Positions 1-64,000 of a DNA stretch of 64,000 nt are shown in pieces. This stretch comes from Gemmatimonadota bacterium (GTDB taxonomy: Bacteria > Gemmatimonadota > Gemmatimonadetes > Gemmatimonadales > Gemmatimonadaceae), in contig BJHH01000002.1 of assembly GCA_014192065.1 (NCBI GenBank), positions 1 to 64,000 on the forward strand, in the 5' to 3' direction. Under the pieces are notes generated by a model that had not been told where the DNA came from, did no database searches, and was given only the letters and a program-made list of their open reading frames with translations. Within the stretch, counting starts at the first letter, position 1. Each line of letters starts with the position of its first letter. Made by a program: the position numbers and the translations under genes.

Positions 1-20
1 GTCCGTATTACTGGCCCTGG

Positions 21-779
21 TCACGACGCAAGGTTGAACTTGATGATGTGCCAGATCGCAGCGACACCGTCGCGCCAGCCGATCTTCTTGCCCTCAGCGT
101 AGGTCCGGCCCGAGTACGAGATCGGCACTTCGAAGATCCGTACGTTGGCCTTTGCGAGGCGCGCGGTGACTTCCGGCTCAAAACCGAATCGGTTGGAGGT
201 CAGCACAAGCGAACGCGCTACGTCACCGCGGATCGCCTTGTAGCAGGTCTCCATATCCGTGAGGTTCAGGTTGGTCAGCATGTTACTGAACGTTGTGAGC
301 ACGGTATTGCCAACCGAGTGCCAGAAGTAGAGCACGCGGTGCGGGCCACCGAGGAAACGCGAACCGAACACGGCGTCGGCTCGGCCGTCCACGATCGGCT
401 CGAGCAATGCGGCCCAGTCCGTGGGATCGTATTCGAGGTCTGCGTCCTGCACGATGACGACGTTGCCTGTGCTCGCGGCCAGCGCAGTGCGGATAGCTGC
501 GCCCTTGCCACGGTTCACATCATGTACGACGAGGTGGTCGATCCGGCCAGCCGCCTTCATCGCCCGGAGAATCTCGACCGTGCCGTCGCGCGAGCAATCA
601 TCCACACAAATGATCTGTTTCCGGACGGGTACAGCGTGGACCTGCGCGATGATCGTTTCGATCGTGGCGCGCTCGTTGTAGACGGGAATGAGCACGGACA
701 GCACGAGATCGCGCGGGTCAATCGGCGTCCACCCCTGCATACGGGGTGGGGCGTTGATGGCATACGGCGGAGTGCTCAT
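21..779 (-). CDS. Family 2 glycosyltransferase, DPM1-like
   Basis: Predicted GT-A glycosyltransferase of the polyprenyl-phosphate mannosyltransferase type, transferring a hexose from a nucleotide sugar to a lipid phosphate on the cytoplasmic face of the membrane. The 252-aa protein shows the Rossmann-like strand [11 protein letters not shown] (26-36), DDCSRDGT (60-67) and the Mg/nucleotide site QDADLEYDP (111-119), followed by FGSRFLGG and a C-terminal half with METCYKA and RFGFEPE, as in bacterial DPM1 homologues. It has no C-terminal membrane anchor, so it belongs to the short soluble form. It lies 58 bases downstream of the PilR-like regulator on the same strand and may be cotranscribed. 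Substrate and acceptor cannot be told from sequence. Confidence 0.88.
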
Positions 780-837
780 GGGCGTTCCCGTTGGTGTGTT
801 CAGAAGTGACTGCGCAGGTCGCCGCGACCGTCAGCTC

Positions 838-2225
<1,388 letters not shown>

Positions 2226-2229
<4 letters not shown>

Positions 2230-3899
2230 TCGGACACTCCTGGGGTGGCATCGTCATACGGAATGAGCACGCGAAACCGCGAGCCCGTGTCTCCGGTATC
2301 CACGAGCACCACACCGCGATGCGCTTCGATCGCGCGGTAGGCAATCGCGAGGCCGAGGCCGGTGCCGCCGACCTTGGTGGTGGTGAACGGTTCGAACAGG
2401 CGCTCGCGAACACCGGTCGCGATGCCGGCGCCTTCGTCAGTCACGTCGATGGCCACCGCTCCCCTCGCGAGAGACGGCACGCCCCGCGGCAGCCGCTCCG
2501 CCGGCGCTGGGCCCGCCGTCACCCGCACGACCGTACCGGGTCGCGTGGCCTGCAGCGCGTTCAGCACGAGATTGAAAATGGCCCGGTGCAACAGATCCTC
2601 GTCGCCCGTCACGGCAAGCGGATCGCCGGTGATGGTCACCTCGATTGTGGAATTCGGCGCGCGCCCAGGATGCGCTTCCGCAAGGCGAACGGCGCCGCGC
2701 ACCACGCCACCGAGGTCAACCAACTCACGCTTGGTAACGCGCACACGGGAAAAATCGAGAAACTCCGAGAGGAGGCGCGAGAGGCGATCCGATTCGCGCA
2801 CGATCAGGCGGCCAAGTGTGCGCTCATCGTCGTTGGCCGCCGGGCGCGCCGAGATCTGCTCAACCGCGCTCCGGATAGACGCGAGGGGATTCTTGATCTC
2901 GTGCGCTAGCGATGCCGACAGCTCGGCGACCGCCTCGAGGCGCTGCGCACGCAGGTTGAGCTGCTCGAGCCGCTTCTGGTCGGAGATGTCCTTGAAGATC
3001 GCCGTGATCGTCCGTCCGCCGACGGCCTCGTCGGCTGGCGCGATGGTCGTCGTCACGCCGAGCGCAACGGTCAACTCGCCGCGCCGAAGCGTGCCCTCCG
3101 AACGGGCGGCAACCCATCCCTCGCTCGTGGCACGGCGGAGTGCCTCCGCGAGGCCGGGCGCGACCGCATGGACGTAGTCGAGAATTGGGGTGCCGACACG
3201 GGCTTCGAGATCGCTACCGAGCAGTTCCGACGCGCTGGCGTTTGCGAAGAGCAGCTCGCCGGTCTCATCCACGCTGATGATGCCGCTGCCAATGTTCCGC
3301 AGGATGTCGGCCTCACGCAGCCGAACGCGTTTCAGTTCGGCCTCGAGCGCTTCGCGACCGACACCCGCGACTTTGAGTTGGGCGGAGATCAGGCTCGAGC
3401 CGGCGGCCGCGAGCGCAAAGACCAACACCTGCAGGATGAATGGGGCGGCCAGCGTCGTCGCCTGCAACAGGGAGACGTCGGCGGCGTAAAGCACGATGCC
3501 GAGCGCGGCGACCAGCATCGCGCCACGCACCGGGAGAAAGATCGCGGCGACCGCATTGACCAAGATGTAGAGCGCCGCCACCTGGCCATCGGTCACGTGT
3601 ACGGCCGCCGTGACGACGAGCAGATCTACCATGAGCTGCAGGTAGAAGAACCCCTCCGTGAACGGGCGGCGCTGGACGTCGGACCAGGCGAACGAGGCGA
3701 CCGTGACGATGTGCGACAGCACGAACGTCAACATGACGATCAGCGTCTTGTCGCTGTCCAACTCGAGCCACTTGCTGAACGCGGCGATGAGAACCGCCCA
3801 CGCAACCGACAGTCGCCCGATGTAGACCCACCGGATCAGGCGCGAGGGTTTGAGGACTGCCTGCAAGCGACCTTCAGGCCGGTCGAACAGCAGCATCAT
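2226..3899 (-). CDS. Sensor histidine kinase, PilS-like
   Basis: Membrane-bound sensor kinase that phosphorylates the adjacent NtrC-type regulator. The 557-aa protein has about six N-terminal membrane helices (roughly 24-175), a short coiled linker, a PAS domain (about 195-305, NIGSGIISVDETGELLFAN), HisKA with His333 in LAHEIKNPLASI, and a HATPase domain with the N-box DEDLLHRAIFNLVLNALQ and glycine boxes DEGAGI and GGTGLGLAI. Six helices plus PAS plus kinase is the PilS layout. ATG at 3899 follows a good ribosome site (AGGGGAAG). No periplasmic sensor domain is evident, so the signal is probably sensed in the membrane or through PAS. Confidence 0.9.
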
Positions 3900-4011
3900 C
3901 TTCCCCTGTTCTGGCGTTGCAATTCGCTAGACATTCATATTGTGGACTACTGTTGCTTTTTGCAATAAAGCCGCCAGCCGAGATGTAGGGGATGCCGTGG
4001 ACCGCTAGAAT

Positions 4012-4461
4012 GTGAGCATGACACGCGACTCAGCGCGGTTCGGGCTCGAGATTACCCCAAGCGTGACGATTCCGGCAACGGAGATCGAAGCCCGCGCCAC
4101 GCGGTCGAGCGGCCCAGGCGGCCAGCACGTGAACAAGTCGTCCACGCGCGTCGAACTGGTGTGGACGCTGGGCCAGTCGCGCGCCATCAGCGACGCCCAA
4201 CGGGCGCGGATCCGCGACAAGCTCGCGGGCCGACTCGACGCGGACGGCAACGTGCGCATCGTCGCGAGCGACACCCGCAGCCAGCGGCAGAATCGCGCAC
4301 TCGCTGAGGAGCGGCTGGTCATCTTGGTCCGCCGAGCCCTCGCCGTGCCGAAGGTCCGCAAGCGGACCAAGCCGGGCAAGGGTGCCATTGAACGCCGGCT
4401 GACCGAGAAGCACAAGCATTCCGAACAGAAACGCGAACGACGCAGGCGCGACACGGACTAA
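4012..4461 (+). CDS. arfB: ArfB/YaeJ-type peptidyl-tRNA hydrolase
   Basis: Ribosome-rescue factor that hydrolyses peptidyl-tRNA on stalled ribosomes. The 149-aa protein carries the release-factor motif SSGPGGQHVNKS (GGQ at 36-38) and a lysine/arginine-rich C-terminal tail (KRTKPGKGAIERRLTEKHK) that in ArfB enters the empty mRNA channel. It lacks the codon-recognition domain of RF1/RF2, which separates it from true release factors, and matches the usual ArfB length of about 140. GTG at 4012 or ATG at 4018 can start it. It is monocistronic and convergent with the next gene. Confidence 0.9.
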   Translation: MSMTRDSARFGLEITPSVTIPATEIEARATRSSGPGGQHVNKSSTRVELVWTLGQSRAISDAQRARIRDKLAGRLDADGNVRIVASDTRSQRQNRALAEERLVILVRRALAVPKVRKRTKPGKGAIERRLTEKHKHSEQKRERRRRDTD

Positions 4462-4494
4462 ACGTCTGAGATCGGGCCGGCACGCGAACGCGAC

Positions 4495-5292
4495 TTAGGG
4501 CTTCACGAGTGCCTTGACGGCGGCGGGCAGGTCGAATGTGGCCGCGTCGACCTTGTCGAACTCGACCGCGGTGAAGGTGATCGTCGCGCCCGCGGGACCG
4601 CCGCGCTGTTCGATCTTCTTCGGAAGTCTGAGTCCACCGAAATCGCCGTACTCGACGAACACCGTCGTCGCCTCGATCGGCCCCTGGGGCGTCGCCTGTG
4701 CTCCCGAGATGCCCGCGAGCAGCCCGGTGCCGGCGTCGAAGTACTCAAATCCGTCACGCGTACCGCGCGCGACCTTCACCTTGTAGCACTTCCGGCCTTC
4801 GAAGTCACTCAGCTCGATTGTCTCAGCCTTGGTGTAGTTGGCGGGGTCCTGGAGGTTGGCAAAGAAGTCCCCGTTGCTCTTGGCAGCCTCAAGCGCTTCG
4901 CCGGTAATGAGTTGCGCGCCCGCCATGGGGTTCGTGGTCCACGCCACGGTACCGTCGTAACCCTGCAGAATCTCGCCGATCTGCGGCAACACGATCTTCT
5001 GCACGTACTTGTTCGGCTTCGCGCGGAACACTTCCATTGACGCTTCCATACCCATCGCGGCGACCGACATCGTTGCCGTCAAGCGCATCGAACTGTATTT
5101 GTCGAGCGCTGCCCGTCCACCGACGGCGGCGTTGTGTTTTTCCATCAGCGACTTCGCCTCGGGAAGCGCCTGGGCTTCGGCCTGTGCCAGCGCGGCGTGG
5201 AATGCCAGCACGGCGACGATCGTGGAATAGCTGGCGCGCGCGCGGAGCAATCGGAACGAATCAAGCACGGGACCGTTGGGTTGAAGATGCAT
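4495..5292 (-). CDS. Exported LolA-like lipoprotein-binding fold protein
   Basis: 265-aa exported protein with an N-terminal hydrophobic stretch (about 22-40, TIVAVLAFHAALAQAEAQ) and a repetitive beta-strand pattern typical of the LolA/LppX-like half-barrel (outer-membrane lipoprotein-sorting family). Features include LMEKHNAAVGGRAALDKY after the signal, FRAKPNKYVQKIVLPQIGEI, GYDGTVAWTTNPM, and a C-terminal half with YFDAGTGLLAG and FGGLRLPKKIEQR. Family members carry lipids or lipoproteins across the periplasm; the exact cargo is unknown. It starts six bases after the stop of the lipoprotein gene upstream, so the two probably form an operon. Confidence 0.7.
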   Translation of the reverse strand: MHLQPNGPVLDSFRLLRARASYSTIVAVLAFHAALAQAEAQALPEAKSLMEKHNAAVGGRAALDKYSSMRLTATMSVAAMGMEASMEVFRAKPNKYVQKIVLPQIGEILQGYDGTVAWTTNPMAGAQLITGEALEAAKSNGDFFANLQDPANYTKAETIELSDFEGRKCYKVKVARGTRDGFEYFDAGTGLLAGISGAQATPQGPIEATTVFVEYGDFGGLRLPKKIEQRGGPAGATITFTAVEFDKVDAATFDLPAAVKALVKP

Positions 5293-5298
5293 CGCAAT

Positions 5299-5799
5299 CT
5301 AGGGAGCGCCGGCACCCGCTGCGAGCGCGGTGGCGATGCGCTCGCGCTGACGATCGGTGCCGCCCACGACGACGGCAATGAGGTTGTTGTTTTCGATCAG
5401 ATCGTGCCCGACACCCCAGGGCGACGGCGTGCCGCGCGGCGCGAAGGTCGATGGGTCGAGCGCCGCAACCACGGCTTTGCGCGCGACGGAATCGCGGTAG
5501 ACATACACATCGATGGTAGACACGCCGAGCCGGTAGGCAAGCACGGGGGCGCCCATCCAGACGAGCGCCTTCACCGAATCGCGGCGTTGAGGCGCCAGAC
5601 CGGCATCCACGAGCCGCTTCACGAGCTGCGCGTCGTTCCAGACAGCCGACAACGGCACCGCGACCGCCTCGAACGCCCGCGCCGACTCGGTGGCGACGCG
5701 CGCGCGGGCAGCCACCGCGTTCCGTTCGCGCTTCGCCTCGGCGCTTTCGCAACCCGTCAGCACGGTGACGGCCGCGCCCAGGAATAGCAGAGCCCGCAT
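5299..5799 (-). CDS. Small lipoprotein of unknown function
   Basis: Unrecognised lipoprotein of about 166 aa. I start it at the ATG at 5799 because this gives a classic signal peptide and lipobox (MRALLFLGAAVTVLTGC) with Cys17 as the likely lipidation site; an ATG four codons upstream (5811) is also possible. The mature part has an alanine/arginine-rich segment and no motif I know. It is followed after six bases by the LolA-like gene, suggesting that both act in the periplasm or outer membrane. It is divergent from the S4-domain gene; the upstream ATG choice would overlap that gene's start codon in a CATG. Confidence 0.65.
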   Translation of the reverse strand: MRALLFLGAAVTVLTGCESAEAKRERNAVAARARVATESARAFEAVAVPLSAVWNDAQLVKRLVDAGLAPQRRDSVKALVWMGAPVLAYRLGVSTIDVYVYRDSVARKAVVAALDPSTFAPRGTPSPWGVGHDLIENNNLIAVVVGGTDRQRERIATALAAGAGAP

Positions 5800-5809
5800 A
5801 TTGTGTGTC

Positions 5810-6226
5810 ATGAGCCGCAGGCGTTCCGAAGAAGAAGTTCCCGCCGCATCGACCAGTGTTCGCGTGGACAAGTGGCTGTGGGCCGCGCGTTTCTACAAGA
5901 CCCGTGCGCTCTCGGCCGACGCGGTCGCTGCTGGCAAGGTCGAAGTGGGCGGAGAGCGCGTCAAGCCCGCGCGCGGCGTACGAGTCGGCGAGCAGGTGAG
6001 CATTCGGCTCGGGCCGTACCTGCAGCTCGTCGTTGTGCGAGCGCTCAGCGAGCGACGGGGGCCGGCATCAGTCGCCGTCACCCTCTACGAAGAGACTGCT
6101 GAGTCGAAGGCGGAACGCCAGAAACTCGCGTGGACGCTCAAGCACGCCGCGCCGGTAATGGACCCGGGTGAAGGGCGGCCGACGAAGAAGGACCGACGCG
6201 CACTGGAAAAACATCGCGGGCATTAG
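5810..6226 (+). CDS. hslR: S4-domain RNA-binding protein, Hsp15-like
   Basis: RNA-binding protein of the Hsp15 (HslR) family, which binds 50S subunits carrying a stranded nascent chain-tRNA and helps return them to the pool. The 138-aa product has an S4 domain right after a short N-terminus (RVDKWLWAARFYKTRALS, GKVEVGGERVKPARGV) and a lysine/arginine-rich C-terminal tail (PTKKDRRALEKHRGH), both typical of Hsp15 (about 133 aa). ATG at 5810 is preferred over the longer reading from 5690, which would run back over the divergent lipoprotein gene. With arfB about 1.3 kb away, two translation-rescue functions sit close together. Confidence 0.85.
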   Translation: MSRRRSEEEVPAASTSVRVDKWLWAARFYKTRALSADAVAAGKVEVGGERVKPARGVRVGEQVSIRLGPYLQLVVVRALSERRGPASVAVTLYEETAESKAERQKLAWTLKHAAPVMDPGEGRPTKKDRRALEKHRGH

Positions 6227-6228
6227 CT

Positions 6229-6261
6229 GCGCTGCTGCCAACACCGTGGCTCAAGCAGCGC
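6229..6261. terminator. Weak hairpin between convergent genes
   Basis: GCGCTGCT and AGCAGCGC form an 8-bp stem around a 17-base loop between the convergent hslR-like and esterase genes. There is no T-run, so a terminator role is only a suggestion from position. Confidence 0.3.
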
Positions 6262-6281
6262 CAGGATGTCGACCCCCGTCC

Positions 6282-6959
6282 TCAGGGGCTGGCTTCGCTT
6301 GCAATCCCGTTGAGCGTGGCGTCGTCCAGCCTGTGGCCACCCACGAACGAGACAGCCGCATGCGGCAGGTTCGCTGCGCGAAGCATGCCGAGTTGCTGGT
6401 CGAGCACCTTGGGCGTGATGTACACGTCCTTCGTACCGCAAACGTACGTGAGCTTCGGCGCGCGGATGGCGGCGTTGGCCACGTAGTCGATCTCCGGAGG
6501 GAGTGACGACGCCCAGACCACGAGGTGCGCGGGCTGCACATTGCCGTTCGCAACCCAACGCACTGACGTCGCGCCCCCCTGTGAAAAGCCGATGATCGTG
6601 ACCGGCGGTGGGGTACCGCCAAAGCGCGCAGCGAGGCTCGCGTGCAGGTCGTCGAGGTAGCGCACATAGTCGCGAATTTCGCTGTCGCGCTGATCGCGCG
6701 TCATCCAACTGGCGACGACGGCCGCGTTCTTTGATCTGATCGCACCTTCGTAGTAGCGCGACAGCGCCTCGGGTGCGACGATCAACCGCGACGGCGCCGC
6801 GATGGCGCCGCAGCTGTCCAGAAACGGCACAGCCCGCATACCCTGGCCGTGCAGCACATACCACAGCTCGCTGATCGCGGGGCTCGGCTCGGGCCCGAGC
6901 GAAGCGAAGAGGGCGGTGCGGCGGACTTCGATCGATCCCGTGCGGATCTCCGCGGTCAT
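6282..6959 (-). CDS. Alpha/beta hydrolase, carboxylesterase/phospholipase type
   Basis: Serine esterase of the YpfH/carboxylesterase-phospholipase group, cytoplasmic since no signal peptide is seen. The 225-aa protein has the oxyanion region YVLHGQGM, the nucleophile elbow GFSQGG, the acid residue in CGTKDVYI and the histidine in GGHRLDD, so the triad is complete. I chose the ATG at 6959 (MTAEIRTG); the reading frame is open to 7058, but the extra 33 residues are arginine/histidine-rich and unlike the rest. It faces the 54-aa gene across a 196-base divergent spacer. Substrate unknown. Confidence 0.83.
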   Translation of the reverse strand: MTAEIRTGSIEVRRTALFASLGPEPSPAISELWYVLHGQGMRAVPFLDSCGAIAAPSRLIVAPEALSRYYEGAIRSKNAAVVASWMTRDQRDSEIRDYVRYLDDLHASLAARFGGTPPPVTIIGFSQGGATSVRWVANGNVQPAHLVVWASSLPPEIDYVANAAIRAPKLTYVCGTKDVYITPKVLDQQLGMLRAANLPHAAVSFVGGHRLDDATLNGIASEASP

Positions 6960-7155
6960 CACACCTTCCTGACGAGGCCGTTGTGGACGCCGATCTGGTC
7001 TTTGGCGGCAGCGGTGCTGGGACGGGTGGCGGTGACCATGCCTCAGAATAGCCGTCATCCGCAGCGGTGAGAATAGGACGCCAATGCCTGGATGTCGCTG
7101 GCACAGGGTGCCGCGCGCCGACTATTATTAGTGGTCCTCCACGGAGCCTTCCCGC

Positions 7156-7320
7156 GTGTCGTCCGATAAAGTCAATCCATCCGCCCACGGCTGGGGCGTC
7201 GCCGCGATAGTCATCGCGCTCGCCATCATCGCCAACGTGACGGCGTACTCAATCCACCAAGCGACGTACCTCAAGCCCGACGCCAAGCCCGACGCGAAGG
7301 TTGAGGCGCCGAAGCACTAG
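7156..7320 (+). CDS. 54-aa single-span membrane protein
   Basis: Small ORF from GTG (7156) to TAG (7318-7320). It encodes a short hydrophilic N-terminus, one clear membrane helix (about 13-29, GWGVAAIVIALAIIANV) and a charged tail with a KPDA-KPDA-K repeat. A TATTAT hexamer lies 28 bases upstream of the GTG and a strong hairpin follows the stop directly, so the transcript is bounded on both sides. The third codon positions are mostly G or C, as in the neighbours. Family not recognised. The start is supported only weakly (GGAG 12 bases upstream). Confidence 0.55.
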   Translation: MSSDKVNPSAHGWGVAAIVIALAIIANVTAYSIHQATYLKPDAKPDAKVEAPKH

Positions 7321-7331
7321 GCGACTCAGCC

Positions 7332-7381
7332 AACCAAAAACACGAACGGGGGGCGCGACCATCGCGCTCCCCGTTTTGGTT
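7332..7381. terminator. Bidirectional terminator hairpin
   Basis: AACCAAAA (7332-7339) pairs with TTTTGGTT (7374-7381), with a GC-rich inner stem (ACGGGG...CCCCGT). It has T-rich flanks on both strands, so it can end both the 54-aa gene and infA, which point at each other. Confidence 0.85.
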
Positions 7382-7404
7382 ATACCCTGTCCCGCGTCAG
7401 CGGT

Positions 7405-7626
7405 TCAGGTCTTGTGCCTAAAGGTGATGCGTCCGCGACTCAGGTCGTACGGCGACACCTCAACCGACACACGATCGCCCTGGAGCACCCGGATGCGGAA
7501 CCGCCGCATCTTGCCAGCCATGGTCGCCAGCACATCGTGTCCGTTGCTCAACTGCACTCGGAACGTGGCGCTGGGGAGCACTTCGCTGACGGTGCCTTCG
7601 AGTTCGATCGCTTCTTCTTTCGCCAT
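7405..7626 (-). CDS. infA: Translation initiation factor IF-1
   Basis: 73-aa S1/OB-fold initiation factor that binds the A site of the 30S subunit during initiation. The sequence is clearly IF-1: [18 protein letters not shown] at the start, [29 protein letters not shown] and the C-terminal [15 protein letters not shown]. The length is that of the family (71-74 aa). ATG at 7626 is certain by homology; the open frame upstream to 7716 is not conserved-looking and overlaps the promoter of the next gene. It stands alone, ended by the hairpin at 7332-7381, instead of in a ribosomal-protein operon. Confidence 0.97.
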
Positions 7627-7666
7627 GGAGTCCGGATTGGGAGGTTGCCGCAACTGCGATTCGGGC

Positions 7667-7695
7667 CTGACCGCACGCCACGCGCCCGATACACT
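7667..7695 (+). promoter_or_regulatory. Sigma-70-like promoter before the M20/pnuC run
   Basis: CTGACC (7667-7672), a 17-base spacer and TACACT (7690-7695): four of six matches in each box at ideal spacing. It lies 65 bases before the M20 start. Confidence 0.5.
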
Positions 7696-7707
7696 ACTAA
7701 TTGTAGT
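7693..7707. promoter_or_regulatory. Inverted repeat over the -10/start region
   Basis: ACTAC-TAATT-GTAGT, a 5-bp inverted repeat overlapping the -10 box and expected transcription start. The same GTAGTAC sequence recurs in the palindrome before the TonB receptor at 12287. A regulator site is suggested by position, not proven. Confidence 0.35.
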
Positions 7708-7759
7708 ACCTCTCAAGCCACCGAACCAGCCAAAACCCGCACCAAATCACCGGAATCCC

Positions 7760-9076
7760 ATGCCAATTATCCGCCCGGCCCTAACCCTCCTGGCACTGCT
7801 AACCGCCTCCGGAACCGCCAGTGCGCAGGGCGGCACGCGACCGGCCGACCTCGACGCCAACGTGACACCCGTCATGGCGAAAGTCATCGCCTGGCGGCGT
7901 GATTTCCACGAACACCCGGAACTCGGCAACAGCGAAGTGCGCACGGCCAAGGTCGTCGCCGAGGCGTTGCGAGCCATGGGGATGGAGGTGCGTGAAAAAG
8001 TTGGCAAGACGGGCGTCGTCGGCGTGCTCAAGGGCGGCAAGCCCGGGCCGGTGATCGCGCTCCGCGCCGACATGGACGCGCTCCCCGTCACCGAAGAAGT
8101 GGACCTTCCGTTCAAGTCCACGGCGAAGGCCACATTCAACGGCCAGACCGTCGGCGTGATGCATGCCTGCGGCCACGACAGCCACGTCGCGATGCTGCTT
8201 GGCGCTGCCGAGGTGCTCGCCAAGATGAAGGCAGAACTCGGCGGAACAGTCGTATTCATCTTTCAGCCAGCCGAAGAGGGTCCGCCGGCCGGCGAGGCGG
8301 GTGGTGCGCCGCTGATGGTCGCCGAGGGAGCGATCGCCAACCCGAAGCCCGAAGCGATTTTCGGACTGCACGTCTGGCCGGACGAGCCAGGCAAGATCAC
8401 CTACCGTCCGAAAGGCGCGATGTCGGCGAGTGACCAGATCGACATCGTCGTGCGCGGCAAGCAGACGCACGGCGCCCAGGCCTGGCGGGGCGTTGACCCG
8501 ATCGTCGTGTCCGCGCAGATCATCAGCGCGCTCCAGACGATCACCGCGCGCCAAACCGATATCACGCTCGCACCGGCGGTGGTAACAATCGGCATGGTGA
8601 CCGGCGGCATTCGCCGCAACATCATTCCCGACAGCGTGATCATGCAGGGAACGATCCGCACGTTCGACAACGACATGCGCAAGGACGTGCTGATGCGCGT
8701 GAGGCGCACCGCCGAGCGGATCGCCGAGGCGTCGGGCGCGACGGCGTTGGTGACCTATGGCGGGCCGACCGACGTGGTGTACAACGATCCCGCGCTCACC
8801 GCCCGGATGGCGCCCTCGCTGGAGCGTGCGGCCAGCGGCAAGGTCAACGCCAGCGGTCTCTGGATGCCGTCAGAGGACTTCCCGGCGTTCACCAAGGAGA
8901 TCCCCGGCCTCTACGTCTTTCTGGGTGTCAACGCGGTCGGTGTCAGCGCCTATGATGCCGCGCCCAATCACTCCCCAAAGTTTTTCGTGAACGAGGATGC
9001 GCTTCCGGTAGGCGTGAAGGCGTACGTGGCGCTCGCGATGGACTACCTCAAGGGGGCGCCTGGCCGAATCCCGTGA
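7760..9076 (+). CDS. Exported M20D amidohydrolase
   Basis: Zinc-dependent amidohydrolase/carboxypeptidase of the M20D group (hippurate hydrolase, indole-acetyl-amino acid hydrolase relatives) that cleaves N-acyl or amide bonds of amino-acid conjugates. The 438-aa protein begins with a signal peptide ending at TASGTASAQ, so it acts in the periplasm. Metal ligands are visible in HACGHDSH, in the EEGP motif (bridging acid) and in GLHVWP, and a final His in DAAPNHSPKFF. ATG at 7760 is chosen because it starts the signal peptide; the frame is open much further upstream across infA but that part is antisense. pnuC begins 28 bases after its stop, suggesting one transcript. Confidence 0.88.
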   Translation: MPIIRPALTLLALLTASGTASAQGGTRPADLDANVTPVMAKVIAWRRDFHEHPELGNSEVRTAKVVAEALRAMGMEVREKVGKTGVVGVLKGGKPGPVIALRADMDALPVTEEVDLPFKSTAKATFNGQTVGVMHACGHDSHVAMLLGAAEVLAKMKAELGGTVVFIFQPAEEGPPAGEAGGAPLMVAEGAIANPKPEAIFGLHVWPDEPGKITYRPKGAMSASDQIDIVVRGKQTHGAQAWRGVDPIVVSAQIISALQTITARQTDITLAPAVVTIGMVTGGIRRNIIPDSVIMQGTIRTFDNDMRKDVLMRVRRTAERIAEASGATALVTYGGPTDVVYNDPALTARMAPSLERAASGKVNASGLWMPSEDFPAFTKEIPGLYVFLGVNAVGVSAYDAAPNHSPKFFVNEDALPVGVKAYVALAMDYLKGAPGRIP

Positions 9077-9104
9077 ACCGACGCTCGCCCAACTCACCGA
9101 CGCG

Positions 9105-9752
9105 ATGACTGGCATACTAGCGGCGCTCGCTGCGAACCGCCTGGAGAGCTTAGCGGTCCTGTTTGGACTCGTCAGCGTCTACCTGTCGTCACGGCAACGG
9201 ATCGCGAGCTGGCCGACGGCGATCCTCAACGTCGGCATCTTCTTCGTGATCTTCTGGCAGTCAAAGCTGTACGCCGACTCGGTGTTGCAGTTGGTCTACC
9301 TCTCGCTGTCAGTGTACGGCTGGTGGGCGTGGCGGCGAGGCGGCGAGGCGCGCACACCGCTCCGAGTGTCGCGGGCTGGCCGGCGGCTGATGGTGCTGGG
9401 CACAGCCGGCGCGCTGGTGTGTGGCCTTGGGCTGGGCGCGTTCCTAGACCTTCGTACCGACTCACCGGTCCCGTACCTCGACGCGGTGCTCACCGCGTTC
9501 AGCCTGCTCGCGCAATGGATGATGACCCGGAAGATCCTCGAGAACTGGGCGGTGTGGATCCTCGTTGACCTCCTGTACGTACCGATGTTCATCGCCCGCG
9601 GGCTGCCGATCACCGCGGTGCAGTACGCCGTATTCCTGATCCTCGCGGTGATGGGGTGGGCAAGCTGGAAGCGCTCGTGGACCGCGGAACAGGTCGGTGG
9701 GCGCGGGGGCCCGGTACGCTCCGCGCCACCGCGAGAGGGGGTCATCGCGTGA
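9105..9752 (+). CDS. pnuC: PnuC-type nicotinamide riboside transporter
   Basis: Inner-membrane carrier of the PnuC family that takes up nicotinamide riboside by facilitated diffusion, trapped inside by phosphorylation. The 215-aa protein has about seven helices, with the family pattern of Trp-rich helix ends (SWPTAILNVGIFFVIFWQSK, LSVYGWWAW) and the late signature LENWAVWILVDLLYVPMFI. Its stop TGA overlaps the GTG of the next gene, a nicotinamide riboside kinase type protein, so transporter and trapping kinase are translationally coupled. The C-terminal 25 residues are hydrophilic and variable. Confidence 0.92.
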   Translation: MTGILAALAANRLESLAVLFGLVSVYLSSRQRIASWPTAILNVGIFFVIFWQSKLYADSVLQLVYLSLSVYGWWAWRRGGEARTPLRVSRAGRRLMVLGTAGALVCGLGLGAFLDLRTDSPVPYLDAVLTAFSLLAQWMMTRKILENWAVWILVDLLYVPMFIARGLPITAVQYAVFLILAVMGWASWKRSWTAEQVGGRGGPVRSAPPREGVIA

Positions 9753-10285
9753 CGCGGCGCATCGTGCTCACCGGTCCCGAATGCAGCGGCAAGACGACGC
9801 TCGCAGCCACGCTCGCCGAACAGTTTGGCGCGCCGTGGCTGCCGGAAGCCTCGCGCGCATACGCGGTCGAAAAGGCGCGCGACGGCCACACACTCACACA
9901 GGCCGACGTGGAACCGATCGCCCGCCGCGCGGTCGCTGCCGAGGATGCCGCACTGGCCGACGCGCCGCCGATGCTCGTGCTCGACACCGACTTACTGAGC
10001 ACCGTGACGTACGCGCGGCATTACTACGGCACGTCGAGCGCATGGCTCGAAGACGAAGCCCACACGCGACAGGCCGCGCTCTACCTGCTCTGCGCACCGG
10101 ACCTGCCGTGGACGCCAGATGGCATTCGTGACCGCCCGACGAACCGTGAGGAGCTATTCACGGCGTTCGAGGGCGTGCTCGCGGAGTTCGGTGCGCGCGT
10201 CGTGGTCGTTCGCGGCACCGGGCCGCGCCGGACGGACGCGGCGGTGCGCGCCGTCACACCGCTGGTCGACGGAGCGGTTCGATGA
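9749..10285 (+). CDS. NadR-type nicotinamide riboside kinase
   Basis: P-loop kinase resembling the C-terminal kinase domain of NadR, which phosphorylates nicotinamide riboside to NMN. The 178-aa product has Walker A GPECSGKTT directly at the N-terminus, EASRAYA, a LVLDTDLLSTV acceptor-side motif and CAPDLPWTPDGIRDRPTNRE, a hallmark of NadR kinases. It lacks the adenylyltransferase and regulator domains of full NadR. I start it at the GTG (9749) that overlaps the pnuC stop (GTGA). Its stop overlaps the ATG of the sensor kinase. Together with PnuC it makes a minimal NAD-precursor salvage unit. Confidence 0.88.
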   Translation: MTRRIVLTGPECSGKTTLAATLAEQFGAPWLPEASRAYAVEKARDGHTLTQADVEPIARRAVAAEDAALADAPPMLVLDTDLLSTVTYARHYYGTSSAWLEDEAHTRQAALYLLCAPDLPWTPDGIRDRPTNREELFTAFEGVLAEFGARVVVVRGTGPRRTDAAVRAVTPLVDGAVR

Positions 10286-11598
10286 ACGCCGAACTTGCCG
10301 CCGCGGTCCTGCAGGCCACGATCACGGCGATGCTCGCCATGCTCTGCTTCCGCGTCTGGCGGAAGTCGCGCGAGCCGCATTTCGGCTGGTGGGCGGTCGC
10401 GTTCAGTCTCTACGCGTTGCGCATCGGCATCATCATCGCCTTTCTCTCCACGATGTCGCGTGGTTGGCTTCTCTGGCACCAGGTGGTGACGGGATGGACC
10501 GCGCTCGCGCTGCTCTACGCGGCCATCGTGTTCGCGCACCGCACGCTCTGGCGCCCGTGGTACTGGCTGGTGCTCGCCTTCCCGCTGCTGTGGAGTTACA
10601 TCGCCGTCATCAAGCTTGAGAACTTCACGCTCGCGGCGGTGCCGGCCGTACTCTTCATTTCGGGCGCGACACTCTGGACCGGGATCGTGCTGTTGCGGTT
10701 CCGCCGACCGGAAACGGCCCAGGTGAGTGGGCTGCTTGGCTGGACCTTCGTCATCTGGGGCCTGCACCACCTCGACTACCCGATCCTTCGCGCGCGGGGG
10801 GCGTGGCTGCCGTGGGGATACTATCTCGACATCCTCTTCGTGCTCGCCGTCGGCGCCGGCATCCTCCTGCTCGTGAACTCCGACCTCGCCAACCGCTTGC
10901 AGTTGCGCACGGTCGAACTCGAACGCCTTTCACGGCGCATGGTACGGCAGCACGAGGAAGAACGGCGACGGCTCTCGCTGGAGCTTCACGATGAGACCGC
11001 GCAGGTCTTTGCCGCCGTGAAGATGCAACTCGGCATTGTGCGCGAACGTGTCGACACGGCGCTGGCCACGCACGTGGACCGCGCGCTGTCGCTCGTGGAC
11101 GACGGGCTGCGTGGTATCCGCAATGTCACCAACGACCTCCGGCCCGCACTGCTCGACGACCTCGGACTCCTCCCTGCTCTCCGCTCGCTGGCGGCCGACT
11201 TCGGCGAGCGCCAACGCATACCCGTGTCGTTTGACTCGCCCGACACACTTCCGGTCATGAGTGACGAAGCCGAAGTCGCGCTGTTTCGCGCCGTCCAGGA
11301 GTCTCTGTCAAACGTCGCGCGCCACGCCGAGGGCGCCAAGGTGCATGTCACGCTGGCGACGCCGCCGGGACGACTGCACCTCCGCATTGAGGACGAAGGC
11401 CCCGGTTTCGCTGGCGAAGCGGTGCTCGAGCGCGCGGCGGAGTCAGGACACCTCGGCATCGCGGGTATGCGTGAGCGAATTGCAGCGCTCGGCGGACGAG
11501 TCGACGTCTGGTCGTCAGCTGGATCGGGCGTACGAATTGATATCGAGATCGCGGCCAGCGAGGATTCGCAGCATGAGGCGTGGCTGACGCCGCGATGA
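10282..11598 (+). CDS. Membrane sensor histidine kinase, NarX/LiaS type
   Basis: 438-aa kinase with a large N-terminal membrane region of about seven helices (roughly 5-205), a short coiled coil, a HisKA_3 dimerisation domain with the H-box EEERRRLSLELHDETAQV and a HATPase with ESLSNVARHA, DEGPGF and GHLGIAGMRERI. HisKA_3 kinases pair with NarL/LuxR regulators, and one follows with an ATGA overlap. The kinase start itself overlaps the NadR-type kinase stop, so the pair is hard-wired into the salvage operon. No known sensor domain is seen besides the membrane helices; the signal is probably membrane-linked or a transported compound. Confidence 0.9.
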   Translation: MNAELAAAVLQATITAMLAMLCFRVWRKSREPHFGWWAVAFSLYALRIGIIIAFLSTMSRGWLLWHQVVTGWTALALLYAAIVFAHRTLWRPWYWLVLAFPLLWSYIAVIKLENFTLAAVPAVLFISGATLWTGIVLLRFRRPETAQVSGLLGWTFVIWGLHHLDYPILRARGAWLPWGYYLDILFVLAVGAGILLLVNSDLANRLQLRTVELERLSRRMVRQHEEERRRLSLELHDETAQVFAAVKMQLGIVRERVDTALATHVDRALSLVDDGLRGIRNVTNDLRPALLDDLGLLPALRSLAADFGERQRIPVSFDSPDTLPVMSDEAEVALFRAVQESLSNVARHAEGAKVHVTLATPPGRLHLRIEDEGPGFAGEAVLERAAESGHLGIAGMRERIAALGGRVDVWSSAGSGVRIDIEIAASEDSQHEAWLTPR

Positions 11599-12263
11599 CG
11601 CCGATCCGCGTGATGGTCGTTGACGACCATAGCGTCGTCCGCGAAGGCATTCGCCACGTACTCAGCGACCCGGCGCAATTCACCGTGGTCGGCGAGGCGT
11701 CGAGCGCCGCCGAAGCGATCGCGAGCGTGCTCACCTGGTCGCCAGACGTGATCGTGCTCGACATCTCGATGCCCGGCGGATCGGGCTTGCACGCCGTGGC
11801 CGAACTACTGGAACGCGCGCCGAACGTGCGCGTGCTGATGCTCTCCGTGCACGATGATGCCGAATACGTACTCGAAAGCGTCCGAGCCGGCGCCCACGGC
11901 TACCTGCGCAAGGACTCCACGCCGGCCGAACTGCGAAGCGCGATCGCGGCGGTGCACGCGGGCGAAGCGTACTACTCGCCGCAGCTCGCCGGCGTGCTGG
12001 CTGACGCGCTGCGCGGCAGATCGGAGCGGCCAGTGGAGCCCACCGTGCCAAAGTCGGCTGCGTTGCTGACGGCGCGCGAACGAGAGATCCTCGCCCACAT
12101 CGCGTATGGCGCCACAAACCGGGAAATCGGTACTCGCCTTGGGATCAGCACGCGGACGGTCGAGGCCCACCGCAATTCCCTGATGCGCAAACTTGGGATT
12201 CGCACCGTCGCCGGCCTCACGCGGCTGGCGATCGAGCAGGGCATCGTGCGGCCAGGGTCCTGA
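11595..12263 (+). CDS. NarL/LuxR-family response regulator
   Basis: 222-aa DNA-binding regulator: receiver domain with acidic pair VVDDHS and phosphoacceptor in VIVLDISMPGGSG, HGYLRKD with the conserved lysine, then a LuxR-type helix-turn-helix (LTAREREILAHIAYG, ISTRTVEAHRNSLMRKLGI). ATG at 11595 overlaps the kinase stop (ATGA) and places the receiver at the very N-terminus; a GTG five codons earlier is less likely. Likely targets in the window are its own operon and the TonB receptor after it, both preceded by GTAGTAC elements; this is inference. Confidence 0.92.
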   Translation: MTPIRVMVVDDHSVVREGIRHVLSDPAQFTVVGEASSAAEAIASVLTWSPDVIVLDISMPGGSGLHAVAELLERAPNVRVLMLSVHDDAEYVLESVRAGAHGYLRKDSTPAELRSAIAAVHAGEAYYSPQLAGVLADALRGRSERPVEPTVPKSAALLTAREREILAHIAYGATNREIGTRLGISTRTVEAHRNSLMRKLGIRTVAGLTRLAIEQGIVRPGS

Positions 12264-12286
12264 TTCGGGTCCGGCACCATCTATCC

Positions 12287-12296
12287 GTAGTACTAC
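12287..12296. promoter_or_regulatory. GTAGTACTAC palindrome before the TonB receptor
   Basis: Perfect 10-bp palindrome in the 140-base gap between the NarL-type regulator and the receptor. The half-site GTAGTAC also occurs at 7703-7709 before the M20/pnuC run. An imperfect hairpin (12337-12356) follows. Confidence 0.35.
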
Positions 12297-12403
12297 CGAT
12301 GCTTCCCCTCGGATGCCGTTGACCAGCGGTACGTAGAATCCCGAATAGTCGGGGATTGGCGGACGCTTTATCCTACGCTCGTCCCTCATTCAGGATTACA
12401 ACC

Positions 12404-14584
12404 GTGCCTTGTGTCCCGACCATTGCCCGCGCTGTCGCCGCGGTTTTTTTCTTTTCCATAGCCCTCGCCGCGCAGTCATCCCTGCCTGTTGCGGCCGACT
12501 CGGTGAATGGCGTCCGTCGCGCGCCGCTCAAACCCGTGACGGTTACGGCAACGCGGAGCGCCACAGACGTGCGCGACGTCGCGGCTCCCGTGCTGGTGAT
12601 CGATTCGCTCAAGATTCGTTCGCAACTTTCGAACGGCGTGGCTGACCTGCTCCGTTCCGAACCAGGCGTCGACGTCGTCGGCACCGGCGTCAATCAATCC
12701 CGCCCGAGCATTCGCGGCCAGCGCGGCCAGCGGATCCTGCTGCTCGAAGACGGCATGCGGCTCAATAACAGCCGGCGTCAACAGGACTTCGGTGAGATCC
12801 CATCGGTCGTGGATGTCGACCAACTCGCCCGTATCGAAGTCGTCCGCGGACCGGCCTCGGTGCTCTATGGCACGGACGCGATTGGCGGCGTCGTGAACCT
12901 CATCACCCGGATGCCGGCGGTTGGTGACGCGGACAAGCTTACCGGACGCGTAGGCTACCAATACGGAGGCGCCGGCACGCTCAGCAAGACGTCGGTGACA
13001 GTCGGCGCGCGGTACGCGAGTTGGGCGCTCGACATTTCCGGTTCTGCGCGCATAGCCGGCGACTACGATGCTCCGGCCGGCAGGTATGGCAAGGTGAAGC
13101 TCTCGGACAATACGACCCTACGGAACAGCGGCGTGCGCGACCAGAACGTTGCTGGCACAGTGGCTTGGCGCGCGAGCGAGCAGGCCAACGCCTTCGCCAA
13201 GTACGAGCGGTATGCCGCAGACGACGCCGGCTTCGGATATGTCCCGGCAGCCCTGATCGGCGGCGACCAGACGCTCATCGACATTCGGTATCCGCGCCAG
13301 GAGTTCGGCAAGTTCAGCACGGGCGTGCACCTCACCGCGCTCGGCTTGCCAGTCGCCGACCAGGTCGACATCACAGCGTATCGCCAAAAGAACACGCGTG
13401 ATCTCGCGCAGCACATCTTCGCGCTGTTCGGCCCCGGCACACCGAAGGGCGCCGGCATCGACATCACGACCGCGAACTTCACGGACATCACGTCCACGGG
13501 ATTCCGCGCCGAGGCATCGAAGGTGACGGGCAAGGCGATCGTCACCTACGGCGTGGACTTCTTCAGTGACCAGTCGATCAACCGCGACACGAGCAAGACG
13601 ACGATCGTCGGGTTCGGCCCGCCAATGCATCAGTACAGCGGCCGCCCGCAGGTTCCGAACGCGACGCTCACGAGCTACGGCGCGTTCGTGCAATCCGATT
13701 TCCGGCTGCACGAGCGGTTCTCGCTGATCGTCGGCGGACGTAGCCAGCAGGTGGAGAGTTCGCCCAAGGCGACCGCTGGCCGCACCGACCTGATTTCGAA
13801 CCACTCAAACGGCACGAGGGTGTACGCGGCCAACGCGGTGTACAAGCTGCACCCCAACGCGTCGATTGTCGCGACCGTGGGCCGCGGCTTCCGGTCGCCG
13901 AACCTGGTTGAGCGCTATTACGAAGGACCGACGCCCGAAGGATCGGCGTACCAGAAGTCCGCGCCGGATCTGCTCGCCGAGACGAGCCTGAACTACGACG
14001 GCGGCATCAAGTTCCGGAACGACTGGCTGACCGCGGACGTGTCGCTGTTCCAGAACGACATACGCGACGGTATCGTGACCACCCCGACCGGCGCGAAACA
14101 GGGTACGCTGCCGGTGTACACGAACGTCAACGTGGGCAAACTCCGTGCGAAGGGCGCCGAGTTCTCTGCGATCGCGCTGATTGGCCAGGGCTTCTTGGCG
14201 GGTGCGAACTACTCGACCGTGAAGTCCACCAACGTCGCGCAGCCCGCGGTGCCAGTGACCGACACCTACTCGAGCAAGACGAACGTGTCGCTTGGATGGA
14301 CGCAGCCGAACAGCCGCCTCTGGGCCGAATACGCGGTGCGCCGAAACGGCGAGCAGAGGGACCTCATGGCGACGGTGAGCCCCGTTGGTCCGTCGCTCCC
14401 CGCGTTCGTGGTGCAGAACGTGCGCGCTGGCATCCGCGGCTGGACAATCGGTAGCATGCGGCAGGAGCTGACCGTTGGCCTCAACAACATCGCCAACGTG
14501 CTGTACACCGAAGCGGCGAACGCGACCTTCTTCCGGCCGGAGCCGGGACGTCATCTGGTGCTGTCACTATCAACCACGTTCTAG
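12404..14584 (+). CDS. TonB-dependent outer-membrane receptor
   Basis: 726-aa receptor for energy-coupled uptake across the outer membrane. It has a signal peptide (ARAVAAVFFFSIALAAQ), a plug domain (about 50-175) with PVTVTATRSATDV, GVADLLRSEPGV, SIRGQRGQRILLLEDGM and VVRGPASVLYGTDAIGGVVN, then a beta-barrel ending in an aromatic residue (LSLSTTF). The layout is that of BtuB/siderophore receptors without an N-terminal carboxypeptidase-like domain. GTG at 12404 is chosen because it starts the signal peptide; the frame is open from a TTG at 12356. Its place after pnuC, a kinase and a two-component pair suggests a pyridine-nucleotide precursor as ligand, but iron or vitamin chelates are equally possible. 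Confidence 0.9.
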   Translation: MPCVPTIARAVAAVFFFSIALAAQSSLPVAADSVNGVRRAPLKPVTVTATRSATDVRDVAAPVLVIDSLKIRSQLSNGVADLLRSEPGVDVVGTGVNQSRPSIRGQRGQRILLLEDGMRLNNSRRQQDFGEIPSVVDVDQLARIEVVRGPASVLYGTDAIGGVVNLITRMPAVGDADKLTGRVGYQYGGAGTLSKTSVTVGARYASWALDISGSARIAGDYDAPAGRYGKVKLSDNTTLRNSGVRDQNVAGTVAWRASEQANAFAKYERYAADDAGFGYVPAALIGGDQTLIDIRYPRQEFGKFSTGVHLTALGLPVADQVDITAYRQKNTRDLAQHIFALFGPGTPKGAGIDITTANFTDITSTGFRAEASKVTGKAIVTYGVDFFSDQSINRDTSKTTIVGFGPPMHQYSGRPQVPNATLTSYGAFVQSDFRLHERFSLIVGGRSQQVESSPKATAGRTDLISNHSNGTRVYAANAVYKLHPNASIVATVGRGFRSPNLVERYYEGPTPEGSAYQKSAPDLLAETSLNYDGGIKFRNDWLTADVSLFQNDIRDGIVTTPTGAKQGTLPVYTNVNVGKLRAKGAEFSAIALIGQGFLAGANYSTVKSTNVAQPAVPVTDTYSSKTNVSLGWTQPNSRLWAEYAVRRNGEQRDLMATVSPVGPSLPAFVVQNVRAGIRGWTIGSMRQELTVGLNNIANVLYTEAANATFFRPEPGRHLVLSLSTTF

Positions 14585-14599
14585 ACCGTGGCACGCTAA

Positions 14600-14639
14600 C
14601 GGCGGGGTGCGCGCGGACGATTCCGCGAGCGCCCCGCCG
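14600..14639. terminator. GC-rich terminator hairpin
   Basis: CGGCGGGG (14600-14607) pairs with CCCCGCCG (14632-14639), with a partly paired inner stem. It lies between the convergent receptor and M55 peptidase genes. No T-run. Confidence 0.65.
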
Positions 14640-14652
14640 TGTGCAGGTCAGT

Positions 14653-15720
14653 TCAACGCGCGCCCCAGAATCGCAGCCGTGCGGCCGGCGTTGCTGACGG
14701 TACAACCGGCGGCAACCGATCGAGAAACCGATCGTAGGTCCAATCGGTAATGCTCTGCCGAAGTTGTGCCGCGTTGGGCTGAGCATTGATCACGGCGGCC
14801 CGCGCCGACAGCGTCGCGGCTGAGCCAGCGAACGAAATGAGCTGCGTGCTGAGGCGGTACCCTTCCTCGAAGTCACCCGCACGAATCTGGACCGCCAACG
14901 TGTTGGCAATTTGCGAGGCACCGGGGACCAAAGCCGCGAGGCGAGCCTGGGCGTCGTCTTGGAAGGTGAGCGCGAACCGATAGGGCCCCGGCCAGTCGGG
15001 GATCTTCGCATCGGCAAGCCGTTGAAGGGCCTCGCGGGCCGCCGCCTCGATGCGACGTGATGCTTCTTCACGACCCACCGACTCAGCCTTGCCGCGATCC
15101 ACGGCGTGCTTCACCGTCGCATACCGAATCCACGGCATCATTCGGCGAACTTCCTTCTCGAGCTGGTCATCGCCGCTCACCATAATGAGCGGGACCTTCA
15201 CCCGAGCCGCGCCGGCCGCGAGGATCATCGACTCGTTGAACGGGACGCCGTTCACCTGATACTCGACGTCCTGAAACGTGTAGGTATGCGACAGGAACCC
15301 TGTTGGGTTGCCCGCGCCGGCGTGCATCGCGACAGCAACGATCGCGTCGAACGAGTGATCGTAGCTGTCCATGTAGATGTCGAATGGCGTGTCGCGGTAT
15401 CCCATGCGCGCCGGTGCGATGAGCTGGTCCTCGAGCACGTCGGGACTATTGGCGTTACCCGATCCGTGGCCATCCACCACGACGATCTCTGTGGCACCGC
15501 CCGCCTTGAGTCCGACGATCGCGGCATTTACATCGGCGGTGAGCGACGCGCGCCCGACGGCGTACTCAGCGGGATATGCGAACGAGGTGTGTTTGTGCAC
15601 CACCGCCTCGGAGACACCCTCCATGTCGTACAGCAGCAGAACTTTGAGTGGTCGCTGCTGCGCGAACGCGGACGAACTGAGGGTCGCGAACAGTGCGGCG
15701 GCAGCGATACGTGGCATCAT
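14653..15720 (-). CDS. Exported M55-family D-aminopeptidase (DppA-like)
   Basis: Zinc aminopeptidase related to DppA, which removes D-alanine from D-Ala peptides. The 355-aa protein has a signal peptide (RIAAAALFATLSSSAFAQ), unlike cytoplasmic Bacillus DppA (about 274 aa). Visible motifs are LLYDMEGVSE (DxE metal ligands), VVDGHGSGNAN, VAMHAGAG and NESMILAAGAARVKVPLIMVSGDDQ, all typical of M55. Its ATG overlaps the stop of the M28 peptidase gene (ATGA), so both are made together and exported. With NamZ and the NAGPA-like enzyme nearby, a role in scavenging foreign peptidoglycan peptides is a reasonable inference. Confidence 0.88.
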   Translation of the reverse strand: MMPRIAAAALFATLSSSAFAQQRPLKVLLLYDMEGVSEAVVHKHTSFAYPAEYAVGRASLTADVNAAIVGLKAGGATEIVVVDGHGSGNANSPDVLEDQLIAPARMGYRDTPFDIYMDSYDHSFDAIVAVAMHAGAGNPTGFLSHTYTFQDVEYQVNGVPFNESMILAAGAARVKVPLIMVSGDDQLEKEVRRMMPWIRYATVKHAVDRGKAESVGREEASRRIEAAAREALQRLADAKIPDWPGPYRFALTFQDDAQARLAALVPGASQIANTLAVQIRAGDFEEGYRLSTQLISFAGSAATLSARAAVINAQPNAAQLRQSITDWTYDRFLDRLPPVVPSATPAARLRFWGAR

Positions 15721-16667
15721 GACGTTGGTCTCCGTGGAGGTGCCGCATCCAACCGCCGCACAAACTCCGCGACGGTCGTCGCGCAGCGGAAAAAGAATCC
15801 TGGTTCGATGCGGTGCGGAACATCGGTCGGCTGGTGATAGTCCGGATGATCTTCGACGCCGAAGTAGACCCAGGGAATGCCCTTCGCCTGAAAGGCACCC
15901 TGATCAGACTGGTTGGTCCAGTTGTCTTGCCCCGTGCCCGTGTCGTGACCCGGGATCAGCTTCACTGGCGCGACACCAACCGTGGCGTCGATGAGCGACT
16001 GCATCGATGGCTGCGGTGCGCCACCAGCGACGTACAGCTCGCCCTTCGCATTGCGACCGACCATGTCGAGATTGACGTTCGCGATGATCTTCTCGAGCGG
16101 AACCGGCGGCGGCGCAAGGAATGCTCGCGCGCCGAGGAGTCCGGACTCTTCGCCGTCCCAGAGCGCGATGATCACCGAATGCGCGGGGGGATGGGCCGTG
16201 AGCCAGGCGGCAATCGCGAGCACGCTCGAGGTACCCGACGCGTTGTCATCGGCGCCGGGATAGACCTGACCGTTACGGACGCCCACGTGATCGTAGTGCG
16301 CCGACACCACGATGTAGCGGTCTGGTTCGCGCGTACCGCGTACGACGGCAAGAAGATTCGTGCCGTTGGTTTCCGTGCTTCCACGGCCCGCGGACTTGAA
16401 CGGCGCGGAAACGCTGTCGCCGAGCGGCTGCAGACCGATCTGTTTGAGCCGTGCGAGCAGGTAGGTTCGCGCGCGCGCACCGCCGCGGGTGCCCACGCGA
16501 CGACCTTCCATCGAATCGTCGGCAAGGGCGAAGAGATCACGGATCAGCTGCGCCGAGTCGAGCGTCGGCAGGGCGATGCGAGCGGGCTGGGCCGTCGCGA
16601 CAGACGGCGAATGGAGCGCCGTCGTCAGCAGCGTCGCCAGCAGTACCGGAAATCGTCTGTGCACCAT
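15717..16667 (-). CDS. Exported M28-family zinc peptidase
   Basis: 316-aa secreted aminopeptidase of family M28. After a signal peptide (VLLATLLTTALHSPSVATAQ) come the paired-zinc motifs: SAHYDHVG, PGADDNASGTSS, WDGEESGLLGA, NLDMVGRN and a late HPDYHQPTDVPH histidine. The fold is complete with no PA or C-terminal extension. It is the first gene of a two-gene unit with the M55 D-aminopeptidase (ATGA overlap) and is divergent from the VPS10/BNR protein, with about 80 bases between them. Substrate is likely peptides with free N-termini in the periplasm or outside. Confidence 0.9.
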   Translation of the reverse strand: MVHRRFPVLLATLLTTALHSPSVATAQPARIALPTLDSAQLIRDLFALADDSMEGRRVGTRGGARARTYLLARLKQIGLQPLGDSVSAPFKSAGRGSTETNGTNLLAVVRGTREPDRYIVVSAHYDHVGVRNGQVYPGADDNASGTSSVLAIAAWLTAHPPAHSVIIALWDGEESGLLGARAFLAPPPVPLEKIIANVNLDMVGRNAKGELYVAGGAPQPSMQSLIDATVGVAPVKLIPGHDTGTGQDNWTNQSDQGAFQAKGIPWVYFGVEDHPDYHQPTDVPHRIEPGFFFRCATTVAEFVRRLDAAPPRRPTS

Positions 16668-16748
16668 GCGCCGGAAACTACGGCCTGCCGCCTTTGAACG
16701 GAACGCGATCTGGAGCTACTATGTGAGTTCCTCCTGCTGGAAGCAATC

Positions 16749-19700
16749 GTGATCCATCGACTCCGTTCGTTCGGCCTGATGGCCGCCGCCGCGCTCCTTC
16801 CGTGGCCCGTGTCGTCTCAGCCCCGCACCCCTGCGAGCGCGGCCACGGCCACGCCGCTACCAGCCCCCGCCTTGGATTCCTCGTTGTTCAATGCCATGCA
16901 GTGGCGCCTCATCGGCCCATATCGCGGCGGCCGCTCGGTCGCGGTGTCCGGCGTCACGGGCCAGCCGTTCGTGTACTACGCCGGCTACACCGGCGGCGGA
17001 CTCTGGAAATCCGATGATGCGGGCCACGTCTGGCGGAACATCTCCGACGGCTCGTTCAGGACGAGCAGCATCGGCGCGATCGCGGTCGCGGAATCGGACC
17101 CGAACGTGATCTACGTCGGCACCGGCGAGCACTCGATCCGCGGGCAGTCGTCCACCTACGGCGACGGCGTCTACAAGACCATCGACGCCGGCAAAACGTG
17201 GAAGCAGATTGGCCTCGACGCCACGCGCGCGATCTCGCAGGTGCGCGTGCATCCACAGAACCCCGACCTCGTCTACGTCGCCGCGCAAGGCGACCGGTGG
17301 AAAGGCACGGCGGACCGCGGCATCTATCGCTCCACCGATGGCGGCAAGTCTTGGGCGTTGATCCTCAAGGGCGAGAACGCGACGAGCGGGGCAAGTGACC
17401 TCTCGATGGACCCATCGAATCCGCGCATTCTCTACGCCGCATTCTGGGATCACCAGCGGCTGCCGTGGCAGGTGCGCAGCGGCGGTCCCGGCAGCGGCAT
17501 CTGGAAGAGCAGCGACGGCGGCGACACGTGGGCAGAACTCACCGATGGCCTCCCACAACTGATGGGCAAGATTGGCGTCGCCGTGTCGCCAGCAAACCCG
17601 GAGCGTGTATTCGCAATTGTCGAGGCCGACAAGGGCGGGCTCTTCCGCTCAGATGACGCCGGCAAGAGCTGGCGCCTCACGTCCGAGGACCGCCTGATCC
17701 AGACGCGTTCGTGGTACTACATGAACATCAGCGCCGATCCGCACAACGCCGATGTCGTGTATGTGATGAACGCACCGATCACGAAGTCGATCGACGGCGG
17801 CCGGACCTTTACCGTGCTGAGCGCCGCGCATGGCGACAACCACGGGCTCTGGATCAACCCGAAGGATCCGCGCCTGATGATTAACGCCAACGACGGCGGC
17901 GCGACGATCACGATGGACGGCGGGAAGAGCTGGAGCACCCAGGACAACCAGCCCACGGCCCAGTTCTATCACGTCCTCGTGGACGATGTGTACCCGTACC
18001 GCCTCTACAGCGGCCAGCAGGACAACACGTCGGTCGTGATCAAGAGCCGGAGCGACTTTGGCGGGATTGGCACCGGCGACTGGTTCGTCGGCGCAGGATG
18101 CGAGAGCGCGAATATCGGCGTGGACCGCAAGAACCCGCGGTATATCTACGGCGGGTGCTATCAGGGCCTCATCGACGAGATGGACGTGCAGCTGGGCGTC
18201 GGCCGTCAGATGATGCCCTACCCAGCGCTCAACCTGACCGAGCCGAGCGACCAGACGAAATACCGGTTCAACTGGACCGCGCCCGCGACGGTGTCGCAGC
18301 ACAATCCCCAAGTGCTCTACCACGGCGGCAACGTGCTCTTCAAGACGTCGGACCGCGGCCGCACCTGGGCGCCGATCTCGCCGGACCTGACGCGCAACGA
18401 CAAAACCACGCAGGGACTGGGCGGCACGCCGATCACGAACGAAGGCGCCGGCGGCGAAGTGTACGGCGCGATCGTGACCATCGCCGAGTCGCCCCACAAC
18501 GCCAACACGATCTACGTTGGCACCGACGACGGACTCGTCCAGCTGACGCGTGATGGCGGCTCAACTTGGACCAACGTGACGCCGGCTTCGCTGCCGCTTG
18601 GCCTGTCGAACGAACTCGAAGTGTCGCCCCACGATCCGGGCACGGTCTATCTCGCGTTCCGGCGCGACAAGCATGGCGAGTACGCCGCGTATCCGATGAA
18701 GTCCACGGACTACGGCAAGAGTTGGACGCGGATCGCGACGGGACTTCGCGAAAACGAACCCGTGCGCGTGATTCGCGAAGACCCGACGCGGAAGGGACTG
18801 CTCTACGCAGGCACCGAAACCGGTGTGTACCTGTCGTTTAATGGCGGCACGTCGTGGCAGCCGTTCTCACAGAACCTGCCCGTGACGCCGGTGACCGACC
18901 TTGAAGTGCGGCACGACGACCTGTACGCCGCGACCGAAGGCCGGGCATTCTGGGCGCTCGACGACCTCAGCGCGATTCGCCAGCTCTCCGATCAGATCGC
19001 CAAGAAGGATGCGCACCTCTTTGCTCCGCGTGCGGCGATTCTTGTGGCGAACGGCGCCGGAGGCGGGCTCGGCGGCGGACCGACAGGCAAGAATCCGCCA
19101 GCGGGCGCGAACTTCTACTTCTCAGTCGCCAAGGCACCTGACTCCACCGCCGCGTTGAAGCTCGAGATCCTCGATACACGCGGCGCGTTGATCCGGACCT
19201 ATGACCGCAAGGCGCCACCAGCACCAGGTAGCGGGGGCCGCGGCGGACGCCCTGCCACTCTCGCGGCGAAGACGGGGCTGAACGCATTCCAGTGGGACCT
19301 CCGGAGTGAACCACCCGCAGCGCTCCCCGGCAATATCTCGCTCTTTGGTGGCCCGAACGCCGGCTATCGCGCCACCCCTGGGCGCTACCAGGCGCGCCTG
19401 ACGGTCGGCACGGATACGCAGACGCAGCCATTCGACGTGCAGCTCGACCCCCGACTCGAATCCAACGCGGCTCAGATTGCGGCGCGCGACTCGATGTCAC
19501 GCGCGATCGTCGCCCGGGTGAACGAGATTCACGAGTCGATTCTTCGACTGCGTGACATCAAGGATCAGGTCGTCAAGTTCGTGGACCGCACCAAGGACGC
19601 CGCCACGGCCAAGACGATCGGCGATAAGGGAAAGTTCATCGCCGGCCAGCTTGACCTGCTCGACCCGAAACTCACGACCAAGGCCGCGAACGGGCAGGAC

Positions 19701-19946
19701 ATTATCAACTTCCGGAACGGCATCAACGGGCAGTATGTCTTCCTGCTCGGCCACATCGAAGGCAACGAAGTGCTCACACAACCGTCGCGCGACCGATTCG
19801 TAGAGATTGAGAAGATGTGGGCCACGCTCAGGGCCGACGTAGACCGGATCGAGCGCGACGAGGTGCCGGCGTTCAACAAGCTGTTGCAAGACGCACACGT
19901 CGAGGGCGTGATTGTGCCAAAGCCCAAACCGAAGGTCGCGATGTAA
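16749..19946 (+). CDS. Exported VPS10/sortilin-like BNR-repeat protein
   Basis: 1065-aa secreted beta-propeller protein. After a signal peptide (LMAAAALLPWPVSSQ) it has many BNR/Asp-box repeats of the form S-D-G-G-x-W (KSDDAGHVW, KTIDAGKTW, RSTDGGKSW, KSSDGGDTW, RSDDAGKSW, RDGGSTW, STDYGKSW, NGGTSWQPF), arranged as one or two ten-bladed propellers over about 40-760 as in sortilin. The C-terminal 300 residues form a beta-rich region (about 800-910) and a helical end (EIHESILRLRDIKDQV). Such proteins are often named glycosyl hydrolase, but no catalytic residues are evident. Function is unknown; binding of secreted polypeptides is a family-based guess. It ends at a strong hairpin. Confidence 0.83.
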   Translation: MIHRLRSFGLMAAAALLPWPVSSQPRTPASAATATPLPAPALDSSLFNAMQWRLIGPYRGGRSVAVSGVTGQPFVYYAGYTGGGLWKSDDAGHVWRNISDGSFRTSSIGAIAVAESDPNVIYVGTGEHSIRGQSSTYGDGVYKTIDAGKTWKQIGLDATRAISQVRVHPQNPDLVYVAAQGDRWKGTADRGIYRSTDGGKSWALILKGENATSGASDLSMDPSNPRILYAAFWDHQRLPWQVRSGGPGSGIWKSSDGGDTWAELTDGLPQLMGKIGVAVSPANPERVFAIVEADKGGLFRSDDAGKSWRLTSEDRLIQTRSWYYMNISADPHNADVVYVMNAPITKSIDGGRTFTVLSAAHGDNHGLWINPKDPRLMINANDGGATITMDGGKSWSTQDNQPTAQFYHVLVDDVYPYRLYSGQQDNTSVVIKSRSDFGGIGTGDWFVGAGCESANIGVDRKNPRYIYGGCYQGLIDEMDVQLGVGRQMMPYPALNLTEPSDQTKYRFNWTAPATVSQHNPQVLYHGGNVLFKTSDRGRTWAPISPDLTRNDKTTQGLGGTPITNEGAGGEVYGAIVTIAESPHNANTIYVGTDDGLVQLTRDGGSTWTNVTPASLPLGLSNELEVSPHDPGTVYLAFRRDKHGEYAAYPMKSTDYGKSWTRIATGLRENEPVRVIREDPTRKGLLYAGTETGVYLSFNGGTSWQPFSQNLPVTPVTDLEVRHDDLYAATEGRAFWALDDLSAIRQLSDQIAKKDAHLFAPRAAILVANGAGGGLGGGPTGKNPPAGANFYFSVAKAPDSTAALKLEILDTRGALIRTYDRKAPPAPGSGGRGGRPATLAAKTGLNAFQWDLRSEPPAALPGNISLFGGPNAGYRATPGRYQARLTVGTDTQTQPFDVQLDPRLESNAAQIAARDSMSRAIVARVNEIHESILRLRDIKDQVVKFVDRTKDAATAKTIGDKGKFIAGQLDLLDPKLTTKAANGQDIINFRNGINGQYVFLLGHIEGNEVLTQPSRDRFVEIEKMWATLRADVDRIERDEVPAFNKLLQDAHVEGVIVPKPKPKVAM

Positions 19947-19968
19947 TCGGAGGCTGTTCCTGGCGTGA

Positions 19969-20002
19969 ACACGAGGCCGCGTCAACCGACGCGGCCTCGT
20001 GT
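19969..20002. terminator. Perfect 15-bp terminator stem
   Basis: A 15-bp perfect inverted repeat around an AACC loop lies between the convergent BNR-protein and NAGPA-type genes; it can serve both strands. Confidence 0.8.
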
Positions 20003-20005
20003 CGT

Positions 20006-21211
20006 TCAAGGGGTGCGGCGCACCAGCAGCAGCCCACTCGCGATTTCGCGTTCGCCGAGCGGATCGGACGGCGCATTCACGATGCGCCCCTGCACGATCA
20101 TGGTCGTCGATCCGCCGCCGTCAAAGTTGAGAGCGTCCCACGCACCGAACTCTTTCATCAACTCGGCCAACTCGACGATCGTCACGCCAACACTCGCCGC
20201 CTGCCGACCATCCACGGAGGCCATGACCAGCGTGCTGCTGTCGCGGCTAAAGCCAATGGCCGAGCGCGGGTGCCGAACCTCCGCGTTGCCGGAAAGGGTG
20301 GCTTCGTCGGATGCCGAGCGCCCCGCGATGTTCTCGCCGGCCCGCAGAATGCGCGGCCAGCCGCCGACGAGCAATGACAGCGAACCGTAGGACGCCGTCG
20401 GAGTTCGCGCGCGCAACACCACGCGCACCGTGTCGCCCTCGGAGAGCGCGGCGACGGCCGTTCGGCGCGCACCGTAACCGGCAAGCACAAAGGTGCCGGC
20501 CGCCACGCGATGACCCCCCGACGAATCGATGGCGCCGCGTCGCACGAGGACCAGCGTGTCGCCCCGCCGTCCAGTGAGCGCAAGCGGCGCCTCGACCACC
20601 TTGCGCACCGTGTCGCGCGGAGTGACGCCGACCCGTTCCGTGTAGAAGGCCGATGCCTCCGGCCCTGTTCGCGAAACCGAATTGAGGCCGAGGATGGGGA
20701 TCGACCCGCCACGCACCAGCGCGACACCGTCGAACTGGAACTTGTCGAGTAGCGGCCGACCGTTGGCGCCAACCGCGAACTGCGATCGTACGTTCGGGAA
20801 GGTGTCGAAATTCGAATCCGCTGCCCGAACGCCCTTCCACCATTCACCGGCAATGACCTGATTGTTCTCGCTCTCGCCCGTCTGCAAGTTGAAAAAGTCG
20901 GTGTTGATCGCAACGAGCACGCCCGCGGCGCCGCCGGGCGCCCGCGCCACCATCGACGACAGTTTCTCGCGGCCGCGCAGTGAGTCGCGCGCACGCACGT
21001 GGCGCAGTTCGTAGTCCGAACGCTTCAGGTCGATCGTCGCGACGTGGATCACCAACGGTCCGGCGGGCCGGATGATCGTGCGCCAAGTGACGCCGGGTGC
21101 AACGGTGACGGTCGCGACGGAATCGCGGGCCTGCGCACGCGCGCCGGGCGCGGTGAAGACCGTACTCGTGCCGAGGACCGCGAGCAGCGCGAACGCGCGC
21201 GACGGCCTCAC
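20006..21211 (-). CDS. Exported NAGPA-type phosphodiester glycosidase
   Basis: 401-aa exported protein with a C-terminal NAGPA domain (phosphodiester alpha-GlcNAcase fold, formerly DUF2233), which releases a sugar from a phosphodiester. Signature motifs are VAINTDFFN (about 105-115) and NFDGGGSTTM near the C-terminus with the family's invariant DGGGS. GTG at 21211 starts a good signal peptide (RAFALLAVLGTSTVFTAPGARAQ) and overlaps the stop of namZ by four bases (GTGA). In bacteria some members act on wall-teichoic or capsule linkages or spore coats; the substrate here is unknown. Coupling to NamZ points to cell-wall polymer turnover. Confidence 0.82.
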   Translation of the reverse strand: MRPSRAFALLAVLGTSTVFTAPGARAQARDSVATVTVAPGVTWRTIIRPAGPLVIHVATIDLKRSDYELRHVRARDSLRGREKLSSMVARAPGGAAGVLVAINTDFFNLQTGESENNQVIAGEWWKGVRAADSNFDTFPNVRSQFAVGANGRPLLDKFQFDGVALVRGGSIPILGLNSVSRTGPEASAFYTERVGVTPRDTVRKVVEAPLALTGRRGDTLVLVRRGAIDSSGGHRVAAGTFVLAGYGARRTAVAALSEGDTVRVVLRARTPTASYGSLSLLVGGWPRILRAGENIAGRSASDEATLSGNAEVRHPRSAIGFSRDSSTLVMASVDGRQAASVGVTIVELAELMKEFGAWDALNFDGGGSTTMIVQGRIVNAPSDPLGEREIASGLLLVRRTP

Positions 21212-22416
21212 GGGTACAGCCAGTACTTCCTGCTCTGCGCCGTGAACGTCTTCGCATCGACTTCCCAGCGCGCCAGGAGGTCGTCCACCGTGCCGTTCTG
21301 CACGGCCGTGCGGAGATCCGCCGTGCCGGCCAGTCGGTCGATCGCCGACTCGCGCCACACGAACTCACTGGAATGCCGCGAGTAGATGGCGCGCAGCATC
21401 CGCACACCAACCTCCACGGGCTTCACGGCGTTTCGATCCGTGACGTGCACCTTAATGAACGGTGTCGGCCGCACGGTCGCGAGTTTGAATCCGGGTTCGA
21501 TGACGCGCTCGGTGACTTCGAACCGCACGCCGGGCATTTTCGCGGCGTTGAGTTCGGTGACGATCTCGCGGATGTCGTAGAGCCACGACGCGCCGATCAG
21601 CGAGAACGGCGATTCGGTGCCCCGGCCTTCGCTGATATTGGCCCCTTCAAAAAACACCGTGCCCGGATAGAGCAGCGCTCCGTCGAGATCCTTGATGTTT
21701 GGTGATGGGTTGACCCACGGTAAACCCGTCTGGTCATACCACAGATTGCGCCGGTAGCCGGACATCGGCACGACCTTTACGTCGGCGGCATTGAGGAGCT
21801 TCTCGCCGATGAGATAGCTGATCAGTTCCCCGGCGGTGAGACCGTAGCGCAGCGCGACCGGGAACCGGCCAACACCAGAGACAAACGGCAGTTCGAGAAT
21901 GTTGCCTTCCACACGATCGGCGCGGATCGGATCGGGTCGGTCGAGCACGACGAATGGCTTTTTTGCCGCGGCAGCCGAGAGCGCCATCGTCCATGGGTAC
22001 GTATAGACGCGTGCGCCAACATCCTGGATGTCGTACAGCAATATGTCGACATCCTTGAGCATATCCGCGGTCGGGACGCTGACGTCGCCGCCATAGAGCG
22101 AGTAGATCGGCACACCGGTTGCTGAATCGACGGTGGACGCGACCTTTTCGCCCGCCTGCGCGATCCCACGCAGTCCGTGCTCCGGCCCAAACAGCGCGGT
22201 GAGTTTTACGCCGGGCGTCTTGTGCAGCAAGTCGATACTGCTCGTGCCGTCGCGCCCACGACCCGAATGGTTCGTGATCAGGCCAACGCGCTTGCCCTTG
22301 ATCAGATGGATCGAATCGGTGACGAGCACTTCAATGCCGGGGCGGACAGGACCGGCTTGCGCCGCGATGTTTCCGGCGGCCAACCCGAGTGTGAAGAGTG
22401 CGGCGAGGATTCGCAT
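21208..22416 (-). CDS. namZ: NamZ-type exo-beta-N-acetylmuramidase (DUF1343)
   Basis: 402-aa exported enzyme of the DUF1343 family, whose founding member NamZ removes MurNAc from the non-reducing end of peptidoglycan strands. The signal peptide (LFTLGLAAGNIAAQ) is followed by the conserved KRVGLITNHSGR, LFGPEHGLRG, YSLYGGD, YDIQDVGARVYTYPWTM, VLDRPDPI, LPWVNPSPNI and FFEGANISEGRGT motifs, covering the whole family length. It is the first gene of a coupled pair with the NAGPA-type enzyme. The location fits a periplasmic or secreted role in recycling or preying on cell walls. Confidence 0.92.
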   Translation of the reverse strand: MRILAALFTLGLAAGNIAAQAGPVRPGIEVLVTDSIHLIKGKRVGLITNHSGRGRDGTSSIDLLHKTPGVKLTALFGPEHGLRGIAQAGEKVASTVDSATGVPIYSLYGGDVSVPTADMLKDVDILLYDIQDVGARVYTYPWTMALSAAAAKKPFVVLDRPDPIRADRVEGNILELPFVSGVGRFPVALRYGLTAGELISYLIGEKLLNAADVKVVPMSGYRRNLWYDQTGLPWVNPSPNIKDLDGALLYPGTVFFEGANISEGRGTESPFSLIGASWLYDIREIVTELNAAKMPGVRFEVTERVIEPGFKLATVRPTPFIKVHVTDRNAVKPVEVGVRMLRAIYSRHSSEFVWRESAIDRLAGTADLRTAVQNGTVDDLLARWEVDAKTFTAQSRKYWLYP

Positions 22417-22521
22417 GCCCAGAGACTACCGGCTCACATTCCGCTGCGCCAGCGTGCCCCTACCGGAGAACGCGTTGGGCGGGCACCGGCATTATTATGG
22501 TATTTCAGACCTGACGACCAG

Positions 22522-23562
22522 ATGCCCGCCAAAACACCCCACGGCCTGAAGCTCGCAGGCGCCGATACACCAGCGCCCGCCCGGACGACCCCGCGCCCGC
22601 CACCCGGCGACCAGTTCGCACGCAACCCGGGTATACCGCTCGACCTCGACACCGTCCTCTCGTATCGCATCAACCGCAGCGCCGTCGAACGCCGCGCGGC
22701 GACGATTCCGACGCGGCGCACCGTCAAGAAGCAATGGCAGGCCGCATGGCTCCTCCGCGCGGTCACCCTCATCGACCTCACCACGCTCTCCGGCGACGAC
22801 ACTCCGGGTACCGTACGCCGCCTCTGCGCCAAAGCGATGCATCCGCTCCGCGGCGACCTGGAACACCAGCTTGGCATCGAACCGCTGCACATCACGACCG
22901 GCGCCGTCTGCGTCTACCATGCGCTCGTGGCCACCGCGGTCGCAGCGCTCCACGGGAGCGGCATTCCGGTCGCGGCGGTCAGTACCGGTTTCCCGGCCGG
23001 CCTCTCGCCGATGGCCACGCGCGTCGCAGAGATCCGTGCAAGCGTCGCGGCGGGTGCGCAGGAAATCGACATCGTCATCACGCGCGGGCATGTGCTCACC
23101 GGCGACTGGGAAGCGCTGTACGACGAAGTGCGCGCCTTTCGTGATGCCTGCGGCGACGCCCACATGAAAGCCATTCTCGGTACGGGCGACCTCGCGACAC
23201 TGACCAACGTCGCGCGTGCGTCGATGGTCGCGATGATGGCCGGCGCCGATTTCATCAAGACCAGCACCGGCAAGGAGGGCGTCAACGCCACGCTGCCGAT
23301 CTCGCTCGTCATGGTCCGCATGATTCGCGACTTCTACGAACAGACCGGGCACGCGATCGGCTACAAGCCCGCGGGTGGTATTCGCTCAGCCAAGAACGCG
23401 CTCGACTACCTGTATCTCATGAAGGAAGAACTCGGCGAACGCTGGATGCGGCCTGACCTGTTCCGGTTCGGCGCGTCAGGACTGCTCACCGACATCGAAC
23501 GACAGCTCGATCACTTCGCGAACGGCCGCTACGCCGCGGCCCATCGCCAGCCAATGGTCTGA
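22522..23562 (+). CDS. deoC: Deoxyribose-phosphate aldolase
   Basis: Class I aldolase that splits 2-deoxyribose-5-phosphate into acetaldehyde and glyceraldehyde-3-phosphate in deoxynucleoside catabolism. Key residues: VTLIDLTTLSGDDT, the Schiff-base lysine in ADFIKTSTGKEG and the second lysine in IGYKPAGGIRSAKNAL. The protein is 346 aa, longer than the E. coli enzyme (259) and nearer to the long eukaryote-like type, with about 70 extra N-terminal residues. ATG at 22522 is the only start placing no overlap with namZ. A three-base gap separates it from the aldehyde dehydrogenase, so acetaldehyde can be oxidised straight away. Confidence 0.95.
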   Translation: MPAKTPHGLKLAGADTPAPARTTPRPPPGDQFARNPGIPLDLDTVLSYRINRSAVERRAATIPTRRTVKKQWQAAWLLRAVTLIDLTTLSGDDTPGTVRRLCAKAMHPLRGDLEHQLGIEPLHITTGAVCVYHALVATAVAALHGSGIPVAAVSTGFPAGLSPMATRVAEIRASVAAGAQEIDIVITRGHVLTGDWEALYDEVRAFRDACGDAHMKAILGTGDLATLTNVARASMVAMMAGADFIKTSTGKEGVNATLPISLVMVRMIRDFYEQTGHAIGYKPAGGIRSAKNALDYLYLMKEELGERWMRPDLFRFGASGLLTDIERQLDHFANGRYAAAHRQPMV

Positions 23563-23565
23563 GGC

Positions 23566-25944
23566 ATGCCATCCACAATCGCCGGTATTTTCGACACGAT
23601 GGACTACGGCCCCGCGCCGGAAAGCGACAAGCCGGCGCAAGAATGGCTCGCGCGCCACAAGTCGTCGTTCGGCCAGATGATTAACGGCGCGTTCACCAAG
23701 CCAAAGGGCAAGCAGTTCGAGGTAATCAATCCCTCGACCGGCGCGCCGCTCGCGAAAGTGATGCAGGGTTCGAAGGCCGACGTGGACGCCGCCGTCCGCG
23801 CGGCCCGGACGGCACTCGCCGGCTGGCAGGCACTCGGTCCGCACGGCCGCGCGAAGCACCTGTACGCGCTGGCACGTACGGTGCAGCGTCACTCGCGCGT
23901 ACTGGCCGTGCTCGAGTCGATGGACAACGGCAAGAGTATCCGCGAAACGCGGGACATCGACATCCCGCTGGTCGCGCGGCATTTCTACCACCACGCCGGG
24001 TGGGCGCAGCTGCTTGACACCGAATTCGCCGGCTACCGGGCCATCGGCGTCGTAGGGCAAATCATTCCGTGGAACTTTCCGCTGCTGATGCTGGCGTGGA
24101 AGATCGCGCCTGCGCTGGCTGCTGGCTGCACGGTCGTACTGAAGCCCGCCGAGTTCACGCCGCTGTCCGCACTGGCTTTTGCCGAACTGGCCACCGAGGC
24201 CGGCTTGCCGAAGGGCGTGATCAACATCATCACGGGCGACGGCGCCACAGGCGCGCTGCTCGTCGATCATCCCGGCGTGGACAAAATCGCCTTCACCGGC
24301 AGCACCGACGTCGGCCGCATCATCAGGAAGGCCACCGCCGGCAGCGGCAAGAAGCTTTCGCTCGAGCTCGGCGGCAAGAGTCCCTTCATCGTGTTTGACG
24401 ACGCCGACCTCGACTCCGTGGTCGAAGGCGTCGTGGACGCCATCTGGTTCAATCAGGGCCAGGTCTGTTGCGCCGGTTCGAGGCTGCTCATGCAAGAAGG
24501 AATCGCCGACCGCCTGGTGCAGAAACTGCGTGCACGGATGGAGAACCTTCGCGTCGGTTCGTCGCTCGACAAGGCGGTAGACCTGGGGGCGATCGTCGCG
24601 CCGGTGCAACTCGAGCGCATCAAGTCGCTCGTCGCACAGGGCAAGAAGGAAGGCGCCGAGATCTGGCAACCGAGCTGGGCGGTGCCTACGAAAGGTTGCT
24701 TCTATCCACCGACGCTGTTTACCAACGTCGCACCGTCGTCTACCATCGCACAGGTTGAAATCTTCGGCCCGGTACTCGTGTCGATGACCTTCCGCACGCC
24801 GGAAGAAGCAGTCGCACTCGCCAACAACACGCCTTTCGGTCTCGCGGCCAGCATCTGGAGCGAGAACATCAACCTCGCGCTCGACGTGGCGCCGAAGGTG
24901 AAGGCCGGCGTGGTCTGGGTGAACTGCACGAACCAGTTCGACGCGGCCGCAGGATTCGGCGGCTACCGTGAGAGCGGGTACGGACGCGAGGGTGGTCGTG
25001 AGGGCATGTACGAGTATGTGAAGAGAGTGCGTACGCCGGGCGGAGCCGCGACGAAACGACGCCTGACAGGTGAGACCACGCGCTCCCTCACGACGGGATC
25101 GGTGGACCGCACGGCGAAACTCTACATCGGCGGCACGCAGGCCCGCCCGGACGGCGGCTCCTCCATCCGCATCATCGGCGCGTCAGGAAAGGCGGTCGGC
25201 GAAGTTGGCGAAGGAAACCGCAAGGACATTCGCAACGCCGTCGAAGCCGCACGCAACGCGTCGGGCAGCTGGTCGCGCACCAGCGGGCACGCACGCGCGC
25301 AGATTCTGTACTACATCGCCGAGAACCTGTCGGCGCGCGGGGCAGAGTTCACGGCTCGGATTCGCGCGCTCGTGGGGGGCTCGGCGGCCGACGCAAACGC
25401 CGAATTGGACGCGACGGTTCGCCGCCTGTTCACGTACGCCGCGTGGGCCGACAAGTGGGACGGCGCCGTGCACAATACTCCACTCCGCGGCATCACGATC
25501 GCGATGCACGAACCGGTCGGCGTGATCGGCATGGCGGCGCCGGATACCCATCCGTTGCTTGGCTTCGTGTCCGTGGTGGCTCCAGCGATCGCGACGGGTA
25601 ATACCGTCGTGGCGCTGCCGAGCCAGCGGCATCCGCTCGCGGTCACCGACTTCTACCAGGTCCTCGACACGAGTGACCTGCCTGCTGGCGTGATCAACAT
25701 TGTCACCGGTAAGACGCACGACCTGGCTACAGTGCTCGCCGAGCACGACGACGTGGATGCCATCTGGTATTTCGGCGACGCCGATGGCGTCAAGGCCTGC
25801 GAGCTCGCCAGCGGCGGCAACATGAAGCAGACCTGGTGCGAATCCGCTTCACGAGCCTGGACCGATCTGACGGACGGCGAAGGACGCGAGTTTCTCCGCC
25901 ATGCGACGCAGATAAAAAACATCTGGATTCCGTACGGCGAGTGA
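23566..25944 (+). CDS. Two-domain aldehyde dehydrogenase, ALDH16 type
   Basis: 792-aa NAD-dependent aldehyde dehydrogenase with two ALDH modules, the layout of ALDH16 (about 750-800 aa). Domain 1 (about 20-490) is complete: IPWNFPLLM, ITGDGATGALL, FTGSTDVGR, the general-base Glu in LELGGKSP and the nucleophile in NQGQVCCAGSR (Cys301). Domain 2 (about 510-792) repeats the fold (VGVIGMAAPDTHPLL, GVINIVTGKTHDLATVL) but has no GQxC motif and ends early, so it is a pseudo-domain. Bacterial ALDH16 members keep the domain-1 cysteine whereas the human one lost it. Being three bases behind deoC, it most likely oxidises the acetaldehyde made there. Confidence 0.88.
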   Translation: MPSTIAGIFDTMDYGPAPESDKPAQEWLARHKSSFGQMINGAFTKPKGKQFEVINPSTGAPLAKVMQGSKADVDAAVRAARTALAGWQALGPHGRAKHLYALARTVQRHSRVLAVLESMDNGKSIRETRDIDIPLVARHFYHHAGWAQLLDTEFAGYRAIGVVGQIIPWNFPLLMLAWKIAPALAAGCTVVLKPAEFTPLSALAFAELATEAGLPKGVINIITGDGATGALLVDHPGVDKIAFTGSTDVGRIIRKATAGSGKKLSLELGGKSPFIVFDDADLDSVVEGVVDAIWFNQGQVCCAGSRLLMQEGIADRLVQKLRARMENLRVGSSLDKAVDLGAIVAPVQLERIKSLVAQGKKEGAEIWQPSWAVPTKGCFYPPTLFTNVAPSSTIAQVEIFGPVLVSMTFRTPEEAVALANNTPFGLAASIWSENINLALDVAPKVKAGVVWVNCTNQFDAAAGFGGYRESGYGREGGREGMYEYVKRVRTPGGAATKRRLTGETTRSLTTGSVDRTAKLYIGGTQARPDGGSSIRIIGASGKAVGEVGEGNRKDIRNAVEAARNASGSWSRTSGHARAQILYYIAENLSARGAEFTARIRALVGGSAADANAELDATVRRLFTYAAWADKWDGAVHNTPLRGITIAMHEPVGVIGMAAPDTHPLLGFVSVVAPAIATGNTVVALPSQRHPLAVTDFYQVLDTSDLPAGVINIVTGKTHDLATVLAEHDDVDAIWYFGDADGVKACELASGGNMKQTWCESASRAWTDLTDGEGREFLRHATQIKNIWIPYGE

Positions 25945-26031
25945 CCGCGACCTCGGGTCGGCGCGGCGGGACGGACTCTACATCGTCTTCCAGAGTCACT
26001 CGGCGTAGGCGCTTCCGTTCGTGCACGCCGC

Positions 26032-27228
26032 CTATTGCACCGCGTTGATCATGTCGAAGATCGGCAGGTACATGGCCACGACCAAGCCGCCGACGACTAC
26101 GCCGAGACAGATGACGATCAGCGGTTCGAGCAGTGCGAGCAGGCCGCCGACGGCCGCATCGACTTCGTCATCGTAGAAGTCGGCAATTTTTGTGAGCATT
26201 TCGTCGAGACCACCGGTCTGCTCGCCGACGGCGATCATCGAAATCACCATCGGCGGGAAGACCCGACTCTCGGCGAGCGGCGCCGCAATCGTGTCACCGC
26301 CGGCGATCGACGAGCGGCTCGCCATGATCGCGTCCTGAATCACGCGGTTGCCAGCCGTCTTGGCGGTGATCTCGAGGCCGTCGAGGATGCTGACCCCCGA
26401 ACTGAGCAGGGTGCCGAGCGTGCGCGTGAAGCGCGACACGGCCGACTTGCGCAGGAGGTCGCCAAGCACGGGAAGGTTGAGCAACAACTTATCCACCTGC
26501 AGGCGTCCGTTCGGCGTGGCGACGTACCGCTTGAAGCCTAGAAAGCCGACGTACCCGCCGACGCCGAACATCCACCAGCCCTGCTTCAGGATCTCTGGCA
26601 GCAGAATCACGATGCGGGTCGGCAGCGGCAGGACGAGATTCACGCTCGCAAACATATTCTGGAAGACGGGAATAACGAAGATGAGCAATACGCTGATCGC
26701 CATCGCGGCGACCGCGAAGATGACGCTTGGGTAAACCATAGCGCTCTTCACTTTTCGCATGAGCGCGTCGTTCTTTTCCATGAACGTCGCGAGCCGCATC
26801 AGGATGGTGTCGAGAATACCGCCCGCCTCACCAGCGGCCACCATATTCACGTACAAGTCACTGAACGCCTTCGGGTGTTTCGCGAGCGCGTCGGCCACCG
26901 TGTGACCGGACTCCACGTCGAACACCACCTCCCGCGCCACTGCGGCAAGCGCTTTGTTTGCGGTCTGCTTGGACAAAATCTCGAGCGCCTGAACGAGCGG
27001 AAGGCCCGCGTTGATCATGGTCGAAAACTGGCGCGTAAAAATCACGACGTCGCGCATCGCGATGGCGCCGACTGGCTTCTGCCTCGACTTTGACGCCTCC
27101 TCGATTTTCACGATATGCAGCCGCCGCTTGCGCAGTTGCTGGATGACGTCCGCCCGGTTCCCCGCCACCATCGTGTCGGTCGTGATCGCACCCTTCTGGT
27201 CGCGCGCCGTGTACGAATAGTTGGGCAT
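26032..27228 (-). CDS. pilC: Type IV pilus inner-membrane platform protein PilC
   Basis: 398-aa GspF/PilC platform protein that connects pilus motor ATPases to the assembling pilin. It has two T2SSF domains (about 65-190 and 270-395), each with a helical bundle: FTRQFSTMINAGLPLVQALEIL and FTRTLGTLLSSGVSILDGLEI are the paired repeats, and EAGGILDTIL and EQTGGLDEML the matching repeats after them. Three membrane helices are evident, the last at the C-terminus (LIVICLGVVVGGLVVAMYL). Length and N-terminus (MPNYSYTARDQKGA) match PilC. It follows pilT after 70 bases and closes the sprA-to-pilC run. Confidence 0.94.
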   Translation of the reverse strand: MPNYSYTARDQKGAITTDTMVAGNRADVIQQLRKRRLHIVKIEEASKSRQKPVGAIAMRDVVIFTRQFSTMINAGLPLVQALEILSKQTANKALAAVAREVVFDVESGHTVADALAKHPKAFSDLYVNMVAAGEAGGILDTILMRLATFMEKNDALMRKVKSAMVYPSVIFAVAAMAISVLLIFVIPVFQNMFASVNLVLPLPTRIVILLPEILKQGWWMFGVGGYVGFLGFKRYVATPNGRLQVDKLLLNLPVLGDLLRKSAVSRFTRTLGTLLSSGVSILDGLEITAKTAGNRVIQDAIMASRSSIAGGDTIAAPLAESRVFPPMVISMIAVGEQTGGLDEMLTKIADFYDDEVDAAVGGLLALLEPLIVICLGVVVGGLVVAMYLPIFDMINAVQ

Positions 27229-27298
27229 CAGGGGTCTCGGGGCTCGCCCATCGGGGTGTGGACCGACTCGGCGCGCGGCGTGGTGCGTCGGGGCAGTA

Positions 27299-28408
27299 TC
27301 ACTGGCCCACGGGTGATTTGCCGATGAGTCGCAGAAACTCGTTTGGGTCGCCTGACACGCGGAGGCATTCGTCTTCCTCCACCTCGCGCGCTCGGTAGAG
27401 GCCGTACAGGGCGTCGTTCATGGTCTGCATGCCGTACTTCTTGCCCGCCTGCATCGACGAGTAGATCTGGTGGACTTTGTCGTCGCGGATAAGCGCACGG
27501 ATCGCGTGCGTGACGACGAGCACCTCGCACGCCATCGCGCGGCCATTGCCGTTGGCCTTGGGCAGCAGCGCCTGCCGCACGACCCCCTCAAGTACGGAGG
27601 CGAGCTGCGTGCGCACCTGAGACTGTTGATGGCTCGGAAAGGCGTCGATGATGCGGCTGACTGCCTCGGCGGCGGAATTCGCGTGCAGCGTCGCGAACAC
27701 GAGGTGGCCCGTTTCGGCGATGGTGAGGCCGGCGTGGATCGTTTCCAGGTCGCGCATTTCGCCGACCAGCACAACATCGGGGTCTTCACGCAGCGCGTAT
27801 TTGCGGGCGGCGGCGAACGACTTGGTGTCGGCCCCGACCTCGCGCTGGCTGACGATGCAGCGCTTGTGCTCGTGAACGAATTCGATCGGGTCTTCCACCG
27901 TGATGATGTGACCCGTCCGCTCTCGGTTGACCTTGTCGATCAGCGCGGCCAGGGTGGTCGACTTGCCGGAACCCGCCGGCCCCGTGACGAGCACGAGTCC
28001 GCGCGGCTTCTCGGCGAACTTCACGATCGCAGGCGGGAGCATCAGCTGCGCAACCGTCTGGATCGTGATCGGGATCTGGCGCATTACCATCGACACTGCG
28101 CCACGCTGCTTGAAACAGTTGCCGCGGAAGCGCGCCAGATGCTGGATACCGAACGCAAAGTCGAGCTCGTCTTCCAGTTCGAAGCGCTGCTGCTGCTGTG
28201 CCGTGAGCGCCGAGTACGCCACCGCGCGCGTGTCGCTGGGCGTCAGTACAAAGGTCGAGCGCGACGAGGTGATCTCGCCGTCGATGCGTAGCTTGGCGCA
28301 TTCGCCTGCGGTGATGTGCAGATCGGATCCACCTCGCTCGACCATTTCCTCGAGGAGCACCCGGAGGTTGACGCCTGGCGGTGGTGCGGCGGAACCTAGG
28401 GCGGTCAT
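27299..28408 (-). CDS. pilT: Type IV pilus retraction ATPase PilT
   Basis: 369-aa hexameric ATPase that depolymerises the pilus for twitching and DNA uptake. Motifs in order: N-terminal GGSDLHITAGE, Walker A GPAGSGKSTT, the Asp box IITVEDPIEFVH, Walker B DPDVVLVGEMRD, His box TGHLVFATLHANSA and the PilT-specific AIRALIRDDKVHQI (AIRNLIRE in the classic form), which sets it apart from PilB. ATG at 28408 is chosen; the frame stays open to 29257 but that part is antisense-like to the ComEA-type gene. The extension ATPase PilB is not in the window. Confidence 0.95.
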   Translation of the reverse strand: MTALGSAAPPPGVNLRVLLEEMVERGGSDLHITAGECAKLRIDGEITSSRSTFVLTPSDTRAVAYSALTAQQQQRFELEDELDFAFGIQHLARFRGNCFKQRGAVSMVMRQIPITIQTVAQLMLPPAIVKFAEKPRGLVLVTGPAGSGKSTTLAALIDKVNRERTGHIITVEDPIEFVHEHKRCIVSQREVGADTKSFAAARKYALREDPDVVLVGEMRDLETIHAGLTIAETGHLVFATLHANSAAEAVSRIIDAFPSHQQSQVRTQLASVLEGVVRQALLPKANGNGRAMACEVLVVTHAIRALIRDDKVHQIYSSMQAGKKYGMQTMNDALYGLYRAREVEEDECLRVSGDPNEFLRLIGKSPVGQ

Positions 28409-28553
28409 CTGGGCTGGTTGCCGGTTATGGCGATTCGGGTTGAGTTGGACACGGCGCGCGGATGGTGCCGGCGTCGATTTCTGCCACGCCGTACAACTTA
28501 ATTGAAAGCCCAAGGCACCTCGCGGGTGGAGCTGACCGCCAATGACTGGCGTG

Positions 28554-29306
28554 TCAAGGACGGTTGGGGCGCACCCGGACGGCTCGCAACTTGATGACGC
28601 GTTCGCCTCCAGAACCAGAGCGCGAGAAGGTGACGAACTGGCCGATTTTCGCGGCCAACGCTGGGCCCACACCGCGAACTCTTTGCAGGCCGGCCAGCGA
28701 TCCGAACGCTCCCCGAGCCGAACGGTCGGCGACAATTCGTGCGGCGAGAACCGGGCCAATCGATGGGAGCGATGCGATGGCCGCTGCGTCCGCCGTATCG
28801 ACATCCACGAGTTGGCGATCCCGAACTGCGTTGGCAAACGAGCCGGGCTGCGATGGCGCACGACCTGGAGGAGGAGGCGAGACCGCTGCAGACCCCGTGT
28901 CTGCCCGATCGCGCTCGATGCGCGCCTGTACGTCCCGGTTCCGGCGCGCCACGTCGAGGCGCCGTCTTTCGTATAGCGCGAGTGGATCGGGCGGAGGCAC
29001 GTCCTGCGCGCGCCGATCGAGCGCCGCACGGCCGGCCCTGCTCTCGGTCGCTCCAGATTTCGGTAACTGCGACCTGACTGCAGGAGTCCCGGCGCGCTGG
29101 CTCCGACCGCGTCCGCTGGCCGAGCGCTTGGCCAGCGTCGCGGAATCGACCGCGTCGATCTGCCGGCCGAGCGCGGCCCGTGATTCCTCGGCACCGCGCG
29201 CACCCTGAGGGTTGCCCGGCGCGCTGCGAAACGCGCGCACCCCGACTCCCAGCGCACCCAGCGCGGCGAGGAAGATCAGGGCGCGGCGTTCATTCGGCGT
29301 TGGCAT
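28554..29306 (-). CDS. ComEA-like helix-hairpin-helix protein
   Basis: 250-aa protein with an N-terminal membrane helix (RRALIFLAALGALGVGVRAF), a long low-complexity, charged linker rich in Arg/Ala/Pro (about 30-175) and a C-terminal pair of helix-hairpin-helix motifs (VDVDTADAAAIASLPSIG and LAGLQRVRGVGPALAAKIG) as in the DNA receptor ComEA. Such proteins bind incoming DNA in the periplasm during natural transformation. Its place beside pilT and pilC supports a competence role. ATG at 29306 starts directly before the membrane helix. The linker is longer than in typical ComEA. Confidence 0.8.
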   Translation of the reverse strand: MPTPNERRALIFLAALGALGVGVRAFRSAPGNPQGARGAEESRAALGRQIDAVDSATLAKRSASGRGRSQRAGTPAVRSQLPKSGATESRAGRAALDRRAQDVPPPDPLALYERRRLDVARRNRDVQARIERDRADTGSAAVSPPPPGRAPSQPGSFANAVRDRQLVDVDTADAAAIASLPSIGPVLAARIVADRSARGAFGSLAGLQRVRGVGPALAAKIGQFVTFSRSGSGGERVIKLRAVRVRPNRP

Positions 29307-29397
29307 GCCACGACGATGTGGTCGCGGTCGCCGCCAACCGGCATCCATTCGCCGCCAACGCCATCGAACCATCGCCGCCGACGCACCGCCGATCACT

Positions 29398-30384
29398 CTA
29401 TCGCAGCAGCGCCATCGCGACGTCACCAACAATCCGGAGCGACTTGGCGCTCACGCGGTCGATGTCGTCCGCCATCGTATGGTGCGCGTCGTAATCGAGA
29501 TCGATCACATCGATCACCGGCAGCCCCGCCTTGAGCAGCGGGTAGTGATCGTCCGTGATCGGGTAGCTACGCATGTCCGGCAGAAAGGTCTGCTCGTAGC
29601 CGAGTTCCTTGGCCGCGGCCCAGACGCGTTGCACCACATCCGGCGCGTGCTGCGCGGAGTACATCTCCTGCGGGATGTTGAGGTCGGCGTCGCCGATCAT
29701 ATCCCAGAGGACGCCAAACATCGGCTTGTATCCCGGCGAGGGGAGATGCTCCGCGAAGTAGGTCGAGCCGATGAGCACGTCCACGTCGGGCCCGAACGTT
29801 CCCCAGTCCTCTCCGTCCACGAAGAGCAGGTCGACACCCATTGAGGGCGGCAGCTTCTTGAGCGCGTCGGCCACGGCGAGCAGCAGCGCGACACCACTCG
29901 CGCCGTCGTTGGCTCCCGGAATCGGCTTGTCGTGGTTGGCGACATCCTGGTCGCTATCGGCGCGCGGACGGGTATCCCAGTGCGCCACATAGAGCACGCG
30001 ATCCGTCGCGTTCGGCTTGAACCGCGCCAAGATGTTGCGCATCGGAATCTGGTTCTTCGTGGCGAGCGTGTGCGTCCACTTCTGCTCGGTCACCTCGTCG
30101 GCGGTGCCCTTGAGCTTCGCGACGATCCAGTCGCCGGTCTTCTGCCAGCCGGGCGTACCGGGGACGCGGGGACCGAACGCGAGCTGCTGGCGCACGTAGC
30201 TCATCGCGGAATCGACGTCGAACTCGGCGGCGGCCGACGATCTTGGCGTGACTGTGCGCGCATCACCGCCCGTCGAGCAGGCGACCGTGGGCGTCAGGAG
30301 GAGCGCAGCCGCGACCACCATGGCCGTCGCGCCGCCTGTTCGCGTGCGAATGTGGACGGGTGATGTCCCGGTGGTGGTGCTCAT
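29398..30384 (-). CDS. M28-family lipoprotein peptidase, glutaminyl-cyclase-like
   Basis: 328-aa lipoprotein with a lipobox ending LTPTVAC and an M28 zinc-hydrolase domain: VAHWDTRPRAD, IPGANDGASGVALLL, LLFVDGEDWG, LWDMIGDADL and a final VIDVIDLDYDAHHT histidine. The FVDGEDWG and NDGASG forms and overall length also fit the bacterial relatives of glutaminyl-peptide cyclotransferase, so it may make N-terminal pyroglutamate instead of removing residues. Its ATG overlaps the sprA stop (ATGA). Because SprA-type systems export proteins, a modifying enzyme coupled to it could act on exported N-termini; this is inference. Confidence 0.85.
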   Translation of the reverse strand: MSTTTGTSPVHIRTRTGGATAMVVAAALLLTPTVACSTGGDARTVTPRSSAAAEFDVDSAMSYVRQQLAFGPRVPGTPGWQKTGDWIVAKLKGTADEVTEQKWTHTLATKNQIPMRNILARFKPNATDRVLYVAHWDTRPRADSDQDVANHDKPIPGANDGASGVALLLAVADALKKLPPSMGVDLLFVDGEDWGTFGPDVDVLIGSTYFAEHLPSPGYKPMFGVLWDMIGDADLNIPQEMYSAQHAPDVVQRVWAAAKELGYEQTFLPDMRSYPITDDHYPLLKAGLPVIDVIDLDYDAHHTMADDIDRVSAKSLRIVGDVAMALLR

Positions 30385-33300
30385 CGCAACTCTCCGGCGA
30401 AGAACGAGATTTGCAGTACCGCCGACAGTACCATCTGGGTGAGTCGGCGGTTCAAGTTGTTGTCGTACGTCACGATTCGCGCGCCCTGCAGCGAAAACGT
30501 GAGGTTGTCGGCCACGTCGGTATCGGCGTTGAAGCTAATGGCTTCCCTGCCGTTGTCGGCGAGGCGGGACCGAAGCGACGTCGCGCTGGTCGTCTCGACC
30601 CAACTCGTCGTGGCGGTGTGCTGCCACGCGATGCGCGTACGCAGGTCACTCTTGAGCGCCCAGTCCTTTGGCAACTTGAACGATCGGCTCATATCGGTGC
30701 CGACATCGCGCGACCAGGCGTCGAGGAAGCTGCCCGGCAGGGAATCGACGCGATGCGTCGTGGCGATCGACACGCCAGTCATGAGCCCACCGCGATCATT
30801 CCACGCGACCTGAGCGCTCACCGGATAGCTCAGCGAACGGCCGGCGCGCACGTCGGCGCGCGAGCCGGCCGGCCCGGGAAGCACACTGTGTTGCGACATG
30901 GCAACGAGTCGTGCGCTGGCGGTGATGCTCGTCAGGAACCCGTCAAGCGCCCGCGGCCGAAGCGTGCCGCGCAACGAAATGTCTGGAAGCGTGACGAGGT
31001 CGCCGTCCACGACGACTTCGGACCGGTCGGGCCTTCGCAGCCAGTTCCGTGATGCAAGACGCTGTGTGCGCAGATCGAGCGTGAGGCCCAGCGGCAGACG
31101 AAGCCCGGTGGCCAGCGCGACCTGGGTATTGCTGCTCGCGGTCGTGGCCAGAAACCCATGATCGCTCAGGAACGTGTTCGCTCCGCCCCAGCCGAACTGC
31201 ATCCCGAGGCCCGGTGTGCGCGGCGTCCCGTCGTAGTTCGACGAAATCGTCCGCGAGACCGACGCCTCGAGCGGCACCAGCGTACGGCCGAGCATCGCGA
31301 GCGTGCCGCTGTCGGTGGTCCACGCATGCGCCATGCGGGCGACATCAAACGCGACGGCACCGCTCATCGATTGCGCGGCACTCACCCGCCGCGGCAACCG
31401 CAACGCCCCGGCCGTGTCTCCCTCGTAGAGCAACACGCGCGCATTCGGGTCGCGCAGATGCCCGTAGCTCGACGTCATCTCCGCGCGCGGACGCATCCAT
31501 CCCTCCAGCTGCGGGGCGAAGGTGTACGAGGTCGTGAGCGCGCGTTCCCGTTCGAGCCCAGCGTCCACGCCAAGCAACGATGACCGTTCCGCGGCCGCGA
31601 CCCGCGCCGTCTGAGTCGAGTCGCCGTAGTTCACGAGGTCGCGTGTGCTCGCGAGTTCCCAGCGGGCGGTGAATGCGTCGAATGGCTTGAGTTCGAGCGA
31701 GGTCGCATTGCGCCAGAGATTTTGGCGACCGTCCACGCGGCGCGCGGTATCGCGAGCCGACCCAGCGACGGTGAGAAAACTCGATCGGCTTTCGTCGGCC
31801 GACGCGTAGTTGCCGCTGACACGAAACGCCGCCGGCTGCAGGCGCGGCTTCGCGTTGCGGAGCGCTTGCAGCATCTCTGAACCGGCCAGCCAATCGGGGA
31901 GGGCGTCGAACGTGCGCATCCACCACGCGGGCATGAGGCCGGCCGGCGATTCGCCGCCAATCGCATAGTCGACGCCGGCACTCAGCCGCGACTGGTCCGC
32001 GACCTGGAACTCCGAGCGGGTGTTGGCGCCGCCGACGCCCGCCGTCACGGCGAGGTTATTGACGATCGGCGCCAGCCAGCCCCCGGCCACCGGCTCGGCA
32101 CGTCGCAGCGCCACCGACACGTTCGTCGCGCGCTGCGCGGGCTTGCGAAGTCCAGCGATGTCGGAGGCCCGCAGATCGGATCGGGTAAGAAACTGTGGAT
32201 CGGTGCGACCGTTCGTGTACGTCGCCGTGACCGGTACCGCCCAGCCGGCCGCGCCGCCGAAGAACTGGTCGAGGCGCACGGTCGCACTCATCTCGAGTTG
32301 CTCGTCGGCGAGATACGTCGCCGCCTCCGTCAGCTGGCGGAAGTTTGGATCGCGCTTCGTGAAGTTCAGGCGCAACTGGGCCACGTCCCCGAAATTCGCC
32401 TGCGCGCCCACCTGCCCCGCGTATCCGGGCGTGCCCACCACACCGGCGAGACGAATGTCGTCCACCCAGACTTCGAGCGTGTCGCCCGGCACGATCGGCG
32501 ACGCTCCACCAGCGGAATCGACACGGACCATCCCGACGGCGAGTTCCTGCACGGCCGAGAGATTGGGGGGCGCGACCACCGGATCGGAGGCGTAGACGAT
32601 GTAGCCATCCGCGCAGGCCGCGAATCGGCGTGATATCTGCCCAGCGGGCAACGCGCTCTGCGCGATCAGCACGAGATCCGCGCCCGTGCACGAAATCGAA
32701 TCCGGACGGTTCTGCAGGTAGGCATTCTCGAGCCGTGCACGCAGCGCATACAGTTTGTCGAAGTCCACGCGCACCTCGGGCAGCCAGGCGGCCTGCGTCG
32801 TGCCCGACTGCACCGGCGTGCGATACGCATAAAAGCTGTTGGGGTCTCGACCGATCTTCACGAAAAACTGCAACTCGCCCTTCTGGCCCCAGCCGTCGCC
32901 GCGGCCACGCGCCCAGACACGCAGTTCGCGATACTGCCGGAAGTTCTTCGCACCTTCAGGGAACCGATACACCGCCTCGGCGCGCTCGAGCGGCTTGAGC
33001 GCCGTCGCCGTGAGCCGCATCGAGCGCTCGTTGATCACGACCCGCTCATTCTCGAGCCCCGTGAGCTTGCGCTCGGCTTCGTCTACAACACCCGGCGGCG
33101 ACTGGTACCCGAGGGCACTCAGCGAGTCGAGCGTGCCCACAGTTCCGGCGAACACCAGTCCAGTACCAGTGCGCTCACCACCGATTCCGGTCAGCGTGTG
33201 GTCTGACCGTTTGAGCCAGCTTGCACCCACCATGCGCAGGCGCGAGACGACCAGCTGCGAGAATTCCGAATCACGCAGCCCTTCGCCCGACACCATCGTG

Positions 33301-36300
33301 AGGCGCAGCGCGCGCACGCGCTGAACAGAGGGCCCGCCGTTGATCGTGTCGGACGGCGCGGCGAAGGGCAGTCGGACCAACACCCAGCACTGCTTGGCCG
33401 CCGCGACACCGGCCGAATCGTTCGGCGGCGTCCGGCAACCGCCGACGCGCGTCCACGACTTGGGATCGGCGAGGTCGGCGACGTAGCGGAAGAGCCGCTC
33501 CTGTTCACGCTGGGCCGCGTCGAAGTTGAGCACATTGTCGCCGTCGATGTCCGATTCGTCGAGGCGCCCATTGCCGACCGTACAGTTCGTGCGCGTTTCG
33601 CCGAGGCGCGCGACCTGCGTATTGCTGCGCGCGCACATGGTCACGTTCGTTTTGATGCCTTCCGATTCCGGCGTCGTGACGAGCAGGCGCGGCACGACGT
33701 CGCCCGGAAGCCCGGTGTCGTTCTTCTCCTGGTTGAACGCGCGCGAAAACAGATCGCGCTCAGACTGCAGCGTATCGCGGCCCGCGATGGCGCGGCCCGC
33801 CCACACGGAGTCACGTACGCCGCCGGTTCCGGTGACCGTGAGTTGCGTCGGCACGATGGCCACGGCGTTTTCGCTCACGTCACCGAGATCGACGACGATC
33901 AGCGGATTGCGCCGCCGCCGCACGACAGAGGTATCGACCAGCGCCCAGAACTCCAGCGATTCCTTGCCAGTCAGATTCACGCCCGAGGCCGCACCAAGCA
34001 CCTGACGAATTGAGCGCCAGCGGCGCCCCGTCGGCGTTCCGGTCGCCTTCCAACGGTACTTCCGCGCCGCATCGTCGTAGGCGCCACCGATCGACAGCGG
34101 GTACAGCGTCAACCAGATCACCTGCTCCGGCTGCTCAATGCCCGCGCCAGCCAGCTTCGTGAGCGGGTCGATTTCCTGCAATGTGAAACGCGGTACCGAG
34201 TCGCGAATCGTGAGTCCGTTGTTTTGCCACGCGAGCGTGCCCGCGTGGGAGAGATCGAGCACGCCGGCTCCACCCACGCGAGCCGAGAGCACGCGGCCGA
34301 GCGCGGGTTGACTCGAGTAGTACCAGTTCGGATCGGCAAGCGACACCGCGAACCCACCGTCGCTCTCGAACGATTCGATCCACGCCTGTCCCGATCCGCC
34401 AGGCTGCGGACGGCTGGTCGCGAACTCCGCGTCGAAACGCACGCGCGACGGCGTCATCGCATCGCGACCGGTCATCCGTCGCGCCATTCGCGCGAAGGCA
34501 GGCACCTCAAACCCATAACTCCCGCTGACACCGGCCACGACCGCCGACTCATCGGCGTAGCCGAGCTGCGGCCGCGTGAACGAGGAGTGCTGCCGCTGGC
34601 TGATGGCGACGAAGTTGAGCTCGCCACCCGAAAAAGCGAACTGCGATGCCACACCGAAGATGCTCGTCGGCGTCGCCACGAAAAGCGGCGTCTCCTCAAA
34701 CCGCACCGTCACCTGCCGCGGCCGCGAAAAGAGCGAATCCGACCTGAGCAGCGTCACCCGGCCGAGATCGTAGTCCACCACGTAGTCGCGGTCGCGGCGC
34801 AGCACCGTGCCATCGTCAAGCACGAGTCGCTCCGACAGTGGCTTCAGCTGCGTCGAACCCAGCGCGATCGTCGTGGCATCCTCACCGGCGTCCGTCTCGA
34901 ACCGCACGCGCAGGCGATACACCGGCTGCGGATGCAACGCGGAGTTGAGGTCTTCGTTAGGCGTTCGGTAGATCGCGTCATTGGACGGGTTCGCCGCCCC
35001 GCCCGTGAGTCCCGCGCGTGCGAACGGCTGCAGCGATGGAAACACGACGAACCGATCACGGACAACACTGCTCGTTGCCGCGCCCGCGAGCGACAGCACT
35101 GGATCGCCGCGCCGCGGCCAGACCCGCCCTTCGGCGTCGAACGCCGAGGGCATGCCGAGCTTCGCCAGGCCGAACAATTCAAGGAAGCTGGAGCGCACGC
35201 CACCCGGCGGCCTCTCCTGTTCGAAGGTGCCACCGGTCACCACGGTCATCTGGACCGATTCGCGGCGCACTTCCTCGCCACCGACCCGGTACGCAGACCG
35301 GATTTCACGGTAGAACGCCGCGTCGCCCGGACGCACGTTCGGATCCCAGACCAGCTGCGCCACCTGTTCTCGCGAATCCACCCGCACCACATCTGGCGTG
35401 CCACCGGTCGTAGCGATCACCGTGTCACGGCCGCCGACTCGCACGGTGTAGGCCAGCACGAGGCGTTCCTTGTTCGGGTCGAGAGGCTGGGCGAGCATCA
35501 CCCAGAGCTGCGACGGATCGACGTAGAAATCGACGTTTTCGCGCAGCGGCTCGTACACCGGACCCCGGCGCGACGACGGATCGCCGAGCAGGCGGAACTG
35601 CGGACCGTTGGGGCTCGGAGGCTGCCCGCCGATGAGCAGCCGGTACAGCGAAATCCGCACCGGGCGCACCGAGTCGGCGAGTTGGGCAGCAAGCTGTCTC
35701 AGGCGGGTCGCGTCGAGAATGTCGACGTTCGGGAACCCAGTGAACTGCCGGGGATCAACCGTGAAGAAGAAGCGGCGCGCTTCCATCTGGTAGTCGTCAA
35801 TCTCGAGCGAACCAGGCTGTCCGCCCGAACCGCCGATCGCGAACACGCGGTCGCGCTGCACGATGCCCTTCTGCTCTGCCGCGATCGCCCGCACCGTCAG
35901 ACGTCCAAACTTCGCGGCGGCCTGCACGCCGTAGTTCCCCTGCGGGACCCCGCTGGTGATGAATCGCGAGGGCGCAATGTCGAAGGTCACATTGCCGACG
36001 TCGATCCGCTGCAACCACTCGTTCGGCTTGCCCTGATACGAGAGCGCAATCCGGTTCGAACCGTCAAACTCCCGGCGTGAGTCGTAGTCCACCTCGGTCC
36101 GTACCCGCTCCGCGATCGTGCCGCCGGTCTTCAGCCCAAACTGGAACTCGGGAATCGCCTGCCATGGGGCGTTACACTGGGCGCCAAGCACGAAAAACTG
36201 GCTGGCCACGCACCGCTCGTTCCGCGTGCGCTCGCCCTTGAACTCAAAGCGGCCGTTGAAGCTGAGCCCTAGGTCGCTGCCGGGTCCGAACAGCCGGGTG

Positions 36301-36473
36301 AAGAGCGAATCTGCCCGCGCCGCTGCCGAATCGGGGCGCGCCCGGACCGTGTCGCGGCCTGCTGGCCGGCCGGCCTGCTGGGGCATCGGCGCGGCGGCGG
36401 CCGTGGCCGGTGCCAAGGCACCGCTCACGGCGAGGGCCAGCAGGGTTGCGATCGGGTAACGAATGAATCGCAC
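30381..36473 (-). CDS. SprA/Sov-like outer-membrane translocon
   Basis: About 2030-aa exported giant resembling SprA (Sov), the 36-strand outer-membrane channel of the type 9 secretion system (about 2350-2500 aa in Bacteroidota). GTG at 36473 gives a signal peptide (FIRYPIATLLALAVSGALA); a TTG at 36509 is also open. SprA-like traits are the N-terminal FNGRFEFKGERTRNER, ELNFVAISQRQHS, the WIESFESDGGF segment (SprA members have a DDFEG-type motif), repeated EYRELRVWARG-like and VDDIRLAGV passages, dozens of amphipathic strands and a C-terminal barrel end. It heads a run with an M28 enzyme, a ComEA-like protein, pilT and pilC. No other T9SS genes (porK-N, PorV) are in view. Confidence 0.78.
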   Translation of the reverse strand: MRFIRYPIATLLALAVSGALAPATAAAAPMPQQAGRPAGRDTVRARPDSAAARADSLFTRLFGPGSDLGLSFNGRFEFKGERTRNERCVASQFFVLGAQCNAPWQAIPEFQFGLKTGGTIAERVRTEVDYDSRREFDGSNRIALSYQGKPNEWLQRIDVGNVTFDIAPSRFITSGVPQGNYGVQAAAKFGRLTVRAIAAEQKGIVQRDRVFAIGGSGGQPGSLEIDDYQMEARRFFFTVDPRQFTGFPNVDILDATRLRQLAAQLADSVRPVRISLYRLLIGGQPPSPNGPQFRLLGDPSSRRGPVYEPLRENVDFYVDPSQLWVMLAQPLDPNKERLVLAYTVRVGGRDTVIATTGGTPDVVRVDSREQVAQLVWDPNVRPGDAAFYREIRSAYRVGGEEVRRESVQMTVVTGGTFEQERPPGGVRSSFLELFGLAKLGMPSAFDAEGRVWPRRGDPVLSLAGAATSSVVRDRFVVFPSLQPFARAGLTGGAANPSNDAIYRTPNEDLNSALHPQPVYRLRVRFETDAGEDATTIALGSTQLKPLSERLVLDDGTVLRRDRDYVVDYDLGRVTLLRSDSLFSRPRQVTVRFEETPLFVATPTSIFGVASQFAFSGGELNFVAISQRQHSSFTRPQLGYADESAVVAGVSGSYGFEVPAFARMARRMTGRDAMTPSRVRFDAEFATSRPQPGGSGQAWIESFESDGGFAVSLADPNWYYSSQPALGRVLSARVGGAGVLDLSHAGTLAWQNNGLTIRDSVPRFTLQEIDPLTKLAGAGIEQPEQVIWLTLYPLSIGGAYDDAARKYRWKATGTPTGRRWRSIRQVLGAASGVNLTGKESLEFWALVDTSVVRRRRNPLIVVDLGDVSENAVAIVPTQLTVTGTGGVRDSVWAGRAIAGRDTLQSERDLFSRAFNQEKNDTGLPGDVVPRLLVTTPESEGIKTNVTMCARSNTQVARLGETRTNCTVGNGRLDESDIDGDNVLNFDAAQREQERLFRYVADLADPKSWTRVGGCRTPPNDSAGVAAAKQCWVLVRLPFAAPSDTINGGPSVQRVRALRLTMVSGEGLRDSEFSQLVVSRLRMVGASWLKRSDHTLTGIGGERTGTGLVFAGTVGTLDSLSALGYQSPPGVVDEAERKLTGLENERVVINERSMRLTATALKPLERAEAVYRFPEGAKNFRQYRELRVWARGRGDGWGQKGELQFFVKIGRDPNSFYAYRTPVQSGTTQAAWLPEVRVDFDKLYALRARLENAYLQNRPDSISCTGADLVLIAQSALPAGQISRRFAACADGYIVYASDPVVAPPNLSAVQELAVGMVRVDSAGGASPIVPGDTLEVWVDDIRLAGVVGTPGYAGQVGAQANFGDVAQLRLNFTKRDPNFRQLTEAATYLADEQLEMSATVRLDQFFGGAAGWAVPVTATYTNGRTDPQFLTRSDLRASDIAGLRKPAQRATNVSVALRRAEPVAGGWLAPIVNNLAVTAGVGGANTRSEFQVADQSRLSAGVDYAIGGESPAGLMPAWWMRTFDALPDWLAGSEMLQALRNAKPRLQPAAFRVSGNYASADESRSSFLTVAGSARDTARRVDGRQNLWRNATSLELKPFDAFTARWELASTRDLVNYGDSTQTARVAAAERSSLLGVDAGLERERALTTSYTFAPQLEGWMRPRAEMTSSYGHLRDPNARVLLYEGDTAGALRLPRRVSAAQSMSGAVAFDVARMAHAWTTDSGTLAMLGRTLVPLEASVSRTISSNYDGTPRTPGLGMQFGWGGANTFLSDHGFLATTASSNTQVALATGLRLPLGLTLDLRTQRLASRNWLRRPDRSEVVVDGDLVTLPDISLRGTLRPRALDGFLTSITASARLVAMSQHSVLPGPAGSRADVRAGRSLSYPVSAQVAWNDRGGLMTGVSIATTHRVDSLPGSFLDAWSRDVGTDMSRSFKLPKDWALKSDLRTRIAWQHTATTSWVETTSATSLRSRLADNGREAISFNADTDVADNLTFSLQGARIVTYDNNLNRRLTQMVLSAVLQISFFAGELR

Positions 36474-36623
36474 GTCGTGGCGGACCCGGACCCGGGAACG
36501 GGGTATCAACTATACTTCTACCGTCTGGTATTCTGCCGTCAATCTGTGGAATATACGACCCGACCGAGACCCTACAACCCTTTGTGCCGTAGGGAGTTCG
36601 GACCACGCCGTCAACGACGCCCC

Positions 36624-38198
36624 TTGAGAATCATCAGCCGCTACGTCCTTCGCGAGCACTTCGGGCCGCTACTCTTTTCGATGTCGGCCCTGACGTCGTT
36701 GCTGCTGCTGAACTACGTGGCCAAGCAGCTGCCGCAGCTCGTGGGCAAGGAACTCGGCTGGACGGTGATCGCGGAATTCATCGTACTCTCGCTCCCGTTC
36801 ACCGTGGCGATGACGCTGCCGATGGCCGTGCTCGTTTCCACGCTTCACGCGTTCAGCCGCCTGGCCGCCGACAGCGAGATCACCGCATGCAAGGCGAGCG
36901 GGATGGCCTTGCCGCGCCTCATGGCGCCGGTCATCGCCAGCGGACTCGTGCTGTCGCTCATCATGGTCTGGTTCAACGACCAGGTGATGCCGGCGGCCAA
37001 CTACCAGTTACAGACGCTCTCGAACGATATCGCGCGTAAAAAGCCGACCTTCGCTCTGCGGCCGCAGGTGATCAACCAGGTGTCGCCGGTGCTCTTCCTG
37101 CGCGCGGGCCATCTCGCCAGCGGGTCGAGCGAGATGCGCGACGTGACGATCTACGACTTTTCCGACAACCAGCGGCGGCGAACGATCCGAGCCAAGTCGG
37201 GCCATGTGGAGCTTTCGCGCGATGGTCGCGACCTGATCCTCAGCCTCACGGACGGCAGCACCACCGAGGTGAGCCGGCTCGAGCCCGAGCGGCTTCAGCG
37301 CGTGTTCTTTCGCACAAGTTCCGTGAAGGTGCGTGGCATCGGCAACGATCTCGAGCGCAACACGTCCGGCGGCGAAAAAAGTGATCGAGAAAAAACCGTC
37401 TGTGAGTTGGAAGCGCAGATGCAACTGGCCGTGCTCAGCCGTGACAGCGTGTTCAAGGGCATGGGGACGCTGGATTCAACTGCCGCGCGCACGATCGGGA
37501 ACCCCCGGGTCCTCGCTGGTAGCGGCACCGTGTATTGCCGGATGGTGCGCGCCTTCCGTCGGCTGAGCGTGCCGGGCGTGCCGAGCGTGGCGCAGGCACA
37601 CGCCGCGACGCTACCGTCCCGACTGCAGGACTCCGCGCGCGTAGCAATCCAGAATTCCTCGGCCACGATTCCGCCGGCAGCGCAGGCGCCAGCCCAGTCC
37701 GTCGTTCCACTAGCCCCGACCGTCGCTCCATCGTCCGGCGAACCGTCTCCCGATGACCTGGCACAGCGCCCCATGCTGGTCGAAGGGATGAAGTTGCAAC
37801 TGGCCAACTCGCAGCGGATCATTGACGGAAACCAGGTGGAAATCGAGAAGAAGTTTGCGATCGCCACGGCCTGTATGGTCTTCGCTTTGCTCGGCGCACC
37901 CATTGCGTTCCGGTTCCCGCGTGGCGGCGTTGGCATGACCATCGGCGTGAGCTTGGGCGTGTTCGGCGTCTACTACTGCGGCCTGATCGCCGGCGAGGAA
38001 CTCGCGAGGCGCGGCCATCTTCCGGCGTTCGTCGCCATGTGGGCAACCAACGCCATCCTCCTGGCGATTGGCCTCTTGCTCACGGCGCGCCTAGGCCACG
38101 AAGGGACGACGACGCGTGGCAGCGAGTGGTCGGACCAAGTCGGCCGCTGGATGGACCGGTTGCGGCCGCGGATGGGCTCGCGCGTGGCGAAGGTCTGA
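36624..38198 (+). CDS. lptF: LPS-export permease LptF
   Basis: Inner-membrane permease of the LptB2FG transporter that pulls lipopolysaccharide out of the inner membrane. The protein starts at TTG (36624) with RIISRYVLREHFGPLLF, has three N-terminal helices, a periplasmic beta-jellyroll and three C-terminal helices (IATACMVFALLGAPIAF, GVSLGVFGVYYCGLI, WATNAILLAIGLLL). At 524 aa it is about 150 longer than E. coli LptF: the extra part sits in the periplasmic region (about 250-405), is Ala/Pro/Ser-rich and contains two cysteines. Its stop overlaps the lptG start by one base (TGATG). Confidence 0.9.
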   Translation: MRIISRYVLREHFGPLLFSMSALTSLLLLNYVAKQLPQLVGKELGWTVIAEFIVLSLPFTVAMTLPMAVLVSTLHAFSRLAADSEITACKASGMALPRLMAPVIASGLVLSLIMVWFNDQVMPAANYQLQTLSNDIARKKPTFALRPQVINQVSPVLFLRAGHLASGSSEMRDVTIYDFSDNQRRRTIRAKSGHVELSRDGRDLILSLTDGSTTEVSRLEPERLQRVFFRTSSVKVRGIGNDLERNTSGGEKSDREKTVCELEAQMQLAVLSRDSVFKGMGTLDSTAARTIGNPRVLAGSGTVYCRMVRAFRRLSVPGVPSVAQAHAATLPSRLQDSARVAIQNSSATIPPAAQAPAQSVVPLAPTVAPSSGEPSPDDLAQRPMLVEGMKLQLANSQRIIDGNQVEIEKKFAIATACMVFALLGAPIAFRFPRGGVGMTIGVSLGVFGVYYCGLIAGEELARRGHLPAFVAMWATNAILLAIGLLLTARLGHEGTTTRGSEWSDQVGRWMDRLRPRMGSRVAKV

Positions 38199-39349
38199 TG
38201 CGTTCAATCATCCGGCCGCTGGACAAGTACGTCCTGAAGGAATTCCTCGGCATTTTTGTCGCGGCCACGGTCGGGTTTCCGATCCTCGTGATCGTGCTTG
38301 ATGTGACCGAGAACCTCGGCAAGTACCTGCAACGCCAACTGCCGCCTCTCGACATCGCGCAGGCGTACCTGTATGGCGTACCGGAAACGATGTTTCAGGT
38401 GCTGCCCGCGGCGGTGCTGTTCGCGACCGTGTTTTCTATCGGCTCGTTCACGCGGCACGCCGAGATCACCGCGGCCAAGGCATCGGGCATCAGCTTTCAC
38501 CGGTTCATCTTGCCCATCGTATTCGGCGCAATGGTGTCCACCGTCCTTGGACTCGGGCTGGGCGCCATGATGCCCGCCGCGAACCAGCGGCGCGGCGAGC
38601 TGCTGCAGGAGCGCAAATCGAAGGGGCTGGACTACCGCGGCAACTTCACGTTCGCGAGCGAAGACGGACGCGTCTACAAGATTGGCGGCGCCGATGCCCT
38701 GCAAGGCACGCTCGATGACTTGGAGATCGAGCGGCGCGGCACCGGTCCGGCCTTTCCGACTTATTTGATCTACGCGCGCAACGCGCGGTACGCCGCCAGC
38801 TCGCCCGCCAGCTCGCCCGCCAGCTCGCCCGCCAGCTCGCCCGCCAGCTCGCCCGCCAGCACGGGCCAGGTGTGGACGCTCAAGCAGGGCATCATCCACA
38901 TCATGCCCGACGACTCAACCAACTTCGCCGTCTCTTTTGACTCGCTCCGCGACCCGAACTTTCGCGAGGCGCCGCGCGCCGTGATGGCCGACCCGCGCGC
39001 GCCTGACGAAATGGGATTCACCGACCTCGGCGTGTTCATCCAGGCGATGGAGCGTTCCGGCACCGACGTGAACAAGTTCCGGACAGCGCGCATGCTCAAG
39101 CTCGCGATTCCGGTCACCTGCGTGATCATCATGCTCTTCGGCGCCCCGCTCGCCACGAGCACGCAGCGCGGCGGCGCCGCGCTCGGCGTTGGTATCAGTC
39201 TCGCGACGACGATTGTCTTCCTGATGCTCGTGCAACTGACGCAGGCGATCGGCGACAAGGGACTCGTCATGCCCGAACTGGCGGCCTGGATTCCAAGCGC
39301 GGTATTTGGAATCCTGGGGACCATACTCCTCGTACGGGTACGGACATGA
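38198..39349 (+). CDS. lptG: LPS-export permease LptG
   Basis: Second permease of the LptB2FG complex, 383 aa. The N-terminus SIIRPLDKYVLKEFLGIF and FTRHAEITAAKASGISFHRF coupling helix are family hallmarks; three helices on each side flank the periplasmic jellyroll, and the C-terminal part has GAPLATSTQRGGAALGVGISL. An ASSP tetrapeptide is repeated five times in the jellyroll (about residues 200-221), from a 12-bp DNA tandem repeat. ATG at 38198 overlaps the lptF stop; the gene's own stop overlaps the mlaE ATG (ATGA). The LptB ATPase is not in the window. Confidence 0.93.
   Translation: MRSIIRPLDKYVLKEFLGIFVAATVGFPILVIVLDVTENLGKYLQRQLPPLDIAQAYLYGVPETMFQVLPAAVLFATVFSIGSFTRHAEITAAKASGISFHRFILPIVFGAMVSTVLGLGLGAMMPAANQRRGELLQERKSKGLDYRGNFTFASEDGRVYKIGGADALQGTLDDLEIERRGTGPAFPTYLIYARNARYAASSPASSPASSPASSPASSPASTGQVWTLKQGIIHIMPDDSTNFAVSFDSLRDPNFREAPRAVMADPRAPDEMGFTDLGVFIQAMERSGTDVNKFRTARMLKLAIPVTCVIIMLFGAPLATSTQRGGAALGVGISLATTIVFLMLVQLTQAIGDKGLVMPELAAWIPSAVFGILGTILLVRVRT
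38795..38860. repeat. 12-bp tandem repeat in lptG
   Basis: Five perfect copies of GCCAGCTCGCCC (38795-38854) plus half a sixth. It is in frame, encoding ASSP repeats, so copy-number change would alter length without a frameshift. Confidence 0.95.
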
Positions 39350-40209
39350 GCCTGCCCACGCCCGTTCCGGTGCAGCACGACCCGCACCACACCCACACAC
39401 ACGCCTACCCCGTCGTCCAGCGGACGACGGTCCGATTTTTCCGAAGAATGAGCCAGGCAGCGCTGGGGTTCTTCGGTGGGTTCGGGGCGCGGGTGCTATT
39501 CCTGCGCGACCTTAAGCGCGCGTTCGGCGAGCCGCGGACCTACTTGCCGCACGTGGCGCGGCAGATGAAGGCCATCGGCGTGGATTCCGTGCCGTTGGTG
39601 GTCATGGTCGCCGCATTCATCGGTGGCGTGATCGCGATCCAAGTGCGCTACCAGCTCTTTCCCGGCATGGGGCTTTCCATTGTCGGCCTTTCGTCACGCC
39701 AGATCACGATCCTCGAGACGGGTCCGCTGCTCACCGGGCTGGTGCTGGCGGGTCGCATCGGCGCAAAGATGACGGCCGAGATCGGGACGATGCGCGTGAC
39801 GGAGCAGATCGACGCACTCGAAACCTTGGCGTACGACCCAGTCGCGTATTTGGTGGTGCCACGCCTCATCGCCGCCGTGATCATGGTGCCGGTGCTGACC
39901 TTGATGGCCGACGTCATTGGCGTCTGCTCGGGCGCGCTAGCGGCGGTGTTCGTGGCCGGCGTGAAAATGTCGGAGTTCAAGGAAGGCGTGCGGCTCGGCT
40001 ATGATCATTTCCAAGTCATTTACAGCCTGATCAAGGCCACGACGTTCGGCGCCGCCATCGCCTATCTCTGCACCTACGAGGGGTACGTCACCATGGCCGG
40101 CGCCGAGGGCGTCGGCAAGTCGACGGCAAAGGCGGTGGTTATTTCCTCGATTTGGATCCTCATCCTCGACGCCGCCACGGCGCTCCTTCTCGCACCATAT
40201 TTGCAATAA
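39346..40209 (+). CDS. mlaE: MlaE/YrbE-type lipid-transport permease
   Basis: 287-aa permease of the MCE (Mla) phospholipid transporter between inner and outer membranes. It has the conserved MlaE core: VVMVAAFIGGVIAIQVRYQL, TGPLLTGLVLAGRIGAKMTAEIG (coupling helix with EIGTM), EQIDALETLAYDPVAYLVVPR and a terminal GVGKSTAKAVVISS. An unusual N-terminal extension of about 30 residues carries a His-rich stretch (HDPHHTHTHAY). It overlaps lptG before it and mlaD after it, both in start/stop overlaps, so LPS export and MCE transport are in one transcript. The MlaF ATPase gene is missing here. Confidence 0.92.
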   Translation: MSLPTPVPVQHDPHHTHTHAYPVVQRTTVRFFRRMSQAALGFFGGFGARVLFLRDLKRAFGEPRTYLPHVARQMKAIGVDSVPLVVMVAAFIGGVIAIQVRYQLFPGMGLSIVGLSSRQITILETGPLLTGLVLAGRIGAKMTAEIGTMRVTEQIDALETLAYDPVAYLVVPRLIAAVIMVPVLTLMADVIGVCSGALAAVFVAGVKMSEFKEGVRLGYDHFQVIYSLIKATTFGAAIAYLCTYEGYVTMAGAEGVGKSTAKAVVISSIWILILDAATALLLAPYLQ

Positions 40210-41090
40210 TGAAACGACGCGATGAAGTACTGGTTGGCATCGTCACGACCATCGCACTGGTCATGGGGTTCATCGGCGCGCTCTGGCTCGCCCGCGGCGG
40301 CCTGAAGCCAGGCTATGTGCTCTTTTCGAAGTTCATCTGGGGCGCTGGCCTGAAGAACGGCCAACCGGTGCTCCTCGCAGGGGTGAATGTCGGATTCGTG
40401 GACGACGTCATGCTCCGCCCTGACGGCATGCTCGTCGTGTCGATGCGTGTGCGGACGGAGTACAAGGTCCCGAAAGGCACGACGGCCACCATCGAGCCGA
40501 ACGGTTTCTTCGGCGACGTGATGGTCGCGCTCAAGCCCAACCAGCCAACGCCAGAAAACTTTGCGGCGGGCGACACGATTCCCTCCGGACGTTCGACCCC
40601 CTCCATCGGCGACGTGCTGATGCGCGTGGATACGCTCGCGGGCCATCTGTCCGCCCTCTCCGGCGCACTGCGCAAAGAGTACGTCGACCAGAAGGGGCTG
40701 ACAGAGATTCGCGAGACTGTCGTCCGCGCCAACTCGCTCTTTGCCGAGTTGCAGAAGGTCGCCGCCAACCAGGACGTGGAGCTGACCAAGACGCAGGCAG
40801 CGCTTCGTCGCGTTGCCAACTCGGTCGACTCGGCGCAGATCCACGCAACGATGGCCGAGATCGGATCCGCCGCATCGAGTATCAAGACGCTGGCGTCGGA
40901 CCTTCGCGCCACGACGGCACGACTCGACTCGCTGACCGACCGGGTCACCAACGGCAAGGGCACCGCCACCCAGCTGCTCAACGACCCCGGCCTTTACAAG
41001 GACATGCGCGGGATGTTGCAGCGACTCGACTCGCTGATGACGGACTTCCAGCAGAACCCGCGCAAGTACATCAAGCTGTCGATCTTCTAA
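40209..41090 (+). CDS. mlaD: MCE-domain protein MlaD
   Basis: 293-aa periplasmic lipid-binding protein anchored by one N-terminal helix (EVLVGIVTTIALVMGFIGAL). The MCE domain (about 38-120) has GAGLKNGQPVLLAGVNVG and IEPNGFFGDVMVALKP, and the rest is a long alpha-helical coiled-coil tail (about 140-285) that could bridge or oligomerise like PqiB or LetB stems. Its ATG overlaps the mlaE stop (TAATG). It is the last gene of the lptF-lptG-mlaE-mlaD unit and is followed by a perfect hairpin. Length is greater than E. coli MlaD (183) because of the tail. Confidence 0.9.
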   Translation: MKRRDEVLVGIVTTIALVMGFIGALWLARGGLKPGYVLFSKFIWGAGLKNGQPVLLAGVNVGFVDDVMLRPDGMLVVSMRVRTEYKVPKGTTATIEPNGFFGDVMVALKPNQPTPENFAAGDTIPSGRSTPSIGDVLMRVDTLAGHLSALSGALRKEYVDQKGLTEIRETVVRANSLFAELQKVAANQDVELTKTQAALRRVANSVDSAQIHATMAEIGSAASSIKTLASDLRATTARLDSLTDRVTNGKGTATQLLNDPGLYKDMRGMLQRLDSLMTDFQQNPRKYIKLSIF

Positions 41091-41105
41091 ATCGCGCAGC
41101 GGCAC

Positions 41106-41149
41106 AAGCGAAGGCCCCGGAGCGCTCACGCGCTCCGGGGCCTTCGCTT
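41106..41149. terminator. Perfect 20-bp terminator stem
   Basis: Two 20-base arms (41106-41125 and 41130-41149) are perfect reverse complements around a TCAC loop. It closes the lptF-mlaD operon and faces the receptor gene from the other side. Confidence 0.9.
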
Positions 41150-41163
41150 ACACAGAACCCAGA

Positions 41164-44100
41164 CTAGAAGCTGTACTTCACGCTCAGCTGCATGCTGTAG
41201 AAGTTCGACGCGGTCGTCTGCGACCGGAAGAACGCACCGTTGTAGCTGTTCGACGGCTGGGTGTTGTTCATGACAGACTGGTTGAACGTCACGATCGGCA
41301 CTGACGTGTTGAGCGGGCCGGCGGTACGGCCGGTCTGCGTCAGGATCGACTGCTGCGGGAATCCGCTCAGCGTAGCGCCGCGAATCTGGCCCCACTCACG
41401 ATTCAGTAGGTTCATGAAGTTGAAGACATCGAGCTGAACCGACACGCGCTGGTTTCTGAAGCCGGGGAACCGTTGACGCACCGAGACGTCGGCCCGGTTC
41501 TGCCACGGCGTGGTGCATGAGTCACGCGTCATGATCTGCCCGCGTTGCGCATCGAGGCACTTGTTCGCCGAGATGAACTTGTCGAACGCCGCTTCCTGCG
41601 AGGCGGCCGTGATCGTGCCCGCGGCAGCGAACTGCCAGCGCTTCGGATCTGCCGTGCCGGTCGGGATGTAGACGGCGTCGTTGGTGTTGATGCCGTCGCC
41701 GTTCAGGTCGGCGCTGGCGGTGTGGTAGGTGATCGGGAAGCCCGACTGCGCCTCGTAGTACCAGGTGAGGTCGGTCGTCTTCCACGGCATCGTGTACGAA
41801 CCGAACAGCATGATGCGGTGCGGCCGCTCGAACGCCGACGTCGTCGGCGTGTCGTCCGTCTGTAGACCCTCGTAGTTGCGGCCGTTCTGGAAGTTCGACA
41901 CGGCACGATCGGAGGTCATGCTTTGGACATCCTTCGACTGCATGTACGTGTACGAGACGGTCACGTCCAAGTCGTTGTCGAACCGCTTCTTCACCTGGCC
42001 CGTCAACGTGTAGTTGTAGTCCTTGCGCTGGTTGGTCACGTAGTAGATGCCCTGGCTGAACGCCACGGCCGGACCACCCAAGAAGTTGATGACCTTCTGT
42101 CCTGCGTTGGTCACTGCCCCCGACGCCGTGATCGTATCGGCGTACAGCGTGCGGCCATTGATGTCCGTGTAGGGCACGCCATTCACGAAGCGCGGTCCCT
42201 TGAGGTTCTTGTCAATGGTCATGATGCCGTTGATGGCCTTGCGGTACAGGGCCTCGAACGTGAACACCGCCCCGTATGGCAGCTGGCGATCGAACCCGAG
42301 CGAACCGACGGCGTACTGCGGATACTTGAAGTTCGGATCCGTCGCGTTGGCAACGTTCGTTCCTGCCACGCCAGGGAGCGGCTCGGGCAGGCCAGCGCAC
42401 GACTTCGGCAACTTGGTCACGTCGGTTGTGAATGCCGGCGTGGCCGTTCCGGTGCACGAGAGCGACACGTAGCCCACACCGTTGGTGCTGTACGGATTGC
42501 CGATCAGGATGAACGGTGGCGGCGCCGTAAACACTCCGATCGTACCGCGCACCTGGTTCTGGCGGTCACCCGTCGGATCCCAGTTAAAGCCGAGTCGCGG
42601 CGACCAGAGAACCTGGGACTTCGGTGTCGCATCGGTACGAACCGGCGGCAGACCGGCTTTCTGGAACTGCGCGATAATCGAGTCGTTCCTCGGCGGCTTG
42701 TCGAGGAAGGTCGGCATATCAGCGCGAAGACCATAGCTGACGGTCAGCCTCGGGCTCACTTCCCACTTGTCCTGCGCGTAGACCGACGCCTGCTGCACGT
42801 TGAACACCGCCGCGCCGGCGCCGCCGTTCACGTAGCCCACCGCGTATCCGCTCGGCGTGCCCGCTTCCAGCGCGGTCATGCTCGGGAACTTCCACACGCC
42901 CAACGCCTGCTGCGGGAAGTTGTTGTAGATGTAGGTCCGTTCGTAGCGGCCGCCGAAGAGGTACGTGTGGTCGCCTTTCGGAATGGTAAAGTTGTCGGCG
43001 ATCTCGAGAATGCGCTCCTTGAGCGCATTGCCGGGCGAAAACTGCTCCGAGCCGAAGGTCGCGGCGATCGTGCCACCTGAGACGCGGGTCACCGGAAGGC
43101 TCATTTCGGGAAGCGGCTTGCCCGGAAGAATGCGCTGGTCCTGGATCGTGTTGTAGCCGCTAAAGAACTCGTTCGTCTTGCCACCAGCGAACGCACTGTA
43201 GAGATGGAGCGTGGACGAATAGTTGGTGTTCTTGCTGCTGAACGCGTTCGACGTGAGCCGGAACCCCGTGCTCTGCACGGTCGGCGAGGCGTTGTACGAC
43301 GTGTTGCTGCGGCTGAAGCTCACGTTCTCCGCCGTGTTGTACAGCTGGCGGAACACGAGCCGGTTGTTGTCATTGACCAGATAGTCGAGTCGCATCGACA
43401 CGTTCTGCAGCGGGTTGTCGATCGAGACCTTTCCGCCATCGCCGACGTCAACGCCCTTCGCCTTCATGATCGAGACGATGCGCGCGATCGTGTCAGCGAA
43501 GACCAATCCGGCGTCAGTGGCCGTCGCGCCGACGTACGTACCGGCCGCCGGGCTGCTGCGCTGCTGGAAATCTGGCGCGATAAAAATGTGCAACTTGTCC
43601 TTGATGATCGGGCCACCAACATAGAACCCGAACTGCGACACCTTGAGCTTGCCGTCCTTGATGAACTGCTCTGGCGAGGCGAGGGACGGGTCGCGGTAGG
43701 TGTATCCGGCGCCGCCGGTCCAGGTGTTCGTCCCGTTCTTCGTGATCATGTTCACGGCCATGCCGGCGAAGTTGCCCTGCCGAACGTCGGCCGGCGCCAT
43801 CAGCACCTGGAACTCCTTGACGGCATCGAGCGAAATCAGGCGGCCGTTCGCAGCCGAGCCCGGGACGCCACCACTGGAGTTGAGGTTGAACCGGTCATTC
43901 TGGTTCGCACCGTCAATCGTGTAGTTGTTATAGCGGTTGTATGCACCGCCGGCGGACGGGCCGCCCGTGGTATTGGCCTGCACCTGCGGGACAAATTTCA
44001 CGGCCTGCGTCACATCGCGACCGAGCGACGCGATGCGGGCGAGTTGGCTCCCGCTGATCGACGTCTCGGCGCCAGTACGCGAGGAGGTGAACGTGTTGTC

Positions 44101-44481
44101 GGCCGACGAGGTGACGGTCACGGCCGTGAGCTGCGCGGCCTGTGTCTTCAGCGCGAAGTCGATGGACGCGGTCTGGCCGAGGCTCACCGAAAAGCCGTCG
44201 CGCGTCACCGGTGCGAAACCGATGCGGCGCGCCGTCACGGCAAACCCGGGGCCGACATCAAGGTTGGTGATGACGTAGCGGCCATTGGCGCGCGTCGTCG
44301 TCGCCGACTTGAAACCGGTGGTGGTGTTGACCACAACGATCTGCACGTCCGTAAGCGGAGTACCGCTCGTGTCACGAACCGTGCCGCCGATGGATCCGGT
44401 GGTGATCTGGGCTGAAGCAGTGGTGGCAACGCACAAGACCGCGAGGGCGGCAAGCGCGACGCGCAAACGAGATAGGATCAT
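41164..44481 (-). CDS. Oar-like TonB-dependent receptor with N-terminal CarboxypepD_reg domain
   Basis: 1105-aa outer-membrane protein of the Oar/TonB-dependent transporter type. Signal peptide (RVALAALAVLCVATTASAQ), carboxypeptidase-regulatory-like domain (about 25-110: GSIGGTVRDTSGTPLTDVQI, ANGRYVITNLDVG), plug (about 120-260: TISGSQ-like, NNYTIDGANQNDRFN, AVKEFQVL, GNFAGMAVNMITKNG) and a large barrel ending SVKYSF. ATG at 44481 is chosen because GGGG lies 8-11 bases upstream and it starts the signal peptide. Myxococcus Oar has this layout and is linked to cell-surface and developmental functions; substrates may include proteins or oligosaccharides. It is a single-gene unit. Confidence 0.9.
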   Translation of the reverse strand: MILSRLRVALAALAVLCVATTASAQITTGSIGGTVRDTSGTPLTDVQIVVVNTTTGFKSATTTRANGRYVITNLDVGPGFAVTARRIGFAPVTRDGFSVSLGQTASIDFALKTQAAQLTAVTVTSSADNTFTSSRTGAETSISGSQLARIASLGRDVTQAVKFVPQVQANTTGGPSAGGAYNRYNNYTIDGANQNDRFNLNSSGGVPGSAANGRLISLDAVKEFQVLMAPADVRQGNFAGMAVNMITKNGTNTWTGGAGYTYRDPSLASPEQFIKDGKLKVSQFGFYVGGPIIKDKLHIFIAPDFQQRSSPAAGTYVGATATDAGLVFADTIARIVSIMKAKGVDVGDGGKVSIDNPLQNVSMRLDYLVNDNNRLVFRQLYNTAENVSFSRSNTSYNASPTVQSTGFRLTSNAFSSKNTNYSSTLHLYSAFAGGKTNEFFSGYNTIQDQRILPGKPLPEMSLPVTRVSGGTIAATFGSEQFSPGNALKERILEIADNFTIPKGDHTYLFGGRYERTYIYNNFPQQALGVWKFPSMTALEAGTPSGYAVGYVNGGAGAAVFNVQQASVYAQDKWEVSPRLTVSYGLRADMPTFLDKPPRNDSIIAQFQKAGLPPVRTDATPKSQVLWSPRLGFNWDPTGDRQNQVRGTIGVFTAPPPFILIGNPYSTNGVGYVSLSCTGTATPAFTTDVTKLPKSCAGLPEPLPGVAGTNVANATDPNFKYPQYAVGSLGFDRQLPYGAVFTFEALYRKAINGIMTIDKNLKGPRFVNGVPYTDINGRTLYADTITASGAVTNAGQKVINFLGGPAVAFSQGIYYVTNQRKDYNYTLTGQVKKRFDNDLDVTVSYTYMQSKDVQSMTSDRAVSNFQNGRNYEGLQTDDTPTTSAFERPHRIMLFGSYTMPWKTTDLTWYYEAQSGFPITYHTASADLNGDGINTNDAVYIPTGTADPKRWQFAAAGTITAASQEAAFDKFISANKCLDAQRGQIMTRDSCTTPWQNRADVSVRQRFPGFRNQRVSVQLDVFNFMNLLNREWGQIRGATLSGFPQQSILTQTGRTAGPLNTSVPIVTFNQSVMNNTQPSNSYNGAFFRSQTTASNFYSMQLSVKYSF

Positions 44482-44526
44482 GTCGAACATCCCCACATGG
44501 ATGAGAGGGAAACACTTCGTGCTAAG

Positions 44527-44555
44527 AAGATAGGGACGCCCGGTGGACCGCACAA
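44527..44555 (-). promoter_or_regulatory. Sigma-70-like promoter of the Oar-like receptor
   Basis: Reading on the minus strand: TTGTGC, a 17-base spacer and TATCTT, about 45 bases before the chosen ATG. Three and four consensus matches at ideal spacing. Confidence 0.4.
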
Positions 44556-44651
44556 CGCTGAAACACGCGTTTTACAGGTTCGCGACAGAGTGCCCCCCCC
44601 TTACGTGGCCACCGATGGCATGTGGGCCAGTGGCGGTCCAAGGGTGGCCGA

Positions 44652-46022
44652 CTAGGCGGTGACGCGCTTGCGCACAAAGAGGTAGTAGACCGGCACGCCG
44701 GCTGCGACGACACCAAGTACGGCCAGCGTGCTCATACGGCTCGACGGCTGGATGATCGCGTTCCCCAGAAGGAACAACACGCTCGCCACGAACAGCAGGG
44801 GCACAAACGGGTAGAGCGGCACCCGGAATGAGGGGTTGTAACCCGGACGCCCACGCAGCCGGAAAATCGCCGCTACCGCAAGCGCATAGAAGGGAAGGAA
44901 CCCCGTCACAAAGGCATCGGCGAGCGACTCAAAGGTACCGAGCAGCACGAACGCGGCACCGAGCGCCGCCACCAGCGCGATCGCGATCCACGGCGTCCCA
45001 CGCGTGGGATGCACCTTGGCAAAGATCGGGAAAAACAGCTTGTCCTCGGCCATGGCAAAAAACACCCGCGGACTCGTCAGGAGCACCGCGTTCAGGGTGC
45101 CAAATGTCGACAGCATCACCGTTACCGACACGAGCAACTCCCCGCTCGACCCGATCACCTTTTTCGCGACGTCGGCGGCGACGAGCTTCGACTGCCGAAT
45201 CTCCTCAACGGGCAACACGGCCAGATAGGCGACGTTCGCTGCCAGATAGATGATCAGTACGAGGATCGTGCCACCGATGAGTGCGCGCGGCAAGTTGCGC
45301 TGCGGATCCTTCACCTCGCCGGCGTTGTACGCCAGATCTGCCCAACCGTCAAACGCCCAGAGCGTGGAGACGAGGGCCAGCCCGAACGCGGCCGTGGTGA
45401 TGCTGCCGGCCGGCAACGCTGGCGTGAAGTTGCCGCCAGTCTGAGGCAGTCCAATCAACAGTGCCACCAGCACGATAAACAGGAGCCCGCCGTATTTGGC
45501 GAGCACCGTGACGTTGACCACCACCGACGACGCGCGCACACCCACGATGTTGAACAGCCCGGTGGCGGCGATCGCCGCCACCGCCGTCCAGCGCACGTTC
45601 ATGACCTCTTCTGCTGCCTGCGGATTGCGACCCATCACCCGGAACGAGTACTCGGCGAAGGTGATCGAGATAGCGCCGAGCGAGGCCGCCCGGATCATGA
45701 CCAACTGGCCCCAGCCAAAGAGGAACCCGGTGACGTCGCCCCAGGCCTCGCGGCAGAACACATACACGCCGCCCGTTTTGGGCAGCGCACTTGCTAATTC
45801 GGCAAGGGTCAGGGCGCCGCAGATGGCGAACACGCCGCCGACGACCCACACCGAGAGCATCGGCAGCGGACCAGGCAGTTTGTCGGCGATCCCAGCCGGC
45901 GACCGGAAAATTCCGGAGCCGATGGTCGAGCCGATCACAATGGCGATCGCGCTCCAGAGGCCGATACGGCGCTCGAGTACGCGGGGGGCGGACACTCCGG
46001 CTGCTGCGGATGATTCTGCCAT
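44652..46022 (-). CDS. APC-family amino-acid permease
   Basis: 456-aa, twelve-helix amino acid/polyamine/organocation transporter. N-terminal signature RRIGLWSAIAIVIGSTIGSG with IFRSPAGIA (unwound TM1 substrate site), EAWGDVTGFLFGWGQLV in TM3, FDGWADLAYNAGEVKDPQRN in the TM6-7 region (the GEVKDP motif is typical of the LAT/YfnA-type branch) and a hydrophobic C-terminus. Substrate cannot be assigned. It is divergent from the COX2-like small protein with a 67-base gap. A second APC permease lies 1.2 kb away with about the same architecture. Confidence 0.88.
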   Translation of the reverse strand: MAESSAAAGVSAPRVLERRIGLWSAIAIVIGSTIGSGIFRSPAGIADKLPGPLPMLSVWVVGGVFAICGALTLAELASALPKTGGVYVFCREAWGDVTGFLFGWGQLVMIRAASLGAISITFAEYSFRVMGRNPQAAEEVMNVRWTAVAAIAATGLFNIVGVRASSVVVNVTVLAKYGGLLFIVLVALLIGLPQTGGNFTPALPAGSITTAAFGLALVSTLWAFDGWADLAYNAGEVKDPQRNLPRALIGGTILVLIIYLAANVAYLAVLPVEEIRQSKLVAADVAKKVIGSSGELLVSVTVMLSTFGTLNAVLLTSPRVFFAMAEDKLFFPIFAKVHPTRGTPWIAIALVAALGAAFVLLGTFESLADAFVTGFLPFYALAVAAIFRLRGRPGYNPSFRVPLYPFVPLLFVASVLFLLGNAIIQPSSRMSTLAVLGVVAAGVPVYYLFVRKRVTA

Positions 46023-46089
46023 GCGCCAATGCTACCGTAGAGGCCGTCAATCCGCGAGCTTTCGGTCTACCCCGAAGACCGGAACCGCC

Positions 46090-46371
46090 GTGGCTACACC
46101 GCTCGCCGAAATTCTATTCATCACCATTGCCGCCGTCATCGCCTTGTCGCAATGGTTGATCCTGCGTTCGACGGCGCGCGGCATGCAGCACAAGGCAGCC
46201 CAGTCGGCCGACGGCGTGCAGCGCGGCAGCGCCGGCCGGGCGCTCGAGTGGACATACGCCATCGTCCCCGCGATCGCACTCGTGTTCCTGCTCGGCTGTG
46301 CTTGGCGCGCCATGCACCCGACGGCCGTCGAGGTCGAAGGTGTCGCGCCATCTACGGGTATCGAGTCATGA
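46090..46371 (+). CDS. COX2-transmembrane-like small protein
   Basis: 93-aa membrane protein from GTG (46090). Two helices are predicted: AEILFITIAAVIALSQWLIL and, after a polar loop, LEWTYAIVPAIALVFLLGCAW. The second matches the TM2 signature of cytochrome c oxidase subunit II (E-x-x-W-T-x-x-P-A-x-x-L), and the C-terminus begins like the link to the CuA domain, but no CuA domain (no CxxxC) follows; it ends after about 20 residues. Its stop overlaps the ctaB ATG (ATGA), so it is made with the haem O synthase. Possible oxidase assembly or accessory subunit; function unproven. Confidence 0.6.
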   Translation: MATPLAEILFITIAAVIALSQWLILRSTARGMQHKAAQSADGVQRGSAGRALEWTYAIVPAIALVFLLGCAWRAMHPTAVEVEGVAPSTGIES

Positions 46372-47258
46372 CGGGCTCTCCCGTGGTGCCACGCCAGCCG
46401 CTGGCGGCCGACATCCTCACGCTCACGAAGCCGCGCATCATCTCGCTGCTGCTCGTCACGACCGTGATGCCGATGTACGCCGCCGGCTCGCCGAGCATTT
46501 CGCTGGTCCTCATCGTCATGCTCGGCGGCTACCTCATGGCCGGCGGCGCCAATGCGGTCAACATGTACTTCGATCGCGACATCGACGGCGTCATGGTGCG
46601 CACGCGCACTAGGCCAATCCCGTCGGGGCGCATGGCGCCGCAGGCCGTGATGGCATTTGGCATCGCCAGCGCAACCGCCGCCACCTTCCTGCTTGGGCGG
46701 TTCGTGAATCCGCTCTCCGCCGCCCTCGCCCTCGGCGGATTCTACACGTACGTGTTCGTGTACACGCGCTGGCTCAAGCGGTCCACGCCCCAGAACATCG
46801 TGCTCGGCGGCGCCGCCGGTGCCTTTCCGCCGCTCGTCGGATGGGCAGCGGTCACCAATACGGTCGACCTCAAGTCGGTACTGCTGTTCCTGATCGTGTT
46901 CTATTGGACACCACCGCACTTTTGGGCGCTCGCACTCAACAAGCAGGTGGACTACGGCAACGCGGGCGTGCCAATGGCCCCCAACGCGTGGGGCACGCGC
47001 GAGACGATCGACCAGGTGCTCTGGTACAGCTTCTTGCTGGTGGCGCTCACCCTGCTTCCCGTCTGCTTCGGGATGTTCGGCCTGCCGTACCTCGGCGCAG
47101 CGCTCTTTCTTGGCGGCTGGTTTATCCGGGACGCGTGGCGGGTTTGGCGTCAGCGTGACACGGGTGAGTGGAGCGCGCCGGCCTGGAAACTCTACAAGTT
47201 TTCGCTGCTTTATCTCGCGCTGATCTTTGCCGCGATGGCGGTAGACCGCCACGTGTAG
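46368..47258 (+). CDS. ctaB: Protoheme IX farnesyltransferase (haem O synthase)
   Basis: 296-aa membrane prenyltransferase converting haem B to haem O with farnesyl diphosphate, for haem-copper oxidases. UbiA-type motifs: ILTLTKPRIISLLLVTT, the first Asp motif NMYFDRDIDGVM, RTRTRPIPSGRM, the second motif YTRWLKRSTPQNIVLGG and YWTPPHFWALAL. About nine helices. It is translationally coupled to the COX2-like protein. Its last 49 bases overlap the 3' end of the convergent permease gene. No oxidase structural genes or ctaA are in the window. Confidence 0.96.
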   Translation: MTGSPVVPRQPLAADILTLTKPRIISLLLVTTVMPMYAAGSPSISLVLIVMLGGYLMAGGANAVNMYFDRDIDGVMVRTRTRPIPSGRMAPQAVMAFGIASATAATFLLGRFVNPLSAALALGGFYTYVFVYTRWLKRSTPQNIVLGGAAGAFPPLVGWAAVTNTVDLKSVLLFLIVFYWTPPHFWALALNKQVDYGNAGVPMAPNAWGTRETIDQVLWYSFLLVALTLLPVCFGMFGLPYLGAALFLGGWFIRDAWRVWRQRDTGEWSAPAWKLYKFSLLYLALIFAAMAVDRHV

Positions 47259-48559
47259 AGCAATGCGCCGGCAGCGAGCATCGCCGTGCCGGCCAGCGAC
47301 ATCAGCGGCGCCGACACCCAGGCGCTCGCCACACCGACGACGGCGCAGGCAACAAACGCCGCCGGCAGCACGGGATACCACGCTACGCGGTACGGACGCA
47401 CGGCGTCGGGGCGCCGGCGGCGCAGCCGAAACACCGCGGCGGCGGCGAGTCCGAAGAAGACCCAGTCGGCAAACACCACGCCGGACAGGAGCGACCCGAG
47501 CGAGCCCCGCGTCGCGAAGAGCAGCACGAGCGACCAGCCGCCGAGGAGCAGCAACGCCACGTGCGGCGACCCAAAACGCGGATGCACGCGAGACGCGAAC
47601 CCAAAGAGCGTCCCGTCATGTCCCAGCGCGAACAGTACGCGTGCGTTCGTCAGGAGCGCGACGTTCACGAACCCAAAGATCGAGAGCATCGCCGCGATCG
47701 TGATCGCCCTCGCGCCGGCATCGCCGACGAGGCGCTGCGCCGTGTCCGCCGCAACAGCGTTGCTGACGGCGAGCCCGTCCCGGCCAAGCGCGTTGAGATA
47801 GGCCACGTTCGCACCCACGTAGACCACAATGACGATGGCGATGCCAATCATGAGCGCACGCGGTAGCGTGCGCGCCGGGTCGCGGATCTCGCCGGCCACC
47901 ATGTTCGTCTGTTGCCAGCCGCCAATCGTGAACAACACGGCGACGAACGCCGTGGCGAGACCTGGCCCCAGGGCGGGAGGCGGCGGTGCCGTTGGGGCGA
48001 CGAGCGGTGCAACGGGCGTCAGCACGACGCCCGCCACGATCAGCGCGGCAAGTGCCACGAGCTTTGACACAGTGAAAATATTGGCGGCGATCGTTCCGGG
48101 TTTGACCCCACGGAGGTTCAGCACCGTGACGACGGTAATCGTGATCGCGGCGATACCCATCGGGCCGCCGACCGGGTCGACGGGCACAAATCGCGCGAGA
48201 TAGTGGCCGAAACTCAGCGCCACGGCGGCGATCGCACCGCTGGCGATCATGAGCAGAATCATCCATCCGTGCAGGAAGGCCGCCAGCGGCCCGAACGCCT
48301 CACGGATGTACACGTACGGACCGCCTGCCTCGGGAAACATCGCGCCGAGTTCGGCGAAGGTGAGCGCGCCGGCGAGGGCCACGGCGCCTCCAATAATCCA
48401 GACGCCCAAAATCCACGACGCGCTCGGGAGCGCCAGCGCCACGTCGTGCGGCGTGAAGAAGATGCCGCTGCCGATGATCCCGCCGACCACGAGCAGCGAC
48501 GCCGAGGCGAGGCCGAGCTCGCGCCTCAGCGCGGGGGTGGTGGCGGTGGGTGCGACCAT
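47210..48559 (-). CDS. APC-family amino-acid permease
   Basis: 449-aa twelve-helix transporter of the APC superfamily. TM1 region LGLASASLLVVGGIIGSGIF, then EAGGPYVYIREAFGPLAAFL, FTIGGWQQTNMVAGEIRDPART (TM6-7 loop motif) and a hydrophobic end. It resembles the other permease in the window in layout but not closely in sequence, so it is probably an old paralogue with a different substrate. The 3' end overlaps ctaB by 49 bases, convergently. It begins only one base after the stop of the M24 peptidase gene downstream... the M24 gene lies upstream on the other side of its start, and both read leftwards, so cotranscription is possible. Confidence 0.86.
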   Translation of the reverse strand: MVAPTATTPALRRELGLASASLLVVGGIIGSGIFFTPHDVALALPSASWILGVWIIGGAVALAGALTFAELGAMFPEAGGPYVYIREAFGPLAAFLHGWMILLMIASGAIAAVALSFGHYLARFVPVDPVGGPMGIAAITITVVTVLNLRGVKPGTIAANIFTVSKLVALAALIVAGVVLTPVAPLVAPTAPPPPALGPGLATAFVAVLFTIGGWQQTNMVAGEIRDPARTLPRALMIGIAIVIVVYVGANVAYLNALGRDGLAVSNAVAADTAQRLVGDAGARAITIAAMLSIFGFVNVALLTNARVLFALGHDGTLFGFASRVHPRFGSPHVALLLLGGWSLVLLFATRGSLGSLLSGVVFADWVFFGLAAAAVFRLRRRRPDAVRPYRVAWYPVLPAAFVACAVVGVASAWVSAPLMSLAGTAMLAAGALLYTWRSTAIAAKISAR

Positions 48560-49768
48560 CTACACGACGATCAGCTCCCGCTGTATCTCACGCGGGGTGA
48601 CCAGCAGCTCGTCTTCCCCAATCCAGCAGTTCACCTCCGAACGAACGCCGATCTTGCCGGGGATATACACGCCCGGTTCGACCGAGAAGCCGACGCCCGG
48701 GATGAGGAGTCGTTCCTCGCGTGTTTCGAGATTGTCGATGTTCGGCCCGGACCCGTGCAGCGCGCGCGCATCGATCGAGTGGCCGGTGCGGTGCGTGAAA
48801 TATGCGCCGAAGCCGGCCTGTTCGATGACGGCGCGGGCGGCATCGTCCGCCTCGCCACCGCGTACCGGCTGGCCGCTCGCAATACGCGACGCCAGCAGGT
48901 CGAGGGCCGCGTCGCGGGCACCGCGCACGGCGGTCCAAACCTTCGCGAGCTGCGGTGACGGTGCACCGATACTCGCCATCCAAGTCTGGTCAGCATAAAT
49001 CCCGCCGGGCTCGGTGGCCCAGAGGTCAATCAGAATCGCGTCACCTTCGCGGAGCAGCCGCGGCGCGGACGCTGATGGCTCGTAGTGCGGGTTCGCCGCG
49101 TTCTCCGTGGCCGATACGTTCGGACCATGATCGGTGCCGAGGCCAACAGCCAAGAACTCGCCCTGCATCCACGCCATGACTTCATGCTCGGCCAGCGGCT
49201 TGGCAGTCCGGGCCGCCGTGCCAGCCTGCGCGAATGCCCCGCGCGCAATCCGAGCGATCTGCTCGGCGGCGCGCTTGTGTGACGCGAGACCGTCGGCGCT
49301 CCAGACGGCGAAAAAGCGCGACACGAGGTCGGCCGATGTCACCACGGTCGCGCCAGTGGCACGCACCATGTCGAGCACGCCCGCGGGGATCCGGTCAACG
49401 ACCGGGACCGCGTCGCCAGGCGAGTACTCCATGGCAACTCGCTTGTTGCCAACGAGTGAGGCGACGTCACGCTCGAGCGTGCGCCATGCGGCGTAGACGC
49501 GGCGCTCCCACGCCGCGGGCCACTGCGCCCAGTCAAGCTGCTCGATGGCGTGCGACAGGCCGACGGGAGTTCCCGTCGTCGGCACCCAGGCAAAAATCCG
49601 GCGGGAACCCATCCCTTCAAGGCCAACCATGGCGCGCGCGATCGGGTTGAGCCCGCGAAAGTCGTACAGCAGCCAGCCGTCGACTCCGGCGGCGGCGAGC
49701 GCCTCCTGGATGGCCGGTAACGTGGCGGCAGTGAGCAGCGCCGGTTCGCGTGCTGGCCCCCGCGTCAT
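48560..49768 (-). CDS. M24-family metallopeptidase, Xaa-Pro aminopeptidase-like
   Basis: 402-aa peptidase of the M24B (pita-bread) family, cytoplasmic by lack of a signal. N-terminal creatinase-like domain (about 15-160, GWLLYDFRGLNPIARAMVGL) and C-terminal catalytic domain with all five metal ligands: IDLWA and GIYADQTW (two Asp), THRTGHSID (His), SVEPGVYIP (Glu) and GVRSEVN (Glu). ATG at 49768 overlaps the stop of the V4R-like gene (ATGA), so the longer start at 49834 is rejected. The permease gene begins right after its stop on the same strand, which suggests peptide or proline-dipeptide breakdown coupled to amino-acid transport. Confidence 0.88.
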   Translation of the reverse strand: MTRGPAREPALLTAATLPAIQEALAAAGVDGWLLYDFRGLNPIARAMVGLEGMGSRRIFAWVPTTGTPVGLSHAIEQLDWAQWPAAWERRVYAAWRTLERDVASLVGNKRVAMEYSPGDAVPVVDRIPAGVLDMVRATGATVVTSADLVSRFFAVWSADGLASHKRAAEQIARIARGAFAQAGTAARTAKPLAEHEVMAWMQGEFLAVGLGTDHGPNVSATENAANPHYEPSASAPRLLREGDAILIDLWATEPGGIYADQTWMASIGAPSPQLAKVWTAVRGARDAALDLLASRIASGQPVRGGEADDAARAVIEQAGFGAYFTHRTGHSIDARALHGSGPNIDNLETREERLLIPGVGFSVEPGVYIPGKIGVRSEVNCWIGEDELLVTPREIQRELIVV

Positions 49769-50394
49769 CGGGCGGTGCCGATCGGGCGCCATTCGGCACG
49801 CCATGCACAACGGTCCTCGCCGCGGCCGGCGCAATGCACATGTTCCACCGCGCCGACGCCACCGACGAGGAGCTGCATCAGTTCGCGCAGCCCGGATTCA
49901 TAGTAGGCGCACCCGCCCTGTCGCGGCGCCATGTCCAGCGTGACCGACTTGGGCACAGTAAACAGGATCGTCGACCCAACGCGACGCACCGAACCCGCCA
50001 TACACCGCGCGGCGGTCCGCCGCACATGGCGCAGCGCAATCGGTCGCGCCAGCAACGCCGGCAGCGCCAGCATCATTTTCCGCGTGAACGGCGAGATCGT
50101 GCGATACGCCTGACGGGCCATGTTGCGTCCCGCCTCGCGAAAAACCGCCTCGGCGTCAGGCCTGCGCCCGATCAACCGCGCAATGCCCTGAGCTTCGTCG
50201 AACGACTGCGGCTGCTTTCGCCGCACCGATTCGGTGAACCGTTTGATCTGCGCAGACACCGTGTCCGACAGCCCGAAGCGCTTACTGCGCAACTCGGCGA
50301 CGAACTCCGCTTCCAAGTCGATATCAGGAAGGTCGACCATGCGCACCGCCTCAAGCAGCGACAGCGGGATCAGCGGATCGACGGTATCAGTCAT
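49765..50394 (-). CDS. Unknown protein with V4R-like C-terminus
   Basis: 209-aa soluble protein. The N-terminal third is helical and charged (PLIPLSLLEAVRMVDLPDID). The C-terminal half has a fold signature seen in V4R/BchJ-like small-molecule-binding domains: a helix EAVFREAGRNMARQAY, a beta stretch GSTILFTVPKSVTLDM and a final H-x-C-x-G-x-G-x-D-x-C-x-W motif (VHCAGRGEDRCAWRAEW), where the cysteines could bind metal or ligand. The family is not certain. It is coupled to the M24 peptidase (ATGA overlap) and divergent from the small ORF and FAD oxidoreductase. Function unknown. Confidence 0.65.
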   Translation of the reverse strand: MTDTVDPLIPLSLLEAVRMVDLPDIDLEAEFVAELRSKRFGLSDTVSAQIKRFTESVRRKQPQSFDEAQGIARLIGRRPDAEAVFREAGRNMARQAYRTISPFTRKMMLALPALLARPIALRHVRRTAARCMAGSVRRVGSTILFTVPKSVTLDMAPRQGGCAYYESGLRELMQLLVGGVGAVEHVHCAGRGEDRCAWRAEWRPIGTAR

Positions 50395-50478
50395 TGCGCG
50401 CGATGTGGGGTGGGGAAAGTGCGAAAGCTAGCAGGGACGCTTGCGTGGCGCCGATGCACAGAGCGAGAATGATGCAAT

Positions 50479-50625
50479 ATGGAACGGGCGCTTCTCGGCG
50501 CGATCGCCGCGGCGCTGATCACTGGCATCGCGCGACGGCTGCATACACTGGACGAATCGGGCCCGTGGGCCGCGAGGGTGGTCGGTGCGGCCAGAACGAT
50601 TGTCATTCCCCGGTTCGTGCGGTGA
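50479..50625 (+). CDS. 48-aa ORF coupled to the FAD oxidoreductase
   Basis: Small ORF from ATG 50479 to TGA 50623-50625 whose stop overlaps the GTG of the oxidoreductase gene (GTGA). It begins with a hydrophobic helix (ALLGAIAAALITGIARRL) followed by LDESGPWAARVVGAA, which resembles the first helix and SGAxAAFxVG motif of DUF92/phytol-kinase-like membrane proteins, then ends after 48 residues. It may be a remnant of such a gene kept as a leader, or a small membrane peptide. Similarity is by eye only. The start has no strong ribosome site. Confidence 0.4.
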   Translation: MERALLGAIAAALITGIARRLHTLDESGPWAARVVGAARTIVIPRFVR

Positions 50626-51866
50626 GCGAACTGCCGCGACGCGCCGAAGTCGTCGTGGTTGGTGGCGGCCCCGCCGGCGCCGCGACCGCCTGGGCGCTAG
50701 CGCGCAATGGCATCGACACGCTCATTCTCGACCGAGAACCGTTTCCGCGCAGGAAGCCGTGCGCTGCGTACTTGAGCCCCCAAGCCACGCGGATCCTCCA
50801 CGAGATGGACGCGGTGGACGAACTCCTGGCTGCCGGGGCAGCGAAGCTCGCAGGCATGCGTGTGCACGCGATGGAAGGTGTGGCATTCGAGGGGCGGTTC
50901 GAGGCGGCGCATGGGTTCCGGGCGTTTTCGAACCACGGGCTCGCCGTGCGACGTGATCTCCTCGACGCCGTGCTGCTGGCGCGAGCGCGTGCCGCCGGTG
51001 CGCGGGTGGTGGAAGCCGTGACCGTGGAAGACGTCGAGTGCGACCACCGCGGCCGTGCGGTTGGCGTGACGGTCCGGTCCGGCGACGCGACGCGCCGCGT
51101 CGACGCGCGAATCGTGGTCGGCGCTGACGGAGTTCGATCGGTCGTGGCCCGGCGACTCGGCCTTGCGCGACAGCTGCACTGGCCGACACGCGCTGCGTTC
51201 GTGGCGCATTACGCCGGCGTTGCCGGAATCGGCGACTGCGGCGAGATGCACATATTCAACGACGGGTACTGCGTCCTCACTGACGTCGGATGCGGCGTCA
51301 CCAACGTGAGCATCGTACTGCCGGAGCGTACAGCGCGCGCCGCGGACGGCAACGCCAAGGCCTTTTGCTCGGCCTGGATCGCCGCCCATTCCTCGCTCGC
51401 GTCGCGATTCACGAATGCGACAGGCGTCTCGGCGGTGCAGGCCGTCGGTCCGTTCGGCGCGCGCGCCCGGTCCGCCTGCGCGCCTGGCGCGGCGCTGGTC
51501 GGCCATGCCGCCGACGTCTACAACCCGTTCACCGGCGAGGGCATGTATGCCGCGCTTCGCGGCGGCGAATTGCTCGCACCATACGTCATCGAGTCGCTGC
51601 GCGCGACCGACGCGCGGGCGCATGAACCACTTGAGGCCTACGATCGGTGTCGGCGGCACGAGTTCGGTGGCAAATGGCGGGTTGCACGGCTCGCCTCAAT
51701 CGCGGTCGCAAGCCCGCCGCTGCTCCATCTACTCGCGCGGCGCCTCCGCGACCGGCGCGATCTTGCTGACCTGATTGTCGGGGTCGCGGGCGACTTCGTG
51801 CCGGCACGTGAAATCCTCAACCTCCGATTCGCCATGCAGCTCCTCGCGCCATCATTCGGATCATGA
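50622..51866 (+). CDS. FAD-dependent oxidoreductase, geranylgeranyl-reductase family
   Basis: 414-aa flavoprotein of the geranylgeranyl reductase/PHBH-like family, which reduces isoprenoid chains or hydroxylates small molecules. The N-terminus has the dinucleotide motif VVVGGGPAGAATAWALARNG with the acidic end LILDRE, then RRKPCAAYLSPQA (substrate-side Cys region of GGR), ARIVVGADGVRSVVARRLG (GD-type FAD motif) and GHAADVYNPFTGEGMYAALR, the FAD pyrophosphate motif. GTG at 50622 begins directly before the Rossmann strand. A flavin reductase follows with an ATGA overlap. Substrate unknown; lipid or quinone saturation is likely from the family. Confidence 0.88.
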   Translation: MSELPRRAEVVVVGGGPAGAATAWALARNGIDTLILDREPFPRRKPCAAYLSPQATRILHEMDAVDELLAAGAAKLAGMRVHAMEGVAFEGRFEAAHGFRAFSNHGLAVRRDLLDAVLLARARAAGARVVEAVTVEDVECDHRGRAVGVTVRSGDATRRVDARIVVGADGVRSVVARRLGLARQLHWPTRAAFVAHYAGVAGIGDCGEMHIFNDGYCVLTDVGCGVTNVSIVLPERTARAADGNAKAFCSAWIAAHSSLASRFTNATGVSAVQAVGPFGARARSACAPGAALVGHAADVYNPFTGEGMYAALRGGELLAPYVIESLRATDARAHEPLEAYDRCRRHEFGGKWRVARLASIAVASPPLLHLLARRLRDRRDLADLIVGVAGDFVPAREILNLRFAMQLLAPSFGS

Positions 51867-52339
51867 CCGTAGACACCGCCACCTTTCGCCACGCCCTCGG
51901 CACCGTCCCGACGGCCGTCAGCATACTCACGATGGTCGACGACGATGGCGAGGATCGCGGCATGACGGTCAGCGCGTTCTGTTCGGTGAGCCTGTCGCCG
52001 CCGCTGGTGCTGGTCTGCATCGGCAACGACGCGACCATCTCCGGCCCGGTGCGAGGCGCGTCCACCTTCGCTCTCAACGTGTTGGCTGACGACCAGGCCG
52101 ACCTGTCGCGCGTTTTCGCCGACACTGGGGCGCGGCCTTTCGCCGGTGTGGGAAGCAGCCGTGGACCCGGCGGCATGCTGCTCATCGACGGCACATCGGC
52201 CCGCCTCGAGTGCCGCATCACGGCGCGGTATCCAGGCGGCGACCACACCATCGTCGTGGGCGAAGTGACCTACGCCGACGTGTCGCCGATGCCACCGCTC
52301 CTCTACCATCGCGGCACATACTCAGCGCTCGCGCCCTGA
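51863..52339 (+). CDS. Flavin reductase-like FMN-binding protein
   Basis: 158-aa flavin reductase domain protein (HpaC/RutF-like split barrel) that supplies reduced flavin to a partner or uses NAD(P)H directly. Motifs: FRHALGTVPTAVSILTM, MTVSAFCSVSLSPPLVLVCI, STFALNVLADDQADLSRVFA and the C-terminal HTIVVGEVTYADVSP with LLYHRGTY. The length is usual for the family. Its ATG overlaps the stop of the FAD oxidoreductase, so the two are likely partners: reduced flavin from this enzyme could drive the oxidoreductase. No start-site ambiguity. Confidence 0.9.
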   Translation: MTVDTATFRHALGTVPTAVSILTMVDDDGEDRGMTVSAFCSVSLSPPLVLVCIGNDATISGPVRGASTFALNVLADDQADLSRVFADTGARPFAGVGSSRGPGGMLLIDGTSARLECRITARYPGGDHTIVVGEVTYADVSPMPPLLYHRGTYSALAP

Positions 52340-52398
52340 CGATCGCTCGGCCTCACCCGAGTCCCGGGTGAGCGAACGCGCCGAGATAGGCGCCGTTT

Positions 52399-52442
52399 GT
52401 GTGGCGTTTGGAGTCAAGCGGTGTGGGGTTTGGACTCAAGCG
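52399..52442. repeat. 22-bp direct tandem repeat before acs
   Basis: Two adjacent 22-bp copies (52399-52420 and 52421-52442) differing at two positions. Each contains GTTTGGA-S-TCAAGCG. They sit directly before the palindrome upstream of acs. Confidence 0.9.
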
Positions 52443-52457
52443 GTGACAGATTGTCAC
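52443..52457. promoter_or_regulatory. Perfect palindrome before acs
   Basis: GTGACA-GAT-TGTCAC, a perfect 6+3+6 inverted repeat starting at the base after the second tandem copy and 47 bases before the chosen acs ATG. It has the look of a dimeric regulator site; it is not the CRP consensus spacing. Confidence 0.55.
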
Positions 52458-52503
52458 GGCTTATCGGTGGACATGCCCGATGCGCGTTGCACAAGTTTGT
52501 GGC

Positions 52504-54465
52504 ATGCAAGACATCGACGTCCTCCTCACAGAAACCCGCTCCTTCCCTCCGCCCGAGGGTTTTGCCCGCGACGCTCACGTGCGCACCGACGCCATCTACG
52601 AGGAAGCGGCGAACGACTTCGAGGCGTACTGGGCCGGCGCGGCAGGAAACCTTGAGTGGATCACCCCGTGGAAGACGGTCCTCGACTGGACGCCGCCCCA
52701 CGCCAAGTGGTTCCTCGGTGGCCAGCTCAACGTCAGCGCCAACTGCGTAGACCGGCATGTGCGCGGCGCGAACCGCAACAAAGCCGCGATCATCTGGGAG
52801 GGCGAGAACGGTGACCGCCGCACGCTGACCTACTGGGACCTGTACCGCGAAGTGCAGCAGTTCGCCAACGTGCTGCGCTCGCTCGGTATCAATAAGGGCG
52901 ACCGCGTCGGCATCTACCTGCCGCTCATCCCTGAAGCGGCGATCGCGATGCTCGCGTGCACGCGCATCGGTGCTATTCACAGTGTGGTGTTCGGCGGGTT
53001 CAGCCCTGAGTCGCTACGAGACCGGATGAACGACGCGCAGGCCAGGGTGCTCATCACGTCGGACGGCGGGTACCGCCGCGGCCAGGTGATACCGCTCAAG
53101 CGTAACGTCGACAAGGCTCTCGAAGAGGCACCCTCAATCGAGCATGTCGTCGTCGTGCAACGAACGCTTGGCGGATTCAGCGACCTCGCCATGGAAATGA
53201 CCGACGGGCGCGATCGCTGGTATCACGAGCTGATGCGCGAAGCCAAGGCCGACTGCGCACCCGTCGCGATGGATGCCGAAGATGTGTTGTTCATTCTCTA
53301 CACGTCCGGCACGACGGGCAAGCCGAAGGGCATCGTGCACACGACGGGCGGTTATCTCACCGGTGCGGCGACGTCGACCAAGATGGTGTTCGACCTCAAG
53401 GACGACGACGTCTTCTGGTGCACCGCCGATGTCGGCTGGATCACCGGGCACTCCTACCTCGTCTACGGTCCGCTGGCGAACGGCGCCACCTGCGTGATGT
53501 ACGAGGGCGCGCCGGACTGGCCGCAGCGCGACCGATTCTGGGAGATCTGCTCGCGTCACGGCGTGACCATCCTCTACACCGCGCCGACGGCGATTCGCGC
53601 TTTCATGAAGTGGGGCGACGAGCACCCGGCCAAACACGACCTCTCACGGCTCCGCCTCTTGGGCTCCGTAGGCGAGCCGATCAACCCCGAAGCGTGGATC
53701 TGGTATCAGGAACATATCGGCCACAAACGGTGCCCGATCGTCGACACCTGGTGGCAAACCGAAACGGGCTCGATCGTGATCTCCCCACTGCCGGGACTTA
53801 CCGTGACGAAGCCGGGCAGTGGAACGAAGGCGCTGCCTGGGTATTTCGCTGAACTGCTGGACCAGACGGGCGAGCGAATCCCGGTGGGCGGCGGGCTCCT
53901 CGCGCTCACGAAGCCGTGGCCGTCCATGCTCCGCACCATCTGGGGAGACGACGCCCGCTACGTGGAGACGTATTTCTCCAAGTGGGCTGGGAGGCCGGAC
54001 CTCTATTTCGCCGGCGACGGCGCCAAGCGCGACGACGATCAGTACTTCTGGATCCTCGGCCGCGTGGACGACGTGCTCAACGTGGCCGGTCACCGGATCG
54101 GCACGATGGAGGTCGAGAGCGCGCTCGTCGAGCACCCTGCGGTCGCCGAGGCCGCCGTGGTCGGCAAAACGCACGACGTGAAGGGTCAGGCAATTGCCGC
54201 GTTCGTGACGCTGCGCGAGGGATTCGAGCAGTCACCCGAGTTAGTCGTCGAGCTCAAGCGGTTCGTTGCCGACAAAATTGGCGCGCTCGCGCGACCGGAC
54301 GACATCCTGTTCAGCACGGACCTGCCCAAAACGCGATCGGGAAAGATCATGAGGCGCCTTCTGCGCGACATCGCCGAGGGGCGCGCGCTGGGCGACACGA
54401 GCACCCTCGCCGACCCCAGCGTTGTGGCGGCGCTCAAGACGCAGTACGACGAGAAGGACGGCTGA
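52504..54465 (+). CDS. acs: Acetyl-CoA synthetase
   Basis: 653-aa AMP-forming acetyl-CoA synthetase, converting acetate, ATP and CoA to acetyl-CoA in the cytoplasm. Motifs: the P-loop-like [77 protein letters not shown] and the acetylation-controlled lysine in [16 protein letters not shown]. Full length for Acs (about 650). ATG at 52504 is used; an in-frame ATG at 52480 adds eight residues. It could salvage acetate made by the deoC/ALDH pathway elsewhere in the window. A 22-bp tandem repeat and a palindrome lie before it. Confidence 0.96.
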
Positions 54466-54481
54466 CACCACTCCCGATGGA

Positions 54482-54498
54482 GCGCCTAGAAAAGGCGC
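54482..54498. terminator. Small hairpin after acs
   Basis: GCGCCT-AGAAA-AGGCGC, a 6-bp stem 16 bases after the acs stop and before the convergent VKOR gene. No T-run. Confidence 0.35.
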
Positions 54499-54535
54499 CG
54501 ACCGCGGCGACCGCGCCGATCGCGGCGATCGCGAT

Positions 54536-54967
54536 CTACTGCGGGGCCCGCCGATAGTCCCGCAGGTCCAGTAGGCTGAGGCTGAACAGGACGACCACCA
54601 GCCCTGCACTCACGACGCAGTATCGGCAGATCGCGTGGATGCGCGCGACTTCGGCCCAGGTGAGATACGCCGAGAAAAGCACCCCCCACCCGTTCAGAAA
54701 GACGAGCGCGCCACTCGGCCATCGCCGCTCGACCCACGGACCAAGCGAGCCGGCGGTCGCGACGGCGAAGACACTCATGTAGTAGCCAGTACCCCAGAGC
54801 GCGACCGGGACCCCAAGGAAGTTGGCCCAGCTACTCCCCTGCACCTTCTCGCAACCGCCCGTCCCACACGCCAGCGAACCGACGTACCCATAGTGGTAGA
54901 GGGTGAGGTAGGCGGCGAGAAAGACGCCACCCAACGCCAAGACGGCGACCAACATCCTTCGCGTCAT
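54536..54967 (-). CDS. VKOR-type disulfide-generating membrane protein
   Basis: 143-aa vitamin K epoxide reductase family protein, the quinone-linked oxidase that recharges DsbA in many bacteria in place of DsbB. Four helices: MLVAVLALGGVFLAAYLTLY, SWANFLGVPVALWGTGYYM, GALVFLNGWGVLFSAYLTWA and the last with the active CxxC (HAICRYCVVSAG). The loop pair ACGTGGCEKV supplies the other two cysteines, and the invariant Ser/Trp region is present. ATG at 54967 is chosen over 55048, which would overlap the DsbA gene. It follows the DsbA gene by 25 bases, its natural partner. Confidence 0.9.
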   Translation of the reverse strand: MTRRMLVAVLALGGVFLAAYLTLYHYGYVGSLACGTGGCEKVQGSSWANFLGVPVALWGTGYYMSVFAVATAGSLGPWVERRWPSGALVFLNGWGVLFSAYLTWAEVARIHAICRYCVVSAGLVVVLFSLSLLDLRDYRRAPQ

Positions 54968-54992
54968 CGGCCGACTCCGGGACCCGACGCGA

Positions 54993-55709
54993 CTATGGCT
55001 TACTGGGTGTGGCCTTCGCCGCCTGCGCGGCTTCGGCAGCTGCCGCATCGACGTACTTCCGGAACTCGTCGAACGGAATGTTGCCAGGAATCATCTTCGT
55101 ACCGATGATAAAGGTCGGCGTCTGGCCGATGCCGCGCCGCACGCCTTCCTGAAGGTTGGCCTTGATGCGGGGATAGTGTTGCTGTGAGTCGAAGCAATCC
55201 TCCCACTTCGCCGTATCAATCCCAGATTCAGCGGCGAGCTGCAGGAACACCTTCTTCGGATTGTTCGTCGCTTCGCCATTCCAGCGGTCCTGCGTGGCGA
55301 ACACGCGGTCATGCATGTCGAGGAACTTCCCCTGATCGGCTGCACAGGCCACCGCGTTCGACGCGGGCCAGGTGTTCTTGTGCATGTCGAGCGGGAAGTC
55401 ATAGAACCGGAATGACACAAGGCCGGTATTGATGAGGCGCTCGCGAACGTCCGGCTCCGTGAGGGTCGCCCACTGCCCGCACGCGGGGCATTCGAAGTCA
55501 CCAAACTCAATGACCTGCACCGGCGCGTCGGCGTTGCCGACGAGATAGCCCTCAGCCGTTCCGGCCGCGAGGCTCGGGTCCACGGGCTTCACACCCGCAC
55601 GCGGACGCGATAGGGCATACCCCAGCACGGCGACTCCGACGACGGCCACCAGCAAAATGGCGCCGACAAAGCGCGAATTGGACGGCTTCTTCTTGACGGG
55701 CTTGGTCAC
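54993..55709 (-). CDS. Membrane-anchored DsbA-like thiol oxidoreductase
   Basis: 238-aa thioredoxin-fold protein anchored by one helix (FVGAILLVAVVGVAVLGYAL) with its catalytic part in the periplasm. It has the active site FECPACG (CPAC), the DsbA-type helical insert (about 115-175) and the cis-proline TPTFIIGTKM. Such proteins introduce disulfides into exported proteins and are reoxidised by VKOR, encoded just downstream. GTG at 55709 has a strong ribosome site (GAGGAGA). An extra Cys pair in the insert (VACAADQG and EDCFDS) is seen in many DSBA-like members. Confidence 0.9.
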   Translation of the reverse strand: MTKPVKKKPSNSRFVGAILLVAVVGVAVLGYALSRPRAGVKPVDPSLAAGTAEGYLVGNADAPVQVIEFGDFECPACGQWATLTEPDVRERLINTGLVSFRFYDFPLDMHKNTWPASNAVACAADQGKFLDMHDRVFATQDRWNGEATNNPKKVFLQLAAESGIDTAKWEDCFDSQQHYPRIKANLQEGVRRGIGQTPTFIIGTKMIPGNIPFDEFRKYVDAAAAEAAQAAKATPSKP

Positions 55710-55954
55710 GGCGAGCTCTCCTCAGAATGTCGGCGCGCCGCCGGATACGCCGGACGACTGCCAGTCGGTCAACTTTGGCTTGCCAGAAGATAACCCGCCC
55801 CGCCCCTCGCTGGTCACCCGTTTCGGTCAACGAAGGGCGGCGAAAACCCGTAATTAAGTCACCGAGGGAGCTGTTTTTGAGCCGTCACCTATAGGATGCG
55901 ACGCCCAAATCGGTTAACATTGTGTCTGCAGCAATCACTCAATAAACGGACGAG

Positions 55955-56224
55955 ATGAGCACGAAGAGGACGATAAGACCACAGCAACGCGACACGACGG
56001 CCCCGACACCATTCGCACAGGCGCGCGATGAGCTGTTCCAGCACATCATCAGTTGTCAGGTGGTTGGCGCCGATGCGGAGCACCAGAAGGAATGGCTCGA
56101 TGAAACGATGGGGTACATGCGCGACCGGTTCCACGAACTGGACGCCACCAAGCTCGCGGAGTTACGCACCTTGGGTGAACGTTTCGCCCAGCCGGCCAAG
56201 CGCAACGAGGCCGTCAGCGCGTAA
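55955..56224 (+). CDS. 89-aa soluble protein of unknown function
   Basis: Small acidic/helical protein with a disordered, Arg/Thr-rich N-terminus (KRTIRPQQRDTTAP) and a helical rest (FAQARDELFQHIISCQVVGA, EWLDETMGYMRDRF, LAELRTLGERFAQP). It has no motif I recognise. It stands alone, after a 245-base gap upstream of which the DsbA gene diverges. The one Cys in the helical part is not part of a pair. Codon use is like the neighbours. The 245-base gap 55710-55954 is AT-richer than its surroundings but shows no clear promoter. Confidence 0.6.
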   Translation: MSTKRTIRPQQRDTTAPTPFAQARDELFQHIISCQVVGADAEHQKEWLDETMGYMRDRFHELDATKLAELRTLGERFAQPAKRNEAVSA

Positions 56225-56319
56225 GGGTCTGTGGGCCCAGCAGGATCTGAAAAAGAAGGTAGAGATTTCCGGGGGCGCCAGCGATGGCGCCCTCTGCAAT
56301 TATTCAGCGTCGTGGCCGA

Positions 56320-56808
56320 TCAACGTCCGGCGCGACGCGTGCGGCGCAGCACGACGGCCAACCGTGCGCCACCCCCGAATCCGAGTTCCACCGCCGGGAC
56401 CCAACCGGTGCGACGGGGAATTTCGGTCCCGACAAAAAAGATGAGCGCCGTGCGTGACCGGCGACCCTCGCCCGCTTCGACGGCAATCCCAGCACCGGCA
56501 TACGGGCCCCAACGCCATTCAGCGAAAGGGTCGGCAAGAAATCGTGCCGCGAGTTCGGCCCGCGCAACGGTACCGGGGTTGGCGCCGAGTTCGCGCCCGG
56601 CCGCGATGATCGCCGCGGCACGAACGTAGTAGCCGGCCGGCACGTTCAAGCCGGCGCCAGCCACGACGACAGACCTGGCGCCTCCAATGATTCCGGCGGT
56701 CACCTCGGGCTGCACAGTCGGCACGAACCGAAATGCCTGAGCCACCGCTGTGCCGGCTCCCAGCTGGACTGCCACGGCAACGACCAACCCGCGTACACCG
56801 AGGTTCAC
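56320..56808 (-). CDS. Small exported beta-rich protein
   Basis: 162-aa exported protein starting at GTG. Signal peptide (GLVVAVAVQLGAGTAVAQ) followed by alternating small and hydrophobic residues suggesting a small beta-barrel or outer-membrane protein: EVTAGIIGGARSVVVAGAG, PAGYYVRAAAIIAAG, WGPYAGAGIAVEAGEG, VPAVELGFGGGARLAV and an Arg-rich end. The family is not recognised and no enzyme motif is present. It lies 42 bases after the phosphatidyltransferase gene on the same strand and may share its transcript, which would place it with membrane-lipid functions; uncertain. Confidence 0.6.
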   Translation of the reverse strand: MNLGVRGLVVAVAVQLGAGTAVAQAFRFVPTVQPEVTAGIIGGARSVVVAGAGLNVPAGYYVRAAAIIAAGRELGANPGTVARAELAARFLADPFAEWRWGPYAGAGIAVEAGEGRRSRTALIFFVGTEIPRRTGWVPAVELGFGGGARLAVVLRRTRRAGR

Positions 56809-56850
56809 GACGAGCCGGCGCCGGCGGCGGTGATCGCCACGCCGGTCCGC

Positions 56851-57378
56851 CTACACGCGAGCACTGCCCCGCCAAAGCACGATCGAGTAATCGGCGATCG
56901 ACCATGCCGATGCGATGCCCACGGCGATCACCGAAGTCAGGATCAACGAGGGTTCCAGGTACGCGATCGCGAGCGCGGCCAGCTGGAGTACCGTCACGAC
57001 CTTGCCGGCGGATCTCGCCACGAAGGTGAACTGACGGAACTGGTCCATGCCCCGCGTGGCCAAGAATGCGGCGAGCACGCAGATGTCGCGAGCCGCGAGC
57101 ACCAGCGTCGCGACCAAGGAGAGCCGACCGTCGTTCCAGAGCACCGCGAGGGCGACGAGCACAAAGCAGCGGTCCGCAAACGGATCGATGAGCTCGCCGA
57201 AACGGGTCGAGGCGCCGCGGCTGCGCGCGAGATACCCGTCGAGAAAATCGGTTGCGCCCGCGGCAGCGATCAAGAGGAGCCGCTCCTCGTGACCCTTCAG
57301 CAAGGGGAAGAGCGCGGCCATACCAAGCCGCGAAAGCGACACGAGGTTTGGAAGCGTTGCGATGGAGTCGCGTGCCAT
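56851..57378 (-). CDS. CDP-alcohol phosphatidyltransferase
   Basis: 175-aa integral membrane enzyme that joins a CDP-activated lipid or alcohol to a second alcohol in phospholipid synthesis. It carries the full CDP-alcohol motif D-G-x2-A-R-x8-G-x3-D-x3-D, read here as LDGYLARSRG followed by GELIDPFAD (about 43-66), and about five helices. It resembles PgsA/PssA-type short enzymes but the acceptor (glycerol phosphate, serine, inositol) cannot be told. ATG at 57378 is preferred; the long frame to 57750 is antisense to the SpeD-like gene. That gene diverges from it, and the start codons may overlap (CATG). Confidence 0.85.
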   Translation of the reverse strand: MARDSIATLPNLVSLSRLGMAALFPLLKGHEERLLLIAAAGATDFLDGYLARSRGASTRFGELIDPFADRCFVLVALAVLWNDGRLSLVATLVLAARDICVLAAFLATRGMDQFRQFTFVARSAGKVVTVLQLAALAIAYLEPSLILTSVIAVGIASAWSIADYSIVLWRGSARV

Positions 57379-57448
57379 GCACGTAAAGCTAGAAACCACC
57401 CCGACTGCTTGCCAGCGCAGGAGCTCCACCCTAGCTTCGCGAAACAGC

Positions 57449-57856
57449 GTGTTTCCCCCGTCCGGGATTGGACCGCATGACCGATATGCTTGCGATGAGT
57501 ACGCCCTGAACGGTCCGCCGCCACTCGTTGAGCGCGTCGCCGATTTTCGCGGGGTGGCCTCACCGGTCCTCCGCGACTCCGCAGCGCTCGCCGGCCTCGC
57601 GCTCTCCGCGGCCGGCGCGGCGGGCCTGAGCACCTTAGAATCACCGATCGTCCGCGCGCTCCCGCGTGACGGACTCGCGCTGATCCTCTTTCTCGACCTC
57701 GGGCACATCGCGGTGCACACAATACCCGAGCGCGAAACAGTCGTGCTCAACCTGCTCGTCGCAGCGGGACGCGATCCGCAGAAGGCGGTGGATGTATTCG
57801 CGCGGAAGTTCGGAGTCAGCGAAACACGTCCGGCCCGGGCGTTCGACCGCGGGTAG
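57449..57856 (+). CDS. SpeD-like protein lacking catalytic residues
   Basis: About 135-aa protein similar to small bacterial S-adenosylmethionine decarboxylase: RVADFRGVASPVLRDSAAL at the N-terminus, an AAG spacer, PRDGLALILFLDLGHIAVHT (the H-loop), TIPERETVVLNLLVAAGRD and DPQKAVDVFARKFGV. SpeD cleaves itself at a Ser in an ESH motif; here the position reads LGH, and the catalytic Cys in TCG reads AAG. It therefore cannot form the pyruvoyl group in the usual way. The start is unclear: GTG 57449 is used; ATG 57377 or GTG 57554 are alternatives, but 57554 would cut conserved sequence. Polyamine-binding regulator or diverged enzyme are possible. Confidence 0.6.
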   Translation: MFPPSGIGPHDRYACDEYALNGPPPLVERVADFRGVASPVLRDSAALAGLALSAAGAAGLSTLESPIVRALPRDGLALILFLDLGHIAVHTIPERETVVLNLLVAAGRDPQKAVDVFARKFGVSETRPARAFDRG

Positions 57857-57901
57857 GTTCTCCCGGATCCGCCTCCCTACCCATCACCGACCACCCCCCG
57901 C

Positions 57902-58189
57902 GATGGCTGCCTGGTTCACAGCCAAATCGTTTGCTTTGGCGGACTCACCGACGACGAACTGGGCGTGAGGCTCACGCGGATGCCACGCGGCTTCGCAGAG
58001 AATCTTCCCGCGGCAGCGTGGCTCCGCTTCAACTCATTTACCGTGAGCACCAACTACAGCGATAAGGAAGCGCTCGCCCCGTCGCTGATCGACAAGGTGA
58101 TGAAGGGCTTCGCGCTGATCCTGCCGCTCTGCCGCTGGCTAAACGGGGCACTCGGCCACCGCCGGCAGCCTCCGTCCGTTCCGGACCAG
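57902..58189 (+). pseudogene. Truncated DUF2461-family remnant
   Basis: In the same frame as the SpeD-like gene but after its stop, the sequence reads LTDDELGVRLTRMPRGF, ENLPAAAWLRFNSFTV and PSLIDKVMKGFALILPL with CRWLNGAL: the C-terminal third of a DUF2461 (TIGR02453) protein (pattern xLxRxPxGFxxxxPxxxxLRxxSF). The N-terminal two-thirds are absent and no in-frame stop occurs before the frame runs antisense into the M16 gene, so it is a broken gene. The GTG at 57965 is not a credible start. Confidence 0.6.
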
Positions 58190-60835
58190 TCAGACCGCTC
58201 GGCCCGCACCGCGAATCATGCTCTCGACCCGCCGCGCTGGATCGAACGAGGCCTGTGCGACCATCTGGATATTTGCGGCCGTGACGGCATGGATCCGCTC
58301 ATCGTAGCGGGCGATGTCATCCATCGAATCACCGCACATCCAGGCGTCGGCGAGGTCGCCCATGATGGCGGATGCCGCTTCGCGACGGATGGCATTGTAC
58401 CCAACCGCAAAGGTCTTGGCCTGCTGCAGCTCACGTTCGGTGACCGGTTCGGAACAGAGCCGCGCGAACTGGCCGAGAAATCCCGCCCGAGCGGCTTCGG
58501 CTTTCTCCGGCGAGGTCGCGATGTAGCCAAGGAATGCGCCCGCGTGACGGCGCAGGACCGGCGTGACCATCACGGTATAGGCGAGCGACTGCCGGTCGCG
58601 CAATTCCTCGAAGAACCGGCCGCCGAGCCCGCTCGCCACTCCGGAGAGCAATGACGCCGCGAATCGGTGGTCGTCGCCGCGCGCGGGACCGGGAAAGAGC
58701 ATAGCCAAGGCCGACTGCGCCTTGTCGCGCGACTCGGTGCGTTGCACCGGACCCGCCGGCCAGGCGGGCGCTGGCACCGCCCTTACCGTGCGCGGCGTGA
58801 GCTCGCTGAACCGGCGCGCAATCGCTCCAACCGCATCGTCGGCATCGAGGTCGGCCACGCACACGATCACGCCCTCCGCGGCAACGGCCTGCGCCTCGTG
58901 CCAGGCACGGAGCGCGTCGGCATCGAGCCGTCCGAGCGATGCGGCGACGCCGAGCACCGACCGACCGTATGGATGGTCACCCCAGGCCACCTCGGTGGCG
59001 AGCCGCAGCGGCCACCGGAACATGTCGTCGCGGATCGCGGCAAGTTCGGCGAGCGCGACGGCGCGTTCCGACTCGACGGCGTCGTCGCGGAATGCCGGAC
59101 GTTGCACCACGTCGGCCAAGAGTTCGACGGCGTCGTCGAACCGCGCCACCGGCACAGACACCGTCCACTGGAACCCGTCCGCGGCCGCCGAACCGCCAAG
59201 CGCACCACCAGCAAACTCCACATCTTCGGCGAGCTGCTTAGCCGACCGCCGTTCCGTCCCGCGGAGCGCCACGCGCGTCATGAGCGACGTCACGCCGGCA
59301 TTCGCCGCTCCCTCCTGCAGTGCACCGCCATTCACGAACCAGCCGACGTGGGCGATCGGGCTGCGCGCGCGCTGGAAAACGATCGGCACGCCTGTCCCCG
59401 TCCGGTAGACGGATATGTCGCCGTGGCGGCGTTCGAGCCGCCAAGCGCACGATCCGCCCTTCACCACGGCAACCGGCTGCGTCAGCGTCACTGGGTCTAC
59501 CGGATCGGGTCGGTCGCCAGTAAGCATCGTGATTGCCTCATCCGCACTTGAGGCAAACGGCGTGGCACTCGACGGGCGATACACGAGCAGCGCGGCACGC
59601 TCGGGCGCGAGCCAGCGTTGGGTGACACGGCCGACCGCCTGCGCGTCGGCGTCGAGTATCGCCTCGAGATAGTCGCTGCCCCGCTCCCAGCCGCCCATCA
59701 ACTCCCAGGCGGCCAGATGATTGGCCTGGCCGTCCACCGTCTCGAGCCCGCGGAGCCACTGCGAGGACACCATGCGGCGGGCACGTTGGACTTCTGGCGC
59801 GCCCAGATCGCCCTCACGCATCCGCTCGACCTGATCCCATGCCGCGCGCAGCGTACTGGTGGCCCGCTCGGGTCGCGCCGTGGCGTGCACCACAAAGACG
59901 CCAAGCTCGGTTGGTGTGTAGTTCCACGCACTGATTGACGACGCGAGACGCCGGTCGCGCACGGCGCGAAAGAGCCGGGACGCGCGTCCCCCCGAGAGCA
60001 CGACCGACGCCAGGTTGAGCACGGGCGTATCGGCATGCGTGAGCTCCGGCGTGCGCCAGCCGAGCAGCACTTCGGACTGTTGTACGTCGCCGTCGAGTTC
60101 CTGATACCGCAACCCAGGCGCCCGCGCGGAGGCTTCCGTCGGACCCGGAGTTCGCACCACGGGCTGGTCGGGCACGGCGCCATACCGCCGCATCGCTTCC
60201 GCGATCGCATGCCCCGCCTTCACATCGCCAACGATGGAAAGCACGGTGTTGCGCGGACGATAGAAGTTCTGGTAAAACCCGAGCACCTTGTCACGCGTCA
60301 GCGCACGGAGTCCCGGCTCCCGACCGATCCGCCAGCGCCGCATGCGGTGTGTGTCGTGCAGCAGCGCGAACAGCGTCTCGGTGGCCACGGCCGTCGGTGT
60401 GTCGGACTTTCGCTTGGCTTCTTCAATGATGACTTCGAGCTCGCGCCCAAGTTCGCCACGATCGATCAGCGAATTGGCGTACGCGTCCGCCTGGATCTCC
60501 ATGCCCGCTTCGAAACCGTTCGCGGGCAAGACCGTGTAATAGTGCGTGTGATCGTAAATGGTCGCCGCGTTGAGCAGGCCACCGCTCGCTTTCGTGGCGC
60601 GGGCGATCTCCCCGACGCCTCGGGTCGGCGTGCCCTTGAAGTACATGTGCTCGAGCACGTGCGCGATACCGGAGACGTCGTCGGTCTCGTCGAAGTACCC
60701 CGCGCCGACATACGTGACAATCGCGACGACGCCGCAGCCTGACTTTGGCCGCACGACCACGCGTAGCCCGTTCGGCAGCGTTTCGCGCACCACGCTTCCG
60801 GCGGGGAATACGCTGTCGAGCAGACGCGGGTTCAT
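58190..60835 (-). CDS. Two-domain M16-family zinc peptidase
   Basis: 881-aa clamshell peptidase of the insulinase family M16 (pitrilysin/PqqF relatives). The N-terminal half holds the inverted zinc motif HVLEH (H59, E62, H63) and the third ligand near E138/E139 (ELEVIIEEAKRK); the second half repeats the fold without the motif, as is normal. No signal peptide is seen. ATG at 60835 overlaps the stop of the ABC exporter (ATGA), so the two are translationally coupled. M16 enzymes next to an ABC exporter occur in peptide-processing systems (for instance the Bacillus alb genes), but no precursor peptide is evident here. Confidence 0.92.
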   Translation of the reverse strand: MNPRLLDSVFPAGSVVRETLPNGLRVVVRPKSGCGVVAIVTYVGAGYFDETDDVSGIAHVLEHMYFKGTPTRGVGEIARATKASGGLLNAATIYDHTHYYTVLPANGFEAGMEIQADAYANSLIDRGELGRELEVIIEEAKRKSDTPTAVATETLFALLHDTHRMRRWRIGREPGLRALTRDKVLGFYQNFYRPRNTVLSIVGDVKAGHAIAEAMRRYGAVPDQPVVRTPGPTEASARAPGLRYQELDGDVQQSEVLLGWRTPELTHADTPVLNLASVVLSGGRASRLFRAVRDRRLASSISAWNYTPTELGVFVVHATARPERATSTLRAAWDQVERMREGDLGAPEVQRARRMVSSQWLRGLETVDGQANHLAAWELMGGWERGSDYLEAILDADAQAVGRVTQRWLAPERAALLVYRPSSATPFASSADEAITMLTGDRPDPVDPVTLTQPVAVVKGGSCAWRLERRHGDISVYRTGTGVPIVFQRARSPIAHVGWFVNGGALQEGAANAGVTSLMTRVALRGTERRSAKQLAEDVEFAGGALGGSAAADGFQWTVSVPVARFDDAVELLADVVQRPAFRDDAVESERAVALAELAAIRDDMFRWPLRLATEVAWGDHPYGRSVLGVAASLGRLDADALRAWHEAQAVAAEGVIVCVADLDADDAVGAIARRFSELTPRTVRAVPAPAWPAGPVQRTESRDKAQSALAMLFPGPARGDDHRFAASLLSGVASGLGGRFFEELRDRQSLAYTVMVTPVLRRHAGAFLGYIATSPEKAEAARAGFLGQFARLCSEPVTERELQQAKTFAVGYNAIRREAASAIMGDLADAWMCGDSMDDIARYDERIHAVTAANIQMVAQASFDPARRVESMIRGAGRAV

Positions 60836-62601
60836 CTGGCGAACGACACGCGGCGAAGCACGACCAGCGCCGCGATGAACGCGAGGGCGCCGTAGCCCAG
60901 TACATGCCAGACGTGGGGCCAAGGCATGGCCTGCCCCGCGTACAGTTGGTCGCGGATGGAATCGAGTTTGTGGGTCGGGGGCAGGAACCGCGTCACCTGC
61001 GCAAGCCACGGCCACATCGGCAAGTTCTGCGTGTTCTTCAGCGTGTGCAGGACGTTACTCACAACGAAGACGACTACGAGGAGTGCTGTGTCGGCATTGG
61101 TCACCGCGGTCAGCAAGAAACCGATGCCGCCGATCAACACCCAGCTGAGCGCCATCACGATCAGCACTTCGCGGACCGGCAGCGCGGTCGTCCCTGCCTG
61201 CAGCCAGGATGCCAATAATCCGGCGATCGCGATGAACCCTGCGCCGTAGAGGAGCCATTGTTGCGCGTAGAACCGCTCGATCGACACCGGCTTGCTGAAG
61301 AGGAAGCGGAAATACCCGTTCGATCGGTCGTCTGTGACCATGCGCGCGACGCCGAGGAACGAGCCGATCGTGATAAAGACGCCGGCGAGGTTGCGGAACA
61401 TGCCGTTGGCGAACGACTGCCCGTCGGGCGTGTCCCATTCCATGGCCGGTCCGGCCTGCTTCCAGACCATGAAGCCGAACATGACGACGAGCAGCGTGGG
61501 CAAACCCGCCCGCATCAGCACAAAGTCCCGAAGCTGGAACCTGAGCAGGTACGCCGTGATGCGGCCGCGCGTCGCCAGCCCGCTCATGCGCCACCATCGG
61601 CGCCACCAACCGCTGCGTGGAACTCGGCTTCGAGTGCGCTTTCGCGCGGCGCGAGCCCGGTCACCTGCGCGCCGAGCGCGAGCACCGGCGCCACCACCGG
61701 CGCCACCAACCGCTGCGTGGAACTCGGCTTCGAGTGCGCTTTCGCGCGGCGCGAGCCCGGTCACCTGCGCGCCGAGCGCGAGCGCCGTTTGCAGCCCGGC
61801 GTTGAGCTCCGCCAGACCAAGCGCGGGCAACACGACCTCGCCAGGTCCCACCACACGGGCGCCGGGAAATGTGGCGAGCACCACGGCCGGATCGCTGAGC
61901 ACGCGGAGCACATAGACGCGCGTGCCCGACTCATGCGAATCGCGCACCGTCACCACGCGCTGCAGCTTGCCGTGATCGATGATCGCCACACGGTCGGCCA
62001 CGCGCGCGAGCTCGTCGAGGTTGTGCGACGCGATGACGATCGCGCGATTCGGATGCCGGAGCTCTGTCACGACCGAGCGAAACCGTTGCGTCCACAAGGG
62101 ATCGAGCCCGTGCGTTGGCTCATCAAACACGACGACGTCATGCCCGCGCAACAACGCCTGAGCGAGCCCCACGCGCTGGAAGTTTCCCTTGGAGAGGGCC
62201 TGCACCGGCTTCCGCCGATGCTCGCCGATTTCGAGGAGCGCAATCACGCGCTCCACCTCGACCTCGACCCGGTCGGCCGGAACGCCGTCGAGCGTCGCGA
62301 GTCGACGCAGTGCATCGTCCGTACGCCAGCTTTTTCTCAGAGTCATTAGCTCGGGCAAGTAGGCAATGCCATGCTGCTCGACGTAGCGGCGCGGCTCGAG
62401 CCCAGCGATCGTCATCGTGCCGGTCGTCGGACGAAGGAATCCGAGCAGCATCGCGATGATCGTCGTCTTGCCAGCGCCGTTCGGGCCGGCGATGCCGACC
62501 ACTTCGCCGGCTGCGACATCGAGCGTCACATCGTTCACGGCGAGCACCGGCCGGCCGGTCAGTGACCGGTACGATTTCGAAACGCCCCGGAGCGAAATCA
62601 T
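60832..62601 (-). CDS. ABC exporter: ATPase and permease fused by a 100-bp duplication
   Basis: 589-aa fusion. Residues 1-310: ABC ATPase with Walker A GPNGAGKTT, signature LSKGN (variant of LSGGQ), Walker B VVVFDEPTHGLDP and H-loop ASHNLDE. Residues 339-589: ABC-2 permease of six helices starting MSGLATRGRITAYLLRF. Between them lie 30 Arg-rich residues (GARARRAGDRARAARKRTR and on). That linker is the out-of-frame reading of a duplicated 100-bp segment. In the frame of the first copy the ATPase would stop at GGADGGA-stop, with TGA overlapping the permease ATG at 61587 as ATGA, the ancestral two-gene state. Followed by the M16 gene with ATGA overlap. Confidence 0.85.
   Translation of the reverse strand: MISLRGVSKSYRSLTGRPVLAVNDVTLDVAAGEVVGIAGPNGAGKTTIIAMLLGFLRPTTGTMTIAGLEPRRYVEQHGIAYLPELMTLRKSWRTDDALRRLATLDGVPADRVEVEVERVIALLEIGEHRRKPVQALSKGNFQRVGLAQALLRGHDVVVFDEPTHGLDPLWTQRFRSVVTELRHPNRAIVIASHNLDELARVADRVAIIDHGKLQRVVTVRDSHESGTRVYVLRVLSDPAVVLATFPGARVVGPGEVVLPALGLAELNAGLQTALALGAQVTGLAPRESALEAEFHAAVGGAGGGAGARARRAGDRARAARKRTRSRVPRSGWWRRWWRMSGLATRGRITAYLLRFQLRDFVLMRAGLPTLLVVMFGFMVWKQAGPAMEWDTPDGQSFANGMFRNLAGVFITIGSFLGVARMVTDDRSNGYFRFLFSKPVSIERFYAQQWLLYGAGFIAIAGLLASWLQAGTTALPVREVLIVMALSWVLIGGIGFLLTAVTNADTALLVVVFVVSNVLHTLKNTQNLPMWPWLAQVTRFLPPTHKLDSIRDQLYAGQAMPWPHVWHVLGYGALAFIAALVVLRRVSFAR
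61591..61783. repeat. 100-bp tandem duplication, frame-shifting
   Basis: Copy 1 is 61591-61690; copy 2 is 61691-61783. Positions 61601-61683 and 61701-61783 are identical over 83 bases, with a T/C difference at 61597/61697. The period of 100 is not a multiple of three. Confidence 0.97.
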
Positions 62602-62635
62602 CCATCACTCCGGGTGGGCGCTACACCGCAGTCCG

Positions 62636-63745
62636 TCAGTTCAGAATCCTCAGGAGCCCAGCATCGGCGCTCCCGCGGAGGAACGACTCGGCGTCGCCTG
62701 CTGGAATCAGGATGCCCGTCAGCGAGAATCCACGACGGGCCTCCTGTTGCATGAACTCCAACACCGATCGCGCTGGCAGGGTGCTGTCCGTGCGCATCTC
62801 GCTGACGATCTCGTCCCACGTGCCGTTGTACTCGCGCCCGTCGCGCGCCACAACGTGGTGGGTCGCCGATTCCTGTTGCTGACCGGACAAGTCGGCGAGC
62901 AGCGCGCCGAACAACTCGAGCTGACCGCGCACTTCCCGTTCGGCGGCGTCCACAGCGTTCTGTTCGATCTCGCCGAGCATCTCGTCGAGCGAGTCGGGCT
63001 CACCAGCGAGTTCACCAAGACGCTCATCCCACGGCTGAATCGACTCATCATCGTCGGTGAGGCGGTAGGTACTCTTGCGCAACTCGATGAGGCGCCAGAT
63101 GCCGAGCTCGTCCCAGTGGTCCTCGGGTTCCGTCTGTTCGAGGTGATAGAGCGACGCCTCGAACTCGCCGCGGTCATACAGCATGTTGCCGAGATAGATG
63201 CGCGCCTCGGAGTACTCCGGATCGACCTGCAGCGCGCGACGCAGCGTGGCGATGGCCTCCGTGTCCTGGCCGCGCCGGTGCTCGATATACCCCAACATCG
63301 CGATCGCCTCGGCGTGGTCGGGGGTCTGCTGCAGTGCCACGTCAAGGAAGCCCTGCGCATCGTCCAACAAGTTCTCACGAAAGAGCACGCGGGCAACCTG
63401 CAGCATCAGTTCGACGTCGTCGTGGTAGCCGAGGTCGAGGATCCGGTTGAACGACCGAACGGCCGCCGGCTGCTGGCCGAACTTGAGCAGCGTCTCGCCG
63501 AAGCCGGCGAGCGCGTTTTCGTGGTCGGGGTCGAGGACCAGCGCTTCTTCGAAACACTTGCGCGCCCAAGCAAACTCTTCGCGCGCCAAGCGCGCATACC
63601 CGACACCAATGTGGAGCTCGACGGCGTTGGGATAGAGCGTCAACCCCTCGCGCAGCATGCTGAGGGCGTCATCGTAGTTCCCTTCGTTGTAGAGCTGGTG
63701 AGCCCGCTCGTCGTACTCCTCGGAGCTCAGAAACGGCGAAGGCAT
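62636..63745 (-). CDS. TPR-repeat protein
   Basis: 369-aa soluble protein with about six tetratricopeptide repeats over residues 10-210 (ALSMLREGLTLYPNAVELHI, ALVLDPDHENALAGFGETL, FNRILDLGYHDDVELML, DVALQQTPDHAEAIAMLGYI, TLRRALQVDPEYSEARIYLG), then an acidic linker with DDDESIQPWDERLGELAGEP and a C-terminal helical region (about 290-369). TPR arrays bind proteins or peptides. No signal is seen, so it is cytoplasmic. It precedes the ABC exporter by 34 bases on the same strand and may be part of that transcript, perhaps as a chaperone-like partner. Confidence 0.87.
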   Translation of the reverse strand: MPSPFLSSEEYDERAHQLYNEGNYDDALSMLREGLTLYPNAVELHIGVGYARLAREEFAWARKCFEEALVLDPDHENALAGFGETLLKFGQQPAAVRSFNRILDLGYHDDVELMLQVARVLFRENLLDDAQGFLDVALQQTPDHAEAIAMLGYIEHRRGQDTEAIATLRRALQVDPEYSEARIYLGNMLYDRGEFEASLYHLEQTEPEDHWDELGIWRLIELRKSTYRLTDDDESIQPWDERLGELAGEPDSLDEMLGEIEQNAVDAAEREVRGQLELFGALLADLSGQQQESATHHVVARDGREYNGTWDEIVSEMRTDSTLPARSVLEFMQQEARRGFSLTGILIPAGDAESFLRGSADAGLLRILN

Positions 63746-63836
63746 CGTCCTATTGACCTCCGGCTCGGGTAACTGACGGCAACCTAATCAGAAAGCGCAA
63801 AACAGAACAAGGGATGACCAGACCGGACCACCCAAA

Positions 63837-64000
63837 CTATCGCGGTCGCGACCCCAAGGGCCTCCGCGTATTCTCGGCAGCAAGCGCGACGGCAATTTCA
63901 CCGGCAAGCCGGGCATTGGATTCGAGTAACGCGAGATTCGTTGCGAGCGACTGCCCGCCGGTCGCCCGTTCGACGGCGGCGAGCAAAAACGGAGTCACCG
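63837..64000 (-). CDS. psuG: Pseudouridine-5'-phosphate glycosidase, C-terminal part
   Basis: The last 54 codons of a gene running past the window end. The reading [20 protein letters not shown] followed by [19 protein letters not shown] matches the C-terminus of PsuG, which splits pseudouridine-5'-phosphate into uracil and ribose-5-phosphate. It ends with TAG at 63837-63839 after an Arg-rich tail. Only the end is visible, so metal- and substrate-site residues cannot be checked. It lies 91 bases upstream of the TPR gene on the same strand. Confidence 0.82.

Follow-up and report, generated by a model that had tools for sequence, protein, structure and literature searches.

A SprA translocon and its unlinked PorV-like partner in Gemmatimonadota, probably the core of a pared-down type 9 secretion system

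In this study, we analyzed a 64,000-nucleotide stretch of DNA from a Gemmatimonadota bacterium (hereafter the window) and identified the product of the gene at 30381..36473 on the (-) strand as a genuine SprA/Sov translocon. It is likely that this SprA belongs to a pared-down type 9 secretion system (T9SS) that is probably ancestral to Gemmatimonadota. Descriptions of the T9SS usually confine it to Bacteroidota (or to the FCB group) and name GldLM as the motor that drives it. One paper states that it "may also be present" in Gemmatimonadetes (PMC11285876), and a survey placed T9SS in Bacteroidetes only, with the Gemmatimonadetes genomes too few to be shown (PMC4793230). We found no open-licence paper on the joint loss of SprA and PorV, on an operon of sprA and a glutaminyl cyclase (QC) gene, or on the pattern of QC replacement in Gemmatimonadota. 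Since SprA and PorV are kept or lost together in this phylum while the known motor goes undetected, Gemmatimonadota would offer a natural test of what a minimal translocon needs.

The sprA gene and its PorV-like partner

The sprA open reading frame starts with GTG at 36473, stops at 30381 and encodes 2030 aa; starting instead from a TTG 12 codons 5' of the GTG would give 2042 aa. The N terminus of the product resembles a signal peptide (FIRYPIATLLALAVSGALAPATAAA). The first-pass annotation had described a 2030-aa SprA/Sov-like outer-membrane protein, and the reading frame was recovered exactly as described. The poor score against the SprA model that it had named as grounds for refutation was not seen: TIGR04189 ("T9SS outer membrane translocon Sov/SprA"), for which the cut-off is 200, matched at 582.5 bits (E 2e-174), the alignment falling into two stretches at model positions 76-308 and 377-1815 (of 2319). 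Pfam SprA_N also scored above its cut-off, and the solved SprA of Flavobacterium johnsoniae (6h3i) was matched by phmmer at E 1.7e-16. The protein was modelled by AlphaFold as two overlapping fragments, each from 55-57 homologues, with pLDDT of 80 and 83. SprA structures (8gl8, 8gl6 and 6h3i) were the sole matches of the N-terminal model, at E 1e-45 with the next at 0.027. The C-terminal model matched SprA best (E 2.5e-29), generic outer-membrane barrels following from 4e-5. Both half-models thus match SprA best, and the full protein may have its giant (36-strand) barrel fold. The identity of the window sprA to related loci reaches 81% in the N part and 78% in the C part.

The SprA loci compared here were retained from a wide contig scan and come from Gemmatimonadota or from MAGs close to them. 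Over the main stretch of the TIGR04189 match, SprA of genus g4 (L003 and L037, probably Gemmatimonas) scored 794-1251 bits against 452 for the window protein, and is therefore much nearer to the Bacteroidota-trained model. A contig titled Candidatus Kuenenia stuttgartiensis (CALQGY020000001.1, L070) carries a Gemmatimonas-like SprA with 65% identity; it probably represents a mislabelled or contaminated MAG.

The window genome also contains a PorV-like gene that is unlinked to sprA and lies on another contig (G000:C3:162251-163210, E 6.7e-85). It was found by a phylum-specific profile, A2, built from Pfam PorV matches in SprA-positive genomes. The Pfam profile PF19572 missed this gene, which shows that Gemmatimonadota members do escape profiles trained on Bacteroidota. 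All 12 members of A2 match Pfam PorV, and the Pfam PorV matches were confined to SprA-positive genomes (31/31). Among solved structures, A2 matched PorV in its cryo-EM complexes with SprA (6h3i_F) at E 1.5e-27, and the next match was at 0.12. Judged by its sequence, the gene would supply the PorV carrier expected of a T9SS. The earlier statement that the other T9SS genes are absent therefore holds for the window, in which none was seen, but not for the genome.

Of the 150 Gemmatimonadota genomes, 106 have SprA, as do 56 of their 74 genera. A2 matched in 113 genomes at E 1e-5, the window genome included. Strong PorV-like matches (E <1e-20) occurred in 99 of the 106 SprA-positive genomes and in 3 of the 44 SprA-negative genomes (p=7e-26); in this and the other co-occurrence statistics related genomes do not count as independent observations, and both A2 and the CTD profile described below were built from SprA-positive genomes and could favour their relatives, although SprA-negative genomes of the same genus or family also have no PorV. 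With each genus entered once per SprA state, the table was 53/3 versus 3/21 (p=3.5e-13). The genomes that lack both SprA and PorV include G057, of the window's own genus, and, as sampled, the whole of genera g2, g8, g11, g16 and g18 of the same family. The exceptions are seven SprA-positive genomes without a strong PorV-like match and the three SprA-negative genomes with one, among them G040, in which the contig ends at the QC gene, on the side expected to hold sprA. Because SprA co-occurs with an unlinked PorV-like protein, in the window genome as elsewhere, the two are probably the core of a type 9 secretion system here.

Cargo, PorU and motor searches

The translocation mechanism is inferred from Flavobacterium. 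In the substrate-bound translocon of F. johnsoniae, the cargo binds PorV loops in the SprA pore and exits through a lateral opening together with PorV, and release requires energy, which the GldLM motor supplies (PMC10994853). In Gemmatimonadota, Sec-exported cargo would likewise reach the periplasm, enter the SprA barrel and leave it sideways bound to the PorV-like carrier.

In the window genome, no CTD cargo was detected by TIGR04183 or by a Gemmatimonadota CTD profile, and no PorU (C25, PF01364) was found. Elsewhere in the phylum the Gemmatimonadota CTD profile matched in 42 genomes, all SprA-positive (p=3.7e-8, with the same possible bias toward relatives), often beside a PorV gene; in relatives, one PorV type adjoins a CTD protein and another adjoins era. 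Strong PF01364 matches were restricted to the six genomes of the deep sister family f9, which lies outside the window's class, and the class itself yielded one weak C25 match (G032). Each of these f9 genomes (G001, G003, G005, G007, G009 and G011) has one C25 PorU, adjoining PorV in several of them, together with 11-33 TIGR04183 CTD matches and 5-14 PorV-like matches. GldL and GldM were detected in 0 of 150 genomes at E 0.001, the six f9 genomes included, in searches that used Bacteroidota-trained profiles and no positive-control genome. The genome-wide check proposed in the first-pass annotation thus recovered PorV, and neither CTD domains nor GldL/GldM (porL/porM).

Four loci of families f2 and f3 (L229, L230, L232 and L233) have a gene block 15-23 kb from sprA. 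In f2 it comprises a 1100-1195-aa protein that looks TonB-receptor-like and then a CTD protein of about 1300 aa; usually a PorV-like gene comes next, and the block also encodes a GWxTD-domain protein and one more secreted protein. No CTD-PorV block of this kind was seen among the window genes at 46-64 kb.

It is possible that the system is instead a complete classical T9SS, in which PorU, cargo and the motor and ring of GldKLMN exist in forms too diverged for Bacteroidota-trained profiles. This reading overlaps with that of a pared-down system and differs from it on the motor. That PF19572 overlooked a PorV which the phylum-specific profile found readily shows how such genes may escape, the GldL and GldM searches had no positive control, and f9 has PorU, PorV and many CTD cargos. 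Yet the same tools that found SprA, PorU, CTD and PorV returned no GldL or GldM from any of the 150 genomes, and on balance we find a complete system doubtful. It is less probable still, and in our view unlikely, that SprA and PorV are vestigial in the window's genus and kept by inertia after the loss of cargo and motor. The empty searches for cargo, PorU and motor in the window genome would agree with such decay, as would its small size (2.45 Mb, compared with 3.1-3.6 Mb in genomes of the same genus), the loss of pilB described below and the several genera that have lost both SprA and PorV. However, sprA is intact over 2030 codons and closely similar to related loci, PorV is an open frame, and these two unlinked genes have been kept together, which speaks for selection.

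SprA with PorV but without an identified cargo or motor could also serve another purpose. A SprA-PorV translocon without a detected motor might point to a second energy source. Family f9, which combines PorU and CTD proteins with no GldL or GldM match, is the most promising family in which to seek an alternative energiser of the T9SS.

A conserved neighbourhood of separable modules

The genes around sprA follow a recurring order in most families examined, lptG-lptF (divergent) / sprA-(qc)-comEA-pilB-pilT-pilC. Divergent lptF/lptG genes lie upstream of sprA in 53 of 54 loci, and QC, comEA and/or pil genes follow it co-directionally in 44 of the 46 loci whose downstream sequence extends beyond 6.5 kb. 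A comEA-like gene stands 3' of sprA even in f9. This recurrence across the phylum shows that the arrangement is old, neither peculiar to the window genome nor due to chance, and it probably represents a vertically inherited neighbourhood of envelope genes.

In the window, the upstream side comprises two conserved LPS export permease genes on the (+) strand with uncertain starts, an lptF-like gene at 36546..38198 (PF03739, 256 bits), divergent from sprA, and an lptG-like gene at 38039..39349 (PF03739, 220 bits). The LptG-like protein contains a run of ASSP repeats at about 38820-38890 (SSPASSPASSPASSPASSPAS), possibly a tract of variable length. Downstream, beyond the qc gene, a comEA-like helix-hairpin-helix protein whose N-terminal part includes a hydrophobic segment is encoded at 28554..29306 (-), with ATG 29306 as the likely start; it matches PF12836 (HHH_3) at 47.5 bits, and its score of 38.9 bits against comE TIGR01259 is under the cut-off of that model. 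The gene for the type IV pilus retraction ATPase, pilT, follows at 27299..28408 (-) (start ATG 28408; TIGR01420, 461 bits, cut-off 319), and that for the inner-membrane platform protein, pilC, at 26032..27228 (-) (T2SSF, 217 bits; NF052606, 461 bits, under its cut-off of 700). The co-directional run of comEA-like, pilT and pilC genes after sprA and its "M28" neighbour was therefore correctly annotated at first pass. In relatives, pilB lies between comEA and pilT. At the window locus it is cleanly gone, the gap (28408-28554) being only about 145 bases, and pilB, pilT and pilC do not occur together there. Beyond pilC, 23566-25944 encodes a protein of 792 aa whose N-terminal part is aldehyde-dehydrogenase-like and whose second, C-terminal part looks similar.

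The first-pass annotation was right that SprA sits in a pilus and competence block without the usual T9SS set around it. From this arrangement it proposed, as one of two options, a role for the SprA-like channel outside the classical T9SS, taken here as work with the type IV pilus and competence machinery. The phylum-wide co-directional order from sprA to pilC and the comEA-like gene after sprA in f9 would fit such a role. However, G057 and G129 retain lptF and the complete qc-comEA-pilB-pilT-pilC block with sprA missing. Conversely, G027, like G057 from the window's genus, keeps sprA and qc and has lost comEA, pilB and pilT, so that only pilC follows, and some f5 loci (L052, L053) have sprA with no comEA or pil genes nearby. 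Assembly gaps alone were considered as the reason for missing sprA and rejected as a general cause, because L234 and L194 run unbroken from lptF to QC and have no sprA. Since sprA and the pilus genes have been lost separately in relatives, sprA is not tied to the pilus. The modules are separable, so that genes sharing this operon need not share a function. SprA also tracks the unlinked PorV, and we consider a pilus-related role very unlikely, the least probable of the readings weighed here. In the pared-down T9SS, the operon partners of SprA would be independent modules, with comEA-pil as a separate pilus and competence unit. Shared regulation of sprA and its neighbours by putative co-transcription, also suggested at first pass, is possible.

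Glutaminyl cyclase and comparison with known systems

The gene directly after sprA (qc, 29398..30384, (-)) overlaps the sprA stop by four bases at its start (ATGA). The overlap had been annotated correctly; the label "M28 enzyme" had not. The product has the M28 fold (PF04389), and it is a predicted type II (animal-type) glutaminyl cyclase and possible lipoprotein. Its nearest solved relatives in a phmmer search of the PDB are the bacterial glutamine cyclotransferases 6qql and 7cje (E 4e-57), and human (about 1e-6) and insect QCs match far more weakly. The active-site motifs GANDG, DGED, DMIG, DDH and HTM are all in the window protein. As to its activity, we infer that the enzyme would turn the N-terminal Gln of exported proteins in general into pyroglutamate. 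The idea that QC is present to serve SprA was rejected, since SprA and the animal-type QC of its own operon show no association across the 150 genomes (76/106 SprA-positive versus 31/44 SprA-negative, p=1). Because SprA tracks an unlinked PorV (p=7e-26) and not the QC of its own operon, a T9SS role is better supported than the role outside T9SS first proposed.

Animal-type QC was found in 107 and plant-type QC (strong matches) in 47 of 150 Gemmatimonadota genomes; 14 have both, 10 have neither and 140 have at least one of the two. Genus g4 has the plant type only. The two types avoid each other (p=1e-13 by genome, 0.003 by genus), as they do in Bacteroidetes, in which 574 animal, 507 plant and 63 both were counted (PMC5837995). 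This near-universal presence of QC, with two types largely replacing each other, suggests, though it does not prove, a Q-rule (Gln at +1 in most substrates of signal peptidase I) like that of Bacteroidota, which has been called exclusive to Bacteroidetes (PMC10653852). At the loosest threshold of a home-made signal-peptide predictor, Gln occupied position +1 in 31% (33/107) of the sites as compared with 10% (4/41) in E. coli (p=0.01), and this single-site version, with 500 kb of E. coli, was the sole test that separated the two. A stricter threshold of the same predictor gave 36% versus 17% (p=0.13), and when sites were counted more loosely Gemmatimonadota and E. coli were not told apart. The excess of Gln after signal peptides is only suggestive, and we regard the Q-rule in Gemmatimonadota as a good lead and make no claim of it. 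It is tentatively conceivable, with the balance tilting slightly against it, that a SprA-PorV translocon works here without GldLM on another energy source and that its exports carry QC-made pyroglutamate N termini, as in Bacteroidota. With an animal- or plant-type QC in 140 of the genomes, the question of QC and the Q-rule moves outside Bacteroidota.

Compared with the SprA-PorV complex of F. johnsoniae (6h3i, 8gl8), the window genome has the same SprA equivalog by HMM, with half-models that match SprA best, and its PorV-like protein is a homologue of the very PorV in that complex. As in the F. johnsoniae T9SS, SprA, PorV and CTD proteins go together, here by co-occurrence across Gemmatimonadota genomes. 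In contrast, the window SprA is about 370 residues shorter than the 2403-aa protein of F. johnsoniae, GldL and GldM are not detected, the window genome yielded no PorU or CTD cargo, and sprA resides in a neighbourhood of lptFG, QC, comEA and pil genes. The pilB-pilT-pilC set with comEA is represented by the same gene families, in the same order in relatives; the window locus differs from known type IV pilus motor loci in having no pilB, with a PilB-like ATPase, under its family cut-off, on another contig (C1). The QC resembles the PgQC type of the Q-rule in P. gingivalis (PMC5837995, PMC10653852) in sequence, in active-site motifs and in the replacement of one type by the other between species, and it differs from the Bacteroidetes case in that the phylum is Gemmatimonadota and the QC gene lies within the sprA operon.

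Follow-up and report, generated by a model that had tools for sequence, protein, structure and literature searches.

A tandem duplication of 100 bp, a length of the form 3n+1, appears to have turned a coupled pair of NosF/NosY-like ABC-2 transporter genes into a gene for a single chain with an ABCG-like layout, a reading to which we assign a probability of about 80%. The locus lies on the reverse strand of the window, a 64,000-nt stretch of DNA from a Gemmatimonadota bacterium. How genes fuse is usually reconstructed only when much time has passed; in this case the mechanism, the ancestral state and the frame arithmetic are all legible in one sequence, and the locus offers a rare, clean snapshot of gene fusion.

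The fused ORF (60832−62601, reverse strand) encodes 589 amino acids with no stop anywhere in it, and comprises an ABC ATPase (residues 1 to about 305), an out-of-frame linker and a permease (residues 339−589). Tandem Repeats Finder reported one array here, at 61588−61787, with a period of 100, 2.0 copies and 98% matches. The copy that is transcribed first occupies 61688−61787 on the reverse strand and is read in the ATPase frame, and the second copy (61588−61687, reverse strand) forms the linker. Base-by-base comparison at an offset of 100 bases found 98 of 100 bases equal. The only mismatched pairs are 61597/61697 and 61684/61784, which leaves 86 bp (61598−61683) as an identical core. An exact tandem repeat of this length is far beyond chance expectation. 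The initial annotation had recognised the 100-base period correctly; its borders (61591−61690 and 61691−61783) were off by about 3 bases, and its figure of 83 identical bases was a slight undercount.

The novel joint between the copies consists of a perfect 12-bp repeat of 2.2 copies (61683−61708, reverse strand; Tandem Repeats Finder and base comparison), which reads GGTGGCGCCGGT GGTGGCGCCGGT. Judged by the copy that adjoins the original flank, the unit originally had, at the two mismatched positions, a C at its 5' end and an A close to the 3' end. The derived bases, T at 61684 and G at 61697 on the reverse strand, lie on either side of the new joint, the former 3 nt past it and the latter 11 nt short of it. 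Both fall inside the 12-bp repeat and complete it; most likely they arose together with the duplication. Since the copies are otherwise unchanged, the duplication is recent, in agreement with the "very recent" origin first proposed for it. The ATPase gene has a 3' end that is rich in Gly, Ala and Pro and varies among relatives (in the closest one, L008, it ends SGGQPAGQPAGAA), and such a GC-rich, variable end would be a natural place for slippage. Phase variation through a change in copy number is conceivable, the presence of two copies being all that points to it.

Could the genome hold a single copy, with the 100 bp duplicated by the assembler? The fusion does rest on a single assembly (2.45 Mb in 16 contigs, 97.75% complete) and was found in no other genome of those searched. 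Against such an artefact, the joint carries two bases that are absent from both original flanks and that stutter would not create. Moreover, 800 kb of this genome contained no other tandem array with a period above 30 bp; with the next-longest period being only 30 bp, neither the genome nor the assembly is full of such events, and the assembly does not seem prone to this error. We therefore consider an artefact improbable, and the duplication is presumably present in a living population.

When the locus is translated in the ATPase frame, the first-transcribed copy is read correctly, the second copy is read one base out of frame, and the permease frame is then reached at its ATG; the other two frames across the duplication each contain a stop. 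The out-of-frame copy yields a linker of about 33 residues that is rich in Arg, and 13 of the 38 residues preceding the permease Met are Arg. The former ATPase stop TGA (61586−61584), which overlaps the permease ATG (61587−61585) as ATGA (61584−61587, reverse strand), now lies outside the ATPase frame. Removing one copy in silico gave two genes of the usual length, encoding an ATPase of 305 aa and a permease of 251 aa; with the copy adjoining the permease retained, the ATPase C-terminus is ...AAVGGADGGA followed by TGA, and this stop and the permease ATG at 61587 overlap as ATGA. The initial annotation thus had these features right: the 589-aa ORF, the permease start, the ATGA overlap, the GGADGGA-stop ending given by a single copy, and an out-of-frame linker rich in Arg. 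A programmed frameshift was dismissed, as the fused frame is already open without any shift.

The dependence of fusion on duplication length was followed by simulation, in which tandem duplications were introduced into the single-copy form. Among duplications ending at the same edge, with lengths up to 400, fusion resulted for 82 of the 134 lengths of the form 3n+1 and for none of the 266 other lengths. Tandem duplications of 10−300 bp placed within the final 150 nt of the ATPase gene fused the pair in 18.5% of simulated cases.

Fused relatives were searched for in 61 and subsequently in 288 genomes of the order. The family was present at high score in 80 of the 288 genomes, and only in the source genome did the match run without a break across the entire fused protein (0 of the 79 other genomes holding the family). 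A further search in genome_contigs found no fused relative, the nearest named relatives there being Gemmatimonadota MAGs, and the plasmid collection gave no match. In one Gallionella locus (L046) the match covered both parts, yet the locus was not one ORF. We scored 78 junctions in relatives, drawn from 29 relatives read first, 37 further stretches and other loci. In every one of them the ATPase ends in its own stop and the pair is encoded by two separate genes. The stop and start are arranged as ATGA in 45 cases, GTGA in 23 and TGATG in 8, so that they overlap in 76 junctions, 68 of these by 4 nt; of the two exceptions, one has its permease start 10 nt downstream and the other lies on a contig that ends inside the permease. 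The 29 relatives read first already had this pattern, with an own ATPase stop in all, an ATGA or GTGA overlap in 28 and TGATG in one. Predicted Shine-Dalgarno pairing at the permease start was −4.9 kcal/mol in the fused locus, whereas the median of the relatives was −6.9, a difference that is not telling by itself.

These comparisons indicate an ancestral pair with overlapping stop and start, as the initial annotation had supposed; the overlap is 4 or 1 nt in the 76 relatives that have it, and translational coupling itself is a prediction from this arrangement. With all scored relatives separate and none of the other genomes fused, the fusion appears to be derived and recent, and it is known only in one genome assembly. 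The possibility that all relatives carry the same fused form with a diverged linker is contradicted by these junctions, and the gene fusion event is upheld at the DNA level by the duplication, by the frame change that it causes and by the unfused relatives. An old, inherited fusion whose copies have been kept alike by gene conversion is very improbable: the 12-bp units at the joint do look homogenised, but none of 17 genomes of the same genus (junction readable in 15) carries the fusion, including the closest one (G008), which has 75% ATPase identity and separate genes with an ATGA overlap.

The surroundings of the locus resemble those of its unfused relatives. A TPR protein of 369 aa (62636−63745, reverse strand) precedes the fused ORF, and an M16 peptidase of 881 aa (58190−60835, reverse strand) is the next gene after the permease, its ATG overlapping the permease stop as ATGA (60832−60835). 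Both are conserved neighbours: the order TPR protein, ATPase, permease, M16 peptidase (58190−63745 here) is kept in most of the relatives, which are Gemmatimonadales-like. In three genomes of the same genus (L010, L012 and L014) the first permease is followed by a second one, about 31% identical to the permease of the fused locus; within the genus the operon thus has either one permease or two.

Both halves of the fused protein are well preserved. The NosF-like ATPase part (61688−62601, reverse strand) runs in its own frame through the first-transcribed copy. It matches PF00005 (ABC_tran) at residues 22−163 with 87.4 bits (gathering cut-off 25), and its translation contains a Walker A motif (GPNGAGKTT), a signature (LSKGNFQRV), a Walker B motif (VVVFDEPTHGLDP) and an H-loop (ASH). 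At columns that are at least 90% conserved in 21 relatives, it keeps the residue in 97 of 99. The permease part (251 aa; 60832−61587, reverse strand) has no substitution at the conserved columns. Its Pfam match, to ABC2_membrane_3 at residues 396−579, is weak (22.9 bits against a cut-off of 31.6), and the permeases of two relatives have no Pfam match. Modelled alone with AlphaFold2, the permease reached a pLDDT of 90.7, and the model matched NosY (Z 18.0, 220 residues, rmsd 3.4), ABCG25 (Z 16.1) and PmtCD (Z 14.1); the model thus places it in the six-helix ABC-2 fold, of NosY type.

The full chain, modelled by AlphaFold2 with the relatives as alignment, gave two confident domains (mean pLDDT 88.6), with the lowest confidence around the linker, at about residues 300−342. 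The pTM was 0.58, so the relative placing of the two domains is not fixed by the model. Full-length chains of ABCG and ABCH proteins matched the fused model; for ABCH-9C the alignment covered 451 residues (Z 24.8, rmsd 8.7). Judged from its domain order, the fused ORF has the layout, and the layout only, of an ABCG-type half-transporter, with ATPase and then permease in one chain.

We propose that an ABC-2 ATPase gene, overlapping its permease gene as ATGA, underwent the duplication at its 3' end, which is GC-rich and variable. In the ancestor, ribosomes would have stopped at the ATPase TGA and re-started at the overlapping ATG, as demonstrated for overlaps of this kind (PMC10666635, PMC6728339) and for pairs of ABC genes (PMC3711429). 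With 100 bp inserted, the ATPase frame would have bypassed its old stop and run on into the permease, giving a product with the ATPase at the N-terminus, a basic linker of about 33 residues after it, and the six-helix permease at the C-terminus. Ribosomes would now pass straight through, with the fusion protein probably the main product. A separate ATPase would no longer be possible in frame; some separate permease may still be made from its own ATG, since this ATG and the 100 bases upstream of it are unchanged. Two fused chains might dimerise as ABCG half-transporters do.

The duplication may instead be real and inactivating, a recent frameshift that cost the cell its free ATPase and left a non-functional product. 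At the DNA level this overlaps with our preferred reading and differs from it only on function. With at most two differences between the copies, the event is too recent for decay to be visible, and the linker is accidental, very basic and predicted to be unstructured, so that poor folding or cleavage of the product is conceivable; the copies are also so alike that the fused form may be short-lived or deleterious. On the other hand, both domains are intact and open and the linker has no stop. In ABCG proteins a fused ATPase-permease chain of the same fold and in this domain order is a working layout. We consider inactivation possible, although less probable than not.

Several known systems bear on our preferred reading, the fusion of a coupled pair by a 3n+1 duplication. 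ABCG and ABCH half-transporters likewise carry ATPase and then permease in one chain, and their permease fold matches (Z about 14−16); the present fusion appears to have arisen separately and recently, and its linker is an out-of-frame repeat copy. NosF and NosY of the NosDFY ABC-2 transporter resemble the two halves in structure. NosF (7o0y_C) matches the whole ATPase, accessory domain included (Z 26.7, 289 residues, rmsd 3.9), and NosY matches the permease as described above; however, identity is 29% for the ATPase and 11−13% for the permease, NosF and NosY are themselves separate chains, and the present locus instead neighbours a TPR protein and an M16 peptidase.

Short gene overlaps are coupled by termination-reinitiation and are enriched in subunits of complexes (PMC10666635, PMC6728339), and ABC transporter pairs are a main class of such frame transitions (PMC3711429). 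In translationally coupled pairs of ABC transporter genes (GeneTack coupling clusters, drrAB; PMC3711429) stop and start overlap, which corresponds to the ancestral state here, whereas at the present locus the stop is out of frame and the pair forms one ORF. In deletion-born bacterial fusions (PMC12803068, PMC7671302) a structural mutation also joins coding sequences into one ORF; these studies concern deletions, and the M. tuberculosis pipeline retained deletions only. The present duplication, in contrast, adds DNA, joins adjacent overlapping genes and leaves a record in its copies.

Bacterial gene fusion is thus a known kind of event, and it is the route that we did not find described, in which a 3n+1 tandem duplication hits a coupled overlap and its two copies can still be read: the literature searched, whose coverage is incomplete and which is therefore weak evidence of novelty, held no report of a coupled pair fused via a frameshifting tandem duplication. 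Where the common ATGA overlap occurs, a single 3n+1 insertion separates coupled subunits from fusion, which is a general prediction across genomes. More tentatively, 3n+1 tandem duplications at ATGA overlaps may be a general one-step route to fusion proteins, with this locus a working, fresh ABCG-like transporter at its first step; we regard this combined proposal as speculative.

The same window contains a second, unrelated repeat. At 38793−38860 a perfect 12-bp tandem array of 5.7 copies, in frame and encoding SSPA repeats, sits inside a membrane-protein ORF of 436 aa (38039−39349, forward strand), whose product appears to resemble an LptF/LptG-type permease. This array is a sign of recent slippage.
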